From contig NZ_JALHMP010000007.1 in NCBI RefSeq assembly GCF_022843985.1, forward strand, positions 62,001-126,000: a stretch of DNA of 64,000 nucleotides, in the 5' to 3' direction. Shown in pieces: positions 1-64,000 of the stretch (within the stretch, counting starts at the first letter, position 1; each line of letters begins with the position of its first letter). A program made the translations under genes and the position numbers. Origin of the DNA: Phreatobacter sp. GTDB lineage: Bacteria; Pseudomonadota; Alphaproteobacteria; Rhizobiales; Phreatobacteraceae. Under the pieces are notes generated by a model, which was not told the DNA's origin, made no database searches, and saw only the letters and a list, made by a program, of their open reading frames with translations.

Positions 1-1
1 G

Positions 2-298
2 AAGGAGGCTTTCGTCGTCAACACGGCGCGCGGCGAGATCATCGACGAGGTGGCGCTCACCCGGATGATCGAGGCGGGCGATCTCGCCGGCGCCGGGCTC
101 GATGTGTTCGAGAGCGAGCCGGCGGTCAATCCGCGGCTGATCAAGCTCGCCAAGGCGGGCAAGGTCGTGCTGCTGCCGCATATGGGCTCGGCCACCATCG
201 AGGGCCGCATCGACATGGGCGACAAGGTCATCGTCAACATCAAGGCCTTCATGGACGGCCACAAGCCGCCGGACCGCGTGCTGCCGTCGATGCTGTGA
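2..298 (+). CDS. D-isomer-specific 2-hydroxyacid dehydrogenase, C-terminal part
   Basis: The visible 98 codons are the end of an NAD(P)-dependent D-2-hydroxyacid dehydrogenase, which interconverts 2-hydroxy and 2-oxo acids. The frame is open from base 2, so the ORF-track start at 50 is only an internal GTG. Three family landmarks are in view: NTARGEIID (catalytic Arg), GLDVFESEP (catalytic Glu) and LLPHMGSAT (catalytic His). The N-terminal two thirds lie outside the window. Next to a sulfopyruvate-decarboxylase-like pair and a YihU-like reductase, a sulfolactate dehydrogenase of the SlcC type is possible. The substrate cannot be read from this fragment. Confidence 0.9.
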   Translation, partial: KEAFVVNTARGEIIDEVALTRMIEAGDLAGAGLDVFESEPAVNPRLIKLAKAGKVVLLPHMGSATIEGRIDMGDKVIVNIKAFMDGHKPPDRVLPSML

Positions 299-304
299 GG
301 CGCC

Positions 305-697
305 ATGAGCCTTTCCGCCATCCGCAACCTCGACCACACGGTCCTGGTCTGCGCCAAGCTCACTGAAACGCGCGCCTTCTACCGCGAGGTCATGGGCTTT
401 CCCATCGAGACGGACCATCCGACCTGGGTGAGTTTCCGCGTCGGATCGGCGCTTTTGTCGCTGCGGCCGCGCGGCCCCTGGTCGGTCTGCGACGACGGCC
501 CTGCCATCGCTGGTTCGGCGGCCGTCCAGCTCGCCTTCCGCGTGCCGCCGCCGGCGGTCGATGCCTGCCATGCCGAGCTGGTCGCCAGGGGCGTGACGAT
601 CCTGCGGGTGCCGACCGACCTTCCGGCCTGGCGCCACCGGACGCTGTTCTTCCGCGACCCGGAAGACAATATCATCGAGATCTACGCCGAGTATTGA
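305..697 (+). CDS. VOC (glyoxalase/bleomycin-resistance superfamily) protein
   Basis: A 130-residue single-module VOC protein. It opens with the usual beta strand IRNLDHTVLVC, whose His is the first metal-ligand position. An FYREVMGF helix follows, and the end is FRDPEDNIIEIYAEY, whose Glu is the last ligand position. Such metal-dependent proteins act as dioxygenases, lyases, isomerases or binding proteins, and the reaction is not predictable here. The start lies 6 bases after the dehydrogenase stop on the same strand, so the two are probably cotranscribed. It ends in a convergent hairpin facing the moeB-like gene. Confidence 0.85.
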   Translation: MSLSAIRNLDHTVLVCAKLTETRAFYREVMGFPIETDHPTWVSFRVGSALLSLRPRGPWSVCDDGPAIAGSAAVQLAFRVPPPAVDACHAELVARGVTILRVPTDLPAWRHRTLFFRDPEDNIIEIYAEY

Positions 698-723
698 GGC
701 CTTGGCGGGCTGCCCCCGGCCTC
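696..723. terminator. Hairpin between convergent genes
   Basis: GAGGCC (696-701) pairs with GGCCTC (718-723) around a GC-rich interior that can itself form GGG/CCC pairs. It covers the ends of the convergent VOC and MoeB-like genes, which fits a bidirectional terminator. There is no T-run, so this is inferred from position and symmetry only. Confidence 0.4.
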
Positions 724-1495
724 AGGCGCCCCGCCCGTTCAGCGGGTTTTCGGGGTCCCACCGGTAACGCACGGTCTCGAAGCGCATGGCGCGTGTATCG
801 ACCATCAGGAGGCGGCCGACGAGGCCCTCGCCGAAGCCCACGATCTCGCGGATGACCTCCAGCGCCATCATGGACCCGACGATGCCGGTCAGCGCGCCGA
901 GGATTCCGGCCTCCTGGCAGGAGGGCACAGTGCCCGGCGGCGGCGCATCGGGGAAGAGACAACGATAGGTCGGGTTGGGCCTGCCGTCGGCCGCCTTTTC
1001 ATGCGGACGGAGCGTCGTCAATGTGGCGTCGAAGGTGCCGACTGCCGCCGTCACCAGCGGCTTGCCCTCATGGAAACAGGCGTCGGAGACCGCATAGCGG
1101 GTGGCGAAATTGTCGGAACCGTCGGCGACGATGTCGTAGCCGGAAACGAGGTCGCGGGCATTGGCCACCGTCAGCCGGGTGACGTGGGAGACCACCTCGA
1201 CATGGGGGTTGAGCCGGCGGATGGCATTGGCCGCGCTCTCCGTCTTGAGGATGTCGACGTCGTCGGTGCGGTGAATCACCTGGCGCTGGAGGTTCGACAG
1301 CGCCACGCCGTCATCGTCGACAATGCCGATGGTCCCGACGCCGGCGGCGGCAAGATAGAGCAGCAGCGGCGCACCGAGGCCGCCGGCGCCGATCACCAGG
1401 ACCCGCGCCGCCTTCAGCTTCTGCTGGCCCGGCCCCCCGACCTCGCGCAGGACGATGTGGCGGGCGTAGCGCTCGAGTTCCTCGGCGGAGAACAT
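722..1495 (-). CDS. moeB: MoeB/HesA/ThiF-family sulfur-carrier adenylyltransferase
   Basis: A 257-residue E1-like enzyme that adenylates the C-terminal Gly-Gly of a small sulfur-carrier protein (MoaD or ThiS type) with ATP. It shows the RHIVLREVGGPGQQKL entry helix, the nucleotide loop GAGGLGAPLLLYLA (about residues 37-50), LSNLQRQVIH and the DGSDNFATRY loop. The second Cys pair (CPxC) that forms the zinc site near the C-terminus of classical MoeB is absent; the chain ends in WDPENPLNGRGA. Its start touches the stop of the TPP-binding subunit upstream, giving a three-gene minus-strand operon with the decarboxylase. The carrier partner is not in the window. Confidence 0.85.
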   Translation of the reverse strand: MFSAEELERYARHIVLREVGGPGQQKLKAARVLVIGAGGLGAPLLLYLAAAGVGTIGIVDDDGVALSNLQRQVIHRTDDVDILKTESAANAIRRLNPHVEVVSHVTRLTVANARDLVSGYDIVADGSDNFATRYAVSDACFHEGKPLVTAAVGTFDATLTTLRPHEKAADGRPNPTYRCLFPDAPPPGTVPSCQEAGILGALTGIVGSMMALEVIREIVGFGEGLVGRLLMVDTRAMRFETVRYRWDPENPLNGRGA

Positions 1496-2085
1496 CAGTC
1501 GATCGACAGCCCCAGGGATTGGCGCACGCGGGCGCGGACGGCGTGTCCGTCGCGGGTCGGCAGGACACGCTCGAGTTCGGCCTGGCCGATCCTGACCACC
1601 GCGACGCAGGGGCCGTTGCCAAGCGCGGTCGCGCGGGTCGCCAGCCCCTCGACATCGCCCATGGCGTCGATGGCCCGGGCATCGGCGATGCCGGAGGCGC
1701 GGGCCATGCCGGCGAGGTCGGCGACCACGGTGTGGCTCGCCTGTCCGCCAGTCTCGCCGTAGAGGCCGTTATCCAGGATGACGACGGTGAGGTTCTTCGG
1801 CGCCTGCATGGCGATGGTGGCGAAGGAGCCGACACCCATCAGCATCTCGCCGTCGCCGGTTACGGCGATGACCGGGGTTTCCGGTCGGGCGAGCGCGATC
1901 CCGAGAGCCATCACGGCGCAGCCGCCCATGGCGCCCCAGAGATAGACGTTGCGGTCGTGGTCGCCGCAGGCGGCGACGTCATAGGTGGGCGATCCGAGGC
2001 CGGTAACGACGATGGCCTCGCCGCGATCCTTGAGCAGGCGGGCGACGACGGCGCGGCGGTCGAGGCGGTTCACGGCTGTGCTCAT
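1495..2085 (-). CDS. comE: TPP-dependent decarboxylase, beta (TPP-binding) subunit, sulfopyruvate/phosphonopyruvate type
   Basis: A 196-residue protein equal to the C-terminal TPP-binding domain of 2-oxo-acid decarboxylases. The TPP/Mg motif runs from GDGEMLMG (about residue 76) to VVILDNGLYGETGGQ. An upstream GLGSPTYDVA and an LWGAMGGCAVMALGIALA helix match the ComE/phosphonopyruvate decarboxylase family. It overlaps the alpha subunit by 4 bases, so the two form one split enzyme. Likely substrates are sulfopyruvate or phosphonopyruvate, giving sulfoacetaldehyde or phosphonoacetaldehyde. No phosphonate genes are near, and the YihU-like neighbour favours the sulfonate reading. Confidence 0.75.
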   Translation of the reverse strand: MSTAVNRLDRRAVVARLLKDRGEAIVVTGLGSPTYDVAACGDHDRNVYLWGAMGGCAVMALGIALARPETPVIAVTGDGEMLMGVGSFATIAMQAPKNLTVVILDNGLYGETGGQASHTVVADLAGMARASGIADARAIDAMGDVEGLATRATALGNGPCVAVVRIGQAELERVLPTRDGHAVRARVRQSLGLSID

Positions 2086-2630
2086 TTCACGAAGACCTTG
2101 GCACCGATGAGCTGCTGGGCAAGGAGGACGGCGACGGCGCTGCCGCCCTCATAGGCCATGCGGATGCCGGCGGCGGTAGCGGGTCCGACCTCCTCGGGCC
2201 TGTCGGCGCGGAGCACATGCACACCCATCAGCCGGAAGGCGTCGGGCGTGCCGGTACCCATGGGCACCTGCCACGGATTGAACTCGCCCCACTCGCCGCG
2301 CATCGTCACGAAGGTGAGGAAGGGCCCGCCCATGTTGCGGACCAGCGACAGCATGTTGATGCAGTTGCCGACGCCGGAGGACTGCATCAGCAGGCAGGCG
2401 CGGTCGCCCCCCAGCCAGGCGCCGGAGACCAGCGCGACGCCCTCCTCCTCGGTGGTCAGCGGAATGCCGATCATGGCGGGATCCGCATGGATGGCGCGAA
2501 TCAACTCGGCATGGCCGCCATCGGGCACATAGGCGACCTGGCGCACACGGGCCGTCTTCAGGGCGGAAAAGATGTCGCCCGGCCATCCGGCGGGCGAGGC
2601 ATGCAAAGCGTGAGGATGCGCGGCGTTCAT
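2082..2630 (-). CDS. comD: TPP-dependent decarboxylase, alpha (Pyr-domain) subunit, sulfopyruvate/phosphonopyruvate type
   Basis: A 182-residue protein equal to the N-terminal pyrimidine-binding domain of TPP decarboxylases. PLTTEEEGVALVSGAWLGG holds the cofactor-activating Glu, followed by LLMQSSGVGNCINML, a hallmark of the sulfopyruvate/phosphonopyruvate group (usually MQNSGxGN). I use the ATG at 2630, preceded by an AAGGGGAG ribosome-binding site. The ORF-track version reaching 3119 would run through the divergent dehydrogenase and is not credible. First gene of the comD-comE-moeB operon. Confidence 0.75.
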   Translation of the reverse strand: MNAAHPHALHASPAGWPGDIFSALKTARVRQVAYVPDGGHAELIRAIHADPAMIGIPLTTEEEGVALVSGAWLGGDRACLLMQSSGVGNCINMLSLVRNMGGPFLTFVTMRGEWGEFNPWQVPMGTGTPDAFRLMGVHVLRADRPEEVGPATAAGIRMAYEGGSAVAVLLAQQLIGAKVFVK

Positions 2631-2718
2631 GGGCTGGATAGGCTCCCCTTCCCTTGCGAGGGGCGGACCATGACGCCGCGCCCGCACAGACACAAGACGG
2701 ACAATCGGGAGGACAGGC

Positions 2719-3630
2719 ATGACGGTCGGATTCATCGGACTGGGCAAGATGGGGCGGGGCATGGCCTCGAACCTGCAGACCAAGGGCTTTGCGCTGATGG
2801 TGCATGACGTGGTCGCGGCGCCGGTGGCAGCGCTGGAGGCCCTCGGCGCGAAGCGCGGCTCACCCGCCGAGATCGCCGCGTCCTGCGACATCGTCGTCAC
2901 CATGCTGCCGACGGGCAAGGAGGTGGGCGAGGTCGTGCTCGCACCCGGCGGTGTGCTTGACCATGCCCGGCCCGGCACCCTCATCATCGACATGTCGACC
3001 ATCGACCCCGAGACGACCGACAAGCTGCACGACGAGACGCGCCGTCGCGGCATGACGGCGGTGGATGCGCCGGTCGGGCGTCTCGCCTGGCATGCCGATC
3101 GCGGCCAGAGCCTGTTCATGGTCGGCGCCGACGAGGCGGATTATCAGCGGGCCCTGCCTTTGCTCCAGGCGATGGGAACGACGATCCACCATTCCGGCGG
3201 TCCCGGCGCCGGCACGCGGATGAAACTGGTCAACAATTACCTGGCCATCATCCTCTGCCAGCTCAATGCCGAGGCCCTGGCGCTGTCGCAGCGCTTCGGC
3301 CTCGACCTCACCAAGACGCTCGACGTGCTCTACGGCACGACGGCGACCAACGGCCAGCTCAAGGTCAACTGGCCGAACAAGGTGCTGGCCGGCGACACCG
3401 AGCCAGGTTTCTCCATCGACCTCGCCCACAAGGACCTGACGCTGATCATCCAGGCGGCAAACAGCGCGCGCGTTCCCCTGCCCGTCGCCGCGGCGGCCCG
3501 GGAGGCCTTCTCCCAGGCCCGCGCCCGCGGCTACGGACAGAACGATTTCTCGGCGATGGTCGATGTGGCCTGCGACCTCTCGCAGATCGAGCGCGCCCGC
3601 CTGCCGAAGGGCTACACCCCGCCGGCATGA
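2719..3630 (+). CDS. Beta-hydroxyacid dehydrogenase, 3-sulfolactaldehyde reductase (YihU)-like
   Basis: A 303-residue NAD(P)-dependent beta-hydroxyacid dehydrogenase. The Rossmann motif GFIGLGKMGRGMASNL is at the N-terminus, the catalytic Lys is in MKLVNNYLA, and WPNKVLAGD and IDLAHKDL follow. From memory the chain aligns well with E. coli YihU along its length. At the substrate loop it reads DAPVGRLAWHA, where ordinary 3-hydroxyisobutyrate-type enzymes have DAPVSGG. YihU has the same GR, and its Arg is linked to sulfonate binding. That points to sulfolactaldehyde/DHPS interconversion. It diverges from comDE. Tartronate-semialdehyde or hydroxyisobutyrate activity is the alternative. Confidence 0.8.
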   Translation: MTVGFIGLGKMGRGMASNLQTKGFALMVHDVVAAPVAALEALGAKRGSPAEIAASCDIVVTMLPTGKEVGEVVLAPGGVLDHARPGTLIIDMSTIDPETTDKLHDETRRRGMTAVDAPVGRLAWHADRGQSLFMVGADEADYQRALPLLQAMGTTIHHSGGPGAGTRMKLVNNYLAIILCQLNAEALALSQRFGLDLTKTLDVLYGTTATNGQLKVNWPNKVLAGDTEPGFSIDLAHKDLTLIIQAANSARVPLPVAAAAREAFSQARARGYGQNDFSAMVDVACDLSQIERARLPKGYTPPA

Positions 3631-3686
3631 GGCCTGCTGACAGGGACGCCCTTGTCGAAAGGGGCCTGACAGGCCACCACTAGGCC

Positions 3687-6600
3687 ATGGCGATCCCTCC
3701 GCGCGTCCTGACGATTCCCGCCTCGCGACCGCATCTGCGGACGCTGGCGGAGGCCATCCTGGCCGGCCGGGTCATCCCCGGCTGGCCTGATCCGGCCGAT
3801 CCCCTGTCGCTGGCGGCGGGGACGATCCTGCTGCCGAACCGGCGGGCCTGTCGCACCTTGCGCGATATCTTCGCCATTCTGACGCCGGCGGGCGCCGTCC
3901 TGCTGCCGCGCATCACGCCGATAGGCGATGTCGACGAGGACGAATGGGCCTTCGCCGATCCGATGCCGCTGGATGTCCTCGGCCTCGCCGCCATCGGTCC
4001 GGCCATGCCCGCGCTCGACCGCCGGCTGACCCTCGCGACGCTTGTGCGCCGCTGGGCCGAAAGCGTCGACAGGGCGGTGATGCGCCTCAAGGGCGATGAT
4101 CCGCTGATCGTCTCGACGGCGACCGCCGACGCCCTGTCGCTGGCCGCCGATCTGATGCGGCTGATGGACCAGGTGGCGACCGAGCGGGTGCCCTGGTCGA
4201 ACCTTGACGGCATCGTCGATGCCGGGCTCGACGAGTTCTGGCAGATCACCCGCGCTTTCCTCGCCATCGCCCGCGACCACTGGCCGGCCCATCTCGAAAC
4301 CCTCGGCCAGGAGGAGCCGGCGATCCGCCGCGACCGCATCATCGCCGCCGAGACGATCCGGCTCGCGGCGACGCCCGGGCCGCTGGTCGCGGCGGGATCG
4401 ACGGGATCGATTCCGGCGACGCGCGACCTCCTGCGCATGGTGGCGCTGCATCCGCGCGGCGCGCTGATCCTGCCCGGCCTCGATACCGATCTCGACGGTG
4501 CCTCGTGGCAAGTGATCGGCGGCGCGGCGGGTTCGGCGGCCCATGCCCATCCGCAATATGGCCTGAAGCGCCTCATCGACCATGTCGGGATCGATCGTGA
4601 CTCGGTGGTGATCCTGACGCCGCCCGCCCCCTTCGGACGCGAGGTCCTGGTCTCGGGCGCCATGCGCCCGGCGGCGACGACCGATCGCTGGGTGGAGGCG
4701 CCGGCGAGGCCCGCCGACGCGGCGCTGGATGGACTGACGGTCATCGAGGCCGCCAATGAACGCGAGGAGGCCTTGGCTGTGGCCGTCGTCCTGCGCCAGG
4801 TGGCTGAGGATCCCAGCCGCGATGCGGCCCTGGTGACGCCTGACCGCGCGCTGGCCCGGCGCGTGGTGGCCGAACTCGCCCGCTGGAACGTGGCGGTCGA
4901 CGATTCCGGCGGCCAGCCGCTGGCCGGCACGCCGGCGGCGACGGTGGCGCGGCTCTCGGCGGCGCTAGCGCTCGGCGAGCCATCGCCTTCGGATCTGCTC
5001 GCGCTTCTCGCCCATCCGGCGCTGTCCTGCGACGATCCGGCGGTGCGGGACGCGGCGATCGCCGCCATCGAACTGAAGGCGCTGCGGGGTCTCAGGCCCT
5101 CCGGCGGCCTCGCTGGTTTCGCCCGCCTGCTCGCCGAAGCCGCGCCGAGCGGACGCCCACGGCCCGAAGACGCGGCAAGCCGGGTGAACGGGGAGGCGCT
5201 GGAAGCCGGCCGCGCGCTGCTCGCGGCGACCATCGCCGCCCTCGCACCGCTGGCGGGGCTGGACCGGGAGGCGCCGATCGCCGCTTACGCCGCGGCGCAC
5301 CGCGAGGTGATCCGGCGCCTCGGCCTCGATCCCGGCGCCATCGGCGCCGAGGCCGTCTCGGACCTCCTCGACCGGCTCGCGGCCTCGCCGCCGGCCGCGA
5401 CCTTTCCGCTGGCGCGCGACGACTATCCCGCTGCCCTCGACGCGCTCCTGCAGCCCGAAACGATCCGCCTGCCGGCCGATCCGGGGGCGCGCATCCGCAT
5501 TCTCGGCCTGGTGGAGGCGCGGCTTCTTCATGTCGACTGCGTGGTGATGGCGGGGCTGGTGGAGGGCTCCTGGCCCGGCGAGACCCGGCTCGACCCCTGG
5601 CTCAACCGTGCCATGCGGGCGAGCTTCGGCATCGATCCGCCGGAACGGCGGGTGGGTCTCGCCGCCCATGACTTCTGCCAGCTCCTCGGACAGCGGCAGG
5701 TGGTGCTGACACGCGCGACCAAGGCGGGAGGCGTGCCGACCGTGCCGTCGCGCTGGATGCAGCGCCTCGCCGTCGTGCTCGGCGCAGAGGCCTGGGCGGG
5801 GCTCCGCGGGCGCGGCGAACAGGTCGCCGCCCTCGCCCGGAAGCTCGATGCGGAGGAGATCTCGCGCCCCATCGCCCGGCCCCGTCCGGCGCCGCCGCTG
5901 GCCTTGCGGCCGACACAGCTCTCGGTCACCGAGATCGAGACACTGCAGCGCGATCCCTATGCGGTCTATGCCCGGCACGTGCTGAAACTGCGGGCGCTGG
6001 AGGCGCTCGACCAGGTTCCCGGTGCCGTCGAGCGTGGCATCGTCATCCACGGCGCGCTGGACGCCTACACGCGCGAGGCCTCGGCGGGCCCGGTCGCCGA
6101 TCCCGTCGGCCGTCTCGTCGCGCTGGGTCGCGAGGCCTTCGCGCCCTACTGGGACGATCCGTCGGTACGTGCCGTCTGGTGGCCGCGCTACCTGCGGATC
6201 GCCGCCTGGTTCGCCGGGGCCGATGCCGACCGGCGAGCGCTCTTCGCCGCCGCCCATGCGGAGCGGTCGGGCCATCTCGCTTTCGAGACGCCGGCGGGCC
6301 GCCTCTTCCGGCTGACCACCAAGGCCGACCGGATCGACGTCACCGCCGACGGGCAGGCCGAGATCGTCGACTACAAGACCGGCAATGTTCCGAGCGACAA
6401 GCAGGTCAATTCAGGGCTCGCCCCGCAGCTGGCCCTGGAGGCCGCCGTGCTCCAGGCCGGCGGATTCGCCGAACTCCCCCCCGACCTTGCGATCTCCGCC
6501 CTCGTCTATGCCAAGCTCGGTGGCCGCGACCCGGTCGGCGAGTTCTCTCCCGTCAAGGTCGAGGGCGGCGACGCCGAGGCCCTGGTGGCCAGGACCCTCG

Positions 6601-6752
6601 CCGGGCTGCAGCAACTCATCGGCGCCTATGAGGACGAGGGCCGCGGCTATCTCTCCTGGGCCATGCCGCAATATGTCGGCGGCCGTTCGAACGCCTATGC
6701 GCATCTCGCCCGGGTCAAGGAATGGTCGACGGGCACGGGGGAGAGCGAATGA
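3687..6752 (+). CDS. addB: Double-strand break repair protein AddB
   Basis: A 1021-residue AddB of the alphaproteobacterial type. It is the inactivated-helicase subunit with a C-terminal RecB-type nuclease in the AddAB helicase-nuclease, which resects double-strand breaks for RecA. The nuclease core is visible as ADRIDVTADG then EIVDYKTGNV (about residues 895-915). No Walker A loop is evident at the N-terminus. Its stop overlaps the addA start in ATGA, indicating translational coupling. I saw no SOS box in the short upstream gap. Confidence 0.95.
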   Translation: MAIPPRVLTIPASRPHLRTLAEAILAGRVIPGWPDPADPLSLAAGTILLPNRRACRTLRDIFAILTPAGAVLLPRITPIGDVDEDEWAFADPMPLDVLGLAAIGPAMPALDRRLTLATLVRRWAESVDRAVMRLKGDDPLIVSTATADALSLAADLMRLMDQVATERVPWSNLDGIVDAGLDEFWQITRAFLAIARDHWPAHLETLGQEEPAIRRDRIIAAETIRLAATPGPLVAAGSTGSIPATRDLLRMVALHPRGALILPGLDTDLDGASWQVIGGAAGSAAHAHPQYGLKRLIDHVGIDRDSVVILTPPAPFGREVLVSGAMRPAATTDRWVEAPARPADAALDGLTVIEAANEREEALAVAVVLRQVAEDPSRDAALVTPDRALARRVVAELARWNVAVDDSGGQPLAGTPAATVARLSAALALGEPSPSDLLALLAHPALSCDDPAVRDAAIAAIELKALRGLRPSGGLAGFARLLAEAAPSGRPRPEDAASRVNGEALEAGRALLAATIAALAPLAGLDREAPIAAYAAAHREVIRRLGLDPGAIGAEAVSDLLDRLAASPPAATFPLARDDYPAALDALLQPETIRLPADPGARIRILGLVEARLLHVDCVVMAGLVEGSWPGETRLDPWLNRAMRASFGIDPPERRVGLAAHDFCQLLGQRQVVLTRATKAGGVPTVPSRWMQRLAVVLGAEAWAGLRGRGEQVAALARKLDAEEISRPIARPRPAPPLALRPTQLSVTEIETLQRDPYAVYARHVLKLRALEALDQVPGAVERGIVIHGALDAYTREASAGPVADPVGRLVALGREAFAPYWDDPSVRAVWWPRYLRIAAWFAGADADRRALFAAAHAERSGHLAFETPAGRLFRLTTKADRIDVTADGQAEIVDYKTGNVPSDKQVNSGLAPQLALEAAVLQAGGFAELPPDLAISALVYAKLGGRDPVGEFSPVKVEGGDAEALVARTLAGLQQLIGAYEDEGRGYLSWAMPQYVGGRSNAYAHLARVKEWSTGTGESE

Positions 6753-9700
6753 GCCGCAGCCTCGACGCCCCGCCGGAAGCGGTCATCGCCCAGCGCAAGG
6801 CCTCCGATCCCGCCCATTCGGCCTGGGTTTCGGCCAATGCCGGTTCGGGCAAGACCTATGTTCTGGCGCGCCGCGTCGTCCGCCTGATGCTGGCCGGCAC
6901 ACCGCCAGGCGCCATCCTGTGCCTGACCTTCACCAAGGCGGCGGCAGCGACGATGGCGAACCGCGTCTTCGAACTGCTCGGCCAATGGGCACTCATGGAC
7001 GATGCGGCATTGCGGCGGGCTCTCCACGCCCTTGACGGCCAGGATCACGACGCCGCGACGCTGCGCCGGGCGCGACGGCTCTTCGCCGAGGCGCTGGAGA
7101 CGCCGGGCGGGCTGAAGGTTCAGACGATCCACGCCTTCTGCGAAAGGGTGCTGCACCAGTTCCCCTTCGAGGCCAATGTCGCCTCGCAGTTCACCGTGCT
7201 CGACGAGCGTGTCCACGCGGAACTCGTGCGCCGCGCCAAGCTCGGCATCCTCCTGGAGGCCGCCGCCGACCCCGACGGCGAGACCGGACGGGCGCTCGCC
7301 TATCTGTCCACGGTCGCCGCCGATACGACGGTGGACGACCTTCTCGGCGAGGCCCTGGCCGCCCGCCATGCCATGGAGCAGGACATCGCCGCGCGGGGCG
7401 GCCTGGCGCGGGCGATCGCGACACTTGGCGACACGCTGGGCCTCCTGCCCGGCGAGACCGAGGCGGCGCTGGCGGCGGCCATCGTCGACGAGGCGGAACT
7501 GCCGCCGGCAGAATGGCTCGGGGTGGCCGACACGTTGCTGCACCATTCCGATGCAAAGACCGACAAGGATGTCGCCGCGGCGATGCGGCAGGCGGCCGGC
7601 GATGCGACACGGCGCGGCGAGCTCTACGAGCGGATCTTCCTGAAGGCCGACGGAGATCCGCGGCAGAGGCTCGTCACCAAGGCGGTCGTCACCCGCGAGC
7701 CGGCCCTCTGCGCGCTCCTCGAGCGGGAGAAGGAGCGGATCGCGGCGCTGCGGTCCAAGCGCAAGGCGGCTGTCCTGCGTGACGGCACCGCCGCCCTGCT
7801 GACGCTGGCACAGGCGATCGCGCAGCAGGTGGAGTCCGACAAGGCGGCGCGGGGGGCACTGGATTTCGCCGATCTCATCGTCCGCACGCGCGATCTTTTC
7901 CGCAACGGCGCGGCGCCCTGGATCCTCTACAAGCTCGACCAGGGCATCGACCACGTGCTGGTGGACGAGGCGCAGGATACCAGCCCGGACCAGTGGGAAA
8001 TCGTCAGCGCCCTGATCGAGGAGTTCACCGCGGGAAAGGGGGCGCGCGGCATGCCGCGCACCCTCTTCGTGGTCGGCGACGAGAAACAGTCGATCTATTC
8101 GTTCCAGGGCGCGGTGCCACAGAATTTCAGCGCCCTGCGCGATGCCTTTGCCCGCAAGTTCGCCGCCGCCGAGCGGCCCTTCGAACGCCATATCAGCCTG
8201 AACTTCTCGTTCCGCTCGACCAGGGCCGTCCTCAGCGCCGTCGACCGTGTTTTCGCCGACGACGATGCACGCAGGGGCCTGTCCTTCGCACCGGGACCGC
8301 TGTCACCGCACGAGGCGGCGCGTCAGGCGGCACCGGGCCTGGTGGAACTCTGGCCGGCCGCCCTGCCGGAGCCCACCGAGGAGCCCGCGCCCTGGACCGC
8401 TCCGGTGGATGCACCCGGCCTCGGCGATCCCGCGGAACGGCTCGCGGCCCGCATCGCCCGCCATATCCGTCTGTGGCTCCACGAGGGGCATCGTCTGCCC
8501 GACCGTAACCGGCCGATCCGGGCCGGTGACATTCTCATCCTGGTGCGGCGGCGCGGGCCGATCTTCGAAAGCATCATCCGGGCCCTGAAAAATGCCGGGG
8601 TGCCGGTGGCCGGCGCCGACCGCCTGGTGCTGGGCGAGCATATTGCCGTGATGGACCTGCTGGCGCTCGGTGACTGCCTGCTGACGCCGGAGGACGACCT
8701 GTCGCTCGCCGCCGTGCTGAAGAGCCCGCTGATCGGCATGAGCGAGGACGAACTCCTGGAACTGGCCGCGGAACGCACGGAATCGCTGTGGGACGCCCTC
8801 GCTGCCGATGCGCATCCGGCCGCAGCCCGCCTGGCCGGATGGCGGGAGGAGGCGCTGGCGCTGTCCCCTGCCGCCTTCTATGGCCGGGTGCTGGCGCGCG
8901 ACCGCGGCCGGCGCGCCATGCTGGCCCGCCTCGGCTCCGAGGCCGCCGACGCGCTGGACGAGTTCATGTCCATGGCGCTGTCCTTCGAGGCGACGGAAAT
9001 CCCGACGCTGCGCGGGTTCCTGGAGTCAATGCGGACAAGCGAACTCAACGTGAAGCGCGACATGGAGCTCGGCCGCGACGAGGTGCGCGTCATGACCGTG
9101 CATGGCGCCAAGGGGCTGGAAGCCGACATCGTCTTTCTCGCCGATACGATGGGCAAGCCCGCCGGCAACCACGACCCCAAGATCTTCGCGATCAAGCCGC
9201 CCAACGCAGTGGTCGGTACGCCACCGCGGCTGGTCTGGTCGCCCTCGTCGAAGGGCGATATCGGTCTGGTCGCGGAGGCGCGCCAGGCCAGCCGCGAGGC
9301 GCAGGCGGAAGAATATCGCCGCCTGCTCTATGTGGCGATGACGCGGGCCGCAGACCGGCTCATCGTCTGCGGCGCGCGGCCGAGGCGCGCCGTTGCCGAC
9401 GTCTGGTACGACATCATCGACCGGACCATCGGCAGCGAGGCGGTCGAGGAACCGGCCGATGACGGCGAGGGCAGCGTCAAGCGCTGGCGCAAGGGGCCTG
9501 CGGTCGCGGCCGAACGGGCACCGGGGACGCGCAGTATGCCGGCCACCGTTCCCCTGCCTGACTGGCTCGAGACGGCGGCGCCGGCGGTGGCGGCGCCGGC
9601 GCGGACGCTGACGCCCTCGGGCTTCGGCCATGAGACCGGTCCGCGACCCGCAGCGGCAGCGGCAAAGAGTCGGGAAGCGGCGATCCGCCGCGGCACGATC

Positions 9701-10183
9701 ATGCATCGGCTGCTGCAGTCCCTGCCGGACCTTCCGCCGGACAGGCAGGCCGAGGCGGCGCAACGCTTCCTCGCAGCCCAGAGTGACATCGACGCGGCGG
9801 TCGCGGCAGGGCTGGCGGACGAGGCGCTGAGGCTGATGGCAGATCCGCGGGTCGCCCCGCTCTTCGGTCCGGGCAGCCGCGCCGAGGTGCCGGTGGCCGG
9901 CCAACTCGCCGGCCAGCCGGTCTCGGGCCAGATCGACCGGCTGGTGGTGACGCCGGAGGCGATCATCATTGCCGACTTCAAGACCAATGATCCGGCCCCG
10001 ACCGGCCCCGAGGAGGTGCCGGAAAGCTATGTGGCGCAGCTCGCGATCTACCGCGCGCTGCTGGCGCAGATCGTTCCGGGACGGCGGTTGGAGGCCTGGC
10101 TGGTCTGGACTGCGGTGCCATCGGTGATGCCGGTCGAAGCGCAGCGCCTCGACGCCATGCTCGCCACACTCGGGCTGGCGTGA
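6749..10183 (+). CDS. addA: Double-strand break repair helicase AddA
   Basis: A 1144-residue UvrD-like helicase with a fused nuclease, partner of AddB. Motifs in order: Walker A ANAGSGKTYVLARR (about residue 30), LVDEAQDTS (motif II), VGDEKQSIYSFQGA (motif III), MTVHGAKGLEADIVFLAD (motif V) and YVAMTRAADRL (motif VI). The C-terminal nuclease motif is IIADFKTND. I chose the ATG at 6749, which overlaps the addB stop; the track start at 6722 is nine codons upstream inside addB. The gene ends at a palindrome facing plsC. Confidence 0.95.
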   Translation: MSRSLDAPPEAVIAQRKASDPAHSAWVSANAGSGKTYVLARRVVRLMLAGTPPGAILCLTFTKAAAATMANRVFELLGQWALMDDAALRRALHALDGQDHDAATLRRARRLFAEALETPGGLKVQTIHAFCERVLHQFPFEANVASQFTVLDERVHAELVRRAKLGILLEAAADPDGETGRALAYLSTVAADTTVDDLLGEALAARHAMEQDIAARGGLARAIATLGDTLGLLPGETEAALAAAIVDEAELPPAEWLGVADTLLHHSDAKTDKDVAAAMRQAAGDATRRGELYERIFLKADGDPRQRLVTKAVVTREPALCALLEREKERIAALRSKRKAAVLRDGTAALLTLAQAIAQQVESDKAARGALDFADLIVRTRDLFRNGAAPWILYKLDQGIDHVLVDEAQDTSPDQWEIVSALIEEFTAGKGARGMPRTLFVVGDEKQSIYSFQGAVPQNFSALRDAFARKFAAAERPFERHISLNFSFRSTRAVLSAVDRVFADDDARRGLSFAPGPLSPHEAARQAAPGLVELWPAALPEPTEEPAPWTAPVDAPGLGDPAERLAARIARHIRLWLHEGHRLPDRNRPIRAGDILILVRRRGPIFESIIRALKNAGVPVAGADRLVLGEHIAVMDLLALGDCLLTPEDDLSLAAVLKSPLIGMSEDELLELAAERTESLWDALAADAHPAAARLAGWREEALALSPAAFYGRVLARDRGRRAMLARLGSEAADALDEFMSMALSFEATEIPTLRGFLESMRTSELNVKRDMELGRDEVRVMTVHGAKGLEADIVFLADTMGKPAGNHDPKIFAIKPPNAVVGTPPRLVWSPSSKGDIGLVAEARQASREAQAEEYRRLLYVAMTRAADRLIVCGARPRRAVADVWYDIIDRTIGSEAVEEPADDGEGSVKRWRKGPAVAAERAPGTRSMPATVPLPDWLETAAPAVAAPARTLTPSGFGHETGPRPAAAAAKSREAAIRRGTIMHRLLQSLPDLPPDRQAEAAQRFLAAQSDIDAAVAAGLADEALRLMADPRVAPLFGPGSRAEVPVAGQLAGQPVSGQIDRLVVTPEAIIIADFKTNDPAPTGPEEVPESYVAQLAIYRALLAQIVPGRRLEAWLVWTAVPSVMPVEAQRLDAMLATLGLA

Positions 10184-10184
10184 G

Positions 10185-10200
10185 AGCGAGGCGCCTCGCT
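10185..10200. terminator. Perfect 16-bp palindrome between convergent addA and plsC
   Basis: AGCGAGGCGCCTCGCT is fully self-complementary and sits directly after the addA stop, overlapping the plsC stop codon. A hairpin here could terminate transcription from both sides. No U-tract is present. Confidence 0.45.
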
Positions 10201-11065
10201 AAAGGGCCGCGAGGGGAGGCAGGTTCTCGTCCTTGCCGGTGAGCGCCGAGGCATGCAGGCCGCGCACCCGCTGCTCGAGAAAATGGGCGATGGCCTTGCG
10301 GTCGGCGCTCGGATCGAAGGGCACCGGGTTGCCGAAGATGAGGTCGACATCGACGGCTCCGTCCTTCAGCAAGGCCCAGGCATGGGGCACGAGCTCGATG
10401 TCGCCGATCCAGGAGATGCGCGGACGATGCTGGCGGCCGGCCGGCAGGCCGTTGATGCGGCGATAGGCCAGGGCGATGGGCTGGATCCAGACGGTTTCGC
10501 CGGTGGCCCTGGCCAGGCTTTCGGCGGCCCCGACCAGGGCGGGGCGGAAGCGCATGACGCGGTTGCCATCGGAGGAGGTGCCCTCGGCGAAGAGCACGAC
10601 CGGCTCGCCCTCGCGCATGCGCGCGATCATCTCATGCGCAGTCCGCGAGGTGGTGTGGCGGCGGTCGCGATCGACGAAGATCGAGCGCTGGAGCTTGGCG
10701 AGATAGCCGAAGAGCGGCCAGCCTGCGATTTCCGCCTTGGCGACGAAGGAGACCGGCGCGAAAGCGCCGAGCACCATGATGTCCATCCAGGTGACGTGGT
10801 TGGGCACGAAAAGCGCCGGGCGGTGGGTGGTCGCCTCACCGCGCACGGTGATCCGCGCGCCCAGCGCCCTGAGCACCATGCGATGGAACAGCATGGGGAT
10901 GGTGCGGCGGGCATTGAGGCCGAAGCCATGGGCGATCATCTGGGCCGGCAGCAGTACCAGCGCCGCGATGATCAGCAGCATCAGCCAGACGAGGGCGCGG
11001 ATCGAATCGAAGATGCTCGGGCCGCCACGACCGAACTCGGTGCCCGGCCTGTCAGGATTCTTCAT
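10199..11065 (-). CDS. plsC: 1-acyl-sn-glycerol-3-phosphate acyltransferase (PlsC family)
   Basis: A 288-residue membrane acyltransferase that converts lysophosphatidate to phosphatidate in phospholipid synthesis. A hydrophobic N-terminal segment (LVWLMLLIIAALVLL) is followed by the catalytic NHVTWMD (H-x4-D), then FVDRDRR and LFAEGTSSDG (substrate motifs). The ATG at 11065 overlaps the fur end by 14 bases; the track start at 11116 is further inside fur. The pairing with fur is conserved in Rhizobiales, but the usual downstream miaB-phoH-ybeY genes are missing here. Confidence 0.9.
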   Translation of the reverse strand: MKNPDRPGTEFGRGGPSIFDSIRALVWLMLLIIAALVLLPAQMIAHGFGLNARRTIPMLFHRMVLRALGARITVRGEATTHRPALFVPNHVTWMDIMVLGAFAPVSFVAKAEIAGWPLFGYLAKLQRSIFVDRDRRHTTSRTAHEMIARMREGEPVVLFAEGTSSDGNRVMRFRPALVGAAESLARATGETVWIQPIALAYRRINGLPAGRQHRPRISWIGDIELVPHAWALLKDGAVDVDLIFGNPVPFDPSADRKAIAHFLEQRVRGLHASALTGKDENLPPLAAL

Positions 11066-11492
11066 CGAGCGGCACGCAATAGAGTTCAAGGCGATGGTCG
11101 ACCAGCCGGTAGCCAAGCTTGCGGGCGATCTCGGCCTGCAACCGCTCGATCTCTTCTGACTGGAACTCGACGACCCGGCCCGACCGAAGATCGATCAGGT
11201 GGTCGTGATGGGCCTCCGGGATCGTCTCGTAGCGGGCACGCCCGTCACCGAAGGCATGACGGGTGATGATGCCGGAATCCTCGAACAGCTTGACGGTCCG
11301 GTAGACCGTCGACAGCGAAATGTTCGAATCGACGGCATTGGCCCGCCGGTGCAGCTCCTCGACGTCGGGATGATCGGCCGCCGCCTCGATGACGCGGGCG
11401 ATGACGCGGCGCTGATCGGTCATCCGCATGCCCTTGGCGATGCAGGCTTCCTCAATCGAACTGGTCCGGTTCTCCATCCGGGGCGTTATCAC
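11052..11492 (-). CDS. fur: Fur-family metal-responsive repressor (Mur-like)
   Basis: A Fur-type repressor of about 146 residues. The N-terminal winged helix holds MRMTDQRRVIARVIEAAADHPDVEEL and the recognition region STVYRTVKLFEDSGII. The metal/dimer domain has HHDHLIDLRSGRVVEF and a final VDHRLELYCVPL. This matches rhizobial Fur/Mur, which senses manganese (or iron), rather than Irr. The start is ambiguous: the track TTG (11507), a GTG at 11492 with GGAGG six bases upstream, and an ATG at 11477. I prefer 11492 on spacing. Its end overlaps plsC. Confidence 0.9.
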   Translation of the reverse strand: MITPRMENRTSSIEEACIAKGMRMTDQRRVIARVIEAAADHPDVEELHRRANAVDSNISLSTVYRTVKLFEDSGIITRHAFGDGRARYETIPEAHHDHLIDLRSGRVVEFQSEEIERLQAEIARKLGYRLVDHRLELYCVPLDEES

Positions 11493-11543
11493 CACGGTCC
11501 TCCTCAACAGCGCCCGATCCTATAGCTTTGCACGTCCGCTCCG

Positions 11544-12902
11544 TCACCCCCGCGCAACGGACACGGCCACGGGCGGCGGCACGACCGCCTCGTCCTCCTC
11601 GTCGTCGTCGTACATCATGGCGATGGCGCGGCGGCGGTCGGCGATCGAGGCGTTGAGGCGGTCGAGGGCGAGGGTGAGGGTGGCAAACTGGCTCGAATCG
11701 AACCCGGGCTTTTTCGAGGCCTCGATGGATTCGACGAAGATGTCGTCGGCGCGCCTCGCGATCTCGTCGAGCACGTCGTTATCGTCGGTGGCGCGGGCGT
11801 TGCGCAGCAGGAGCAACACCTCGGGCAGGAAGCCCGGGTCCTTTTCGCGGCGGCCGATGCCGAAATAGCTGGCCGCGCCAGCCAAGGCCGAGCCGCCGAG
11901 GGACAGGCCGAAAATCGCTAAATACAGAAAGTCGCTATATTTTTCGAGGAATGTCTTCTGTTCGCCGGTCAGATAGGCCAGCGCGCCGGGATGGACCTGG
12001 ATGGCGGAGCCCTTTTCCGTGTCCGGAACCTCCAGACGGTTCGCGATGGGGTGCTGGGCGGCGAAAGAGGGACGCAGCGTGAAGAGCTGCTGGGTGAATT
12101 CGGCGGCCACCGCATCGTCAACGCCGCGGCGCGCCACGAGATAATGGACGACGCCGAGCGTCGGGAAGGTATCCGTCGGCCGGGGCGGGTTCGACCCGAA
12201 GGAGCCGGCGACGATTTCCATGGATTCGAGAAAGGCAACCCGGTCAGCCACGGCCTCGGCCTCGCGCACGGGCACAAGGGTCACCTTGCCATCGGGTGTT
12301 TCGCGCACCAGCCCGGCAATGGCGTCGGCCACCGGCTTGGACGAGGGCGGGCCGACGGTCACCAGCGCCTCGATCTGCTTCTTGCGGAAGACTTCCGCCG
12401 TCTCCCAGGGCAGGACCTCGACCATCCGGACCGACGAGGGCTGGACGCCGTGCTCGCGCAGGATGGTCTGGATCAGGCGGATGTTGTAGCCGACGCCGCG
12501 GCCCATGACACCGATCGTCTTGCCGCCGAGATCCGTCCAGCGCTCGATGCCGGCGGATGCCGGCGCGGCGAGGACGACGGGGTTGCGCTGCCAGGTCGCC
12601 ACGGTCATGGCGCTGGGCGGAAACGAGATATCAGCCCTGACGATGGCGAAATCGACGTCCTCGCGCTCCAGCTTGGCAGCGCTGTCGGAGGGCGAATCGG
12701 AGGAGACGAGGCGCAGCCGCACGGTGGAGCGCTCACGTTGGAGTGCCACGCGGAACGCGTCGATCAGGCGTGCCGCCTCCGACCCGGATGGCCCCACCGC
12801 GATGGTGACCGTGGTCGGACGGTTATACGAAAAGGTCGCGAGAGCGGCGCAACCAATGAGCGCGCAGATGACAGCGACGATGATAAGACGCGTGCGGGAC
12901 AT
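11544..12902 (-). CDS. TAXI-family TRAP-type solute-binding protein with C-terminal membrane anchor
   Basis: A 452-residue protein. An N-terminal hydrophobic segment (LIIVAVICALIGCAALATF) anchors or exports it. A periplasmic TAXI fold follows (VTIAVGPSGSEAARLIDAF, WTDLGGKTIGVMGRGVGYN). Near residue 330 there is a second membrane segment (LYLAIFGLSLGGSALAGAASYFGI), then a cytoplasmic acidic tail ending in DDDEEDEA. Ordinary TAXI proteins are free periplasmic binding proteins of TRAP importers. This one has no dctM-type permease beside it and looks membrane-bound, so it may sense or present a ligand rather than feed a transporter. It may be cotranscribed with fur and plsC. Confidence 0.8.
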   Translation of the reverse strand: MSRTRLIIVAVICALIGCAALATFSYNRPTTVTIAVGPSGSEAARLIDAFRVALQRERSTVRLRLVSSDSPSDSAAKLEREDVDFAIVRADISFPPSAMTVATWQRNPVVLAAPASAGIERWTDLGGKTIGVMGRGVGYNIRLIQTILREHGVQPSSVRMVEVLPWETAEVFRKKQIEALVTVGPPSSKPVADAIAGLVRETPDGKVTLVPVREAEAVADRVAFLESMEIVAGSFGSNPPRPTDTFPTLGVVHYLVARRGVDDAVAAEFTQQLFTLRPSFAAQHPIANRLEVPDTEKGSAIQVHPGALAYLTGEQKTFLEKYSDFLYLAIFGLSLGGSALAGAASYFGIGRREKDPGFLPEVLLLLRNARATDDNDVLDEIARRADDIFVESIEASKKPGFDSSQFATLTLALDRLNASIADRRRAIAMMYDDDEEDEAVVPPPVAVSVARG

Positions 12903-12925
12903 TGATGATCAGGTTCCGCAGAGAT

Positions 12926-12954
12926 CATGGCTCTTTTGCGATGCAAAGACCATG
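12926..12954. terminator. Imperfect 12-bp hairpin between the 155-aa ORF and the TAXI gene
   Basis: CATGG-TC-TTTGC pairs with GCAAA-GA-CCATG around a GAT loop, with two single-base bulges in the 5' arm. It lies in the gap between two minus-strand genes. It may terminate the 155-aa gene or shape the TAXI leader. There is no T-run. Confidence 0.3.
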
Positions 12955-12998
12955 GCCTCGCGTGGCCGGAGCTTGACGGATTGCGGCGGCAGAGGGGT

Positions 12999-13466
12999 TC
13001 AGCGGCGGCGCGGCCTGTCCTCGATCATGATCGAGGGCGTTCCAGCCGACCGCGACCGCGTCGCCGCTCGGTTGATCCGATCCCGCTCGGCCGCAGTCAG
13101 AGGGCCGCGTCGGCTGTGTCCCTGCACCGCAAGGCCAGGAGCAGTGCGGGCCTCGTCGGCCTCGCGTCCGCGACGGCGATCGGCATCGCGCAGGCGCTGC
13201 TGGTCGCGCTGCTGCCGGCGCAGCGTTTCGAGACTGCGGTCGGCTTCACGCTGCTGGCTATGCTGGAAACCGTCGAAGGCCCGCCGCTCGCTATCCCGCT
13301 GACGCAGGATGTCGAAATGCTGCTGGGTCGGATTGCCGAAGGAGGGCGGGGCCATGCCCGGCGCCGGCGGCGGATAGCCGGCCTGGGCTGCAACGTGGTC
13401 GGAACCACCGGCCAGACCGGCGAGTGCAAGGAGAACAGCCATCAGGGTGGTGCGCGTCGTCGACAT
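12999..13466 (-). CDS. Secreted low-complexity hypothetical protein
   Basis: A 155-residue protein I do not recognise. It has a clear signal peptide (LMAVLLALAGLAGG...VAAQA). A Pro-rich linker (YPPPAPGMAPPSFG) follows, then a highly charged Gln/Arg/Asp-rich helix-forming stretch (LETLRRQQRDQQRLRDADRRRGREA). The signal peptide supports it as a real exported protein. It lies on the same strand as, and downstream of, acuI. No function is assignable. Confidence 0.6.
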   Translation of the reverse strand: MSTTRTTLMAVLLALAGLAGGSDHVAAQAGYPPPAPGMAPPSFGNPTQQHFDILRQRDSERRAFDGFQHSQQREADRSLETLRRQQRDQQRLRDADRRRGREADEARTAPGLAVQGHSRRGPLTAAERDRINRAATRSRSAGTPSIMIEDRPRRR

Positions 13467-13525
13467 GGACGGGTCCTGTTCCTTCGGGCGTCTGCGCGGC
13501 GAAGCCGCGCGCTCCGGCCAGTCTG

Positions 13526-14512
13526 TCAGTCGATCGTGACGACGACGCGGCCGCGGATGCGCCCCTCGAGAATGGCCGAACCCGCCTCGATCACCGCTTC
13601 CAGCGGAATCGCGGAGGTGAGGCGGGCAAGACTGTCACGATCGAGCTCGGTCGCCAGCCGCGACCAGGCTTCCAGCCGCAGCGTCTTGGGTGCCATTACC
13701 GAATCGACACCGAGCAGCGAAACGCCGCGCAGGATGAAGGGGGCGACGGTCGTCGGCAGGTCCATGCCCTGGGCAAGGCCGCAGGCGGCCACGGCACCGC
13801 CATAGCGCGTCATGGACAGCACGTTGGCGAGGGTGTGCGACCCGACGGAATCGATGCCGCCGGCCCAGCGCTCCTTGGCGAGCGCCCGGCCGGGAGACGA
13901 GAGTTCGGCACGGTCGATGATCTCGGCGGCGCCGAGGGACTTCAGATAATCTGCCTCCTGCGGCCGGCCGGTTGAGGCGATGACGTGATAGCCGCGGCGG
14001 GCGAGAAGGGCGGTCGCCACCGAACCGACGCCGCCGGCTGCGCCCGTCACCACCAGCGGGCCGCGCTCGGGCGTGATGCCGTGGCGCTCCAGCGCCATGA
14101 CACAGAGCATGGCGGTATAGCCCGCCGTGCCGATGGCCATGGCCTCGGCGGCGGTCAGGCCGTCGGGCAGCGGCACCAGCCAGTCGCCCTTGACGCGGGT
14201 CTTCTCGGCATAGGCGCCGAGGTGGGTCTCGCCGGTGCCCCAGCCGTTGAGGATAACGGCGTCGCCCGGCCGGAAATCGGCATGGGCCGAAGTCTCGACA
14301 ATGCCGGCGAAATCGATGCCGGGGATCATCGGGAACCGCCGCACCACCGGGGCCTTGCCGGTCAGGGCGAGACCGTCCTTGTAGTTGAGGGTCGAATGGG
14401 AGACCCGCACGGTAACGTCGCCGTCCATGAGGTCGGCCTCGTCGAAGCGCGTCAGAGCCGCCTGTGTGCCGGTTTCGGTCTTGGTGACCACCACCGCCCT
14501 GAATGTTCCCAT
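13526..14512 (-). CDS. acuI: Acrylyl-CoA reductase-like MDR oxidoreductase (AcuI/YhdH)
   Basis: A 328-residue zinc-independent medium-chain dehydrogenase/reductase. Diagnostic segments are [31 protein letters not shown] at the N-terminus and [21 protein letters not shown] for NADPH binding. AcuI reduces acrylyl-CoA to propionyl-CoA, in DMSP breakdown, 3-hydroxypropionate use or simple detoxification. It is full length and has no pathway partners here, so a housekeeping detoxification role is the simplest reading. Confidence 0.88.
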
Positions 14513-14669
14513 GGTCGTCGCCTCCCTTTTGCGCCGGCGACAGTCTCCCGCCCTGATGCCGAGGGCAAGCCGGCGATGCTCCGCCGAAGGACCGATGGGC
14601 CAGCATCCGCAAACAACCGGAGGGCTGCCGGCGCCGATTGTCGGCTACCGTCGCGACGGGGATGGAGCC

Positions 14670-15398
14670 ATGGTCACCGACACCACATCACCACCGGCCG
14701 ATGACGCTCCGGGTTTCGCAGAGGCGCCGCATTTCCACGGCCATCGCGAGAGGTTGCGCAGCCGGTTCCGCGAGGCGGGGGCGGAAGCGCTGGCCGATTA
14801 CGAACTCCTCGAGCTGATCCTGTTCCGCGCCATTCCACGGCGCGACGTCAAACCCCTGGCCAAGGCGCTGCTGAAGCGTTTCGGCTCCTTTGCGGACGCC
14901 CTCGCCGCACCGGAGGCGCGGCTCGCGGAGGTGGATGGCGTCACGGCGACCGTCACCACCGAGCTCAAGCTCGTCCATGCCGCGGCGCGGCGCATGGGCC
15001 GCGCCGAGATCACCCGTCGCCCGGTCCTGTCGTCATGGGCAGCGCTGATCGACTATTGCCGCACCGCCATGGCCTTTGCCGAGCGTGAGCAGTTCCGCGT
15101 CCTCTATCTCGACAGGAAGAACGCGCTGATCGCCGACGAGGTGCAGGGCGAGGGCACGGTCGACCATACGCCGGTCTATCCACGCGAGGTGGTGAAGCGG
15201 GCACTGGAGCTGTCGTCGACCGCCGTTATCCTGGTGCACAACCACCCCTCCGGCGATCCGACGCCGTCGCGGCCCGATATCCTGATGACCCAGCAGATCG
15301 TCGAGATCGCCCGGCCACTGGGAATCACCGTGCATGACCACATCATCGTCGGCCGCGACGGCCATGCCAGCTTCAGGGCACTGAAGCTGATTACCTGA
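14670..15398 (+). CDS. radC: DNA repair protein RadC (JAB/MPN domain)
   Basis: A 242-residue RadC protein. The helix-hairpin-helix-like N-terminus has [27 protein letters not shown], and the JAB metalloprotease-like domain carries [15 protein letters not shown] with the H-x-H metal motif. I use the ATG at 14670; the track start at 14385 lies inside the divergent acuI. Despite the name, RadC has no proven essential repair role. It ends at a 7-bp hairpin. Confidence 0.92.
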
Positions 15399-15403
15399 TC
15401 CGG

Positions 15404-15426
15404 GCCGGGCCTTGATTTCGCCCGGC
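15404..15426 (+). terminator. Hairpin after radC
   Basis: GCCGGGC (15404-15410) pairs exactly with GCCCGGC (15420-15426) across a 9-base loop containing ATTT. It begins six bases after the radC stop. It is a candidate terminator without a strong U-tract. Confidence 0.4.
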
Positions 15427-15446
15427 TCGCCGGTCAGGGATCGGGG

Positions 15447-15785
15447 ATGATCGCTCCTTCCCGCCTGCAAGGCGGCCTCGCCGCTGTCCTGATGATGTTC
15501 GCTGTCGCTTCGGCCATCGCCCAGACAGCGCCGGCCCGCAGCTGGACCGAAGAAAAATGCCATCGATACCGTCAGGCCTGGGACGATGCCCTGAAGCGCC
15601 AGGGGCTGACGGGGCTGTCGCAGGAGTTTCTCTCGGCCCATGGCCGGTTCGTCGCCGGCGGGTGCGACGGGGCCCTGCGGGTCTGTCCGCGCTCACCACG
15701 GGAGACGGATCTCGCCAACATCATGACCGTCCGCGCGCTCAATGCCGGGATGGCGAGCACGTTCCTGCCCTGGGGCTGCCCCTGA
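15447..15785 (+). CDS. Small secreted Cys-containing hypothetical protein
   Basis: A 112-residue protein with a Sec signal peptide (GGLAAVLMMFAVASAIAQ, cleavage near TAPA). Four Cys follow in the mature part (EEKCHRYRQAW, GGCDGALRVCPRS, WGCP), compatible with two disulfides in the periplasm. Small secreted proteins with this EKCxRYxxAW start are common in Rhizobiales without known function. It sits between radC and the SOS-boxed helicase. Confidence 0.65.
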   Translation: MIAPSRLQGGLAAVLMMFAVASAIAQTAPARSWTEEKCHRYRQAWDDALKRQGLTGLSQEFLSAHGRFVAGGCDGALRVCPRSPRETDLANIMTVRALNAGMASTFLPWGCP

Positions 15786-15813
15786 GGCGCAGCGCGCCCT
15801 TCCCCTTGCCAGC

Positions 15814-15828
15814 GTTCTTGTTTAGTTC
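15814..15828 (+). promoter_or_regulatory. LexA/SOS box of alphaproteobacterial type
   Basis: GTTCTTGTTTAGTTC is an exact match to the alphaproteobacterial LexA operator GTTC-N7-GTTC. It ends eight bases before the ATG of the lhr-like helicase. A LexA dimer here would block transcription of the helicase-pdeM pair until DNA damage. The closeness to the start codon implies a very short or absent leader. Confidence 0.7.
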
Positions 15829-15836
15829 TGTCAGCC

Positions 15837-18419
15837 ATGTCCGCCCGTCATGATGCCGAACTGACCGACGCTCTGCTGCTGCCCGAGCGGTTTGGCGCCT
15901 GGTTCGCCGGGCGGGGCTGGGCGCCGCGGTCCCATCAGCTCGACCTCCTGCGCCTGGCGCGGGAAGGACGCTCGGCCCTGCTCGTGGCACCGACGGGTGC
16001 CGGCAAGACCCTCGCGGGCTTCCTGCCCTCGCTGGTCGAACTCGCCGACAAGCCGGTGCGCACACCATCGCAGGCGCCGCAAGAGCCCGTCGGACGCCGG
16101 CCGCCGCCGCGCCGGCGGGGCCTGCATACCCTCTACATCTCACCGCTGAAGGCGCTCGCCGTCGACGTGGCGCGCAACCTCTACCGCCCGACCGAGGAGA
16201 TGGGCCTCTCCATCCGGATCGAGACCCGCACCGGTGACACCCCGGCTTCGAAACGGCAGCGCCAGCGCGCCGACCCGCCGGACATTCTTTTGACGACCCC
16301 GGAACAGCTCGCCCTGCTGCTGGCCTCTGCCGATGCGCCCTATCTGTTCGGGTCGCTGAAGCGCGTGGTGCTCGACGAATTGCATGCGCTGGTCACCTCC
16401 AAGCGCGGCGACCTTCTCGCCCTCGGCCTCGCCCGCCTCTTCACCCTGGCGCCGGACCTCGTGACCGTCGGCCTGTCGGCGACGGTCAAAGACCCCGCCG
16501 ATCTCGCAAGGTTTCTGGCGCCGCAGCGGCCGGGGGCGGCAGAGGCTGCGGTGGTCATCGCGGCGGCGGGCGCAAGGCCCGCGGTGACGATCCTGGAGAC
16601 GGCCGAGCGCCTGCCCTGGGCGGGACACTCGGCCCGCCACGCGGCGGGAGAGCTCTACGCGGCGATCAAGGCCCACCGGACGACACTGGTCTTCGTCAAC
16701 ACCCGCAGTCAGGCCGAACTGCTGTTTCAGCTGTTGTGGACCATCAACGAGGAAGACCTGCCGATCGCCCTGCATCACGGCTCGCTCGATGTCGCACAGC
16801 GGCGCAAGGTCGAGGACGCCATGGCAGCGGGGCGGCTGAAGGCGGTCGTCTGCACCTCGTCGCTCGACCTCGGCATCGACTGGGGCGATGTCGACCTCGT
16901 CCTCAATGTCGGTGCGCCGAAGGGCTCGAGCCGGCTGATGCAGCGCATCGGCCGGGCCAACCATCGCCTCGAGGAGCCGTCGCGCGCCGTCCTGGTTCCG
17001 GCCAACCGTTTCGAGGTGATGGAGTGCCGCGCCGCGCTGGAGGCGATCGATCGCGGCGCACAGGACACCGAGCCGCTGCGCATGGGCGCGCTCGACGTGC
17101 TCTGCCAGCATGTTCTCGGCATGGCCTGCGCCGGTCCCCTCGACGAAGCCGCGCTCTTCGCCGAAGTGACGGCGGCGGCCCCCTATGCGGCGCTCGATCA
17201 GACGACATTCCAGGACGTCATCGCCTTCGTCGCCACCGGCGGCTATGCCCTGAAGTCATACGAGCGCTTCGCCAAGATCCGCAAGGACAAGAAGGGCCTC
17301 TGGCGTGTCGCCCACCCCTCCGTCGCCCAGCGCTACCGGATGAATATCGGCACGATCGTCGAATCACCGATGCTCAAGGTGCGGATGGTGCGCAGCGCCC
17401 GATCGCCAAGCCGGGGCCCATCCGGGCCGCTCATGCGCGGCGGCCGGGTGCTGGGCGAGGTGGAGGAATACTTCATCGAGGGCCTCGTCCCGGGCGATAC
17501 CTTCCTCTTCGCTGGCGAGATCCTGCGCTACGAGGCGCTGGTCGAGAATGAGGTCTATGTCTCGCGCTCGACGGCGCGCGAACCGAAGGTGCCGGCCTAT
17601 GCCGGCGGCAAGTTTCCGCTGTCGACCTTTCTGGCCGCGGGCGTCAGGCGGATGCTGTCCGATCCGGCGGAATGGCGGAAGCTGCCCCCTCAGGTCGCCG
17701 AATGGCTGGAGCTGCAACGCGCCGTGTCGGTCATCCCCGGTCCCGATCAGCTGCTGGTCGAGACCTTCCCGCGCGGCGATCGCTTCCACCTCGTCGCCTA
17801 TCCCTTCGAAGGCCGGCTCGCCCACCAGACGCTCGGCATGTTGCTGACCCGGCGACTGGAGCGGCGCGGCCTGAAACCCTTGGGCTTCGTCGCCAACGAC
17901 TATTCGCTCTCGGTCTGGGGCCTGTCCGACCTCGGTGCAGCCATCCGCGCGGGGGAGCTGTCGACCGCGGCTCTGTTCGACGAAGACATGCTGGGCGATG
18001 ACCTCGAGGCCTGGCTGCATGAAAGCCAGCTGATGAAGCGGACCTTCCGCACCTGTGCCGTCATTGCCGGCCTGATCGAGCGGCGCCATCCCGGCAAGGA
18101 GAAGTCCGGGCGGCAGGTGACGATCTCCACCGACCTGATCTATGACGTGCTGCGCCGGCACGAGCCGGGGCACCTTCTGCTGCGGGCGGCGCGGGCGGAT
18201 GCGGCAACCGGCCTGCTCGACATCGCCCGGCTTGGCCAGATGCTGTCACGCATTCGCGGACGAATCGTGCACAGTGACCTCATGCGTGTCTCGCCTCTGG
18301 CGGTGCCGGTGATGCTGGAGATCGGCCGTGAGCCGATCTATGGCGACGCCGGTGAGACCCTGCTGGCCGAGGCCGAGGCTTCGCTGCTGGCCGAGGCCGG
18401 CCTTTCGGGACAGGCGTGA
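15837..18419 (+). CDS. Ligase-associated DNA damage response DEXH-box helicase (Lhr-like)
   Basis: An 860-residue superfamily 2 helicase of the Lhr-core group, the type found next to bacterial repair ligases. Motifs: GRGWAPRSHQ (Q-type entry), APTGAGKTLAGFLPSL (Walker A, about residue 54), LDELHAL (DExH), LSATVKDP (motif III), STSSLDLGIDWGDVDLV (CTSSLDLGIDWG) and QRIGRANHR (motif VI). A long C-terminal Lhr domain follows. It unwinds nucleic acid 3'-5' during damage response. pdeM follows 22 bases later; the ligase and exonuclease partners are not in the window. The SOS box just upstream supports damage induction. Confidence 0.93.
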   Translation: MSARHDAELTDALLLPERFGAWFAGRGWAPRSHQLDLLRLAREGRSALLVAPTGAGKTLAGFLPSLVELADKPVRTPSQAPQEPVGRRPPPRRRGLHTLYISPLKALAVDVARNLYRPTEEMGLSIRIETRTGDTPASKRQRQRADPPDILLTTPEQLALLLASADAPYLFGSLKRVVLDELHALVTSKRGDLLALGLARLFTLAPDLVTVGLSATVKDPADLARFLAPQRPGAAEAAVVIAAAGARPAVTILETAERLPWAGHSARHAAGELYAAIKAHRTTLVFVNTRSQAELLFQLLWTINEEDLPIALHHGSLDVAQRRKVEDAMAAGRLKAVVCTSSLDLGIDWGDVDLVLNVGAPKGSSRLMQRIGRANHRLEEPSRAVLVPANRFEVMECRAALEAIDRGAQDTEPLRMGALDVLCQHVLGMACAGPLDEAALFAEVTAAAPYAALDQTTFQDVIAFVATGGYALKSYERFAKIRKDKKGLWRVAHPSVAQRYRMNIGTIVESPMLKVRMVRSARSPSRGPSGPLMRGGRVLGEVEEYFIEGLVPGDTFLFAGEILRYEALVENEVYVSRSTAREPKVPAYAGGKFPLSTFLAAGVRRMLSDPAEWRKLPPQVAEWLELQRAVSVIPGPDQLLVETFPRGDRFHLVAYPFEGRLAHQTLGMLLTRRLERRGLKPLGFVANDYSLSVWGLSDLGAAIRAGELSTAALFDEDMLGDDLEAWLHESQLMKRTFRTCAVIAGLIERRHPGKEKSGRQVTISTDLIYDVLRRHEPGHLLLRAARADAATGLLDIARLGQMLSRIRGRIVHSDLMRVSPLAVPVMLEIGREPIYGDAGETLLAEAEASLLAEAGLSGQA

Positions 18420-18441
18420 CGGCAATCGATTCGGATCAGGA

Positions 18442-19125
18442 ATGACTGTGCGACCCAGACCCAGCTCGGAAACCACGATCAGCCTTCTCGGCCGCGGCTT
18501 CGTCGCGGATCCGTCGGGTGCCTTGTGGTGTCCGGCGTCGCGGCTGGTCGTCGTGTCCGATCTCCATCTGGAGAAGGGCTCCGCGCTCGCGGCACGGCGG
18601 ATGCTCTTGCCGCCCTACGACACGGCGCAGACCCTGGCGATGCTCTCCGCCGTCATCGCCCGCTACCGGCCGCAGACAGTCATCTCGCTGGGCGACAGCT
18701 TTCATGACAGGACAGGGCCAGGCCGGATGGCCGAGGCCGATGTCGCGACGTTGCGCGGGCTGCAGGCGGGCCGCGACTGGATCTGGGTCGCCGGCAACCA
18801 CGATCCCTCGCTCGACGGCGCGCTTCCAGGTCTGTGCTGCGACTCGGTCAGCGAGGGCGGGATTCGATTCGCCCACGAACCGACCTCGACGCCGCAGGGC
18901 GGCGAGATCGCCGGCCACCTGCATCCCTGCGTGAGAGTCACCGGGCGGGGCGGCAGCGTCCGCCGCAAGGCCTTTGTTTCATGTGAAACGCGGATCGTGA
19001 TGCCGGCCTTCGGCGCCTTCACCGGTGGCCTCGACATCCGCGCGCCAGCGATCCGCTCGCTGTTCCCGCAGGGGATGGCGGTGTTCGCGCTCGGTCAACA
19101 GCGCGCCTACCAGGTGGCGGCCTGA
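18442..19125 (+). CDS. pdeM: Ligase-associated DNA damage response endonuclease PdeM
   Basis: A 227-residue calcineurin-like metallophosphoesterase. Metal-binding motifs are VVSDLHLEKG (D-x-H), ISLGDSFHD (GD), VAGNHDPS (GNHD) and GGEIAGHLHPC (GHxH). The ATG at 18442 follows the helicase stop by 22 bases; the track start at 18328 lies inside the helicase. It works with the Lhr-like helicase and a repair ligase in a damage response module. A parS-like sequence lies inside its coding region. Confidence 0.9.
   Translation: MTVRPRPSSETTISLLGRGFVADPSGALWCPASRLVVVSDLHLEKGSALAARRMLLPPYDTAQTLAMLSAVIARYRPQTVISLGDSFHDRTGPGRMAEADVATLRGLQAGRDWIWVAGNHDPSLDGALPGLCCDSVSEGGIRFAHEPTSTPQGGEIAGHLHPCVRVTGRGGSVRRKAFVSCETRIVMPAFGAFTGGLDIRAPAIRSLFPQGMAVFALGQQRAYQVAA
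18975..18990. other. parS-like ParB-binding site (variant) inside pdeM
   Basis: TGTTTCATGTGAAACG matches 14 of 16 positions of the parS consensus TGTTTCACGTGAAACA. The two changes are C to T at the dyad centre and A to G at the last base. It is 4.4 kb left of the proposed origin. The centre change may weaken ParB binding. Confidence 0.5.
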
Positions 19126-19129
19126 GCGA

Positions 19130-19744
19130 TCAGTGGCGCTGGTAGACCCAGACCCGCGCCGGGGGAATGTTCCGCCAGATGCGCTCGGACGGCGTCACGG
19201 TCAGCCCCGATCCCTTGATCGGAACCGGCGACGTCACCGAATAGGTGAACTGGACGAAGGGGGCGCCCGGCTTCATCAGGCCCAGGGCCTCGTTCAGCAG
19301 CTTCAACCGGATCGGCTCGGGGCGCGTCATCAGCGGCAGCCCGGAAACGAGTGCGTCGGCGGGTTCGGCGAGGCGGCCGGTCAAAGTCCGGTTCAACGCG
19401 TAGGCGTCACCGTGGACGATGGTCGCCGCCGGGAAGCGCTCGCGCAGCAGGCGGCAGAAGTCCATGGAATACTCGACCAGGACAAGTCGCCTGGGGTCGA
19501 CACCATGGGCGACCAGAGCCGCGGTGATGGCCCCGGTTCCGGGGCCCAATTCGATGACGGGCCCGGTCCCGTCCGGGTCGACATAGCTGGCCATACGGCG
19601 CGCCAGGACCGGACCGGAGGGCGCGACAGCGCCCATCCGAAGCGGATTTTTCAGCCAGCTTTTCAGGAACTTGCCATCGTACTCCCGCCGTTTTTCCGGC
19701 CGGCGCAGCACGGCAACGCGACTCATGGGTGTCTGGTCGACCAT
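19130..19744 (-). CDS. SAM-dependent methyltransferase, phospholipid N-methyltransferase (PmtA)-like
   Basis: A 204-residue class I methyltransferase with motif I PVIELGPGTGAITAAL (about residue 63) and the post-motif LVEYSMDFCRLLRERFP. The N-terminal FLKSWLKNPLRMGAVAPSGPVLARRMA resembles rhizobial/Rhodobacter PmtA, which methylates phosphatidylethanolamine to phosphatidylcholine using S-adenosylmethionine. rRNA adenine dimethyltransferase-like proteins share the fold, so substrate assignment is tentative. It is convergent with pdeM, with stops four bases apart. Confidence 0.72.
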   Translation of the reverse strand: MVDQTPMSRVAVLRRPEKRREYDGKFLKSWLKNPLRMGAVAPSGPVLARRMASYVDPDGTGPVIELGPGTGAITAALVAHGVDPRRLVLVEYSMDFCRLLRERFPAATIVHGDAYALNRTLTGRLAEPADALVSGLPLMTRPEPIRLKLLNEALGLMKPGAPFVQFTYSVTSPVPIKGSGLTVTPSERIWRNIPPARVWVYQRH

Positions 19745-19821
19745 TCATCGGCCCGATGAAGACGAGCTCCCCACGAGCCCTGTCACAAGGCCGTCATTCC
19801 TATCGGGATGTCAGCTAGGGG

Positions 19822-20538
19822 TCAAGGCAGAGGTGCGGCGGCCGGTCGCGGCAGCTGGTCATACCAGATCGCCTTGTCGCCGATTTCCTGGAGGAAAGCG
19901 GCGTGGGCCTCGATGGCTTCGGCTGTCAGACGTGGCGTCAGGGGGACCGGCCGCTGCCGCAGGACGTTCTGCCCGCGCGCCGCCCGCTGGGTGGCGCGGC
20001 CGGCATCCGCGAGGCCGAAAGAGGCCTGCCGGCCGCCGATCAGCTCGATATAGACGTCCGCCAGCAGCTCGGCGTCGAGAAGAGCGCCGTGCCGGGTGCG
20101 CCGTGAATTGTCGATACCGAAACGCGAGCAGAGCGCGTCGAGGCTTGCCGGCGAGCCAGGGAAGCGGCGGCGTGCCATGGCGAGGGTGTCGACCACCCGG
20201 TCCATCGGGAAGAGCGGCCGTCCGGCGCGCTTCAGCTCGGCGTTGATGAAGCCCATGTCGAACGAGGCATTGTGGATGACGAGCCGGGCGTCCTCGACGA
20301 AGGACCAGAAGTCATCGACCAGTTCGGCGAAACGCGGCTTGTCCGCGAGGAAGTCGGCGGACAGTCCGTGGACGCGAAAGGCCTCGTCCGGCATGTCGCG
20401 CTCGGGATTGATGTAGACATGGTAAGTGCGGCCGGTCGGAAAATGGTTGATAAGCTCGATGCCGCCGATCTCAACCAGGCGATCGCCGCGCAGCGGGTCG
20501 AGGCCGGTCGTTTCGGTGTCGAGAATGATCTCGCGCAT
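19822..20538 (-). CDS. dnaQ: DNA polymerase III epsilon subunit (proofreading exonuclease)
   Basis: A 238-residue DEDDh 3'-5' exonuclease that proofreads for the replicative polymerase. Exo I is IILDTETTGLDP, Exo II LVIHNASFDMGFIN, and Exo III contains HGALLDAELLADVY. The ATG at 20538 shares a base with the coaE stop (TGATG); the track start one codon earlier is TTG. Last gene of a minus-strand run ppsR-maf-aroE-coaE-dnaQ. Confidence 0.95.
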   Translation of the reverse strand: MREIILDTETTGLDPLRGDRLVEIGGIELINHFPTGRTYHVYINPERDMPDEAFRVHGLSADFLADKPRFAELVDDFWSFVEDARLVIHNASFDMGFINAELKRAGRPLFPMDRVVDTLAMARRRFPGSPASLDALCSRFGIDNSRRTRHGALLDAELLADVYIELIGGRQASFGLADAGRATQRAARGQNVLRQRPVPLTPRLTAEAIEAHAAFLQEIGDKAIWYDQLPRPAAAPLP

Positions 20539-21134
20539 CAATGGCTCCTGCGGCTGCCGGCGAGGGCCCGGATGATGGCCGCGACCTGCCGGCGCGCCGC
20601 CTCCAGACCATAACCCGATTCGATCACGAAATGAGCCCGGGCGCGCTTGTCGGCATCGGGCATCTGTCGGGCGAGGATCGCCGCGAGCTTTTCCTCGGTC
20701 ATGCCGGGACGCCCCAGAACCCGCTGCCGCTGGACGTCCGCCGGAGCGGACACGACCGCCACCGCATCGACGCGGCGTTCAGCGCCGTTCTCCAGCAGCA
20801 GCGGAATGTCGAGGACCGCAAGAGCGTGGCCCCCGGCCCGCATCCGGTCGCGGAAGGCACGCTCGGCGGCGCCGACCAGGGGGTGGACGATGGCCTCGAG
20901 GCGTTTCATTGCCACGCCGTCCTTGAGCACAACGGCGCCGAGCCGGGTCCTGTCGACCTGACCATCGACAACGACCCCGGGGAATGCCGCGCCGATGGGG
21001 CCCACGGCCGCGCCGGCATAGAGCCGATGCACCGTGGCATCGGCGTCATGGACGGGAATGCCAAGGCCCCGGAAAACGCCCGAAGTGGTCGACTTGCCCA
21101 TGCCGATCGAGCCGGTCAGTCCGACAACGAACAT
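20538..21134 (-). CDS. coaE: Dephospho-CoA kinase
   Basis: A 198-residue kinase for the last step of coenzyme A synthesis. The P-loop [15 protein letters not shown] is at the N-terminus and [11 protein letters not shown] (substrate/lid region) follows mid-chain. I choose the ATG at 21134, one base after the aroE stop; the track start at 21152 would overlap aroE. Coupled with dnaQ at its end. Confidence 0.95.
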
Positions 21135-21135
21135 G

Positions 21136-21966
21136 TCAGTGGCCTCGCACATCAGCGGCGAGGTGTTCGTAGAGCGCCGGAGTCACCTGCGGCGTGACGC
21201 CGAACCAGCGGGCAAAACCCGGGACAGCCTGGTGAAGCAGCATCCCGAGACCCTCGACGGTGCGATGGCCGCGCGCCGCTGCGCGCGCGAGAAGATCGGT
21301 CTCCAGCGGCACATAGACGATGTCGGACACGATAGCGGAGGGCTTCAGCGTCCGCAGCGGCAGGTCGAGCGGCGGCTGGCCGCTCATGCCGAGGGAGGTG
21401 GTGTTGATGAGGAGGTCGACATCCGCGAGGGCGGCCGGCAGGCTCTGCCAGTCCTGCGTGCGGATCGCCCGGGGATGGGCCGCGGCGATGGCCTCGGCCT
21501 TGGCGAGGGATCGATTCGCCAGCGTGACGAGCGGAACACCGCGCGACACGAGGCCGTGGACGATGCCGCGGGCGGCGCCGCCGGCCCCGAGGACCAGCGC
21601 ATGGGCGACCTCGCCCTCCCACCCCGGGACGTGGTCGTCGAGGTTCTTCAGGAAGCCGACAACGTCGGAGTTCATGCCGATGAGGCGGCCATCCTCGTGC
21701 CAGACGGTATTGACCGCACCGACTGCCACGGCGCCGGGATCGACCTCGTCCATGGCGGCAAAGGCGGCCTCCTTGTGCGGGATCGTGACGTTGCAGCCGG
21801 CAAGGCCCTGATCGGCGAGGCTGCGGAGGAAACGCGCGACGTCACCGGGCTCGACGGCCTCGCGCGTATAGGTGCCGGCGATGCCGTATTGCGTCAGCCA
21901 GAAGCCGTGGATCAAAGGCGAGCGGATATGGGTGACGGGCCACCCGATACAGCAGGCGCGGATCAT
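21136..21966 (-). CDS. aroE: Shikimate dehydrogenase
   Basis: A 276-residue NADPH-dependent enzyme reducing 3-dehydroshikimate in aromatic amino acid synthesis. The substrate segment is [12 protein letters not shown], the catalytic Lys/Asn region is [12 protein letters not shown], the nucleotide loop is [16 protein letters not shown], and [15 protein letters not shown] follows. It starts in an ATGA overlap with maf. Confidence 0.95.
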
Positions 21967-22559
21967 GTGGCGATCACACCTTGGGCGCGCAGGGCGGCGA
22001 GAAGGGGCAGGAGCGGCATGCCGAGAATGGTGAAATAGTCACCGCTGATCCGCTCGAACAGCTGGATGCCATCGGATTCGAGCTGATAGCAGCCGACGGA
22101 TGCCAGAACCCGCTCTCCGGCACCGGCGAGATAGGCGTCGAGGAAGTCCTCGGAGAAGGGGCGCATCGTCATCGCCGCCGATGCCACGGTGGAGAAGACG
22201 ATCGCGCCGCCGCGTGCCAGGGCGACGCCGGAATGGAGGTGGTGGGACTGCCCGCGCAACGCCAGAAGATTGTCTCGCGCTTCGGCAAGGCTTGCCGGCT
22301 TGGAAAGCCGCCGCGTCCCGAGCGCCAGGGTCTGGTCGGCACCGATGACCGTCGCCTCGGGGTCGGTGCGGCTGACCGCCAGGGCCTTGGCCTCGCCGAG
22401 GCCGCGCGCGACGGCGGCGGGGTCGCGTCCTTCGCGCGTCCAGGCCTCGTCGAGCGCCCGCTCGTCGACGGGAGCGGCGGCAAGATCGATGGTGAGACCT
22501 GCACCGCGCAGCATGGCGGCGCGGGCTGCCGATTTCGACGCGAGGACCAGCCGGGTCAT
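21963..22559 (-). CDS. maf: Maf-like nucleoside triphosphate pyrophosphatase
   Basis: A 198-residue house-cleaning pyrophosphatase that hydrolyses non-canonical or specific NTPs. It begins [15 protein letters not shown] (SxSxxR motif) and has the [11 protein letters not shown] and [16 protein letters not shown] signatures. It overlaps both ppsR upstream and aroE downstream by four bases, so the block is tightly coupled. Confidence 0.93.
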
Positions 22560-23407
22560 GCGCGGGCCCTGTCGTCGAGAGCGCGGCGATGGTCCTTCAA
22601 CAGGGAAATGATGCCGGCCGCCGTTTCCTCGATCGATCGGCGGCTGACGTCGATGATCGGCCAGTTGTTCGTGCCGAACAGGCGGCGAGACTGGGCGATC
22701 TCCTCGGCAACGGCGACGCGGTCGACATAGCTCGAGCGGTCCTGAGGGGCATTGAGGGTGAGAATGCGATTCTCGCGGATCTGGACGATGCGCTCGGGGC
22801 TGGCGAAGAGACCGACGATCAGCGGTTTCTTCAGCGACCAGATGATTTCCGGCAGCGGAATGCCCGGGACGAGGGGAATATTGGCCGCCTTGACCCCCCG
22901 ATTGGCCAGATAGATCGATGTCGGCGTCTTCGAGGTGCGGGAGACGCCGACGAGCAGCACATCAGCTTCCTCCCAGTTTTCCGGCAACTGGCCGTCGTCG
23001 TGCATCATCGTGTAATTGAGCGCGTCGATCCGCTGAAAATATTCGGCATTGAGGACATGCTGTGCACCAACCCGGGGGGTTGATGCGGCGCCGAGATAGT
23101 TCTGGAACATGGAGAGAACCGGGGCGAGAACGGACAGGCAGGGGCAGCCGAACTCCTTGCACTTGGCATTGAGGCGGTCGGTCAGCTCCTGGTCGACAAG
23201 GGTGTAGAGGACAATACCTGGGCTCGTTTCGATCTCGCTGAGCACACGGTCGAGCTGCTTCTGCGAGCGCACCAGCGGATAGACATGTTCGATGGCCGAG
23301 ACAGTGGAGTATTGGACGGCAGCGGCGCGACCGACCGTCATCAGCGTCTCGCCGGTGGCGTCGGAAACGAGATGAAGGTGGAAATAGCTCTCGCGACGAT
23401 GCGGCAT
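22556..23407 (-). CDS. ppsR: Pyruvate, phosphate/water dikinase regulatory protein (DUF299 kinase-pyrophosphorylase)
   Basis: A 283-residue bifunctional serine/threonine kinase and pyrophosphorylase that switches PpsA or PpdK activity. It begins [15 protein letters not shown] and carries the P-loop-like [20 protein letters not shown] use the ATG at 23407; the track's extra 24 residues (start 23479) fall in the proposed origin region. In Caulobacter and Rickettsia, the chromosome origin lies beside hemE, as in this divergent arrangement. Confidence 0.92.
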
Positions 23408-23785
23408 CAGCACTCTGTATGAAGGCGATCGGTTCTGTGGACGATGAGGGAAAAGGACACGGAAGGCGGCACTCTGCAAGAGGCACAGAGTTCACTGTCC
23501 CATACTCGTCCCCAGGCGTCGGCCTGAGGGGGTCATTCGACGTGCCCCGGGGATAAGTGCGGGACCGTCGCGGCGCGCCATATCTGCGGCGAGGCGTTCG
23601 GCCGCTAAATCAATCGCTTGTATCGCTGACAAGGATGGTTTTGGCCGGCGGGACGGAGACGGTGCGCGGCGACACCCGGTGGACAACTTGTGAAGGAAAA
23701 TGTCTTCTCCTAATCCAGTGCCAAGGAATCAAAGAAGACTCTCTTTCATCAAGTATGAAGGGAAAGGGAGCGTCAGGGAGCGACC
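23408..23785. other. oriC: Candidate chromosomal replication origin (oriC)
   Basis: A 378-bp gap between divergent ppsR and hemE, the position of the origin in several alphaproteobacteria. It holds three DnaA-box-like 9-mers with two mismatches each: TGTGGACGA at 23436, CGGGGATAA at 23548 and GGTGGACAA at 23678. It also has an exact IHF consensus (23608-23620) and two CcrM-type GANTC sites (23726, 23737), in an AT-richer stretch from about 23690 to 23760. Flanking genes read away from the gap, and parA/parB and parS sites are near. No perfect TTATCCACA box is present, so this rests on synteny plus weak boxes. Confidence 0.55.
23608..23620 (+). promoter_or_regulatory. IHF-binding consensus in the ppsR-hemE gap
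   Basis: AATCAATCGCTTG fits WATCAANNNNTTR at every defined position. IHF bends DNA at several alphaproteobacterial origins, including that of Caulobacter, so its presence here supports the origin assignment. The motif is short and could occur by chance. Confidence 0.5.
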
Positions 23786-24819
<1,034 letters not shown>

Positions 24820-24823
<4 letters not shown>

Positions 24824-25371
24824 CGATCGCCGCAAAAGCCGGCAGTGATCCTGCCATGACGCCCCGCCGGCGGATGATTCGCGCCGTCATGTCACTCGTC
24901 ATCACCGTGGTCGGCGTTATCGCCCTGGGGCTTCTGGCGCCTGTCGCCGCCGTCGCCTGGATCAAGGTCCTGCATGTCCTCGCTGTCATCTCGTGGATGG
25001 CTGGACTTCTCTACCTGCCTCGCCTCTTCGTCTATCACAGCCAGGTCGCGGCGGGGTCGGAAACCTCCGAGACATTCAAGGTGATGGAGCGCAAGCTCCT
25101 TGAATATATCATCAATCCCGCCATGATCGTGAGCTGGATTGCCGGGCTTTGGCTGGCCTGGCAGGTCTATGGGTTCCAGGGCGGATGGCTGCATGGCAAG
25201 ATCGCGCTGGTGCTGCTGCTGTCGGGAGTCCATGGCTTTTTCGCAGGGGCGGTGCGCCGGTTCGGCGATGACCGCAACACGCGGAGCCATGTGTTCTGGC
25301 GCGTGATGAACGAAGTTCCGACCGCGATCATGGTCCTCGTGGTTATCCTGGTCATCGTCAAGCCGTTCTGA
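24820..25371 (+). CDS. hemJ: Protoporphyrinogen oxidase HemJ
   Basis: A 183-residue integral membrane protein with about four TM helices that oxidises protoporphyrinogen IX to protoporphyrin [29 protein letters not shown] contains the conserved His positions and [11 protein letters not shown] is typical of HemJ. I use the GTG at 24820, overlapping the hemE stop, with GGAGGGCG upstream; the track start is a GTG 15 bases earlier. It supplies the step after hemE and the coproporphyrinogen oxidases. Confidence 0.92.
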
Positions 25372-25398
25372 TGGGCCCGCCGTCCGGCGCCTGCTGCG

Positions 25399-25416
25399 GC
25401 CCCGCACGGGTGGGGC
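25399..25416 (+). terminator. Hairpin after hemJ
   Basis: GCCCC (25399-25403) pairs with GGGGC (25412-25416) around an 8-base loop, 28 bases after the hemJ stop. It could separate the hem genes from rho. The stem is short and no U-tract follows. Confidence 0.3.
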
Positions 25417-25630
25417 TTGCCATCGGCCGATTCAGGCCTTATTCGGAAGGTCCCTCCTTACGCAGACCGGGTGTCTTGAGGCGGCTCTCACGCAGAGCAT
25501 GACCCGCGCCCAGCCGGTGGCCTTGACCGAAGGTCCGGCTTCAGACCTGCAATTCATCGCCTTCCCTGATCCGGCGTGGCTCTCGTACCGTGATTCCCGC
25601 CTCCGGCCGTTCCGACCATTTGTGGTTCCG

Positions 25631-26896
25631 ATGCAGCAGATCAAACTTCAGGACATCAAGTCGAAGTCTCCGACGGAGCTTCTCGCCTTTGCCGAGGAGT
25701 TGCAGGTCGAGAATGCGTCAACGCTGCGCAAGCAGGAACTGATGTTCGCCTGCCTCAAGCAACTGGCGTCACAGGAAACCGACATTATCGGCGAGGGTGT
25801 GGTCGAGGTTCTCCAGGACGGGTTTGGCTATCTGCGCTCACCCGATGCCAATTATCTCGCCGGCCCGGACGACATCTACGTCTCGCCCTCGCAGATCCGG
25901 CGCTTCGGCCTGCGCACCGGCGACACGGTAGAGGGCCAGATCCGCTCGCCGAAGGAAGGCGAACGCTATTTCGCCCTTCTCAAGGTGAACCGAATCAATT
26001 TCGAGGAGCCCGAAAAGGCCCGCCACAAGGTCAATTTCGACAATCTGACGCCGCTCTATCCGAACCAGCGGCTGAAGATGGAAGCCGAGGATCCGACCAA
26101 GAAGGACTTCTCGGCCCGCATCATGGACGTCGTGGTTCCGCTGGGCAAAGGCCAGCGAGCTCTCATCGTGGCGCCGCCGCGAACCGGCAAGACCGTGTTG
26201 CTGCAGAATATCGCCCAGTCGATCACCCGGAATCACCCGGAATGCTACCTCATCGTTCTGCTCATCGACGAGCGGCCCGAGGAGGTCACCGACATGCAGC
26301 GCTCGGTCAACGGCGAGGTCATCTCCTCGACCTTCGACGAGCCGGCGACGCGCCACGTCCAGGTCGCCGAGATGGTCATCGAGAAGGCCAAGCGCCTCGT
26401 CGAGCATGGCCGCGACGTCGTCATCCTGCTCGATTCGATCACCCGCCTCGGCCGCGCCTACAACACCGTGGTGCCGTCCTCCGGCAAGGTGCTGACCGGC
26501 GGCGTCGACGCCAATGCGCTGCAGCGCCCGAAGCGGTTCTTTGGTGCCGCCCGCAACATCGAGGAAGGCGGGTCGCTGACCATCATCGCGACAGCCCTGA
26601 TCGATACCGGCAGCCGCATGGACGAGGTCATTTTCGAAGAGTTCAAGGGCACGGGCAATTCCGAGATCATCCTTGACCGCAAGGTGGCGGATAAGCGCAC
26701 CTTCCCGGCCATCGACATCACCCGCTCCGGCACCCGCAAGGAAGAGTTGCTGGTGGCGCCGGACATCCTCAAGAAGATGTATGTGCTGCGCCGCATTCTC
26801 AATCCGATGGGAACGGTGGACGCCATCGAGTTCCTGCTCGACAAGCTGCGCCAGACCAAAATGAACAGCGACTTCTTCGACTCGATGAACACCTGA
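25631..26896 (+). CDS. rho: Transcription termination factor Rho
   Basis: A 421-residue hexameric RNA-dependent ATPase that terminates transcription. The N-terminus [25 protein letters not shown] and the cold-shock-like RNA-binding domain ([22 protein letters not shown]) precede Walker [26 protein letters not shown] and [16 protein letters not shown] follow. I reject the track start at 25499 because the ATG at 25631 gives the standard alphaproteobacterial length. The preceding gap of about 260 bp probably carries its promoter and leader. Confidence 0.95.
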
Positions 26897-26898
26897 TT

Positions 26899-26921
26899 CG
26901 ATTCACGAGCGAAATGAATCG
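26899..26921 (+). terminator. Hairpin just after rho
   Basis: CGATTCA (26899-26905) pairs perfectly with TGAATCG (26915-26921) over a 9-base loop, three bases after the rho stop. It may be an intrinsic terminator lacking a U-run or an RNA-stabilising element between rho and mnmE. Confidence 0.3.
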
Positions 26922-26960
26922 GAGAAGACCAGCCGATTCGCCTGCGAAACGGCGAGGCCC

Positions 26961-28274
26961 ATGATCGCCCGGACCATCGCATCCGTCTCAACTCCCCCGG
27001 GAACCTCCGGCGTGGCCGTGATCCGGGTCTCCGGACCGGATGCCGCGAATGTCGCGGTGGCGCTGGCCGGTACTTTGCCCGAACCCCGACGCGCCAGTCT
27101 CGTCACCCTTAGGGACCCTAACCACGGCGAGCCTCTCGACCGGGCGCTGGCGCTCTGGTTCCAGGGGCCCAGCAGCTTCACCGGCGAGGATGTCCTCGAG
27201 CTTCAGGTTCATGGTGGGCGGGCGGTGGTCGCCGCCGTCCTGAAGGCGGTTCTGGCCGTGCCCGGAGCGCGTCCGGCGGAGCCCGGCGAATTCACGCGGC
27301 GGGCTTTTGAGAATGGCCGCCTCGACCTCAGCGAGGTCGAAGGCCTCGGTGACCTGCTGCAGGCCGAAACAGAAGCACAGCGACGCCAGGCCTATGGCCT
27401 TTTCTCGGGGCGGCTGACCTCTGAGGCCGACAGGCTGCAGGCACGGCTTCTGCCGATCCTTGCAGGTGTCGAGGCGACGATTGATTTTCCCGATGAGGGC
27501 GACGTCACCGGGGCGGCACTGGCCGGCGCGCGCCACGACCTGGCGGAGCTGGCTGCGGAGGTTGGTGCACTGCTGGCCGGCGCGGCCCGCGGCGAGAAGG
27601 TCCGCGATGGCGTCATCGTGGCCATTGCCGGGCCACCCAATGCCGGCAAGTCCACCCTGCTCAACGCCCTGGCGCGGCGGGACGTCGCCATCGTGTCGCC
27701 GTTGGCCGGTACCACCCGCGACAGTCTCGAGGTTCATCTCGATCTCGGTGGGGTGGCCGTAGTTCTCGTTGACACGGCAGGCCTGCGGGAGACGGCCGAT
27801 CCGGTCGAGGCAGAGGGCATTCGCCGGACTCGCGAGAGAATGGCCGGAGCGGACCTGACGTTGTGGCTCTGTGCTGACGATTCCGCTGAATTCTTCGACG
27901 ATTCGCGTGGAGACGTCTGGCGCATCGCGACCCAGATCGACCGGGAAGGGCCGATCTTCGCGGGGGCCGATTATCGGATCTCGGCGCTGACCGGGGAGGG
28001 GATGGCTGGGCTGATCGATGCGATCGCCGCCTTCGCCGCAGCAAGGGCGGGCGGCGAGCCCGCTGTGGTCGTCCATCAGCGCCACCGGCTGATCTTTGAG
28101 GATGCCGTCTCGGCGATGGCTTCCGCACTAGCGTTGCCGACGTGGGACGATCATCCTGAACTGGTGGCCGAGAGACTGCGGCAGGGGCTTGCCGCGCTTG
28201 GGCGCAGCCGCGGGCGGGTCGGAACGGAAGCTATGTTGGACCGGCTGTTCTCAGCCTTCTGCATCGGGAAGTAG
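26961..28274 (+). CDS. mnmE: tRNA uridine-5-carboxymethylaminomethyl(34) synthesis GTPase MnmE
   Basis: A 437-residue GTPase that with MnmG installs the (carboxymethyl)aminomethyl group on U34 of certain tRNAs. The N-terminal folate-binding domain begins DTIA-like (RTIASVSTPPGTSGVAVIRVSG). The G domain has GPPNAGKSTLL, GTTRDSLE and DTAGLRETADPVE, and the C-terminus is FCIGK with the functional Cys. A parS site lies 17 bases after its stop. Confidence 0.95.
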   Translation: MIARTIASVSTPPGTSGVAVIRVSGPDAANVAVALAGTLPEPRRASLVTLRDPNHGEPLDRALALWFQGPSSFTGEDVLELQVHGGRAVVAAVLKAVLAVPGARPAEPGEFTRRAFENGRLDLSEVEGLGDLLQAETEAQRRQAYGLFSGRLTSEADRLQARLLPILAGVEATIDFPDEGDVTGAALAGARHDLAELAAEVGALLAGAARGEKVRDGVIVAIAGPPNAGKSTLLNALARRDVAIVSPLAGTTRDSLEVHLDLGGVAVVLVDTAGLRETADPVEAEGIRRTRERMAGADLTLWLCADDSAEFFDDSRGDVWRIATQIDREGPIFAGADYRISALTGEGMAGLIDAIAAFAAARAGGEPAVVVHQRHRLIFEDAVSAMASALALPTWDDHPELVAERLRQGLAALGRSRGRVGTEAMLDRLFSAFCIGK

Positions 28275-28290
28275 GTCCCGCCGCTTCTGG

Positions 28291-28306
28291 TGTTTCACGT
28301 GAAACG
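28291..28306. other. parS: parS site upstream of mnmG
   Basis: TGTTTCACGTGAAACG matches parS TGTTTCACGTGAAACA at 15 of 16 bases. It lies between mnmE and mnmG, 2.6 kb from parA. ParB binds such sites to nucleate the origin-segregation complex. Confidence 0.85.
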
Positions 28307-28394
28307 GTTGATTCGTGTCCGGAACATGTTGCGTCCGCGAGAATCATTGCTGCGGCAGCGGTGGACCGGTAAAAGCGAGGCAGGAACGAGAACG

Positions 28395-30260
28395 ATGACC
28401 CAGCGCTTCGATGTGGTTGTGATTGGTGGCGGACATGCCGGTTGCGAAGCGGCGGCAGCGGCCGCGCGTCTCGGTGCGGTAACGGCCCTGGTCACCCAGC
28501 GCTTCGAGACGATTGGCGCCATGTCCTGCAATCCGGCCATCGGCGGATTGGGCAAAGGCCATCTGGTCCGCGAGATCGATGCGCTCGACGGTTTGATGGG
28601 ACGCGTCGCCGATGCATCCGGCATCCAGTTTCGGGTTCTCAACCGACGCAAGGGGCCCGCTGTCCGCGGGCCACGCACGCAGGCTGACCGCCAGCTCTAT
28701 GCGGCTGCTATGCAGCGCGAGTTGAAGGCGCAGTCAGGCCTCACGATCCTGCTTGGCGAGGCAAGCGAACTCCTGGTCATGCAAGGGCGGGCCAACGGTC
28801 TGGTCCTGGCCTCGGGAGAGCGGATTTCTGCCGGGGCGGTGGTCATCACCACCGGCACCTTCCTGCGCGGCGTCATTCACCTTGGCGAGCGGCAATGGTC
28901 CGCCGGCCGGGACGGCGACGCGGCCAGCCTCGGTCTTGCTAGCAGTCTCGCCGCAGTCGGCTTCTCCATGGGGCGCCTGAAGACCGGCACTCCGGCGCGG
29001 CTTGACGGGACGACCATCGACTGGGCTGCAGTGGAGATGCAGCAGGCTGATTCGGATCCGGAACCTTTTTCGACCCTGACGGATCGCATCACCGTGCCCC
29101 AGATAGCCTGTGGCATCACCCGTACGACTGCGAAGACCCATGCGCTCGTCCGTGACAATCTCGCCCGCTCCGCCATGTATTCGGGGCAGATTGCGGGGGC
29201 AGGGCCGCGTTACTGCCCGTCCATCGAGGACAAGATCGTCCGTTTTGGGGATCGCGATGGCCATCAGATCTTCCTCGAGCCCGAAGGTCTGAACGACAGC
29301 ACGGTCTATCCGAACGGGCTGTCGACGTCCCTGCCGGAGGATGTGCAGGAGGCGTTCCTGCGCTCGATCCCGGGGCTGGAAGCGGTCGCCATCAAACGCT
29401 TCGGCTATGCCATTGAGTATGACCATGTCGATCCGCGCGAGCTGGAACCCACCCTGGAGACACGGCGCGTCAGCGGACTGTTCCTCGCCGGTCAGATCAA
29501 CGGAACGACCGGCTATGAGGAGGCGGCTGCGCAGGGCCTGCTCGCCGGGCTGAATGCGGGCCTGCGGGCCGGAGGTAGTGCCGGGATCACGATCGGCCGG
29601 CACGAAGGCTATACCGGGGTGATGATCGACGACCTGACCAGCCGCGGTATTTCCGAGCCCTACCGGATGTTCACGTCCCGGGCGGAGTTCCGGCTCGCCC
29701 TGCGGGCGGATAATGCCGACCAGCGGTTGACGCCGCTGGGCCTCGCGCTAGGTTGCATCGGGGAAAGGCGGTCGATTCGCTTCCGTGACAAGATCGCGGG
29801 TCTGTCCGATGTTCGCGGGCGGCTCGCAGGACTGACCCTGACCCCTAGCCAGGGGGCGGTTGCCGGACTGGCGATCAACCAGGATGGCATCCGTCGCTCG
29901 GCCTTCGAGCTTCTGTCGCGGCCGGACATCGACTGGATGACACTCTGTAGGGTCTGGCCCGAGCTATCCGATGTGCCCCCCGCCATCGCCGAACAGATCG
30001 AGATCGACGCCCATTATGCGGTCTATCTCGATCGGCAGCAGGCGGAGATTGATGCCCATCGGCGCGACGAGAACCTTGTGCTGCCATCGGACTTCGACGT
30101 CGCGGACCTGCCGGGCCTTTCCAACGAGATCCGCGCCAAGATCCAAACCCATAAGCCGCGGACCCTGGGTCAGGCCGCCAGGATGGATGGGATGACGCCT
30201 GCGGCGCTCACGCTGATCGCGGTTTGGGCGAGGCGTGCCCGGGCGAGGACGGCCGCGTGA
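28395..30260 (+). CDS. mnmG: tRNA uridine-5-carboxymethylaminomethyl(34) synthesis enzyme MnmG
   Basis: A 621-residue FAD enzyme, partner of MnmE. FAD-binding [22 protein letters not shown] is at the N-terminus, then [24 protein letters not shown] and [42 protein letters not shown] lies before the C-terminal helical domain. The ATG at 28395 starts directly before the FAD motif. The track start at 28290 translates the parS site (MFHVKR) and is rejected. Confidence 0.96.
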
Positions 30261-30904
30261 CCGAGATTGACTCGGCGCTGGCGGCTGCCGATCTGGCGAG
30301 GGTGCCTGTTTCACGTGAAACGGCCGAGGCGCTCGCCCTCTATGTCGCCCTCCTCAGACGCTGGAACCCGACGAAGAACCTGGTCTCGGCGGCAACGCTG
30401 GAGGCCGTTTGGTCCCGCCATGTCGCCGATAGCCTCCAGCTGCTGCGCCTTGCCCCGGGCGCCCGACGCTGGGCTGATCTCGGCTCCGGCGGCGGTCTGC
30501 CGGCGCTGGTGATCGCGGCGGCCCTGAAGGGACGCGACGGGGCGGTTGTCCACTGTATCGAGAGCAAGCTCGGCAAGGCGGCCTTCCTGCAGGAGGCCGC
30601 CCGGCAGATGCAGGTTCCGGTTCAGGTCTGGGCGCGGCGGATCGAGGATGTCGTCGGTCGTGAGGTGCTGGACGTCGATGTCGTGACGGCCCGCGCTCTG
30701 GCGCCCCTCGGCGATCTGCTGCGTCTGGCCAATCCCCTGTTGAAAACCGGGGCGGTTGGAATCTTTCCGAAGGGGCAAGATGTAGTGTCTGAATTGACGG
30801 AGGCCTCTAAATGTTGGAGGTTCATGTACACATCGACACCGAGTGAGACAGAGTCCCGCGGCCGCATCCTGGTGGTCAGGGACGTCTCCGAAGTCACCGG
30901 ATGA
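30257..30904 (+). CDS. rsmG: 16S rRNA (guanine(527)-N7)-methyltransferase RsmG
   Basis: A 215-residue SAM methyltransferase modifying G527 of 16S rRNA. The SAM loop is [16 protein letters not shown] and the [11 protein letters not shown] entry motif is present. The GTG at 30257 overlaps the mnmG stop (GTGA). The codons for VSRET lie on a parS site. It forms the classical mnmG-rsmG-parA-parB string. Confidence 0.94.
30307..30322. other. parS: parS site inside rsmG
   Basis: TGTTTCACGTGAAACG, identical to the site at 28291 and 15/16 to consensus, embedded near the start of rsmG. It is about 0.6 kb upstream of parA. Two identical copies 2 kb apart indicate the centromere region. Confidence 0.85.
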
Positions 30905-30927
30905 CCTCCAGAAATCGGACGTGACCC

Positions 30928-31740
30928 ATGTCGCTCCTGCCCTCCGCCTCACCGAATATGGGCCCCCGGGTGCTGGCCCTTGCCAACCAGAAGGGCGGGG
31001 TCGGCAAGACCACCACCGCCATCAATCTGGGAACGGCGCTGGCGGCGATCGGTGAGCGCGTGCTCATCCTCGATCTGGATCCGCAGGGCAACGCCTCTAC
31101 CGGACTGGGAATCGATCGCCGGGCCCGCGCCAGATCGACCTACAGCGTTCTCGTCGGAGATCATTCTCTTTCCGAAACGATCCAGGAGACCTCGGTCCCC
31201 CGCCTCTCAATTTCGCCCTCCACCATGGACCTCTCCGGAGTCGAGCTGGAAATCGCCAGCGCGAAGGACCGGGCCTATCGCCTGCGCCGCGCCGTCGAGA
31301 GCCTGGGGGCTGATTACACTTATGTGCTGATCGACTGCCCGCCGTCGCTCAACCTGCTGACCATCAATGCGATGACGGCCGCCGATGCCATCCTGGTGCC
31401 TTTGCAGTGCGAGTTCTTTGCCCTCGAGGGCCTTTCGCAGCTGATCAAGACCGTCGAGCAGGTGAAGGCCACGCTTAATCCGGGCCTGACGATCCACGGT
31501 ATCGTGCTGACCATGTATGACGCGCGCAACAACCTCTCGGCCCAGGTTGTCGATGATGTGCGTCAGTTCATGGGCGACAAGGTCTACCAGACCATCATCC
31601 CCCGCAATGTCCGGGTTTCCGAGGCGCCGAGCTACGGCAAGCCGGTGCTGCTTTATGATCTCAAGTGCGTCGGCAGCCAGGCCTATCTGCGCCTCGCTTC
31701 CGAGATCATCCAGCGCGAGCGCGTGTTGCGGGCGGCTTGA
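30928..31740 (+). CDS. parA: Chromosome-partitioning ATPase ParA
   Basis: A 270-residue ParA/Soj ATPase that moves ParB-parS complexes over the nucleoid. The deviant Walker A is NQKGGVGKTTTAINLGTALA, followed by LDLDPQGNASTGLG and LIDCPPSLNLLTINAM. It is chromosomal by its short N-terminus and position. It precedes parB by 74 bases. Confidence 0.96.
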   Translation: MSLLPSASPNMGPRVLALANQKGGVGKTTTAINLGTALAAIGERVLILDLDPQGNASTGLGIDRRARARSTYSVLVGDHSLSETIQETSVPRLSISPSTMDLSGVELEIASAKDRAYRLRRAVESLGADYTYVLIDCPPSLNLLTINAMTAADAILVPLQCEFFALEGLSQLIKTVEQVKATLNPGLTIHGIVLTMYDARNNLSAQVVDDVRQFMGDKVYQTIIPRNVRVSEAPSYGKPVLLYDLKCVGSQAYLRLASEIIQRERVLRAA

Positions 31741-31814
31741 CCATGGATTCGATTCGTCCACGTTCCGATTTGCCTGCTGACGTCGTTACGCTGGCGTCCC
31801 GAAGGAGACAAGAC

Positions 31815-32690
31815 ATGGCTGAGGATGCCAACCGCTCGCGGCTGGGACGGGGTCTTGCGGCCCTGATCGGCGATGTCGGCGAGGAGACTGCGGCGGTGGA
31901 CCGCATCCGCGCGGCGCGCAAGGTGCCGATCGCCTTCATCCGCCCCAATCCACGCAATCCGCGCCGGATGTTCCGGGAGGAGGATCTGCAGGAGCTGGCG
32001 GATTCCATCCGGGAACGCGGCATCATCCAGCCGATTGTCGTGCGGACGGTGGCGGGGGCGGTTGATGCCTATGAGATCGTTGCCGGCGAGCGACGCTGGC
32101 GGGCAGCGCAGCGGGCCGAGCTGCATGAGGTGCCGATCCATCTGGTCGAGGTCGGCGACCGGGAGGCGCTGGAACTCGCCATCATCGAGAACGTGCAGCG
32201 CGCCGACCTCAATCCGCTGGAGGAAGCGCTCGGCTATAACGAGCTGATCGAGCAGTTCGGCTACAGCCAGACCGATCTGGCCAGGATCATCGGCAAGAGC
32301 CGCAGCCATGTCGCCAATACCCTGCGTCTGATGAAGCTGCCCGAGAATGTGCAAGGCATGCTCCGCGAGGGTCAGCTGACCGCCGGCCATGCCCGGGCGC
32401 TGCTGGCGGTGGACGATCCCGGCAAGGTTGCCTCGCAGATCATCGACCAGGGGCTCAATGTGCGCCAGGTCGAGGCCCTGACCCAGGAGCAGTCGGAAAA
32501 GGCCGGCCGGCCGCCGAAGCAGCGCGAGCGCCTGGAGAAGGACGCCGACACTAGGGCGCTTGAAAAGACACTGTCCGATGCGCTGGGGATGAGCGTCAGC
32601 ATCGACCACCGCGGTTCCGGTGGCGAATTGCGGGTCCGCTATCGCTCCCTCGAGCAGCTTGAGGACATCTGCCGGCGGCTGCAGGGCTGA
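31815..32690 (+). CDS. parB: Chromosome-partitioning protein ParB
   Basis: A 291-residue CTP-dependent DNA clamp that loads at parS. It opens with SRLGRGLAALIGD. ParB boxes include VAGERRWRAAQRAEL (CTP-binding region) and IENVQRADLNPLEEALGY, with the helix-turn-helix at QTDLARIIGKSRSHVANTLRL and a C-terminal dimer segment. ATG 31815 is preceded by GAAGGAG; the track start at 31665 lies in parA. Confidence 0.95.
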   Translation: MAEDANRSRLGRGLAALIGDVGEETAAVDRIRAARKVPIAFIRPNPRNPRRMFREEDLQELADSIRERGIIQPIVVRTVAGAVDAYEIVAGERRWRAAQRAELHEVPIHLVEVGDREALELAIIENVQRADLNPLEEALGYNELIEQFGYSQTDLARIIGKSRSHVANTLRLMKLPENVQGMLREGQLTAGHARALLAVDDPGKVASQIIDQGLNVRQVEALTQEQSEKAGRPPKQRERLEKDADTRALEKTLSDALGMSVSIDHRGSGGELRVRYRSLEQLEDICRRLQG

Positions 32691-32708
32691 TGGTCGGCGG
32701 TCTGCGCG

Positions 32709-33743
32709 TCAGCCGCGCCCGCCCTGGCGCGCTGCTGTCGCGATGGACATCAGCAGACGTCCGGCCAGTGTCGGGGCGATCGGGGCGCGGGCGCGTGTCT
32801 CGAAACCGGCTTCGGCAAGTCTGACCACGATCCGCTGCAGCTTCTCGGCCGTCCACAGGCCTATTTGCCGTTCCACGGCGGGCTTGCGCCGGAAGAAGAC
32901 CGGCGGTTCGAACCGTTCCACGGCATTGCGCGCCGGTGTGCCGCTCTCCACCGCGAGGCGGGCCTTGTGAAGCCCTAGGGCATGGCGGGTCGTCGCCGCA
33001 ATGATCTGAGCCACCGCGATGCCGGCCCCGTCGGCACGCAGCAGAAGGCGATCAAGCTCTTCGGGCTGTCCGCCGAGGGCGGCATCGACGATGGCGTCGA
33101 CCCCCAGCGCCAGGCTTTCGCCGGCGACAGCCTCGATATCGGCGACGGTGATCGCGCCCTGGCCGTGGCAGTAGAGGCAGATCTTGCGGATTTCGGCGCG
33201 CGAGGCGGCGCGGTCGCCGCCGAGAATCTGGGTGAGGAGGGTCACCGCCGCCGGTTCGATCTGCAGACCGGCCTGGCGGGCCTCGTCGGCGACCAGGCGC
33301 TTGAGCTCGGCCTCGCCATCGGCATAGCAGGGAATGACGGCGGCGGTGGCAGAGCGTTCCGCGTCGGTCCGCAGCGGTGCCGTCTTCTTCAGATCGCCGG
33401 CCTCGATCAGGATGGCGGCGCCTTCCGGAGGCGAGGCGAGCAGCGGCGCGACGGCGGCCGCGATGGGCTTTTCGCCGGCCCGGACCCAGATCAGCCGCCT
33501 TCCGCCGAACATCGACAGGGTGCCTGCCTCGTCGGCCAGCCGCGCCGGATCGCTGGCGAGGCTATCGCCGTCGAGCCGCGTGACGTTGAAGGGATCGTCG
33601 AGGTCGGCGGCGATCTTGCCAGCGATGGCGCGGGCGCGTTCGGAGACGAGGCCGACATCGGGTCCGTAGACCAGGATGATGGGGCGCCGCGGGTCCGGTC
33701 CGGCGATGAACCGATCGATGTCGGAGCCCTTGAGGATCGTCAC
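32709..33743 (-). CDS. holA: DNA polymerase III delta subunit
   Basis: A 344-residue clamp-loader subunit that opens the beta clamp. The early segment ILVYGPDVGLVSERARAIA is typical of HolA, as is the central LGGDRAASRAEIRKICLYCHG with the helical collar after it. I use the GTG at 33743, five bases after the lptE stop; the track ORF extends into lptE. It is convergent with parB and follows leuS-lptE. Confidence 0.92.
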   Translation of the reverse strand: MTILKGSDIDRFIAGPDPRRPIILVYGPDVGLVSERARAIAGKIAADLDDPFNVTRLDGDSLASDPARLADEAGTLSMFGGRRLIWVRAGEKPIAAAVAPLLASPPEGAAILIEAGDLKKTAPLRTDAERSATAAVIPCYADGEAELKRLVADEARQAGLQIEPAAVTLLTQILGGDRAASRAEIRKICLYCHGQGAITVADIEAVAGESLALGVDAIVDAALGGQPEELDRLLLRADGAGIAVAQIIAATTRHALGLHKARLAVESGTPARNAVERFEPPVFFRRKPAVERQIGLWTAEKLQRIVVRLAEAGFETRARAPIAPTLAGRLLMSIATAARQGGRG

Positions 33744-33747
33744 GCCG

Positions 33748-34290
33748 TCATCTCGGGCGGGTCGCGTACCAGCCGGCGACCTGGGTGACGATGTTCTCGG
33801 CCAGCGCCTTGGTCGCGCGCTCCTGCGCCTCAATGACAGCCCGGTCGGAGGCGAGGCGCTGCGCCGTTCGGTCAAAAGAGGCGGAGGCAAAGGCGGAGCC
33901 GCGATGGATCACCTGCGTGTCGCCGACCGCGGTGATCGTATAGAAGCCGAACATGGTGACGGACTGGGCCGAAGGCCGGCCGGCGGCGGTGTTGAGCGCC
34001 AGGGGGACGGTGTCGACGCCGAGGGCGACACGCAGAACATGGGTCGGAGAGGCGGCGCGGCCGCCGCCGCCCTGGGTCAGATAGATGAGCTCGTTGCGCA
34101 GGATAACGCCGCTGCGGCCGGGGATCTCCGGGATGTCGAGATCGCGCAGCGCCGCCTGGGCGTTGCGTCCGCCGGTGACCACGGTCGGATCGCCGTAAAG
34201 CGGTGCGAAACACCCGGCCAGGGCGGCGGAACAGACGCAGACCGCGACGACGCGGCCAAGGCGAGCGAACGAGGTGTCAACCCACGACAT
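33748..34290 (-). CDS. lptE: LPS-assembly lipoprotein LptE
   Basis: A 180-residue outer-membrane lipoprotein that plugs LptD during lipopolysaccharide insertion. The signal peptide ends in a lipobox (ALAGC, Cys at about residue 27), followed by FAPLYGDPT, close to the CGFRPLYG start of the family. It overlaps leuS by 14 bases and precedes holA, the conserved leuS-lptE-holA order. Confidence 0.9.
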
Positions 34291-36898
34291 TCACGATCCT
34301 CTGCGGCACGACGATGATCTTCTTCACGGGCCGCCCTTCCAGCGCCTTGCGCACGGCGTCGAGGGCGATCGCAGCGGTCTCGATATCCTTTTGGGCCGCC
34401 TCGCGAGGGATCGTCAAGTCCGCTCGCTTCTTGCCGTTGACCTGAACCGGCAAAGTGATCGTGTCCTCGACGAGAATGGCCCGGTCGACCACTGGCCATG
34501 GTTCTTCCGCCACCAGGCCCTTCTGGCCGAGCGCCGTCCAGCACTCCTCGGCCAGATGCGGCATCATCGGGGCGACCAGGCGCACGAGGATGCTGCCCGC
34601 CTCGGCGAGGGCGGCGGCCATGTCCGGCGCCGCGGCGCCCCCGCGCAGCCCGTCGAGCGTCTTCGCAAGGGCATTGGCGAGGGTGTAGATGTGGGCGACG
34701 CAGCGGTTGAAGGCGAGACGTTCGACGTCGGCCTCGACTGCGGCCAGGGCCTGGTGCGCCGCGCGGCGGATGGCCGTGGCCTCCCCGCCAAAAGAGGCCG
34801 TCGTGGCCGCGGAAGCAGTCTGCGCGGCGATCTCGCCGACGATGCGCCAGAGCCGCTGGACGAACCGGCTGGCGCCCTCGACGCCGGCCTCGGTCCAGAT
34901 CACGTCGCGCTCGGGGGGCGAGTCCGACAGCATGAACCAGCGAGCTGTGTCGGCGCCATAGGTGTCGATGATGTCGTCGGGATCGACGACGTTCTTCTTC
35001 GACTTCGACATCTTCTCGATGGAGCCGATCTCCACCGGCTGGTTCGAGCCCTTGAGGACGGCCATGCGCTGGTCGCCCTCACCGGAGATCGTGATCTCCG
35101 CCGGCGTCACATAGGTTCCGTCCGGGACGCGATAGGTCTCGTGGACCACCATGCCCTGTGTGAACAGGCCGCGGAACGGCTCGTCGAGGCCGGCATGGCC
35201 CGTCGCCTTCATGGCGCGGGTGAAGAAGCGCGAATAGAGCAGGTGCAGGATCGCGTGCTCGATACCGCCGATATACTGGTCCACGGGCAGCCATGCGTCG
35301 GCCACCCCCGGATCGGTCGGGCTGCTGGTGCGCCAGGGATCGGTGAAACGGGCGAAGTACCAGGACGAATCGACGAAAGTGTCCATCGTGTCGGTCTCGC
35401 GCCGGGCGGGCTTGCCGCAGGACGGGCAGGCGACGTGTTTCCAGGTCGGATGGCGGTCGAGCGGGTTGCCGGGCTTGGAGAAGTCGGCATCGTCGGGCAG
35501 GACGACGGGCAGCTGGTCGTCCGGTACCGGCACCGCGCCGCAATCGTCACAATGGACAACAGGGATCGGGCAGCCCCAGTAGCGCTGGCGCGAGATCAGC
35601 CAGTCGCGCAGGCGGAAATTGACCTTCCGGGCGGCAACGGGCTTGCCGTGCAACGCCGTCTTTTCCAGCCGTCCGGCGACTTCCGCGAAGGCGGCGTCCG
35701 TCGTCATTCCGTCGAGGAAGCGCGAATTGACCATGAGGCCGTCGCCGTCATAGGCGGTGTCGGTCACGGTGAAATCGGAACCGGCATCGGCGGGTTTCAC
35801 CACCGTCTGGAAGGCCAGGCCGTATTTGTTGGCGAATTCGATGTCGCGCTGGTCGCCCGAGGGGCAGCCGAAGATGGCGCCGGTGCCGTAGTCCATCAGA
35901 ATGAAATTGGCGACATAGACCGGCACTTCCCATGCCGGATCGAAGGGGTGGATCGCCTTGATGCCGGTGTCGAAGCCGAGCTTTTCCGCCGTCTCCAGAG
36001 TCGCGACCGAGGTCCCCATGCGGCGGCACTCGTCGGAGAAGGCGGCAAGTTCCGGATTGGCCTCCGCGGCGGCCCGTGCCAGCGGGTGGTCGGGCGCGAT
36101 CGCCATGAAGGCGGCGCCGAACAGGGTGTCAGGGCGCGTCGTGTAGATCTCGAGCTCGGCATGGCCGGCGGGCGCCGTACCGTCCTTCAGGGCCCAGCGG
36201 ATCATCAGGCCCTCGGAGCGGCCGATCCAGTTCTTCTGCATCAGCCGGACCTTGTCCGGCCAGCGGTCGAGGCCGTCGAGGGCGGTGAGGAGGTCGTCGG
36301 AATAGTCGGTGATCTTCAGGAACCACTGGGTGAGGTCGCGCTGCTCCACTAGTGCCCCGGAACGCCAGCCGCGGCCGTCGATGACCTGCTCGTTGGCGAG
36401 CACGGTCTGGTCGACCGGGTCCCAGTTCACCTTGGCCGAGCGGCGCTCGACCAGGCCGGCGCGCATGAAATCGGCGAAGAGCTTCTGCTGGTGGCGGTAA
36501 TAGGAGGGGTCGCAGGTGGCCAGTTCGCGCGACCAGTCGAGCGACAGGCCCATGCTCTTCAGCTGCGCCTTCATCGTGGCGATATTGGCATAGGTCCATT
36601 CCTTCGGATGGACCTTGGAGGCCATGGCAGCGTTCTCGGCCGGCAGGCCGAAGGCATCCCAGCCCATGGGGTGGAGCACGTTGAAGCCGCGGGCGCGCTT
36701 GTAGCGGGCGACGACGTCACCCATCGTGTAGTTGCGGACATGGCCCATATGGATGCGCCCGGACGGGTAGGGGAACATCTCGAGGACGTAGTATTTCGGC
36801 CGCGGATCGTCGTTCTTCGTCTCGAAGATGGCCTTCTCGTCCCAGACCGCGCGCCATTTCGGCTCGGCGGTGCGGGCATTGTAGCGTTCGGTCGACAT
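34277..36898 (-). CDS. leuS: Leucyl-tRNA synthetase
   Basis: An 873-residue class I aminoacyl-tRNA synthetase. The HIGH-type motif is [15 protein letters not shown] (about residue 45), the CP1 editing domain contains the T-rich [14 protein letters not shown], and the KMSKS loop is [14 protein letters not shown] use the ATG at 36898 (MSTERYN); the track start at 37177 overlaps yggS on the other strand. Confidence 0.96.
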
Positions 36899-37049
36899 GA
36901 TGGGCGGCAGGTCCGGACAGCAGGGCAAAAGCGAGCGCGGACAACACACGAAAGGGCCCGGCCGGTCAAGGATTTGGCGCATGCGGGGCGCGTGCTGGTC
37001 GTCCCCTGCCGCGCATGGTAGCTCCGACGCCGTTCGAGGAGTCTGACCG

Positions 37050-37727
37050 ATGACCAATGCCGTGTCCCGTCTCGCCAACGTGAGATCCGCCATTGCCGCT
37101 GCGGCGGCCGCTGCGAAACGCCCGGAGGGGTCGGTAACGCTGGTGGCGGTGTCGAAGACCTTCCCCATTGAAGCCATCGAGCCGGTTCTGGCAGCGGGCC
37201 AACGCGTCTTCGGCGAGAACTACGTGCAAGACGCGAAGGGCAAGTGGCCGGAGCTGCGCGCGCGCTATCCCGATGCAGAGGTCCACATGATCGGGCCGCT
37301 GCAGTCGAACAAGGCCAAGGAGGCGGTGGCCCTCTTCGACGTGATCGAGACGCTGGACCGCCCGTCCCTGGCGAAAGAACTGGCGAAGGAAGTTGCCCGG
37401 GCGAAGGCTGCCGGGGTGCGCGTCCCACGCTTCCTCGTCCAGGTGAACACCGGCGCCGAGCCGCAGAAGGGCGGCGTGCTGCCGGAGGCGGCCGACGCTT
37501 TCATCCGCGCCTGCCGTGAAGAGCATGGCCTCACCGTCGAGGGCGTCATGTGCATTCCGCCGGCGGACGAGCCGCCGGCGCCGCATTTCGCCCTGCTCAC
37601 CACCATCGCGCGGCGCAACGGGCTGAAGATCGTCTCGATGGGTATGAGCGCGGACTATCCGACCGCCGTCGCCATGGGGGCTACTCATGTGCGGGTCGGC
37701 AGCGCCATTTTCGGCGCGCGGGGCTGA
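37050..37727 (+). CDS. PLP homeostasis protein (YggS/PROSC family)
   Basis: A 225-residue protein with the alanine-racemase-like barrel that binds pyridoxal phosphate and buffers its pool. [11 protein letters not shown] contains the PLP-binding Lys, with [28 protein letters not shown] and [27 protein letters not shown]. It diverges from leuS across a 151-bp gap. Confidence 0.93.
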
Positions 37728-37743
37728 CGGCCTCTCCGGTCAG
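37724..37743. terminator. Weak hairpin between convergent yggS and the ROK gene
   Basis: CTGACGG and CCGGTCAG can pair with one bulge, covering both stop codons of the convergent genes. It is a plausible but weak bidirectional terminator. Confidence 0.25.
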
Positions 37744-38831
37744 TCCTTGCCACGATTGACGTAGGTCGCGTTGCCAAGGCCGGTGCCGATGGTGACGACG
37801 CCCCATTCCTTCGCGTCCTGCATGTCCGGAACCTCGCTGAGGCCCTGAACCACGGCGTCGTTGTGCACGACGATGACGGTCTCGTGGCCCCCGATTTCGG
37901 GAATTGCCTTGGCGAGGGCAGCCGGCAGGTTGAAATGCTCACTCTCCCAGGTGCCGCCGGGCAGGTTCTGGCCGCCGCGGTCGATGGACCCGTCCGTCCT
38001 GATCAGGCCCGGGCAGCCGATGCCGATGATCGGGGCAAGCGTCAGGCCCTCTTGACCCGCCTTGCTGATCAGGTCGTTGAGCATGGCCGCCAGCTTCTCG
38101 ATGGCGGCGGTCCGCGAGGGCTCGTCATCGGCATGGCGCCAAAGCTCCGACGTCCGCACCTCGGCCTTCGACAGGTCCCTGGCCTTTTTCATGTGGAGGT
38201 CCACCAACCCGGCGCGGATGTTGGTGCCACCAATATCAACGGCGAGGATGGCGTCATGGCCCGCCAGCGTCCAGGCGGGCATGAGGTGGGCCGCGCCGAT
38301 GAGGCCGGCCTCGTCGGGATGATGGCGGATGGGTTTCAGGTCCACGTCGATGCCGTCCGCCTTGAGCAGAATGTCGGTTCGGGCGATGGCAAGCTCGCCG
38401 ATGCGGCCGCCACGGAATCCGCCGCCGACGGCAATTCGCTTGACGTTCTGCCACGGCTTGGTGCGGCGAAAGCGGCGGATGACGCCGGCAAGTTCCTGGG
38501 CGAAATCCTCGATGGCACCGAGGACGACGGCGGCTGCCTCCTTGTCCTTACCGTGCATGGCCTTGTCGAGCCGCTTCTTGGTCAGCTCCGCCGTCTCGAC
38601 GTCGCCGAAGGGATCGGCATCGCATTTGCCGAGCCTCTCGCGCCAGTCGTCAAGCTTCGCGGAAAAGGCGCGCTTGCTAGCGCGGTCGCCGATGAAGCCC
38701 TCCTTGTCGCGCAACTCGAGATTGTAGCTGGAGATGGTAACCGACGGCAGTTGCTCGGCGCCGTGGCTGGCGATCGGTTCCCGCGTTCCATGCACCTTGC
38801 CTGATCGCTTCGTTGTCGCCTTGGCCATCAT
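37740..38831 (-). CDS. ROK-family sugar-kinase-like protein with lobes in permuted order
   Basis: A 363-residue protein. Residues about 85-185 read like the C-lobe of a ROK kinase: a helix AVVLGAIEDFAQELAGVI, adenosine motif KRIAVGGGFRGG, then HHPDEAGLIGAAHL. The N-lobe follows: phosphate-1 loop LAVDIGGTNIRAG (about 197), IIGIGCPGLI, VVHNDAV, and phosphate-2 loop VTIGTGLGNA only about 13 residues from the C-terminus. In standard ROK proteins the order is the reverse. The zinc CxCGxxGC motif is absent. Start 38831 fits the EcfG-type promoter just upstream; the longer track start does not. Kinase activity and substrate are unknown; glucose or trehalose-derived sugar is a guess from context. Confidence 0.8.
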   Translation of the reverse strand: MMAKATTKRSGKVHGTREPIASHGAEQLPSVTISSYNLELRDKEGFIGDRASKRAFSAKLDDWRERLGKCDADPFGDVETAELTKKRLDKAMHGKDKEAAAVVLGAIEDFAQELAGVIRRFRRTKPWQNVKRIAVGGGFRGGRIGELAIARTDILLKADGIDVDLKPIRHHPDEAGLIGAAHLMPAWTLAGHDAILAVDIGGTNIRAGLVDLHMKKARDLSKAEVRTSELWRHADDEPSRTAAIEKLAAMLNDLISKAGQEGLTLAPIIGIGCPGLIRTDGSIDRGGQNLPGGTWESEHFNLPAALAKAIPEIGGHETVIVVHNDAVVQGLSEVPDMQDAKEWGVVTIGTGLGNATYVNRGKD

Positions 38832-38858
38832 TCGCCCCCGCTTTGCACCGGAAGCCAT

Positions 38859-38883
38859 AACGTGCGTCCCGGTCCCGCGTTCC
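38859..38883 (-). promoter_or_regulatory. EcfG-type (general stress sigma factor) promoter for the ROK gene
   Basis: Read on the minus strand, the sequence is GGAAC, 16 bases, CGTT, an exact match to the alphaproteobacterial EcfG consensus GGAAC-N16/17-CGTT. It lies about 28 bases upstream of the ATG at 38831, a normal promoter distance. It would put the gene under the PhyR-NepR-EcfG stress response. Confidence 0.65.
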
Positions 38884-38915
38884 GCGGGCTGGGCGCCACC
38901 GTCTCGACGGCCGCG

Positions 38916-38940
38916 GGAACCAAACGGCGACCCGGGCATT
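38916..38940 (+). promoter_or_regulatory. Weak EcfG-like promoter candidate upstream of otsB
   Basis: GGAAC (38916-38920), 16 bases, then CATT instead of CGTT. The -35 is exact and the -10 has one change. It points toward otsB, 110 bases downstream, and lies opposite the exact EcfG site of the ROK gene. Trehalose genes are often EcfG-dependent, which makes it worth listing. Confidence 0.3.
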
Positions 38941-39049
38941 GTTAGGTCATTGGGTCGAATTAAAGGTGCGGTATTTCCGTGTGGTTTCTGCTGTCCGGTT
39001 CTGGGTTGAACACGGTCCGGGCCGTGTCCCGCATCCATGGGTCCGGCGC

Positions 39050-39829
39050 ATGCGCGTGAGACCAAGTGCGCATCCGGTCCTCGCCGAGCTTGTGGCACAG
39101 ATCACCGCACGGCCCGATCGCTACGCCCTGTTTTCCGATTTCGACGGGACGCTCGTCGAGATCGCCGACCGGCCGGATCAGGTGGTGGTTCCCGCCGATC
39201 TTGCAATCAATCTGCGACGCGTGTGGCAGATGTTGGGTGGTGCGCTGGCCATTATCACCGGGCGTCCGTTGCGGCAGGTGGAGGCCTATATCGGCGCTGC
39301 CGGGCTGGAGGCCTCCGGCCTCCACGGCATCGAGTTCAACTTTCCCCTGACGGCAGGCGGCTCCCCACCGGCGCCGCAGGCGCCCCGCGCGCTGGTGAGC
39401 GAAGTGGTGAAGGTCGTGGCCGCGGAGCCCGGTTTTCGCCTTGAGAACAAGGGCGCGATCCTGACCGTGCATTTTCGCCAGGTTCCGGCGGCTGGCGGGC
39501 GGCTCAAGGCTGCGCTCGAGGCCATCATCGAGCGCCTGAAGCTCGACCATCACCTTAAGGAAGGCCGCGCCGTCATCGAGATCATCCCCAACGGCACGTC
39601 CAAGGGTACGGCGCTCGCCGAGTTCCTGCGCCGCACCCCCTATGCCAGCCGCATTCCCGTGATGATGGGCGACGACAAGGCTGACGAGGATGCCTTCGCC
39701 GTCGCCCACGAGGCTGGAGGTCTCGGCCTGAAGGTCGCCGGCGAACATTTCAGGGTGGGCGACGAGCCCTTCCGCCATGCCGGCGAGGTGCGAGCCTTCA
39801 TTGCTGCCCTTGCCGCTCACAGCCGATGA
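39050..39829 (+). CDS. otsB: Trehalose-6-phosphate phosphatase
   Basis: A 259-residue HAD phosphatase that dephosphorylates trehalose-6-phosphate. Motif I is FSDFDGTLVEIA (nucleophilic Asp), GALAIITGRPL is motif II, and motif IV is MMGDDKADEDAF; SGLHGIEF is typical of OtsB. I prefer ATG 39050 over the track start at 38939. It heads the otsB-GH15-otsA cluster. Confidence 0.92.
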   Translation: MRVRPSAHPVLAELVAQITARPDRYALFSDFDGTLVEIADRPDQVVVPADLAINLRRVWQMLGGALAIITGRPLRQVEAYIGAAGLEASGLHGIEFNFPLTAGGSPPAPQAPRALVSEVVKVVAAEPGFRLENKGAILTVHFRQVPAAGGRLKAALEAIIERLKLDHHLKEGRAVIEIIPNGTSKGTALAEFLRRTPYASRIPVMMGDDKADEDAFAVAHEAGGLGLKVAGEHFRVGDEPFRHAGEVRAFIAALAAHSR

Positions 39830-39845
39830 CAGCGAGGCGCAGCCG

Positions 39846-41651
39846 ATGACAGAACCCCAGCCACCTCACAAGCGCCTCGCCCCGCCGTCCATGGCGATCA
39901 TCGGCAACAGCACGATGGCGGCCCTGATCGATCAGAAGGCGCGGATCCTATGGACCTGCTGGCCGCGGATCGACGGTGATCCGCTGTTCTCGGCGCTCGT
40001 CGGCGGCGCCGATCCGCAGCGCGGTTTCCTGGCGGTAGAGCTGGAGGGTATGACCGCGTCCACCCAGTCATACGAACGCAACACCGCCATCCTCGTCACG
40101 GTGATGACGGCGGCTGACGGATCAGCGATCCGGGTCACCGACTTTGCGCCGCGTTTCAAACAACATGACCGCATCTTCCGACCGCCGATGATTCTCCGAC
40201 GGATCGAGCCGATCGCCGGGACGCCGCGTGTCAGGGTGAAGATGCGGCCGACCATGGCCTATGGCCGCCATGACGGCCGGCCGATTCCCGGCTCCAACCA
40301 TATCCGCTACGTCTCCGAAGCCGGCGCTGTCCGCCTCACCTCGGACATACCGGTGGCCTACCTGTCATCCGAGGCGCAGTTCGTGGTCACCCGGCCGATG
40401 ACCATGATCATCCATGCCGACGAGACTTTCCCCAATTCGATCGAGGACGTCTGGTTCGCCTTCCTGCGCTCGACCCGGCAATACTGGCTCGACTGGGTGC
40501 GCTACCTCTCCATTCCCTATGAGTGGCAGGACGCGGTGATCCGCGCCGCAGTGACGCTGAAACTGTGCTCCTGCGAGGAGACAGGTGCCATCGTCGCTGC
40601 GCTCACGACGTCCATTCCCGAAGCGCCAGGCACCGGGCGGAACTGGGATTACCGGTTCTGCTGGCTGAGGGACGCGTATTTCACCGTCCACGCATTGAAC
40701 AAGCTCGGCGCGACGCTGACGATGGAGCGCTTCCTCGACTACATGCGCTCGGTCATCGCGGCGGAGAAGGGGCCCTACCTCAAGCCCGTCTACGCGATCG
40801 TGCCGGAACAATCGCTGCACGAGTGGATATCCGAATCTCTCCCAGGCTTCGACGGCGACGGACCGGTGCGGATCGGCAATGCCGCGGCCGAGCAGGTCCA
40901 GCATGACGTTACCGGCAGCATGATCCTGGCGGCGTCGCAGATGTTCTACGATCACCGCCTGCCGAAGCTCGGCGACGCCGCGCTGTTCCATGAGTTGGAG
41001 GTCCTTGGCGAGACGGCGGCCACCATGGCCTTCGAGCCTGATGCCGGCATCTGGGAATATCGCGGTCGCCGGGCGATCCACACCCATTCTGCGGCCATGT
41101 GCTTCGCCGCCTGCGACAGGCTGGCCAAGATTGCCGAGCGGCTCGAGCTCAGGATCCGGCAGGATTACTGGCAGACCCATGCCGAGCGGATCCGAGCCGC
41201 GATCCTGGAGCGGTCCTGGAACGAGGCCCAGGGCTTCTTCGCAGCTAGTTTCGATGGTTCAGGCGCCGATGCAAGCACGCTGCTTCTCCACGAACTGGGC
41301 ATCGTCGAGGCGAGCGACCCACGCTTCGTGCGAACCGTGGAGGCGCTGCAGAAGCGACTGACACGGCAGGGTTACTTGCTGCGCTACGACGACCGTGACG
41401 ACTTCGGAACGCCGTCAACCTCCTTCACCATCTGCACCTTCTGGCTGGCCGACGCGCTCTATGCCATCGGCCGCGTCGACGAGGCGCGGGCGATCTTCGA
41501 GGCGCTTCTGGCTCGCCGCAACCATGTCGGGCTCCTGTCGGAGGACATCGACCCTGAGAACGGTGATCTCTGGGGCAATTTTCCGCAGACCTATTCGATG
41601 GTCGGCATCATCGTCACGGCCATGCGGCTGTCGCGCGACTGGGTTCACTAG
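39846..41651 (+). CDS. Glycoside hydrolase family 15 protein (glucoamylase/trehalase-like)
   Basis: A 601-residue GH15 enzyme. An N-terminal beta domain (YGSTSL-like AIIGNSTMAALID) precedes the (alpha/alpha)6 barrel with GTGRNWDYRFCWLRDAYFTVHAL and a C-terminal LLSEDIDPENGDLWGNFPQTYSMVG. As I recall, many homologues read SEEIDP there, so the Asp is notable. No signal peptide, hence cytosolic. It lies 16 bases after otsB and before otsA, a frequent arrangement. Likely substrates are trehalose or a short alpha-glucan. Confidence 0.9.
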   Translation: MTEPQPPHKRLAPPSMAIIGNSTMAALIDQKARILWTCWPRIDGDPLFSALVGGADPQRGFLAVELEGMTASTQSYERNTAILVTVMTAADGSAIRVTDFAPRFKQHDRIFRPPMILRRIEPIAGTPRVRVKMRPTMAYGRHDGRPIPGSNHIRYVSEAGAVRLTSDIPVAYLSSEAQFVVTRPMTMIIHADETFPNSIEDVWFAFLRSTRQYWLDWVRYLSIPYEWQDAVIRAAVTLKLCSCEETGAIVAALTTSIPEAPGTGRNWDYRFCWLRDAYFTVHALNKLGATLTMERFLDYMRSVIAAEKGPYLKPVYAIVPEQSLHEWISESLPGFDGDGPVRIGNAAAEQVQHDVTGSMILAASQMFYDHRLPKLGDAALFHELEVLGETAATMAFEPDAGIWEYRGRRAIHTHSAAMCFAACDRLAKIAERLELRIRQDYWQTHAERIRAAILERSWNEAQGFFAASFDGSGADASTLLLHELGIVEASDPRFVRTVEALQKRLTRQGYLLRYDDRDDFGTPSTSFTICTFWLADALYAIGRVDEARAIFEALLARRNHVGLLSEDIDPENGDLWGNFPQTYSMVGIIVTAMRLSRDWVH

Positions 41652-41657
41652 GCCTGT

Positions 41658-41679
41658 GCCGCAGCCGGGCGGCTGCGGC
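41658..41679 (+). terminator. Strong 9-bp hairpin between GH15 and otsA
   Basis: GCCGCAGCC and GGCTGCGGC pair perfectly around GGGC, six bases after the GH15 stop. No U-run follows. It could reduce read-through into otsA or stabilise the otsB-GH15 transcript, so otsA may have its own promoter in the remaining gap of about 100 bp. Confidence 0.45.
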
Positions 41680-41781
41680 CTGATCTGCTCACCGGACTGC
41701 CCGCTTCGGGTGGTCCAACCAACCAAAGGAGGGGGTAAGCCGGGCTGCTGACAGGGCGTCCCGGTGCCCGGATCGGATCCG

Positions 41782-44019
41782 ATGAAGCAACTCACCCGAG
41801 GCGCAGTGGTCATGGTCTTGGCCACCCTGGTTCTGGTCGGTTTTCTTGCCGCTCTCGTGCCTCTGTCGAATTCCCTGATCGAGCAATGGGCTCGGCGCGA
41901 CCTGGAACTGAGATCAGAGCTGGTATTCAACTCGATCCGGGATCGGGTCGAGCGGGAGATCGCCGGGCAGACCCAGCAGCTCGTGCCCTTCTTCGAGCGA
42001 CTGACGGCCGATGAGCGGATCATGGCGCTCGGCCTCTGCGATGGGGGCGGCCGCATCACCGTCGCCACATCGAGGATGCCGAGTGGTCTCGATTGCCGCA
42101 TCCCCGCAGCCATCGAAGAGGCGCCGTTCCAGGCGCGTTTCATCCGCACCCGCGTCGCTGGCGAGCGCTTGCTGATCGGCGTCTTCCCCCTTGCCGTTGC
42201 CGGCCAGCCGGCCAGTCTGATCATCCTGCACGAACTTGGCTTCGTCGCCGACCGCATTGGCGAGGCGCGGTGGTATCTCGTCATCGTCGGTCTCGCCTTG
42301 CTGCTGCTGGTCGGTGCGGTCGCCTCCCTGATCGTCGGCCTGCTGCAGCGCCGCTACATGAGCGCGGTCCTCGCCAGCATCCAGGACCTGAAGGCGGGCA
42401 GGGCGTCCCGCCCGCGCGGCGTCATGGATCCCGGCGTCCAGGAGGAAAGCCGCGAGATCCGCGGCCTGCTGCGCGATTTCCGCGAGAAGATCCGCCAGGA
42501 GGACGGCACGCCGATTGAATGGTCTCCCGCGACGCTGCAGGATCTGCTGGAGAAGGAACTGCCCGACGCCGAGGTCTTCGTCGTCTCCAACCGAGAGCCC
42601 TATATCCATAACCGCGACGGTGACAGAATCGTGGTGCAGCGGCCAGCCAGCGGGCTCGTCTCGGCGCTGGAACCCGTCATGCGCGCCTGTGGCGGCATCT
42701 GGGTGGCGCACGGGTCGGGCTCCGCCGATCGCGATACCGTCGACGCCAGTGATCATGTCGCCGTGCCACCCGCCAAACCGGCCTATCGCCTCCGCCGTGT
42801 CTGGATCACGGAGGAGGAGCAGGAGGGCTATTACTACGGCCTGTCCAACGAAGGTCTGTGGCCGCTCTGCCACCTGGCCTATGTCCGCCCGATCTTCCGC
42901 GATGGCGACTGGCAGCAATATGTGGCGATCAACCAGCGATTCGCCGACGCGGTGGCGCGCGAGGCGACGCGGCCGGACCCGATCATCCTGGTCCAGGACT
43001 ACCATTTCGCCCTGCTGCCACGGATGATCCGCGAACTGCTGCCGAAAGCGACCATCCTGACCTTCTGGCATATCCCCTGGCCGAACGCCGAGGCTTTCGG
43101 CATCTGTCCATGGAAGGAGGAGATCATCGCGGGCCTGCTTGGCTCAACCGTGCTCGGTTTCCACACCCAAGCCTACTGCAACAATTTCTTCGAGACCGTC
43201 GACCGCTTCATGGAAAGTCGCATCGATCGCGAGCACCGTTCCGTGGTTTTCGGCGGCGAGGAGACCATGGTGCGGCCCTATCCGATCTCGATCGAATGGC
43301 CGCCAGCGGCCCTTCTGTCGCAGCAGCCGGTCGCCACCTGCCGTCAGGTGGTGCGCGAACGCTACGGTCTCGGCCCCGACATGAAGATTGGCGTCGGCAT
43401 CGAGCGTTTCGACTATACCAAGGGCATTCTCGACCGGCTCCAGGCCATCGACGAGCTGCTCATCCGCCGGCCCGAATGGAAGGGGCGCTTCACGTTCATC
43501 CAGATCGTCGCGCCGACCCGCTCGAAACTGACGAGCTATACGGCGCTGCAGAAGCACGCCTTGCGCATCACCGCAGAGGTGAACGCGCGCCACGGCAGCG
43601 AGGGCTACCAGCCGATCCACCTCGTCATCCGCCACCACGAGCCGGAAGAGGTCTATGAACTGTTCCGTGCGGCCGATCTCTGTGTGGTCTCCAGCCTGCA
43701 TGACGGGATGAACCTCGTGGCCAAGGAATTTGTCGCGGCGCGCGACGACGAGCTGGGCACGCTCGTCCTGTCCCGTTTCGCGGGGGCCTCGAGCGAACTG
43801 TCAGAGGCGTTGATCATCAATCCCTATGATGTGCAGGGCATGGCGGAGGCCATCGGCCGTGCCCTTGTCATGGGCGAGCCCGAGCAGCGCGAGCGCATGC
43901 GCCTGATGCGCAGCCATGTACGCGAGCGCAACGTTTATCGCTGGGCCGGCCAGATCCTCCTCGACGCGTCGCGTCTGCGTAAACGCCGGCGGGTGCAGGA
44001 ATTCCAGATCGGCGAGTAA
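41782..44019 (+). CDS. otsA: Trehalose-6-phosphate synthase fused to an N-terminal two-TM sensor-like module
   Basis: A 745-residue protein. Residues 7-28 and 164-187 are TM helices flanking a periplasmic domain of about 135 residues; a HAMP-like helical linker (190-240) leads into a GT20 synthase from about 262. Catalytic landmarks are [50 protein letters not shown] and [13 protein letters not shown]. It makes trehalose-6-phosphate from a nucleotide-glucose and glucose-6-phosphate. Standard OtsA is a soluble enzyme of about 470 residues, so the front half is extra and resembles the input half of a chemoreceptor or histidine kinase. ATG 41782 chosen over GTG 41764. Confidence 0.92.
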
Positions 44020-44037
44020 CCGGGGGGCGAAACCCGG
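44020..44037 (+). terminator. Short hairpin after otsA
   Basis: CCGGG (44020-44024) pairs with CCCGG (44033-44037) directly after the otsA stop. The stem is short and there is no U-tract, so it is only a candidate terminator. Confidence 0.25.
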
Positions 44038-44077
44038 GCGCCTCCGCCGCGTTGCCAGAAGGGCCGGGGAGGCGCGC

Positions 44078-45532
44078 GTGACGACAAAGGCGACTGCGGC
44101 GGGCGACGGTCCGATCATCGAAACAGACATCCCGGCGCGCCTCGATCGCCTGCCTTGGGGACGCTTCCACACGCTGGTCGTGGCGGCGCTTGGCATAACC
44201 TGGATCCTTGACGGTCTGGAGGTGACACTGGCCGGCACCGTGGCTGGAGCGTTGAAGGCCAGTTCCGTGCTGCAATTCTCCAATCTCGATGTCGGGCTCG
44301 CGGGCAGCGCCTATCTCGCCGGTGCAGTGCTGGGCGCGCTGCTTTTCGGCTGGCTGACGGATCGCCTCGGGCGCAAGAGGCTCTTCTTCATCACCCTTTC
44401 GGTTTATATCGTGGCCACCGCCGCGACCGCCTTCAGCTGGAACCTGTGGACCTTCATGCTGTGCCGTTTCGTCACCGGGGCCGGGATCGGCGGCGAATAC
44501 GCGGCCATCAACTCCACCATCCAGGAGCTGGTCCCGGCGCGGGTGCGAGGCTGGACCGATCTTGTCATCAACGGGTCCTTCTGGATCGGCGCCGCCCTCG
44601 GCGCGGTCGGGGCTATTGTGCTCCTCGACCCCCGCGTCCTGAACCCTGATCTCGGGTGGCGCGCCGCTTTCCTCATCGGAGCGCTTCTCGCGCTCGTCAT
44701 CTTTTTCATGCGGATGTGGCTGCCGGAGAGTCCGCGCTGGCTGATGACCCACGGCCGGACCGCAGAGGCCGAGGCCATCGTTGCCGGCATCGAGGGACGG
44801 CTGCGGGCCGCGGGTCACCTAATCCCCGACACGCCACTGCGGAAGGTCCGCCTGAAGGCACGGACCTCGACGCCCTTCGCCGAGGTCTTCCACACACTGT
44901 TCCGCCGCCACCGCCGCAGGTCCGCGGTCGGTTTCGTGCTGATGGCGGCGCAGGCCTTCTTCTACAACGCCATCTTCTTTACCTATGCCCTCGTCCTGAC
45001 CGACTTCTACGGCATCGCTGCCAACCAGGTCGGCTGGTATATCCTCCCCTTCGCGCTGGGCAACGTGCTCGGGCCGGTCATGCTCGGTCGTTTCTTCGAC
45101 ACCTGGGGGCGCCGCCCGATGATCGCCCTGACCTATACGATGTCCGGTGTGCTGCTGGCGGCGACAGGTTGGCTGTTCGCGCAAGGGCTCCTGACGGCCC
45201 AGATGCAGACCTTCGCCTGGATGATGATTTTCTTCTTCGCCTCGGCCGCCGCGAGTTCCGCCTACCTGACCGTCAGCGAGACCTTCCCGCTGGAGCTCAG
45301 GGCGCTGGCCATCGCCATCTTTTATGCGATCGGAACCGGGATCGGTGGCATTTTTGGTCCCTGGTTATTTGGTGCGCTGATCGAGACGGGGTCGCGGTGG
45401 TCGCTGTTCGGCGGCTACATGGTCGGGGCGGTGCTCATGGTGATCGCCGCTGGCGTGATGTGGCGCTATGGCACCGCAGCAGAGCGGCGGTCGCTGGAAG
45501 ACATCAGCCGCCCGCTCTCCCATGTCGACTGA
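44078..45532 (+). CDS. MFS transporter (SLC22/sugar-acid porter-like)
   Basis: A 484-residue major facilitator with about 12 TM helices. It has the loop 2-3 signature GWLTDRLGRKRLFF, VTGAGIGGEYAAINSTIQEL in TM4-5 (typical of the metabolite:H+ symporter/NiaP-like branch) and FFDTWGRRPMIAL between helices 8 and 9. GTG 44078 follows GGGGAGG; the track start is inside otsA. The substrate is unknown. The IclR regulator and Old Yellow Enzyme downstream suggest an organic or aromatic acid. Confidence 0.88.
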   Translation: MTTKATAAGDGPIIETDIPARLDRLPWGRFHTLVVAALGITWILDGLEVTLAGTVAGALKASSVLQFSNLDVGLAGSAYLAGAVLGALLFGWLTDRLGRKRLFFITLSVYIVATAATAFSWNLWTFMLCRFVTGAGIGGEYAAINSTIQELVPARVRGWTDLVINGSFWIGAALGAVGAIVLLDPRVLNPDLGWRAAFLIGALLALVIFFMRMWLPESPRWLMTHGRTAEAEAIVAGIEGRLRAAGHLIPDTPLRKVRLKARTSTPFAEVFHTLFRRHRRRSAVGFVLMAAQAFFYNAIFFTYALVLTDFYGIAANQVGWYILPFALGNVLGPVMLGRFFDTWGRRPMIALTYTMSGVLLAATGWLFAQGLLTAQMQTFAWMMIFFFASAAASSAYLTVSETFPLELRALAIAIFYAIGTGIGGIFGPWLFGALIETGSRWSLFGGYMVGAVLMVIAAGVMWRYGTAAERRSLEDISRPLSHVD

Positions 45533-45609
45533 CGGCCTGCAATGGCTGCATGGCCGCTCCGCAATCGGCCGGCAGGTCTTTGCATCGGTATCGATGGTCG
45601 ATACAACCG

Positions 45610-45630
45610 TTCCGAATTACGCTTTCGGAA
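45610..45630. promoter_or_regulatory. Palindromic operator candidate upstream of the IclR gene
   Basis: TTCCGAA, a 7-base spacer, then TTCGGAA: a perfect 7-bp inverted repeat 22 bases before the IclR start. IclR-family proteins commonly bind such short palindromes in their own promoters, so autoregulation is likely. Not tested. Confidence 0.45.
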
Positions 45631-45651
45631 GCTATCGAGGGGTCCACTACC

Positions 45652-46467
45652 GTGTCGACGCAGCAGGGTTTCGAGCGCCGCTATCAGGCGCCAGAGCGCG
45701 AACCGATCATCGAGGTCGACGAGCGGCTGTTCCTCAAATCCGCGGCGCGATCCTTCTATGTGCTGGAGGCCTTTGCCCGCAGCCCGCGCCCGTTGTCGCT
45801 GGCGGAGGTCGCCAAGGCCGCCAAGATTTCGAAGAGCGCTGCCCAGCGTGTCGTCCAGACGTTGCTCGTCCTCGGCTATCTTGAGCGCTCGCCGACAGGG
45901 ACGGGTGTCGTTCCCGGCCGGCGTATCCTCGACCGGTCCTTCGACTACCTCCGGTCGAATCCCCTCATCGAACGGGCGACGCCGATCCTCACCGAGTTGC
46001 GCAAGACTTGCGGCGAGCGGGTGGACCTGAGCCTCTTCGACGACGTGACGATCCTCTATGCCATCCGCCTGCAGAGCAAGCGCGAGACCTTCTACGCCAC
46101 GCTGTCGGGCCGCCGCATGCCGACCTTCGCCACGGCCGGCGGCCGGGCAATGCTGGCCTTTCTCGACGATCGCCATGCCGACGACATCGTCAGGCGATCG
46201 AAACTTGCGCCGCTCACTCCGAAGACCCTCGTCGACCCGGTCCTGATCCGCCAGCGGATCGAGGAGGCCCGTCGGGACGGCTATGCCTCTGTGCTGGAGG
46301 AAAGCCTGATGGGCGAGATCGTCGTCGCGGCGGCGGTGGTCAAGGAGCGCAACATGCCCGTCGGCGCCATCCATATCGCTGGGTCGCTGGCCGACTGGTC
46401 CGCGGAGGATTTCCGCAAGCGTTTCGCCCCGCTTGCCATCGAGGCGGCCCGCGCCCTGTCAGGGTGA
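45652..46467 (+). CDS. IclR-family transcriptional regulator
   Basis: A 271-residue regulator. The N-terminal winged helix has FYVLEAFARSPRPLSLAEVAKAAKISKSAAQRVVQTL, and the C-terminal effector domain includes PTFATAGGRAMLAFL and a GYASVLEESLMGEIVVAAAV segment. GTG 45652 has GAGGGG upstream; earlier codons of the track ORF read through the MFS gene. It probably controls the flanking MFS transporter and/or Old Yellow Enzyme in response to a small organic acid. Confidence 0.88.
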   Translation: MSTQQGFERRYQAPEREPIIEVDERLFLKSAARSFYVLEAFARSPRPLSLAEVAKAAKISKSAAQRVVQTLLVLGYLERSPTGTGVVPGRRILDRSFDYLRSNPLIERATPILTELRKTCGERVDLSLFDDVTILYAIRLQSKRETFYATLSGRRMPTFATAGGRAMLAFLDDRHADDIVRRSKLAPLTPKTLVDPVLIRQRIEEARRDGYASVLEESLMGEIVVAAAVVKERNMPVGAIHIAGSLADWSAEDFRKRFAPLAIEAARALSG

Positions 46468-46588
46468 AACCACCCCGACGTGATCACCGTTCCGGATGGC
46501 TCGTCTTGCTGCGATGCAGCGGAGCCTCCCAGCCGGTCCAGTCCCTTTCCGCGGTTGCCAGAGCCGCCCGCCTCATCAGGAGATGACC

Positions 46589-47686
46589 ATGAGCCAGGAT
46601 CCCACTCCTCTGTTCCAACCTTTCACCCTCGGCGATCTGGTGCTGCCCAACCGCATCGTCATGGCGCCCCTGACGCGCAACCGCGCGGCCCCGGGAACCG
46701 ACGCGGCCAATGCCATGACCGCCACCTATTACCGGCAACGTGCCACGGCTGGCCTCATCATCTCCGAGGGGACCCAGGTCTCGCCGCAGGGCCAGGGCTA
46801 TCTGCAGACACCCGGCCTCTACAGCGAGGCGCAGATCGCCGGCTGGAAGACAGTCACCGACACGGTCCATGCCGCCGGCGGGCGGATGTTCGCCCAGATC
46901 TGGCATGTCGGCCGAATCTCGCACGAATCGCTGCTCAACGGCGGCGTGCCGGTGGCGCCATCGGCCATTCCCGCGAAATCCAAAACCTATATTGCCGGCG
47001 GCTTTGCCGACGTCACGCCTCCCCGCGCCCTGACGCTCGCCGAAATCCCCGGTGTCGTCGGCGAATATGCCGATGCTGCCCTCAATGCCCAGAAGGCCGG
47101 ATTCGACGGTATCGAGATTCACGGCGCCAATGGTTATCTCATCGACCAGTTCCTGAAGGACGGCGCCAACCAGCGCCAGGATGCCTATGGGGGTTCGGCG
47201 GAGAACCGGGTGCGGTTCGGCCTCGACGTGGTCGATGCGATTCTGAAAGTCTTTCCGAAGACCCGCCTCGGCATCCGGCTGTCGCCGGTCAGCCCGGCCA
47301 ACGACACTGTCACCTCCGATCCGGCCGAGGTCTTCGGCCTGTTCGTGGCGGAATTGTCGAAGCGCGGCATCGCCTTCATCCATGTCGTCGAGGGTGCCAC
47401 CGGTGGCCCGCGCGACAACGTGCCCTTTGACTGGGTGGCGCTGCGCAAGTCCTTCTCGGGTGCCTATATCGCCAATAACGGCTATACGCGCGACCTCGCC
47501 ATCGACGCCGTCCGCGACGGCAAGGCCGATCTCGTCGCCTTCGGCAAGGCCTTCATCGCCAATCCTGACCTGGTCGAGCGTCTGCGCCGCGACGCACCAC
47601 TGAACGAACTCGACCGGACGACGCTCTATGGCGGCGACACCAAGGGCTATACCGACTATCCCGCCCTGGCCGACGCAGCGGAGTGA
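46589..47686 (+). CDS. Old Yellow Enzyme family alkene reductase
   Basis: A 365-residue FMN-dependent NADPH oxidoreductase that reduces activated C=C bonds, nitro groups or nitrate esters. It shows LPNRIVMAPLTRNRA, the substrate His/Asn pair in IEIHGANGYLIDQFL, and DAYGGSAENRVRF; FMN-binding residues lie in LVAFGKAFIANPDLVERL. ATG 46589 is preceded by AGGAG at six bases. The relation to XenB/NemA is by sequence pattern; its physiological substrate is unknown. Confidence 0.92.
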   Translation: MSQDPTPLFQPFTLGDLVLPNRIVMAPLTRNRAAPGTDAANAMTATYYRQRATAGLIISEGTQVSPQGQGYLQTPGLYSEAQIAGWKTVTDTVHAAGGRMFAQIWHVGRISHESLLNGGVPVAPSAIPAKSKTYIAGGFADVTPPRALTLAEIPGVVGEYADAALNAQKAGFDGIEIHGANGYLIDQFLKDGANQRQDAYGGSAENRVRFGLDVVDAILKVFPKTRLGIRLSPVSPANDTVTSDPAEVFGLFVAELSKRGIAFIHVVEGATGGPRDNVPFDWVALRKSFSGAYIANNGYTRDLAIDAVRDGKADLVAFGKAFIANPDLVERLRRDAPLNELDRTTLYGGDTKGYTDYPALADAAE

Positions 47687-47697
47687 CGGGGCACGAT

Positions 47698-47720
47698 GGG
47701 GAGCCGTTACGCCGCTTCCC
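47698..47720 (+). terminator. Hairpin after the Old Yellow Enzyme gene
   Basis: GGGGAGC pairs with GCTTCCC (one G-U pair) over a 9-base loop, 12 bases after the stop, followed by AATT. Plausible terminator. Confidence 0.4.
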
Positions 47721-48048
47721 AATTCGGTCTGAGGCAAACGGCGATCGCGATGGGGTCATCGGCATTGGCGGGCCTCGCCCGGCTGCCCCCTTGCTGCGGG
47801 CTGCAGGCCGATCGCGCGGGCCGTGGCCGCGATCCGCAGGCCAGATGGACCACTCAACCGAAGCGCTAACCGTTTCCGCGCCTGCCGGAGCTGCAATGGC
47901 CCGGGTCTAAGGCTCTTGCCGACGGGGGGTGCCGGAGAGCCGTTCATCGGCGCGGTCGGGGGGGTGTTGCTGATGGCGCCACTGTGCCCGTGCCGGGCCG
48001 AATGGGGGACCCGGAAAGCCCGGCACCGACGGGACGCATTCTAAAGCC

Positions 48049-48079
48049 TTGACCTTCCCATGGTGGGAAGGATGACATT
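48049..48079 (+). promoter_or_regulatory. MerR-family (CueR/HmrR-type) operator-promoter
   Basis: A -35 TTGACC (48049-48054) and a weak -10 GACATT (48074-48079) are separated by 19 bases, the long spacer characteristic of MerR activators. The spacer holds the dyad CCTTCCCA-TGG-TGGGAAGG (48053-48071). This nearly reproduces the E. coli copA CueR operator (TTGACCTTCCCC...GGAAGG). It indicates copper/silver/gold-type control of the downstream adaptor-ABC exporter. No cueR gene is in the window. Confidence 0.7.
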
Positions 48080-48115
48080 CGACAAGACGAATGCATCCGG
48101 AAGGGAACTGACCTC

Positions 48116-49270
48116 ATGCTCCGCAGCGGCAAATGGCTTGCCCTGGTTCTCCTGCTGGGATGTTCCATCGGCGCCGTCGTCTGGTCCCTGCGCTATCAGT
48201 CGCTGGGCTTGGCGGTTGCAGGGCTCGAGGAAGGGGTGCCGATCGAGGTTTTTGGACTTGGCACGGTCGAGGCGCAGGTGGTCGCCCGGGTCGGCTTCAA
48301 GCAAGCGGGAACGCTGGTGGAGCTGGCAGCCGACCATGGCGACGTGGTCCCGGCCGGACGGCTTCTGGCGCGCATTGACAGCCGGGAACAGGATGCTCGC
48401 GCCGCCAAGGCCCGTTCCGGTGTCGCCAATGCCGAAGCGGCAATCATGGTGACGGAAGCGGTGTCGAACCGTAGCAGCGTTGTCTACGCGCAGCGCCAGC
48501 AGACCAACCAGCGCCGGCAGGCTCTGCTGTCGCGCGGCACGATCTCCATCGAACAGGCGGAAGAGGCGCAACTCGCGGAGACCACGGCCCGGGCCGACAT
48601 GACCGTCGCCCAGGCCGAGGTGGTCGCGGCGCGGGCGCGTCTCGAGGATGCGCGGGCGCAGTCCGCTTTCGAGGAGGCCATTCTCAGTCAGCACGCCCTG
48701 CGGTCACCTTTCTCGGGCGTGGTGATCGCCCGAGCCAAGGAACTCGGGGCTGTGGCGGGGGCGGGAGAAACCATCTTCACGCTGGTCGATCCGGCGACTT
48801 ACTGGGTGCTTGCCTATTTTGACGAGGCCAGGACAGGCGCCATCGCTCTCGGGCAGCGGGCAACCATCCGACTGAGGTCGCGGCCTGGTCAGAGCTTTTC
48901 CGGCCGGGTCGTCCGAATGGGCCTGGAGGCCGATCGGGTGAATGAGGAACGGCGGGTCTATGTGACCTGCCAGGACTGTCCCGCCGATGGCTACGTGCTC
49001 GGCGAGCAGGCGGAGGTGACCATCCGGACCGGCTATCTGCCACGGACCGTGCTGGTTCCGGAAGCCATGATCGACGGCCTCCGCCAAAGCCAGGGAACGG
49101 TATGGGTAATCCGCGACGGGCGCCTCGCCCGCCGCACCCTGACCTTCGGCCAAAGGACACTGGACGGTCGCCACGAGGCGACGGGGGTGCTCCCCGGCGA
49201 GGCCATTGTCATCGAGCGCCATGCGCGCGCCTATGAGGGCCGGACCGCCACGGCGCGGACGGTGCCATGA
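48116..49270 (+). CDS. Periplasmic adaptor (HlyD/MacA-type) of an ABC exporter
   Basis: A 384-residue membrane-fusion protein. One N-terminal hydrophobic segment (WLALVLLLGCSIGAVVWSL) leads to a biotinyl-lipoyl half motif (GTLVELAADHGDVVPAGRLLARID), a coiled-coil hairpin (about residues 85-190), the second lipoyl half (LRSPFSGVVIARAKELGAVAGAGETIF) and a beta barrel. A CQDC pair (CxxC) in VTCQDCPADGY near residue 285 is unusual for adaptors and could bind a soft metal. It overlaps the permease gene (ATGA). The preceding CueR-type promoter supports metal-linked export. Confidence 0.88.
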   Translation: MLRSGKWLALVLLLGCSIGAVVWSLRYQSLGLAVAGLEEGVPIEVFGLGTVEAQVVARVGFKQAGTLVELAADHGDVVPAGRLLARIDSREQDARAAKARSGVANAEAAIMVTEAVSNRSSVVYAQRQQTNQRRQALLSRGTISIEQAEEAQLAETTARADMTVAQAEVVAARARLEDARAQSAFEEAILSQHALRSPFSGVVIARAKELGAVAGAGETIFTLVDPATYWVLAYFDEARTGAIALGQRATIRLRSRPGQSFSGRVVRMGLEADRVNEERRVYVTCQDCPADGYVLGEQAEVTIRTGYLPRTVLVPEAMIDGLRQSQGTVWVIRDGRLARRTLTFGQRTLDGRHEATGVLPGEAIVIERHARAYEGRTATARTVP

Positions 49271-50400
49271 ACCTCGCCCTGCGCGACATCCGGCACAATC
49301 TCGGACGCTTCCTGCTGACCTGCCTCGGGCTCAGCCTTCTCCTCGGCGTCGTCATGTCGATGATCGGCATCTATCGCGGGCTGGTCGCCGATGCGCTCGG
49401 CATTGCGCGCGCGCCGGCCGCCCAGATCTGGGTGGTGGAGGCCAAGAGCCGCGGCCCCTTCGCCGAAGCCTCCCGCATCCCGGGCGACACGCGCGAGGCG
49501 ATCGCCCGCATCGCCGGGGTCGCGGATTCCGGGTCCGTTACCTACCAGTCGGTCGAGGCCAGCTTCCGCGATCGCCCCTTGCGTCTCTATGTGATCGGTT
49601 TCGAGCCCGGGCGGCCGGGCGGGCCGCGCCTGCTGACCGAAGGCCGCCCCATCACGCAGGCTCGTTTCGAGATGATCGCCGATGCGCGCGGCGGCCTGTC
49701 CATCGGCGATGTGGTGACGATGGGACGCAGCCGCTTCCACGTGGTCGGAACCACGACCGGCCAGGTCGCCTCCGGCGGTGATCCCGTCGTCTATGTGACG
49801 CTCAAGGACTCGCAGCGCCTGCAGTTCGATCTCACCCCGTCCGCCCAGCGCCGGGAGCAGGCACGCGGCGCGTCCGGCGGCTCCTCCGACATCGTCAATG
49901 CCGTGGTGGCGACTCTCATACCCAATGCTTCGACCGGGCTCGTCGCCGACACGATCAGGCGCTGGAAGCACCTGAATGCCCTCAGCCAGGAGGAGCAGGA
50001 GACGATCCTGACCCGCTCCGTCGTGGAAATGGCGCGCCGCCAGATCGGGCTCTTCACATCCCTGCTGCTCGCCGTCTCGGCCGTCATCATCGCCCTGATC
50101 ATCTATACATTGACCATCGACAAGCTGCGCGAGATCGCCACGCTCAAGCTCATCGGGGCGCCGGACAGAGTCATTATCGGGCTCATTGTCCAGCAGGCCC
50201 TGGCCATGGGCGTGATCGGTTTCGGCTTCGGGCTCGCGCTGATCCTCACCATCAAGGACCGGTTTCCCCGCCGGGTGGTGATCGAGCCCTCCGACGTTGG
50301 CGTTCTGGCGCTGGTCATCCTCGCGGTCTGCATTCTGGCCAGCGGCCTCGGCGTCAGGCTCGCGCTCAAGGTCGATCCGGCCAAGGCGCTGGGAGGCTGA
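49267..50400 (+). CDS. ABC exporter permease (MacB/DevC-like, FtsX fold)
   Basis: A 377-residue permease with one N-terminal TM (FLLTCLGLSLLLGVVMSMIGIYRGL), a large periplasmic domain, and three C-terminal TM helices (LLLAVSAVIIALIIYTLTI, IGLIVQQALAMGVIGFGFGLALI, VGVLALVILAVCILASGLGV). This is the MacB-type mechanotransmission topology but with the ATPase as a separate gene, as in DevBCA and YknXYZ. It is coupled to the adaptor before it and the ATPase one base after its stop. Confidence 0.9.
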   Translation: MNLALRDIRHNLGRFLLTCLGLSLLLGVVMSMIGIYRGLVADALGIARAPAAQIWVVEAKSRGPFAEASRIPGDTREAIARIAGVADSGSVTYQSVEASFRDRPLRLYVIGFEPGRPGGPRLLTEGRPITQARFEMIADARGGLSIGDVVTMGRSRFHVVGTTTGQVASGGDPVVYVTLKDSQRLQFDLTPSAQRREQARGASGGSSDIVNAVVATLIPNASTGLVADTIRRWKHLNALSQEEQETILTRSVVEMARRQIGLFTSLLLAVSAVIIALIIYTLTIDKLREIATLKLIGAPDRVIIGLIVQQALAMGVIGFGFGLALILTIKDRFPRRVVIEPSDVGVLALVILAVCILASGLGVRLALKVDPAKALGG

Positions 50401-50401
50401 C

Positions 50402-51085
50402 ATGCCAAAGCCGCTGGTGAGCGTCCGCAATGTCTCCAAGCATTTTGGCGAGGGCGAGGCCCGGGTTGACGCACTCGTCGACGTCTCCCTCGACGTCATG
50501 GCCGGCGAGGTCGTCGGCCTCAAGGGGCCGAGCGGTTCGGGGAAGACCACATTGCTCAACGTCATCGGCTGTATCCTGGAGCCTTCCGCCGGGCAGTTGG
50601 TGCTCAATGACGAGGTTGTCTTCGACAGGAAATGGCTGACGCGCGACCTTCGCCGCATGCGGCTTGAGCGCATCGGCTTCATTTTCCAGGCGCACAATCT
50701 CCTGCCTTTCCTGTCGGTGGTGGAGAATGTCGCTCTGGTGCTGCGGCTGGCCGGTCAGAGCGAGCAGGCGGCGACAGCGCGGGCCGACGAACTCCTCACC
50801 TATCTGGAGGTCTCCCACCGGCGCAAAGCCATGCCGGCCCAGCTCTCGGGCGGCGAGGCGCAGCGGGTGGCGATTGCCCGCGCCCTTGCCAACCAGCCAA
50901 GGGTCATTCTGGCCGATGAGCCCACCGCCGCCCTCGATTCCGAACGGGCCCGCATCGTCATGGACCTGCTCCGCCGCGTCGCCGTCGAGAATGAGGCATC
51001 CATCATCACCGTGACGCATGACGAAAAGATCTTCTCGCGCTTCGACAGGCTGGTATCGCTCAGGGACGGACGTATCGACGCTTAG
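50402..51085 (+). CDS. ABC exporter ATP-binding protein
   Basis: A 227-residue ATPase of the MacB/LolD type powering the permease. Walker A is [11 protein letters not shown], the signature [15 protein letters not shown], Walker [13 protein letters not shown], and the H-loop VTHDEK. ATG 50402 follows the permease stop by one base; the track ORF begins inside the permease. It completes a three-gene adaptor-permease-ATPase operon; a TolC-type partner must be elsewhere. Confidence 0.93.
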
Positions 51086-51532
51086 AGCAGCCCGACCAGA
51101 GGCTTGAGTCCTTTCAAGGCTATCGTGCCAACCGCTGACGGTGGTGCATCCTCCATCGGATTCCGGGCCTGGTTCGAATCGATCGCGGTTCAGCAGCTTT
51201 GCCTCGCAAACGCGGTGATGGGCCCGACACCCGATGACTACCGCATGAGCCGAGCTATACGGGTGAACCCCGGATACCCCCGCTATCCGTGGTCGTCGTT
51301 TGCCCGAAATGCCTTGAACGATAGTGTCTGGGGCCATCCCCAGTCGTGCTTATCAGGACCTCGGTCTTGAATGTACGCTGATACGCGTCCTTCGAGAGGC
51401 GATCGTCCGACGCTAAGCCTTGCTCGTTTGTACAAAAACGAAAATCCTAAATAACAACGATATTGCAATTTATGTTTATGTTTTAAATTTGCACGCACTT
51501 TCGAGGAGGTTCACTTCACACGGATCACCTTG
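51086..51532. other. 447-bp intergenic region with a strongly AT-rich end
   Basis: No gene is supported; the 88-codon ORF at 51104 has no features. There is a perfect 6-bp hairpin with a CCAT loop (51328-51343, CTGGGG/CCCCAG). From about 51421 to 51490 the base composition turns AT-rich (CTAAATAACAACGATATTGC, TTTATGTTTATG), unlike the surrounding GC-rich DNA. This probably holds the promoter of the TadG-like gene. AGGAGG at 51504 is about 23 bases before its ATG, too far for a normal ribosome-binding site. Confidence 0.45.
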
Positions 51533-52753
51533 ATGCAACGGATGCGTCTTTTCACGTCTGATAACAAGGCCTCTGTGGCTATTTTGTTTGCTATTTCTCT
51601 GATGCCCGTCCTTCTCGCTGTCGGATCGGCGGTCGACTTCACAGTGGCGCAGAATACCAAGACGAAACTCCAGGCGATTGTTGATGCCGCTGCCCTCGGC
51701 GGCTTGCGGAGCCGGGGGTCCGAAGCCCTGGCGGCCGAAAACATCTTCGATTCCCAGAGCACGATCGGGAATGTCGAGCGCTCCTTCATCTTGAGGGGCG
51801 ACACGCTGGAGGCTGTGGCTCGGACGCAGGTCCCCACCACCTTCATGAAACTCGTCGGCATTTCCACAGTGCAGGTCGAAGTGACCGCAAGATCCTTGCG
51901 TACGACGTCGAATGCCGCTTCTGCCGGCCAGCCTTGCATCATCGCGCTTGCACCGACAGCCAGGCAGGCTCTGCTGGTCAACTCCAATGCCAGGATCGAC
52001 GCCCCCGACTGCGAGGTGCATGTCCGCTCCACGGCGTCGCCGGCCGCCATCTTCAATGCCGGTACGACCCTGAAACTCAAGAGGTTCTGCCTTCAGGGAA
52101 CGAACATCATCAAGAACACGTCGAACCCGATGCCCATCGAGCTCGGCTGCCCTGCGGCCACCGACCCCTATGTGGATGCCCTGCCGAATCCGGTGGTGGG
52201 CGCCTGCAGCAACACCAGAAGCGTCTTTGATCCGCCCCCGCGCGGCGCCCCCCATGTGATGCCGGCGGGCTCCGTCTGGTGCAACCTGACGTTCAACGGG
52301 TCGCCGAGGGTCGTGTTCCAGCCCGGTCTGCACATCATCAAGGGCAGGATGATCATCAACGCGGGTGCCGTGGTGGAGGGCGCCGGCGTCACCTTCTTCT
52401 TTCCCGACACCGGTTCCGAAATCCGCTTCAATGGTCGATTGACCTCGCGCCTGACCGCACCGACGACCGGTCCCTACGCGAATATCCTGATGTTCGAGCC
52501 CAGCCCCGGACCGACAACGGGGACGTCGACAGTACAATATGTCTTCAACTCGTCGGTCAGCGAAGAGATATCCGGACTGATCTACCTGCCGCGCCGGAAT
52601 CTCACCTGGAACTCCACGTCGACCGTCATCGGATCGAAGGTCCAGATCGTCGGCAACACGATCATCTTCAACGCGCTGGACTGGCGGCTGTCCACACCGA
52701 CGCTGCCCGGTCGCGGCAGCCCGGCCGTGGATATGGTCAGACTGGTGCAATGA
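51533..52753 (+). CDS. TadE/TadG-family pilus-assembly-like protein
   Basis: A 406-residue protein with the TadG N-terminus: a short cytoplasmic start, a TM (ASVAILFAISLMPVLLAVGSAVDFT) and an LQAIVDAAALGG helix. A large secreted region rich in Asn/Thr/beta strands follows, with six or so Cys. TadG-like proteins belong to Tad (Flp) pilus systems, but no tadABC, cpaB-F or flp gene is near, so this is an orphan that could act in surface adhesion. The start is uncertain: TTG 51530, ATG 51533 or ATG 51542. Confidence 0.75.
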   Translation: MQRMRLFTSDNKASVAILFAISLMPVLLAVGSAVDFTVAQNTKTKLQAIVDAAALGGLRSRGSEALAAENIFDSQSTIGNVERSFILRGDTLEAVARTQVPTTFMKLVGISTVQVEVTARSLRTTSNAASAGQPCIIALAPTARQALLVNSNARIDAPDCEVHVRSTASPAAIFNAGTTLKLKRFCLQGTNIIKNTSNPMPIELGCPAATDPYVDALPNPVVGACSNTRSVFDPPPRGAPHVMPAGSVWCNLTFNGSPRVVFQPGLHIIKGRMIINAGAVVEGAGVTFFFPDTGSEIRFNGRLTSRLTAPTTGPYANILMFEPSPGPTTGTSTVQYVFNSSVSEEISGLIYLPRRNLTWNSTSTVIGSKVQIVGNTIIFNALDWRLSTPTLPGRGSPAVDMVRLVQ

Positions 52754-52838
52754 TCCCAGACCCGCCCCGCGCTCCCCGACGCGACGCTGGTCCGCCCCAC
52801 AGAACTGACAAGACCATTGATTTTATCGAGGATGTTCA

Positions 52839-54548
52839 ATGCCGTCGCTCATGCCCAAGCTCAAGATCCGAGGCAAGGCCGTCGTCCTGGCCGTGATGCT
52901 CATCGCCATGACCTCGCTGGCTCTGACCTCTCTCGCCTGGGTGCAGATGCAGCAGCAGAATGACAAAACGGCGATGAGCCAGGCCCGGACAAGCCTGCGC
53001 ACCCTTGCCGTCCTGTTGTCCCGCTCGGCGGAGGGCATCGACTTCACGATTGAGGCCGATCGTCTCGCCACCGTCAGGGCGGCTGCGATGCCGACCTTCG
53101 CGGAACACGCGCTGGTCGATCTCAATGTACAGGCCGGCGGTGGCGTCGCGACAATCTTCGTGACCGACGACAGGGGCGCGTTCATCCGGCGGTCGACCAA
53201 TCTCAAAAAGGAGAACGGCGAGCGCGCCATCGGAACGTCGCTGGCGGCTGACCATCCTGCCCAGGCGTCCCTGCGGCAAGCAAAGCCCTATTACGGGCCG
53301 GCAAACCTGTTCGGCAGGCCTTATCTCACGGCCTATCAGCCCGTGCTCAATACAGAGGGCTCGGTGATCGGCGTTCTCTTCATTGGCATTCCGACCGAAG
53401 AGCTGGCGGCCGCCGCTCGACAGACGCTCTTCGCCCTGATCGTCGCGCTCCTCGGCATCGCCACCGTCTTCGGCCTTGCTGCCGCGGTTATCGTCCAGCG
53501 AGCGACCAGGCCGCTGTCCGCCGCGACGGCTTCCCTGAACCGCGTCGCAGACGGCGACCTCGACACGCCCGTCGTCGTTTCCGACAGGGCGGACGAGATC
53601 GGCGATCTCAGCCGTGCTCTCGCGGTCTTCCGCGACAACGCCCTTCAGGCGAGGCGGATCGCGGCGGAACAGGCCGAAGACCGCACCGCCAAGGAGAACC
53701 GTGCCATCGTTCTCGCCTCGGCCGTCGAGGAGTTCGACCGGACGGTCGTCGACGTCGTCTCTGCGGTGACGTCGGCGTCCACCCAGCTCGAAGCGGCGGC
53801 CCAGACGTTGGCCACCACGGCAGAGGCGACCCAGGGGAGGTCGGGCACGGTCGCGGCCGCATCCGAGCAGGCCTCTGGCAACGTCCAGGCGGTGGCGGCC
53901 GCCACCGACGAGATGACGTCCTCAGTGGAAGAGATATCCCGGCAGGTCCAGCATTCGATGCAGAAGGCCAATGCCGCTGTCGCCGAAGCCAAGACCACCG
54001 ACCTCAAGGTTACGGAACTGCTGGACGCAGCGTCGAAGATCGGCGAGGTCGTGAAACTCATCACCGCGGTCGCCGAGCAAACCAACCTGTTGGCCCTCAA
54101 TGCCACGATCGAAGCGGCGCGGGCAGGTGAGGCCGGCAAGGGCTTTGCGGTGGTCGCCAGCGAGGTCAAGGCTCTCGCCGGTCAGACCGCCCGGGCCACC
54201 GAGGCCATCGGCACCCAGATCCAGGCGATGCAGGGCGCCACGCGCGAGGCGGCCGCCTCGATCCAGGCCATCGGCGCGACCATTGTCGATGTCGCGGACA
54301 TCGCGACCGCCATCGCCGCTGCCGTGGAAGAGCAGGGGGCCGCGACGCGCGAGATCGCGCGAAACGTCCAGGAGGCTGCCCGCGGCACGGTGGAAGTGTC
54401 TTCGTCGATCGTTGCCGTCAACGAGGGGGCGGTGGCGACCGGACAATCGGCGGGCCAGGTCCTCGATGCATCGGGTGAACTCTCTTCCCAGGCCGAGCGC
54501 CTCAAGCGGCAGGTGGACTCGTTCCTCGCCACCGTGCGGCACGCCTGA
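52839..54548 (+). CDS. Methyl-accepting chemotaxis protein
   Basis: A 569-residue chemoreceptor. TM1 is at about residues 13-35, then a periplasmic single-Cache-like domain ([38 protein letters not shown]), TM2 at about 190-213, a HAMP domain ([25 protein letters not shown]), and a cytoplasmic coiled coil. The CheA/CheW hairpin tip is [34 protein letters not shown]. The ligand is unknown; the Cache fold often binds organic acids or amino acids. No che genes are nearby. Confidence 0.93.
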
Positions 54549-54558
54549 GTGCCGTGCC

Positions 54559-55545
54559 ATGCTCCCAGGTTGCGCCAGCGTGTCGGGAAGCCGGCCTCCC
54601 ATTCCTCAGGTCTTGACCCTTGAGGTTGGCGACAAGCTTGCGGGCCTCTGGCCCGTGAGCCCTCGTTCTTCACCGTTCCAGGTCTTCGCAGAGGCCGTGC
54701 GTCCCTTCGCGATCGAGACATCCATTCTGGACCGTAAAGTCACTCTGACGGGGCATCCCATCGGGGTTGGGCTGGTCGCGCAGATGTTCGAGCGCTGCGA
54801 CCGGCAACCGACGATGGATGGACTGCCATCGGTTGCGGCCGATGTGGTGGGGATCGCTCTTCGCAATGATCTCGCCTTCCGTCTCGTTGGACTGCCCCAT
54901 CCCCTGCGACCTCTCTCCCTGAGCCAGGTCCTGTTCATGCAGACCCTTCTGGATGGTGATCGCGATCTGGTCCTTGCGACCGGGCCGACCGGCAGCGGCA
55001 AGACCCATATTGCGGTCGCTGCGGGCATCAGCGCCGTGGCGTCCCATGCACGGAAGAAGCTTGTTCTGTCGCGGCCTCACGCCTTCGAGTCGGGCGATAG
55101 GATCCCTGCTGTCGCAAGGGCTGAGCTCGTCGGTGATTTTCAGCTCGTTCCACTGGAGGATGAGCTGAAGGAGCTCTTGGGGGCAGGCGAATTCCAACAC
55201 CGGCGCGACGCTGGACTGATAGAGATCGTCCCGATTGGCCAGATGCGCGGAAGAACCTTCAACGATGCCTTCATCGTTGTCGACGACGCACAGAATCTCA
55301 CGGTCCAGACGATGAGGATGGTCGTCGCACGGCTCGGCCGGCGATCCCGGATGGTCATTCTGGGTGATCCGCTGCACGCCGCGCTTCCCGATGGCGAGGC
55401 TTCGGGCTTCCAACACCTGATCGGTCTGGTGAGCGGCACCGACATTGCCGATGTCGTCAGCATCGCGGCTGGCCACATCGTCCGCAACGCGACAGTCGCC
55501 CGCCTCGAACAGCTCTATACCAAGGCGTTCCCCCGCACCCTCTAG
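54559..55545 (+). CDS. PhoH-like P-loop ATPase
   Basis: A 328-residue protein with the PhoH ATPase core: LATGPTGSGKTHIAVAAGI (Walker A), KKLVLSRPHAFESGDRI, EIVPIGQMRGRTFNDAFIVVDDAQNLTVQTMRMVVARLG (Walker B), and RMVILGDPLHAALP. PhoH proteins are ATPases tied to phosphate starvation and RNA handling. This copy departs from the usual DEAQN (DDAQN) and is not in the miaB-phoH-ybeY cluster, so it is probably a divergent paralogue. ATG 54559 is ten bases after the chemoreceptor stop. Confidence 0.8.
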   Translation: MLPGCASVSGSRPPIPQVLTLEVGDKLAGLWPVSPRSSPFQVFAEAVRPFAIETSILDRKVTLTGHPIGVGLVAQMFERCDRQPTMDGLPSVAADVVGIALRNDLAFRLVGLPHPLRPLSLSQVLFMQTLLDGDRDLVLATGPTGSGKTHIAVAAGISAVASHARKKLVLSRPHAFESGDRIPAVARAELVGDFQLVPLEDELKELLGAGEFQHRRDAGLIEIVPIGQMRGRTFNDAFIVVDDAQNLTVQTMRMVVARLGRRSRMVILGDPLHAALPDGEASGFQHLIGLVSGTDIADVVSIAAGHIVRNATVARLEQLYTKAFPRTL

Positions 55546-55649
55546 CCCCCGATCCCGCCGGCGACCCGGATGGGACGCGAGCTGTTTCGGGCACCCAATG
55601 TCATCGGCGGCAGCCCTGGTCGGACTGCCACAGGAAGCTCGGATTGACC

Positions 55650-56447
55650 ATGACACCGGATGAACAAGCGGTCCCTACCGAGGCGTCGGACATTGTCTTC
55701 GTCGACGGTTCCTGGTCGATCTTGATCGCCGAGGACAATCCGGGGTGCCGGGCCCGTCTCGAGGCGGCCCTGGCGGATTATTCCTATCCCACCGAGGTCC
55801 GGATCGTCGCCCGTGGCGAGGATCTCCTGCGGGAGCTGGCGACGAACGCTTACGATCTCGCCTTTGTCGACATCGCGCTCGGGACGTCGTCAGGTCTCGA
55901 CGCGGTGCGAGCGGCCCGCGAGCAGGGCATGGGAACCTTTGTCGTCGTGGTGTCCGGCAGCCGGACTGCGCTCGATCGCAGCGAGGCGCGCGCCCTCGGT
56001 GCCTATGATTTCATCGGCAAGCCCGTCTCGACGCTGGACGTCCATCGCGCGCTTGATGCCTTTCAGAAGGTGAGGGCACGTTCGACCGCTTTGCTCATCG
56101 ATGATAGCGGCACCGCCCGCCGGCTGATGAAGCGGATCTTCGACCGCTCGATCTTCCGGGTGGACGTGGTCGAGGCCGCCGATGGTGTCGAAGGCATAGA
56201 GCTTTTTGCCCGGGCTCCCACCGACTTCGTCTTCATCGACCTGCATATGGGCGGACTGGACGGTCTGGCGACGGCCCGGATCATCCGGGCTGTGAACCCG
56301 GACACGAAGATCGTGATCGTTTCGGCGGCTCTGTCGGGTCTTGCCGAGGACAGTCGGTTCGCGACTCTCAAGAAGCCCTTCTACGCGCGGCAGCTCGATG
56401 CTATGCTGCATGACCTCAAGGGTCTGCCCCATCCGGCCCTCATGTAG
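55650..56447 (+). CDS. Dual receiver-domain protein (REC-REC)
   Basis: A 265-residue protein of two response-regulator receiver domains. REC1 has SILIAEDNPG (acidic pair), AFVDIAL (phospho-Asp) and FIGKPVS (Lys). REC2 has ALLIDDSG, FVFIDLHMGG and LKKPF. Both look phosphorylatable. No DNA-binding, GGDEF or other output domain follows, so it likely acts by protein contact or as a phosphate sink. ATG 55650 preferred over TTG 55644. It follows the chemoreceptor and PhoH-like genes on the same strand. Confidence 0.9.
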   Translation: MTPDEQAVPTEASDIVFVDGSWSILIAEDNPGCRARLEAALADYSYPTEVRIVARGEDLLRELATNAYDLAFVDIALGTSSGLDAVRAAREQGMGTFVVVVSGSRTALDRSEARALGAYDFIGKPVSTLDVHRALDAFQKVRARSTALLIDDSGTARRLMKRIFDRSIFRVDVVEAADGVEGIELFARAPTDFVFIDLHMGGLDGLATARIIRAVNPDTKIVIVSAALSGLAEDSRFATLKKPFYARQLDAMLHDLKGLPHPALM

Positions 56448-56530
56448 ACGGCCCTGGTCCGGCTTGCCAGTCGAACCAGGGGCAGTGTTGCCGAGACCGG
56501 ACCTTCGCGCAGCAGGGCGCGATACCGAAC

Positions 56531-56896
56531 TCAGTTGAGAGGCTTTTGCCGCCGTGCCAGAGCGGCGGTGAAGCTGATGGTCCTGCATGGACTGTTGGCG
56601 TCCGAGAAGCATGGCCCCAGTTCGATCTGCTGGGTGGGCCCTACCGCGACCAGATCGCCGGAATCCCTGACCTCGCGGATCGTCCATGTCGCATATTGCA
56701 GATTGGCCAAAAGGAGATGTTCCATCGCGGCGGTGAAATTGGCTGCGAGCGCCACCAGCTCGTCGTCCGGCATGTCGTCATGCAGCGTCGACTTCCTCAG
56801 GTCATTCACACGTTCGATGAGAGTTGCAAAGGCGTGAAGGTTGGTCTTCGACTGATCAATGAGCGCGGCAGTCCGCATTTTTTGTTTGACCGACAT
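56531..56896 (-). CDS. Hypothetical protein
   Basis: A 121-residue protein I do not recognise. It is mostly helical, with an acidic centre (HDDMPDDELVALAANFTAAMEHLLLANLQYATW), and a Cys-containing tail (GPCFSDANSPC). No signal peptide or TM. It is convergent with the REC-REC gene and lies just downstream of the PAS remnant on the same strand. It may be a small signalling partner. Confidence 0.5.
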   Translation of the reverse strand: MSVKQKMRTAALIDQSKTNLHAFATLIERVNDLRKSTLHDDMPDDELVALAANFTAAMEHLLLANLQYATWTIREVRDSGDLVAVGPTQQIELGPCFSDANSPCRTISFTAALARRQKPLN

Positions 56897-56911
56897 CGGT
56901 TCATTTCCCTC

Positions 56912-57202
56912 TTAGGCAAGATCAATGGAGGCTGCGCGGACGCACGGGATCCGCCTGAACGCGGCGACATGAGATCGCCCAGCGCGCAGTTCGTTCCGGA
57001 AGCGCAAGGTGGCGTCGGATCCACGACCGGTGGAGGTCGGGAACTTCACCAGATTCTTTCCGACGCTCTTCTTCAGGTCAGAGGCGAGCGTTGGCATAAC
57101 CAGGGCCGTCGCCGTGAGGATCGTCCCGTCGGAGCGAGACCCGATGAACGCCTGCGATTGTTCCAGGGCGGCCATTCTGGACGCGGGACCAGCGGGGAGC
57201 AT
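56912..57202 (-). pseudogene. Degenerate PAS-domain (chemoreceptor-type) fragment
   Basis: A 96-codon ORF. RMAALEQSQAFIGSRSDGTILTA resembles the start of PAS domains in small chemoreceptors (typically ALDxSQAVIEFxxDGTILTAN), and RFRNELRAGRSHVAAFRRI resembles their end. The middle (ATALVMPTLASDLKKSVGKN) has lost the usual FLxxxGY pattern and the chain stops where a PAC and signalling domain should follow. I read it as a decayed, truncated remnant. A genuine small protein is possible. Confidence 0.4.
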
Positions 57203-57580
57203 CGTGTTTATCCTTAGTGTGACGTAGAGTAAGTAGTGCTTTCATGATTGTGAGGGCCATGCATTGACGAGACATTAATTCACACGTCTTCGTCATATGA
57301 CGTTTTTATAGTGTGTGTTGTGAATCGTAGCGGTCATTGTTTGTTGTATAAGTCGTGTAGAGCTGCGGCTTTTACAGTGGCTTTACAAAGATCTGGGTGA
57401 TGCGGATCCCCGTCCCGCAATCGTTGCAGCCCGGCCTGGCCGCTGAACCGGAAGGTTGAAGCATCCGCTGCGCGGCGGAGCGACCGTCACGATCCTGCTT
57501 CTGGCGACAACGGGCCGTTCGTCTCCTGCGGTTGCCGGGCAGGGACCGGAAGGCAGGCCGCGCCGATGGGCCGAGGGCAC
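57203..57580. other. 378-bp AT-rich intergenic region
   Basis: No gene seen. From about 57218 to 57380 the sequence is far more AT-rich than the window average (GACATTAATTCACACG, GTTTTTATAGTGTGTG). It contains a perfect 12-bp palindrome CGTCATATGACG at 57291-57302. It probably holds the promoter of the minus-strand PAS fragment/121-aa pair and the end of the B12-binding regulator transcript. Confidence 0.4.
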
Positions 57581-58456
57581 TTAGCGGATCGGGGCGAGCT
57601 TCGCCCGCAGTTCGGCATGGCTGTGGAGCAACGCGATGCCCTTGATGTCCGTGAAGTTTGCTCTGAAGCGTGTCGCGCAGGCCAGCCACAGTTGCGTCCC
57701 ATCGGCAAGCAACCGGGCGAGTTCAACGACCTTGCTGCCAAGGCCATCGATGTCGTCGACGTGAACCACGCTGATCAGGAGGGCCTTCAACGCGTTCCGG
57801 CGGACGGCCTCGGCGAGGTCGCCGAGGGGAACGGACGTGCCGAAATAGACAGTCTGCATGCCGGCACACGAGGCGAGGAAGGCACCCGCGAGCAGACCGT
57901 GCTCGTGCTGCTCCCCCTCGAGAGTGGCAAAGCCAATGGGGGCCGCATCGATGAACGTCGGCCGGGTCTGGGTGGCCGCGATGATCACGTTCCGGGCCGT
58001 GAAGGAGAAGATGTGCTCGTCGGCGACAGAAAACGTGCCGTCCTCCCAAAGCGTGCCGATTCGTTGCAGGCACAGGGAATAGAGGCCGGTCGCCTCGACC
58101 GGTGTCAGGAGTGTGAAAGCGGCGACCAGGTGCCGCTGGAAACTGGCACGATCCCGCTGCCGCATGGCCGTTTCCAGGGCGGAGACCAACTGCCCGAAAA
58201 TCAGCGACTCGGCCGGAGCCGCCACGCGCATTCGCGCGAGCTCGTGGGTGGGGAGACAAGCAAGGTCCCGGGGACGGTGACCAAGGTCGGTGAGTTCCTT
58301 GAACAGGACGACGCGCTCGGCATCGCTGTCGCTGTAGAGGCGATGGCCGCTGGCGGATCTTGCCGGGCGAACCAATTCATATCTCTGTTCCCAGGCACGG
58401 ATCGTCGAGACGGAAACGCTCGCCTGCCGGGCCATGGCAGAGATGTCATAAGCCAT
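57581..58456 (-). CDS. MerR-type regulator with B12-binding domain, CarH/LitR photoreceptor-like
   Basis: A 291-residue regulator. The N-terminal MerR helix-turn-helix (ISAMARQASVSVSTIRAWEQRYEL, RLYSDSDAERVVL) is followed by a helical cap and a cobalamin-binding Rossmann domain. It contains W-x9-EH (WEDGTFSVADEH, about residues 137-148), the light-sensing signature of CarH, and an E-x-H-x-x-G cobalamin motif (EGEQHEHGLLAG). CarH/LitR proteins bind adenosylcobalamin as dark repressors and fall apart in light, inducing photoprotection genes. No carotenoid or photolyase gene is in view; targets may be the 80-aa gene or the divergent AraC regulator. Confidence 0.85.
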   Translation of the reverse strand: MAYDISAMARQASVSVSTIRAWEQRYELVRPARSASGHRLYSDSDAERVVLFKELTDLGHRPRDLACLPTHELARMRVAAPAESLIFGQLVSALETAMRQRDRASFQRHLVAAFTLLTPVEATGLYSLCLQRIGTLWEDGTFSVADEHIFSFTARNVIIAATQTRPTFIDAAPIGFATLEGEQHEHGLLAGAFLASCAGMQTVYFGTSVPLGDLAEAVRRNALKALLISVVHVDDIDGLGSKVVELARLLADGTQLWLACATRFRANFTDIKGIALLHSHAELRAKLAPIR

Positions 58457-58482
58457 TGCGGTGTCTCCTGCCGGAGAGTCGG

Positions 58483-58725
58483 CTACCGCCTGCGGCCCAG
58501 GTTTTCGAAGGTTCGCGCGGCCTTGTAGGACAAGAGGTCGGTCGCCATGATCTCGATTCGTTTGATGATGTCTTGGCTTTTCAGCAGAAATTGAACGCGG
58601 TCCTCTTCTTCCTCGCAGTCCCTTTCCATCTGCTGTGCAAAATTAAGCAATTCACTTGCAGCATTGATGAGATGACGAGCTGGATAAGATTTCAATTGGC
58701 GCGCGTCGCGAAAGGGTACGATCAT
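58483..58725 (-). CDS. Small acidic helical hypothetical protein
   Basis: An 80-residue protein without a known family. It is predicted helical, with an acidic heptad-like stretch (NFAQQMERDCEEEEDRVQFLLKSQDIIKRIEIMA). It lies 26 bases upstream of, and on the same strand as, the CarH-like regulator, so the two may share a promoter and light control. A protein-interaction role is conceivable but unsupported. Confidence 0.5.
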   Translation of the reverse strand: MIVPFRDARQLKSYPARHLINAASELLNFAQQMERDCEEEEDRVQFLLKSQDIIKRIEIMATDLLSYKAARTFENLGRRR

Positions 58726-58885
58726 TGGATGCCCTCATATACATTGACGTTATTATCTGTTGACATCGTAAATTTATCGCGGATGCGGCGATGCGCTAAT
58801 ATTCGTAGAAATTCGCATTTATTCTGTTGAATGCGAAGGGTCCGCCACTTACCGTGGCTCCTGTCGGGATCTGGGATCGGAAAGA
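58726..58885. promoter_or_regulatory. AT-rich divergent promoter region between the CarH-like operon and araC-type gene
   Basis: A 160-bp AT-rich gap. Two direct TTGAC copies start at 58744 and 58760 (16 bases apart) within CATTGACGTTATTATCTG and TTGACATCG. They could be -35 elements or half-sites for a MerR/CarH-type regulator. No start site is defined. Confidence 0.35.
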
Positions 58886-59836
58886 ATGATCGATATCCCT
58901 GTTGTCGCCTACAGCGCGCGCTGCGATTCGGTCAGCGCAGTGGAAGATTTCTTCGCTCACCAATGGGGGCAGGTCTATCGCCTGACCAGCCAGGAGAACC
59001 TGTCATTCTGGCACGCGGATTTCTATCACTTCGCCGACCTGACGCTCCTTAGTGCTCGATCCGATGGAGGATACGGGTTCACGGCCCAGGTACCGTCCCA
59101 GAACATGCAGATCATTATTCCCCGTTCGGACTGCCATTCCCTGACGCGTGCGGGGCACGACACTTACCATTGTCGCCTCGGCTTCGGAACGGTGGTCGAC
59201 ATGCGTCAGGTGACGCGGGGTCATACGAGCGGCGGCTGGTCGGATATCCAGCTCTCCATGCCGTATCCTAATGTCGAACGCGCAGTGGCGCGGAACCTAG
59301 GCTATCAGCCCAAGAAGCGCATCGCTTTCGAACCCGTTTTCTCACTGGCGGACCCGCGTCACAGCTTCTTCGCGTCATACCTGCTAAGCCTTTTCGAGAC
59401 GACCATGCGGTCGCCGGACTTCGGCGCCAGTCCGCTGGCTCTATCGAGCACGGCCGATGCCATCATGCAGTACGTCGTGAACTTCCTGCAGCACAACTAC
59501 TCCGACAGCATGCACTCCGCCGCCTCGTCCGCCGAAGCCTCGAAACTGATGCGGGCAACCGACTTCATCGCCGCCCATCTGCAGGACCCTATCGTTGTCG
59601 AAGATATCGCAAATGCGGTCGGGGTCAGCGTCCGTTCCCTCCAGTTGGCGTTCAGGGACAGGTTCGATTGCACCCCGATGCAGTATCTGCGGCGGTTGAG
59701 ACTGCGGAAAGTGCAGGACGAATTGGCGGCGATCGGTCCGCAGGCCAATGTGAAACGCATCGCCATGCGGTGGGGCTTCGCGCATTGGCGCCTGTTCAAG
59801 ATCTATTTTCGGAACGAATTCGGCCGTGATCCGTGA
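58886..59836 (+). CDS. AraC-family transcriptional regulator
   Basis: A 316-residue regulator. The N-terminal half is a cupin-like ligand domain of the AraC-binding-like type. The C-terminal double helix-turn-helix runs from MRATDFIAAHLQDPIVVEDIANAVGVSVRSLQLAFRDRFDCTPMQYLRRLRL to KRIAMRWGFAHWRLFKIYFRNEFGRDP. It diverges from the CarH-like operon. Its ligand and targets are unknown. Confidence 0.9.
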   Translation: MIDIPVVAYSARCDSVSAVEDFFAHQWGQVYRLTSQENLSFWHADFYHFADLTLLSARSDGGYGFTAQVPSQNMQIIIPRSDCHSLTRAGHDTYHCRLGFGTVVDMRQVTRGHTSGGWSDIQLSMPYPNVERAVARNLGYQPKKRIAFEPVFSLADPRHSFFASYLLSLFETTMRSPDFGASPLALSSTADAIMQYVVNFLQHNYSDSMHSAASSAEASKLMRATDFIAAHLQDPIVVEDIANAVGVSVRSLQLAFRDRFDCTPMQYLRRLRLRKVQDELAAIGPQANVKRIAMRWGFAHWRLFKIYFRNEFGRDP

Positions 59837-60031
59837 CTGTGCCCCTTTGCCGGTCAGGCCGTTCTCTCCGGCGGCCCTTCCCCGTCTCTGGTGGACGTGG
59901 CCGGTCGCCGACCGACATCTGAAGGGTCCGCGACGGGCGGCAGCACCTGCTGAACGCCCACGACCCGCGGGATGGGGCAAACAGGATTCCCAAATCCGCC
60001 GATGTCTGCCTCCAGCGACTCCATCGGCCCC

Positions 60032-60220
60032 GATCTCGAACGGCGCGCCATCGATCCGGGGATCCCGACAAGGCCCGACCGAAAGGTCCGGCTCACGATC
60101 GAGAGGACGGCCTACGCGATGCGCGACCCCAGCGAGCGCTTCTTCAGCAAGATCGACAACTCACGCCGCGTGGCGACCGGCTACGACAAGAGCGCGTCCA
60201 GCCTGCTCTGGCTTGTGCAA
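60032..60220 (+). pseudogene. IS5-family transposase remnant (C-terminal fragment)
   Basis: Within the track ORF 59972-60292, residues about 21-83 match the end of IS5-type DDE transposases: GIPTRPDRKV (normally IPPKxNRK), AMRDPSERFFSKIDNSRRVATGYDKSASSLL (normally xRNxIERFFNKLKxxRRVATRYDKxAxxFL). The catalytic Glu is kept in SERFF, but the rest of the enzyme is missing. No intact inverted repeats were recognised. It lies beside the tctA stop and marks an old insertion. Confidence 0.65.
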
Positions 60221-60260
60221 CCCACAATGATCCATGCCGGATCGGGTTTGGCCGCACGAT

Positions 60261-61718
60261 CTAGCGACCACGCTTCAGCCGCCACCCGATGAAAATCATC
60301 GCCGTCCCGATGGCGACAACAAGACCGATGACGCCGGGCTGTGCGGCCAGTGCCAGCCAATCGCCACGCGCATGGGTGATGGCCCGACGAAGGTGATCCT
60401 CGAAGGGCGCAGCGATGACGTAGCCCATCAGCAAAGGCAATAGCGGAAAACCGGCGCGCCGCGCTGCATAGCCAAACAACCCGAACACGCCCAGAGAGAG
60501 AACATCGAAGGGCTTGCCAGTCGATGCCAGCACCCCGAGGCCGGACACGACGAGAATGGCGGGCGCAAGCACCGCCGGCGGGATCGTGACCAACCGTGCC
60601 CACAGACCAATCAGCGGCAGATTGAGCGCGACCAGCACAATGTTCGCGACGATCAGGCTGCCGATAAATGTCCAGAATAGGGACGGATGCGTCGTGAACA
60701 GTGCTGGGCCCGGCGGCAGCCCGTGGATCATCATGGCGCCGATCAGAACGGCTGTCGCCGCGTTGGCGGGAAGGCCCAGTCCGAACAGCATGACAAAACT
60801 GGATTGGGCGGCCGCATTGTTGGCGGCTTCCGGGGCGGCGACACCATGGAGCGTTGGAATCTCTCGTCCAACGTTTTTCAGCCGGAGTTCCAGTGCATAG
60901 GCACAAAAAGCCGCGAACAGGGTGGTGGCGCCAGGCAACAAACCGACCAGAGAACCGATGCCCGCCCCGCGGATGGAAGGGGCAAACCACCCGCGAATGG
61001 CGGACCAGCCGGGCCACCACCGGGTCGGATGCACCGGCTGCACATCTCGCCCGCGGGCCATTAGGGCGAGAATCTCAGAGAAGCCGAACAAGCCGACCAC
61101 CAAGGGCGTGAAGTCGATCCCGTCGCGCAGGTCAGCAAGGCCCATGGTGAAGCGCGGCTGCCCGTCGCCCCCCGCCGTCCCTATGAGTCCGAGCAATCCC
61201 CCGACCCCCAGCATCAACAGTCCCTTGGCGGCGCTGGCGCCTCCGACCAGCACCGCCAGCACGGCTCCGCCCATCAGCAGGGCGGCTGTGTCGGCAGGTC
61301 CGATGCCCAGGGCAAGCGCGGCAAGAGGCGGAGTCGCGATTGCCAGCACGAGCGCCGACAGCAAGCCGGCCACGAGGGAGGCAAGGGCTGCCACTGCAAG
61401 GGCCTCGGGGGCCTTGCCGGCGCGGGAGAGGCGATGTCCTTCCAGCGCCGTAATCGCCCCAGAAGCCTCTCCGGGTACATTGATCAGGATCGCCGTGGTC
61501 GAGGAGCCGTACTGCGCCCCGTAATAAACGCCCGCGAGCAGGATCATCGCCCCCGCAGGGCTCATCTGGAAACTGACCGGCAAAAGCAGTGCAATGGTCG
61601 CGACGGGTCCGAGCCCCGGCAGCACGCCGACGATCGTGCCGATCAGCGCGCCGAGGGCGGCATAGAAAAGATTGACGGGGGCAAAGCTGGCGGCCACACC
61701 GGCAAGCATCGCTTCCAT
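60261..61718 (-). CDS. tctA: Tripartite tricarboxylate transporter permease TctA
   Basis: A 485-residue large permease with about 11-12 TM helices. Family marks are GTIVGVLPGLGPVATIALLLP, YYGAQYGSSTTAILINVPGEASG and EAANNAAAQSSFVMLFGLGLPANAATAVL. It imports tricarboxylates or other carboxylates by ion symport with TctB and a periplasmic TctC. ATG 61718 is one base after the tctB stop; the track start is in tctB. It ends beside an IS5 remnant. Confidence 0.93.
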   Translation of the reverse strand: MEAMLAGVAASFAPVNLFYAALGALIGTIVGVLPGLGPVATIALLLPVSFQMSPAGAMILLAGVYYGAQYGSSTTAILINVPGEASGAITALEGHRLSRAGKAPEALAVAALASLVAGLLSALVLAIATPPLAALALGIGPADTAALLMGGAVLAVLVGGASAAKGLLMLGVGGLLGLIGTAGGDGQPRFTMGLADLRDGIDFTPLVVGLFGFSEILALMARGRDVQPVHPTRWWPGWSAIRGWFAPSIRGAGIGSLVGLLPGATTLFAAFCAYALELRLKNVGREIPTLHGVAAPEAANNAAAQSSFVMLFGLGLPANAATAVLIGAMMIHGLPPGPALFTTHPSLFWTFIGSLIVANIVLVALNLPLIGLWARLVTIPPAVLAPAILVVSGLGVLASTGKPFDVLSLGVFGLFGYAARRAGFPLLPLLMGYVIAAPFEDHLRRAITHARGDWLALAAQPGVIGLVVAIGTAMIFIGWRLKRGR

Positions 61719-61719
61719 G

Positions 61720-62250
61720 TCAGAAACCAAACGCGGAATGCGCCGGCCAAAGCGGCAGCGGCTGTCGCAGTGCGACAACGAAGATCAGTGCCGTGACGAC
61801 CGACAGCCCGGCCCCGATGGCCAACGCCCGCACGACGCCGACCCCGGACACGCCGAGCGCCGCCACCGTCCCGGCCGCGATCACCGACGGGACAAGCCCT
61901 GCCGCGCGCACACCCAAAGCGAGGATGGCGAGCGACAGGAGCGCTGAAGCGATCGAACGGAACGAAGTGGGCGCATGGGACGCAGCTTCGTGGAGAACAG
62001 GGGCCCGTCGACCCCTGGTCGCAACAGCCGCGGCCACAGCAGCGGCACTAGCAAGAACAAGCACGGCGAGAGCGGTTGGTACCAGCGCGGGATGCAGACG
62101 ACCCGATAGCGGCGCCGGCAAATGAACCGCGCTTGCAAGGATGATCGCAGAGAAGACTGCGCAGGTTACAACAACAACAACCAAAACACCGCGGTCTTGC
62201 GCAGAGCGAACGACTGTCTTTGCGCCTTCTTTAGAATTTATCAAATTCAA
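61720..62250 (-). CDS. tctB: Tripartite tricarboxylate transporter small subunit TctB
   Basis: A 176-residue membrane protein with about four TM helices (VLVVVVVTCAVFSAIILAS, ALVPTALAVLVLASAAAVAAAV, ALLSLAILALGVRAAGLVPSVIAAG, ALAIGAGLSVVTALIFVVAL), the topology of TctB. The start is uncertain: TTG 62250 has GAGG too close, while TTG 62244 sits about seven bases after GAGG. Cotranscribed with tctA. Confidence 0.8.
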   Translation of the reverse strand: MNLINSKEGAKTVVRSAQDRGVLVVVVVTCAVFSAIILASAVHLPAPLSGRLHPALVPTALAVLVLASAAAVAAAVATRGRRAPVLHEAASHAPTSFRSIASALLSLAILALGVRAAGLVPSVIAAGTVAALGVSGVGVVRALAIGAGLSVVTALIFVVALRQPLPLWPAHSAFGF

Positions 62251-62333
62251 ACCTCATTCTAGAGTGCGCTTTTCGCTTGACGTTCTCGTCTTTGTTGTTC
62301 TTCAGATCATATTGTCCAACAAAGGGGAAGCGA

Positions 62334-63323
62334 ATGGCGTCGATCAGGCCGTATCTGGACCGTCGTAATTTTATCATGGCCGGCATGGCTTCGCTCGCCA
62401 TGCTCCCCACGCGCGCGCAGGCGGCCTGGCCAGACAAACCACTCCGGCTGATTACAGCCTCGGCTGCGTCCGGCAATGCCTATATCGTTGCGCAGGTCAT
62501 TGCCGCCGAACTCGAGAAGCGGCTCGGCCAGCGAATCCTCCTGGAGGCTGTTCCGCAGAATTCGGGCATGCGCGCCACGGAAATGGTCTCCGGCGCGGCA
62601 CCGGACGGCTATACCCTACTTGTCGGCACGTCATCGCAGCTCGTCTTCAACATGGCGACGTTCGATCCGATGCCGGTCGACCTGCCGCGAACGCTGCGCG
62701 GCATTGCCATGATGAACGCGGTGCCGATGATCCTGACCGTCAAGGCGGACCATCCGGCCAGAACCATGCAGGACTACATTGCCTATCTGAAGGCCAACCC
62801 CGGCAAAGTGCAGTATGGCTCCGGTCCGCTTGGTACCACCACGCATGTCACCGGCATGCTCTGGGCTCGCGCGGCCGGAATCGTGGTCGAGCATGTCCCT
62901 TATAATGCTGGCTCGGATGCTATGAAGGACGTCATTGCCGGCCGCCTCGGCCACATGTTCGACGTGGCCGTCACCGCGATTCCGCAGCTGAAGTCCGGCG
63001 CGGTGCGCGGCCTTGCGATCACATCCAGGGAACGCAGCGCAGCTGCGCCCGATATCCCCACGGTCGCCGAGGCTGGACTGCCCGGTTTCGAGGCTCAAAC
63101 GTGGAATTCGATCGCTGCTCCGGCTGGTTTGCCCCAGGCCGTTGCCGAGCGCATCAATGCCGAGGTCGCCTCAGTGCTGGCGATGCCGGTTGTTCGCCAG
63201 CGGCTTGATGCCCTGGCGTCGACCTATTTCCCCGCCTGGAAGCCCTCCGAGGTCGACGCATTTTATGCAAGCGAGCGGACCAAGTGGATTCCCGTCGTCC
63301 GGGAGGCGATCGGCAGGAGGTAA
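62334..63323 (+). CDS. tctC: Tripartite tricarboxylate transporter substrate-binding protein (TctC/Bug)
   Basis: A 329-residue periplasmic binding protein. The signal peptide carries a twin-arginine motif (DRRNFIMAGMASLAM, cleavage near AQAAW), so Tat export is likely. Then WPDKPLRLITASAASG, DGYTLLVGTSSQ, and TVAEAGLPGFEAQTWNSIAAPAGLP are typical of Bug proteins. ATG 62334 follows AAGGGGAAG. It is divergent from tctBA over an AT-rich 83-bp gap, unlike the usual tctCBA operon. Confidence 0.92.
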   Translation: MASIRPYLDRRNFIMAGMASLAMLPTRAQAAWPDKPLRLITASAASGNAYIVAQVIAAELEKRLGQRILLEAVPQNSGMRATEMVSGAAPDGYTLLVGTSSQLVFNMATFDPMPVDLPRTLRGIAMMNAVPMILTVKADHPARTMQDYIAYLKANPGKVQYGSGPLGTTTHVTGMLWARAAGIVVEHVPYNAGSDAMKDVIAGRLGHMFDVAVTAIPQLKSGAVRGLAITSRERSAAAPDIPTVAEAGLPGFEAQTWNSIAAPAGLPQAVAERINAEVASVLAMPVVRQRLDALASTYFPAWKPSEVDAFYASERTKWIPVVREAIGRR

Positions 63324-64000
63324 CGGACAGCGGCCATTCGCGGCGCGGGCGATTTTGTCCGCACCGCGAAGTCGCGGCCGAACGTCCTGGGACCGCGTTC
63401 TCCCCGGAGACATCGTTCGAGGCGCAAAGCCCGTCCGAGAGCAGACCCTGCGAGCCTCTGGGACCTGCACGCAACCGGAAGCCCGGCGTAGCTGGGCCTC
63501 CGCGCTTCGGGCCCCCTCAGACGCCATAAAGCCCGCGCAGGATGAATGCTCCCCGAGGATTCGCCCACGTGCCTATGACAAGACGCCGTTGCGGTCAGTG
63601 TGAGGGCAGATTGCGAAACATGGCCTGCCGCCGCGTTCGAAGCTCAGCTTACTGCGCGCCTGGCACTTCCGAGGTCGGCCGCCGCGCATGCTTGGAGAGC
63701 GGCAAGCGCGCGCTATTGGCGAAGGGGCGGATCTCCTCTGTGCCGTCCGCGGGACTTGAACGATCAAGGACGGCTTCGAATTCGTCCGCGAAGATCGTGA
63801 GATCTATGCGTTCCGCTCCCAACGTGACTTCGAGGCTCTGACCTCCGTTGGCTGAGGAAATCGTCATCGAAGCGATGTAGTGAGATAGTCCGGGGCAGCC
63901 GGCACGCTTGCTACCCTGGAAACTGCAACCCGGCTACCACCATGCCGCGCGACCACCGCAGTCAGCCCCCATGGCGCATGACCGGCCCTGATTTCCCCCG
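63324..64000. other. 677-bp right-end region without a clear gene
   Basis: After tctC I find no ORF with recognisable features apart from the doubtful 72-codon frame (63649-63867, minus). Overlapping short frames on both strands look like GC-driven shadows. Another gene may begin beyond the window end. Confidence 0.4.
63649..63867 (-). CDS. Possible small hypothetical protein
   Basis: A 72-codon ORF starting MTISSANGGQSLEVTLGAERIDLTIFADEFEAVLD, with an amphipathic beta-alpha character. No family recognised; the tail is Arg/Pro-rich and less protein-like. It may be real, a remnant or chance. Confidence 0.25.
   Translation of the reverse strand: MTISSANGGQSLEVTLGAERIDLTIFADEFEAVLDRSSPADGTEEIRPFANSARLPLSKHARRPTSEVPGAQ

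Follow-up and report, generated by a model that had tools for sequence, protein, structure and literature searches.

Can the two lobes of a ROK sugar kinase occur in nature in exchanged order within a single chain? The question is raised by a gene on the minus strand of the window (the whole stretch of Phreatobacter sp. DNA that was analysed, 64,000 nucleotides), whose product carries the motifs of both ROK lobes with those of the C-lobe in front, and which the original prediction took for a ROK protein with permuted lobes. We conclude, with a probability of roughly 97%, that this protein is a natural circular permutant of the ROK fold, and we regard it as likely that it is at once a permuted ROK fold and an active kinase. 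The gene and the parts of its product are listed here with the evidence for each.

37740..38831, minus strand: circularly permuted ROK-like kinase gene, 363 aa (open frame, 141 distinct full-length homologues, purifying selection)
38265..38774, minus strand: residues 20-189, the large-lobe half, which is C-terminal in ROK proteins and comes first here (hhalign to ROK profile, helix/strand pattern of the model)
37743..38264, minus strand: residues 190-363, the half that is N-terminal in ROK proteins (small lobe as far as phosphate-2) and comes last here (Pfam ROK, hhalign)
38406..38432, minus strand: residues 134-142, adenosine motif AVGGGFRGG (sequence; GGG 136-138 invariant in 141/141)
38283..38315, minus strand: residues 173-183, ROK-type C-terminal helix ending DEAGLIGAAHL (sequence; model helix 172-180; aligned at the end of the ROK profile)
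38208..38237, minus strand: residues 199-208, phosphate-1 loop DIGGTNIRAG (sequence; D199, G201 and G202 invariant)
37857..37865, minus strand: residues 323-325, catalytic-base motif HND (invariant in 141/141; equivalent of PsNagK D105, PMC10031466)
37767..37787, minus strand: residues 349-355, phosphate-2 loop GTGLGNA, near the C-terminus (sequence; G349-N354 invariant)

Reading frame and motif order

The 363-residue frame lies inside a longer one that starts with GTG at 39098, and the start conserved in the family fits an ATG at 38831 or 38828. A comparison with the relative in genome G002 gave a pN of 0.093 against a pS of 0.405 (dN/dS ~0.17), pointing to purifying selection, with both halves of the gene alike in pN/pS; for the plus-strand ORF at 37863-38804, which is the antisense frame of the kinase gene, we found no support. 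The swapped order could in principle have come from a frame error, a misassembly or a chance order of motifs in an ordinary ROK gene. Nothing was found in favour of such an artefact, and it is ruled out, its probability being negligible: 141 distinct proteins from independent assemblies share the order, and the gene is under purifying selection.

Along the chain the adenosine loop (134-142) and the C-terminal-helix ending (173-183) precede phosphate-1 (199-208), followed by HND (323-325) and phosphate-2 (349-355, almost at the end of the 363 residues), so that each motif lies where the original prediction had put it and the order of C-lobe then N-lobe is conserved throughout 141 distinct full-length homologues. 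This conservation set has 46–85% identity to the window protein, and its invariant residues comprise D199, G201-G202, D325, T350, G349-G353, G136-138 and N289-P291. Regular expressions recovered the motif order in 107 and 108 of the 141 members, figures that are an undercount, as the failures examined were NIR/NVR/NMR/NLR variants or had a variant C-terminal-helix motif; alignment columns rather than regular expressions are the valid test of motif order. The predicted loss of the zinc motif was likewise borne out: no member has three or more Cys within residues 1-80 (0/141), and only six have any Cys there. The Glu of GExGH and the Glu of GCxE, which contact the sugar in ROK kinases, are not kept as such, and H23 and D49 may be their stand-ins. 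W231, R232, W295 and F300, near the expected sugar site, are conserved family-wide, and T203 is replaced by Arg in three of the 141 members.

Profile comparison with unpermuted ROK proteins

A Pfam search with the window protein matched ROK over residues 196-359 on profile positions 2-141 of 294 (37.6 bits, cut-off 22.9), and 27 of 31 family members matched the same model at E 0.1 or better. Swapping the halves of the single sequence made this Pfam match no longer than before, and the C-lobe half alone gave no Pfam match above cut-off; because the C-lobe is too diverged for a Pfam search with one sequence, we turned to profile-profile comparison. The query, a profile of 31 relatives of the window protein, was compared by hhalign with a reference profile of 329 positions built from 22 unpermuted ROK proteins (E. 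coli NagK, Mak, NanK and a C-terminally truncated AlsK, together with ROK proteins of the window genome and its relatives). In native order the query aligned with one lobe only (score 62.4, 142 columns, ROK positions 18-161), whereas with the halves swapped at residue 189 it gave the single, nearly full-length alignment that the original prediction had anticipated (score 104.1, 282 columns, ROK positions 24-322 of 329, E 4e-14). Taken separately, residues 20-189 matched ROK positions 224-322 (score 56.5, E 7.5e-8) and residues 190-363 matched positions 24-161 (E 1.7e-8). When the cut was moved in eight-residue steps the score rose from 62 to 104 at cuts 189-197 and dropped on either side, and when the columns of the first half were shuffled (60 shuffles each) it reached at most 22.7 for that half alone and at most 64.2 behind an intact second half. 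The swap test, the rotation scan and the shuffle controls therefore identify two ROK halves in exchanged order.

Predicted fold and a route to the permutation

The AlphaFold2 model of the native chain, made with a 31-member alignment, is confident (mean pLDDT 87.2, pTM 0.85), with pLDDT below 50 at residues 1-19 only. Foldseek searches of the PDB with this model aligned single ROK kinases over ~165-180 columns, that is one lobe (e.g., 2yhy, TM 0.42 of target, rmsd 2.6; 3r8e, 2qm1 and 3vov alike), and placed tandem human hexokinases at the top with ~420 columns at 30 Å rmsd. Such a match is what a sequential aligner yields if the order C-lobe then N-lobe of the query is met in the C-lobe of half 1 and the N-lobe of half 2, across the tandem junction. 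This pattern, one lobe of a single ROK kinase and a span of a tandem hexokinase, agrees together with the confident model with the earlier proposal that the first ~185 residues form an ASKHA C-lobe, and the prediction is that the permuted chain still adopts the two-lobe, ATP-binding shape of ROK kinases.

NagK has both of its termini in the small domain, the C-terminal helix being counted as part of the N-terminal domain (PMC10031466), and therefore a short linker can join the old termini. The sequence shows such a linker at about residues 184-194, joining the two former ROK termini of the small lobe, and new termini opened in the large lobe. The original prediction had set the cut just after phosphate-2, a position that holds broadly and is refined here to a point beyond the strand that follows phosphate-2 and ahead of the GExGH/zinc region. 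The structural zinc site, made up of a His and three Cys and characteristic of ROK kinases according to PMC10031466, was lost along with the permutation.

Family and distribution

Of 12 genomes from the window's family, nine have a relative, the one in G008 being a fragment; relatives were also found in 27 of 199 genomes of its order, in 16 of 385 of its class and in 23 of 399 of its phylum, five of the last lying outside the class. The G008 fragment (contig C36, ~1501-1860) is a decayed copy, its first ~80 residues joined to its last few, which adjoins otsB and GH15 genes and still has an EcfG motif upstream. Scanning contigs of species genomes with the single protein gave no match; with the alignment as query, at least 419 species-level contigs were found to encode a relative, mostly from alpha-proteobacteria. 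The best 80 of these at least 419 relatives include Bradyrhizobium, Rhizobium, Sinorhizobium, Phyllobacterium, Shinella, Roseomonas, Rhodoplanes, Alsobacter and Afipia. Also among them are Peristeroidobacter, a gammaproteobacterium, two MAGs with Gammaproteobacteria in their titles, and a record titled Frankia that looks like contamination or a mislabel. The permuted kinase is present on pSymB of Sinorhizobium meliloti and pRL10 of Rhizobium johnstonii 3841. In such model rhizobia, sequence records name it just 'ROK family protein' or 'hypothetical protein', or have no gene at the place in the PLSDB table, and the S. meliloti 1021 record has no annotation at the position of the kinase.

Trehalose genes and a stress promoter

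In the window the kinase gene is divergent from otsB, which is followed by a GH15 gene and then otsA, and a promoter motif of the sigma-EcfG type lies upstream of the kinase gene.

38859..38883, minus strand: sigma-EcfG-type promoter motif GGAAC-N16-CGTT upstream of the kinase gene (motif match, ending 28 bases ahead of the start codon at 38831)
38939..39829, plus strand: trehalose-phosphatase OtsB, divergent neighbour (NCBIfam T6PP 120 bits, cut-off 68; start codon uncertain)
39777..41651, plus strand: GH15 protein, closest to alpha,alpha-trehalase TreH1 (NCBIfam NF041084 E 9.5e-87, below the model cut-off; start codon uncertain)
41764..44019, plus strand: OtsA, trehalose-6-phosphate synthase, extended at the N-terminus by ~270 aa (NCBIfam TIGR02400 on residues 271-732, below cut-off)

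The GH15 product is matched better by archaeal trehalase models than by glucoamylase ones, and because a trehalase-like gene stands beside trehalose synthesis genes, the locus suggests a cycle of trehalose synthesis and breakdown. By eye, the extra ~270 N-terminal residues of OtsA contain apparent membrane helices and a HAMP-like stretch, and the enzyme may be membrane-anchored with a sensor-like front part.

Adjacency of otsB and the kinase gene recurs in most of the window genus, in three genomes from a different family of the order (G099, G159 and G132, the last also with otsA and GH15) and in Rhizobium, Metarhizobium and Shinella, including plasmids. We detected no otsB beside the kinase gene in Bradyrhizobium, Sinorhizobium, Phyllobacterium and other classes, and, if the window genus, Rhizobium/Shinella and one further family are set aside, most members lie away from otsB, which counts against a trehalose role; the neighbours outside the otsB lineages revealed no shared function. 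Locus L134, on a plasmid recorded for Roseateles sp. XES5 as an unverified organism, is labelled betaproteobacterial, its otsB-kinase pair is Shinella-like and its OtsB is 82% identical to that of Shinella, the organism being likely mislabelled. The kinase copies of L107 and L134 have further stress-type genes around them (DUF892; Ku and LigD), which fits general-stress clusters.

The promoter motif is that reported for sigma-EcfG1 of R. etli in PMC3892343. Among 67 family genes, 24 have a strict match in the 300 upstream bases, where the frequency in the remainder of these loci predicts 0.4; among 80 named loci, 25 have one (0.2 expected). The two sets overlap in part, and closely related species in them are not independent events. 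The carriers are nearly all the Rhizobium, Sinorhizobium and Phyllobacterium loci plus the window genus, and the strict motif is absent upstream of the Bradyrhizobium members of the 80 loci. The feature that marks the sigma-EcfG regulon, a promoter motif upstream that is conserved among orthologues, is thus present, and in several alpha-proteobacterial lineages sigma-EcfG probably drives transcription of the kinase gene as part of the general stress response. Together with the neighbouring otsB in several lineages, this resembles the sigma-EcfG general stress regulon with its otsA/otsB synthesis; word finds in the main texts of the papers searched gave no mention of a permuted ROK kinase.

Origin, activity and substrate

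Sequence alone cannot separate permutation by duplication and trimming from a fusion, in which halves from different genes, a C-lobe and an N-lobe, would work in a domain-swapped dimer, the protein then being no true intramolecular permutant. A search of 289 genomes with the swapped sequence returned no unpermuted close relative at E 1e-5, a result that a fusion would accommodate. However, the two halves together cover one ROK fold with hardly any gap or overlap, and in the monomer model (pTM 0.85) they pair within one chain, so we hold a fusion to be very unlikely. That a permuted ROK relative might have lost sugar-kinase activity and instead regulate trehalose or stress metabolism, or act there as a scaffold, is unlikely as well; the loss of the GExGH and zinc-ligand residues, the low-confidence N-terminal tail of ~20 residues in the model and the many members that stand alone among unrelated neighbours would suit such a role, but the protein has no DNA-binding domain, and the metal (D199), base (D325) and phosphate-2 (T350) residues are invariant in 141 members, which is unusual for a pseudokinase. 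These three residues correspond to D6, D105 and T132 of PsNagK, in which the mutants D6N/A and D105N lost activity (PMC10031466). Because D199, T350 and D325 are invariant and equivalent to these PsNagK residues, we infer an active enzyme: with its metal, phosphate and catalytic-base residues kept, the permuted protein is probably an ATP-dependent sugar kinase.

The simplest and likeliest reading of the substrate, taken from the neighbouring genes, is that the kinase phosphorylates glucose, set free by trehalase or imported, and so supplies glucose-6-phosphate for making and recycling trehalose under stress, an assignment that we make tentatively and at slightly less than even odds. An ordinary ROK kinase gene (L036) is also present in the window's genome and could be an alternative source of glucokinase activity, which counts against this role. 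The sugar could be other than glucose, because the Glu residues of GExGH and GCxE are not kept and T203 is Arg in three members. An active permuted kinase for another substrate, such as an imported sugar or trehalose (giving trehalose-6-phosphate, the substrate of OtsB), is possible though on the unlikely side: it would fit the pairing of the gene with the phosphatase OtsB, the conserved W231, R232, W295 and F300 near the expected sugar site, and the G108 gene, which has a sugar ABC permease immediately on one side and a HAD sugar-phosphatase-like gene on the other. Against trehalose itself, a kinase and an opposing phosphatase would be futile unless regulated, and we know of no ROK trehalose kinase. 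It seems quite improbable that this widespread permutation of an actin/hexokinase (ASKHA) fold made a specialised, stress-induced trehalose kinase working against OtsB on trehalose or trehalose-6-phosphate, the permutation itself altering the lobe hinge motion or the sugar site.

Relation to known kinases and significance

Like ROK sugar kinases (PF00480; E. coli NagK, Mak and NanK; glucokinases), the window protein has both lobes, the phosphate-1, phosphate-2 and adenosine motifs, the catalytic Asp in an ND motif and the C-terminal helix sequence, and its second half scores above the Pfam gathering cut-off. Unlike them, it has its halves swapped and lacks the structural zinc site, and a native-order search covers half of the model, not a co-linear full length. 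We accordingly file it as a permuted variant rather than a standard ROK member because lobe order and zinc site depart from the family; it has what defines a circular permutant, both halves being homologous to the parent fold and standing in swapped order within one chain of that (predicted) fold. Human hexokinase 2, among the top Foldseek matches, shares the ASKHA fold and as a tandem enzyme offers a C-lobe followed by an N-lobe across its halves, but it is a full tandem duplication of unpermuted domains, whereas the window protein is one permuted domain.

The original prediction knew of no described permuted ROK group, and our literature search, with subscription journals outside its coverage, likewise brought up no permuted ROK protein and no natural ASKHA circular permutant. 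As far as we could find, natural circular permutation of a two-lobe, substrate-closing kinase is undescribed, a claim of novelty bounded by that limited search. The permuted kinase tests how much the connectivity of the lobes matters for domain closure and catalysis, and its family spans hundreds of species of soil and root-nodule bacteria, including model rhizobia. The links to otsB and to the stress sigma factor suggest a role in trehalose metabolism that is open to rhizobial genetics at once.
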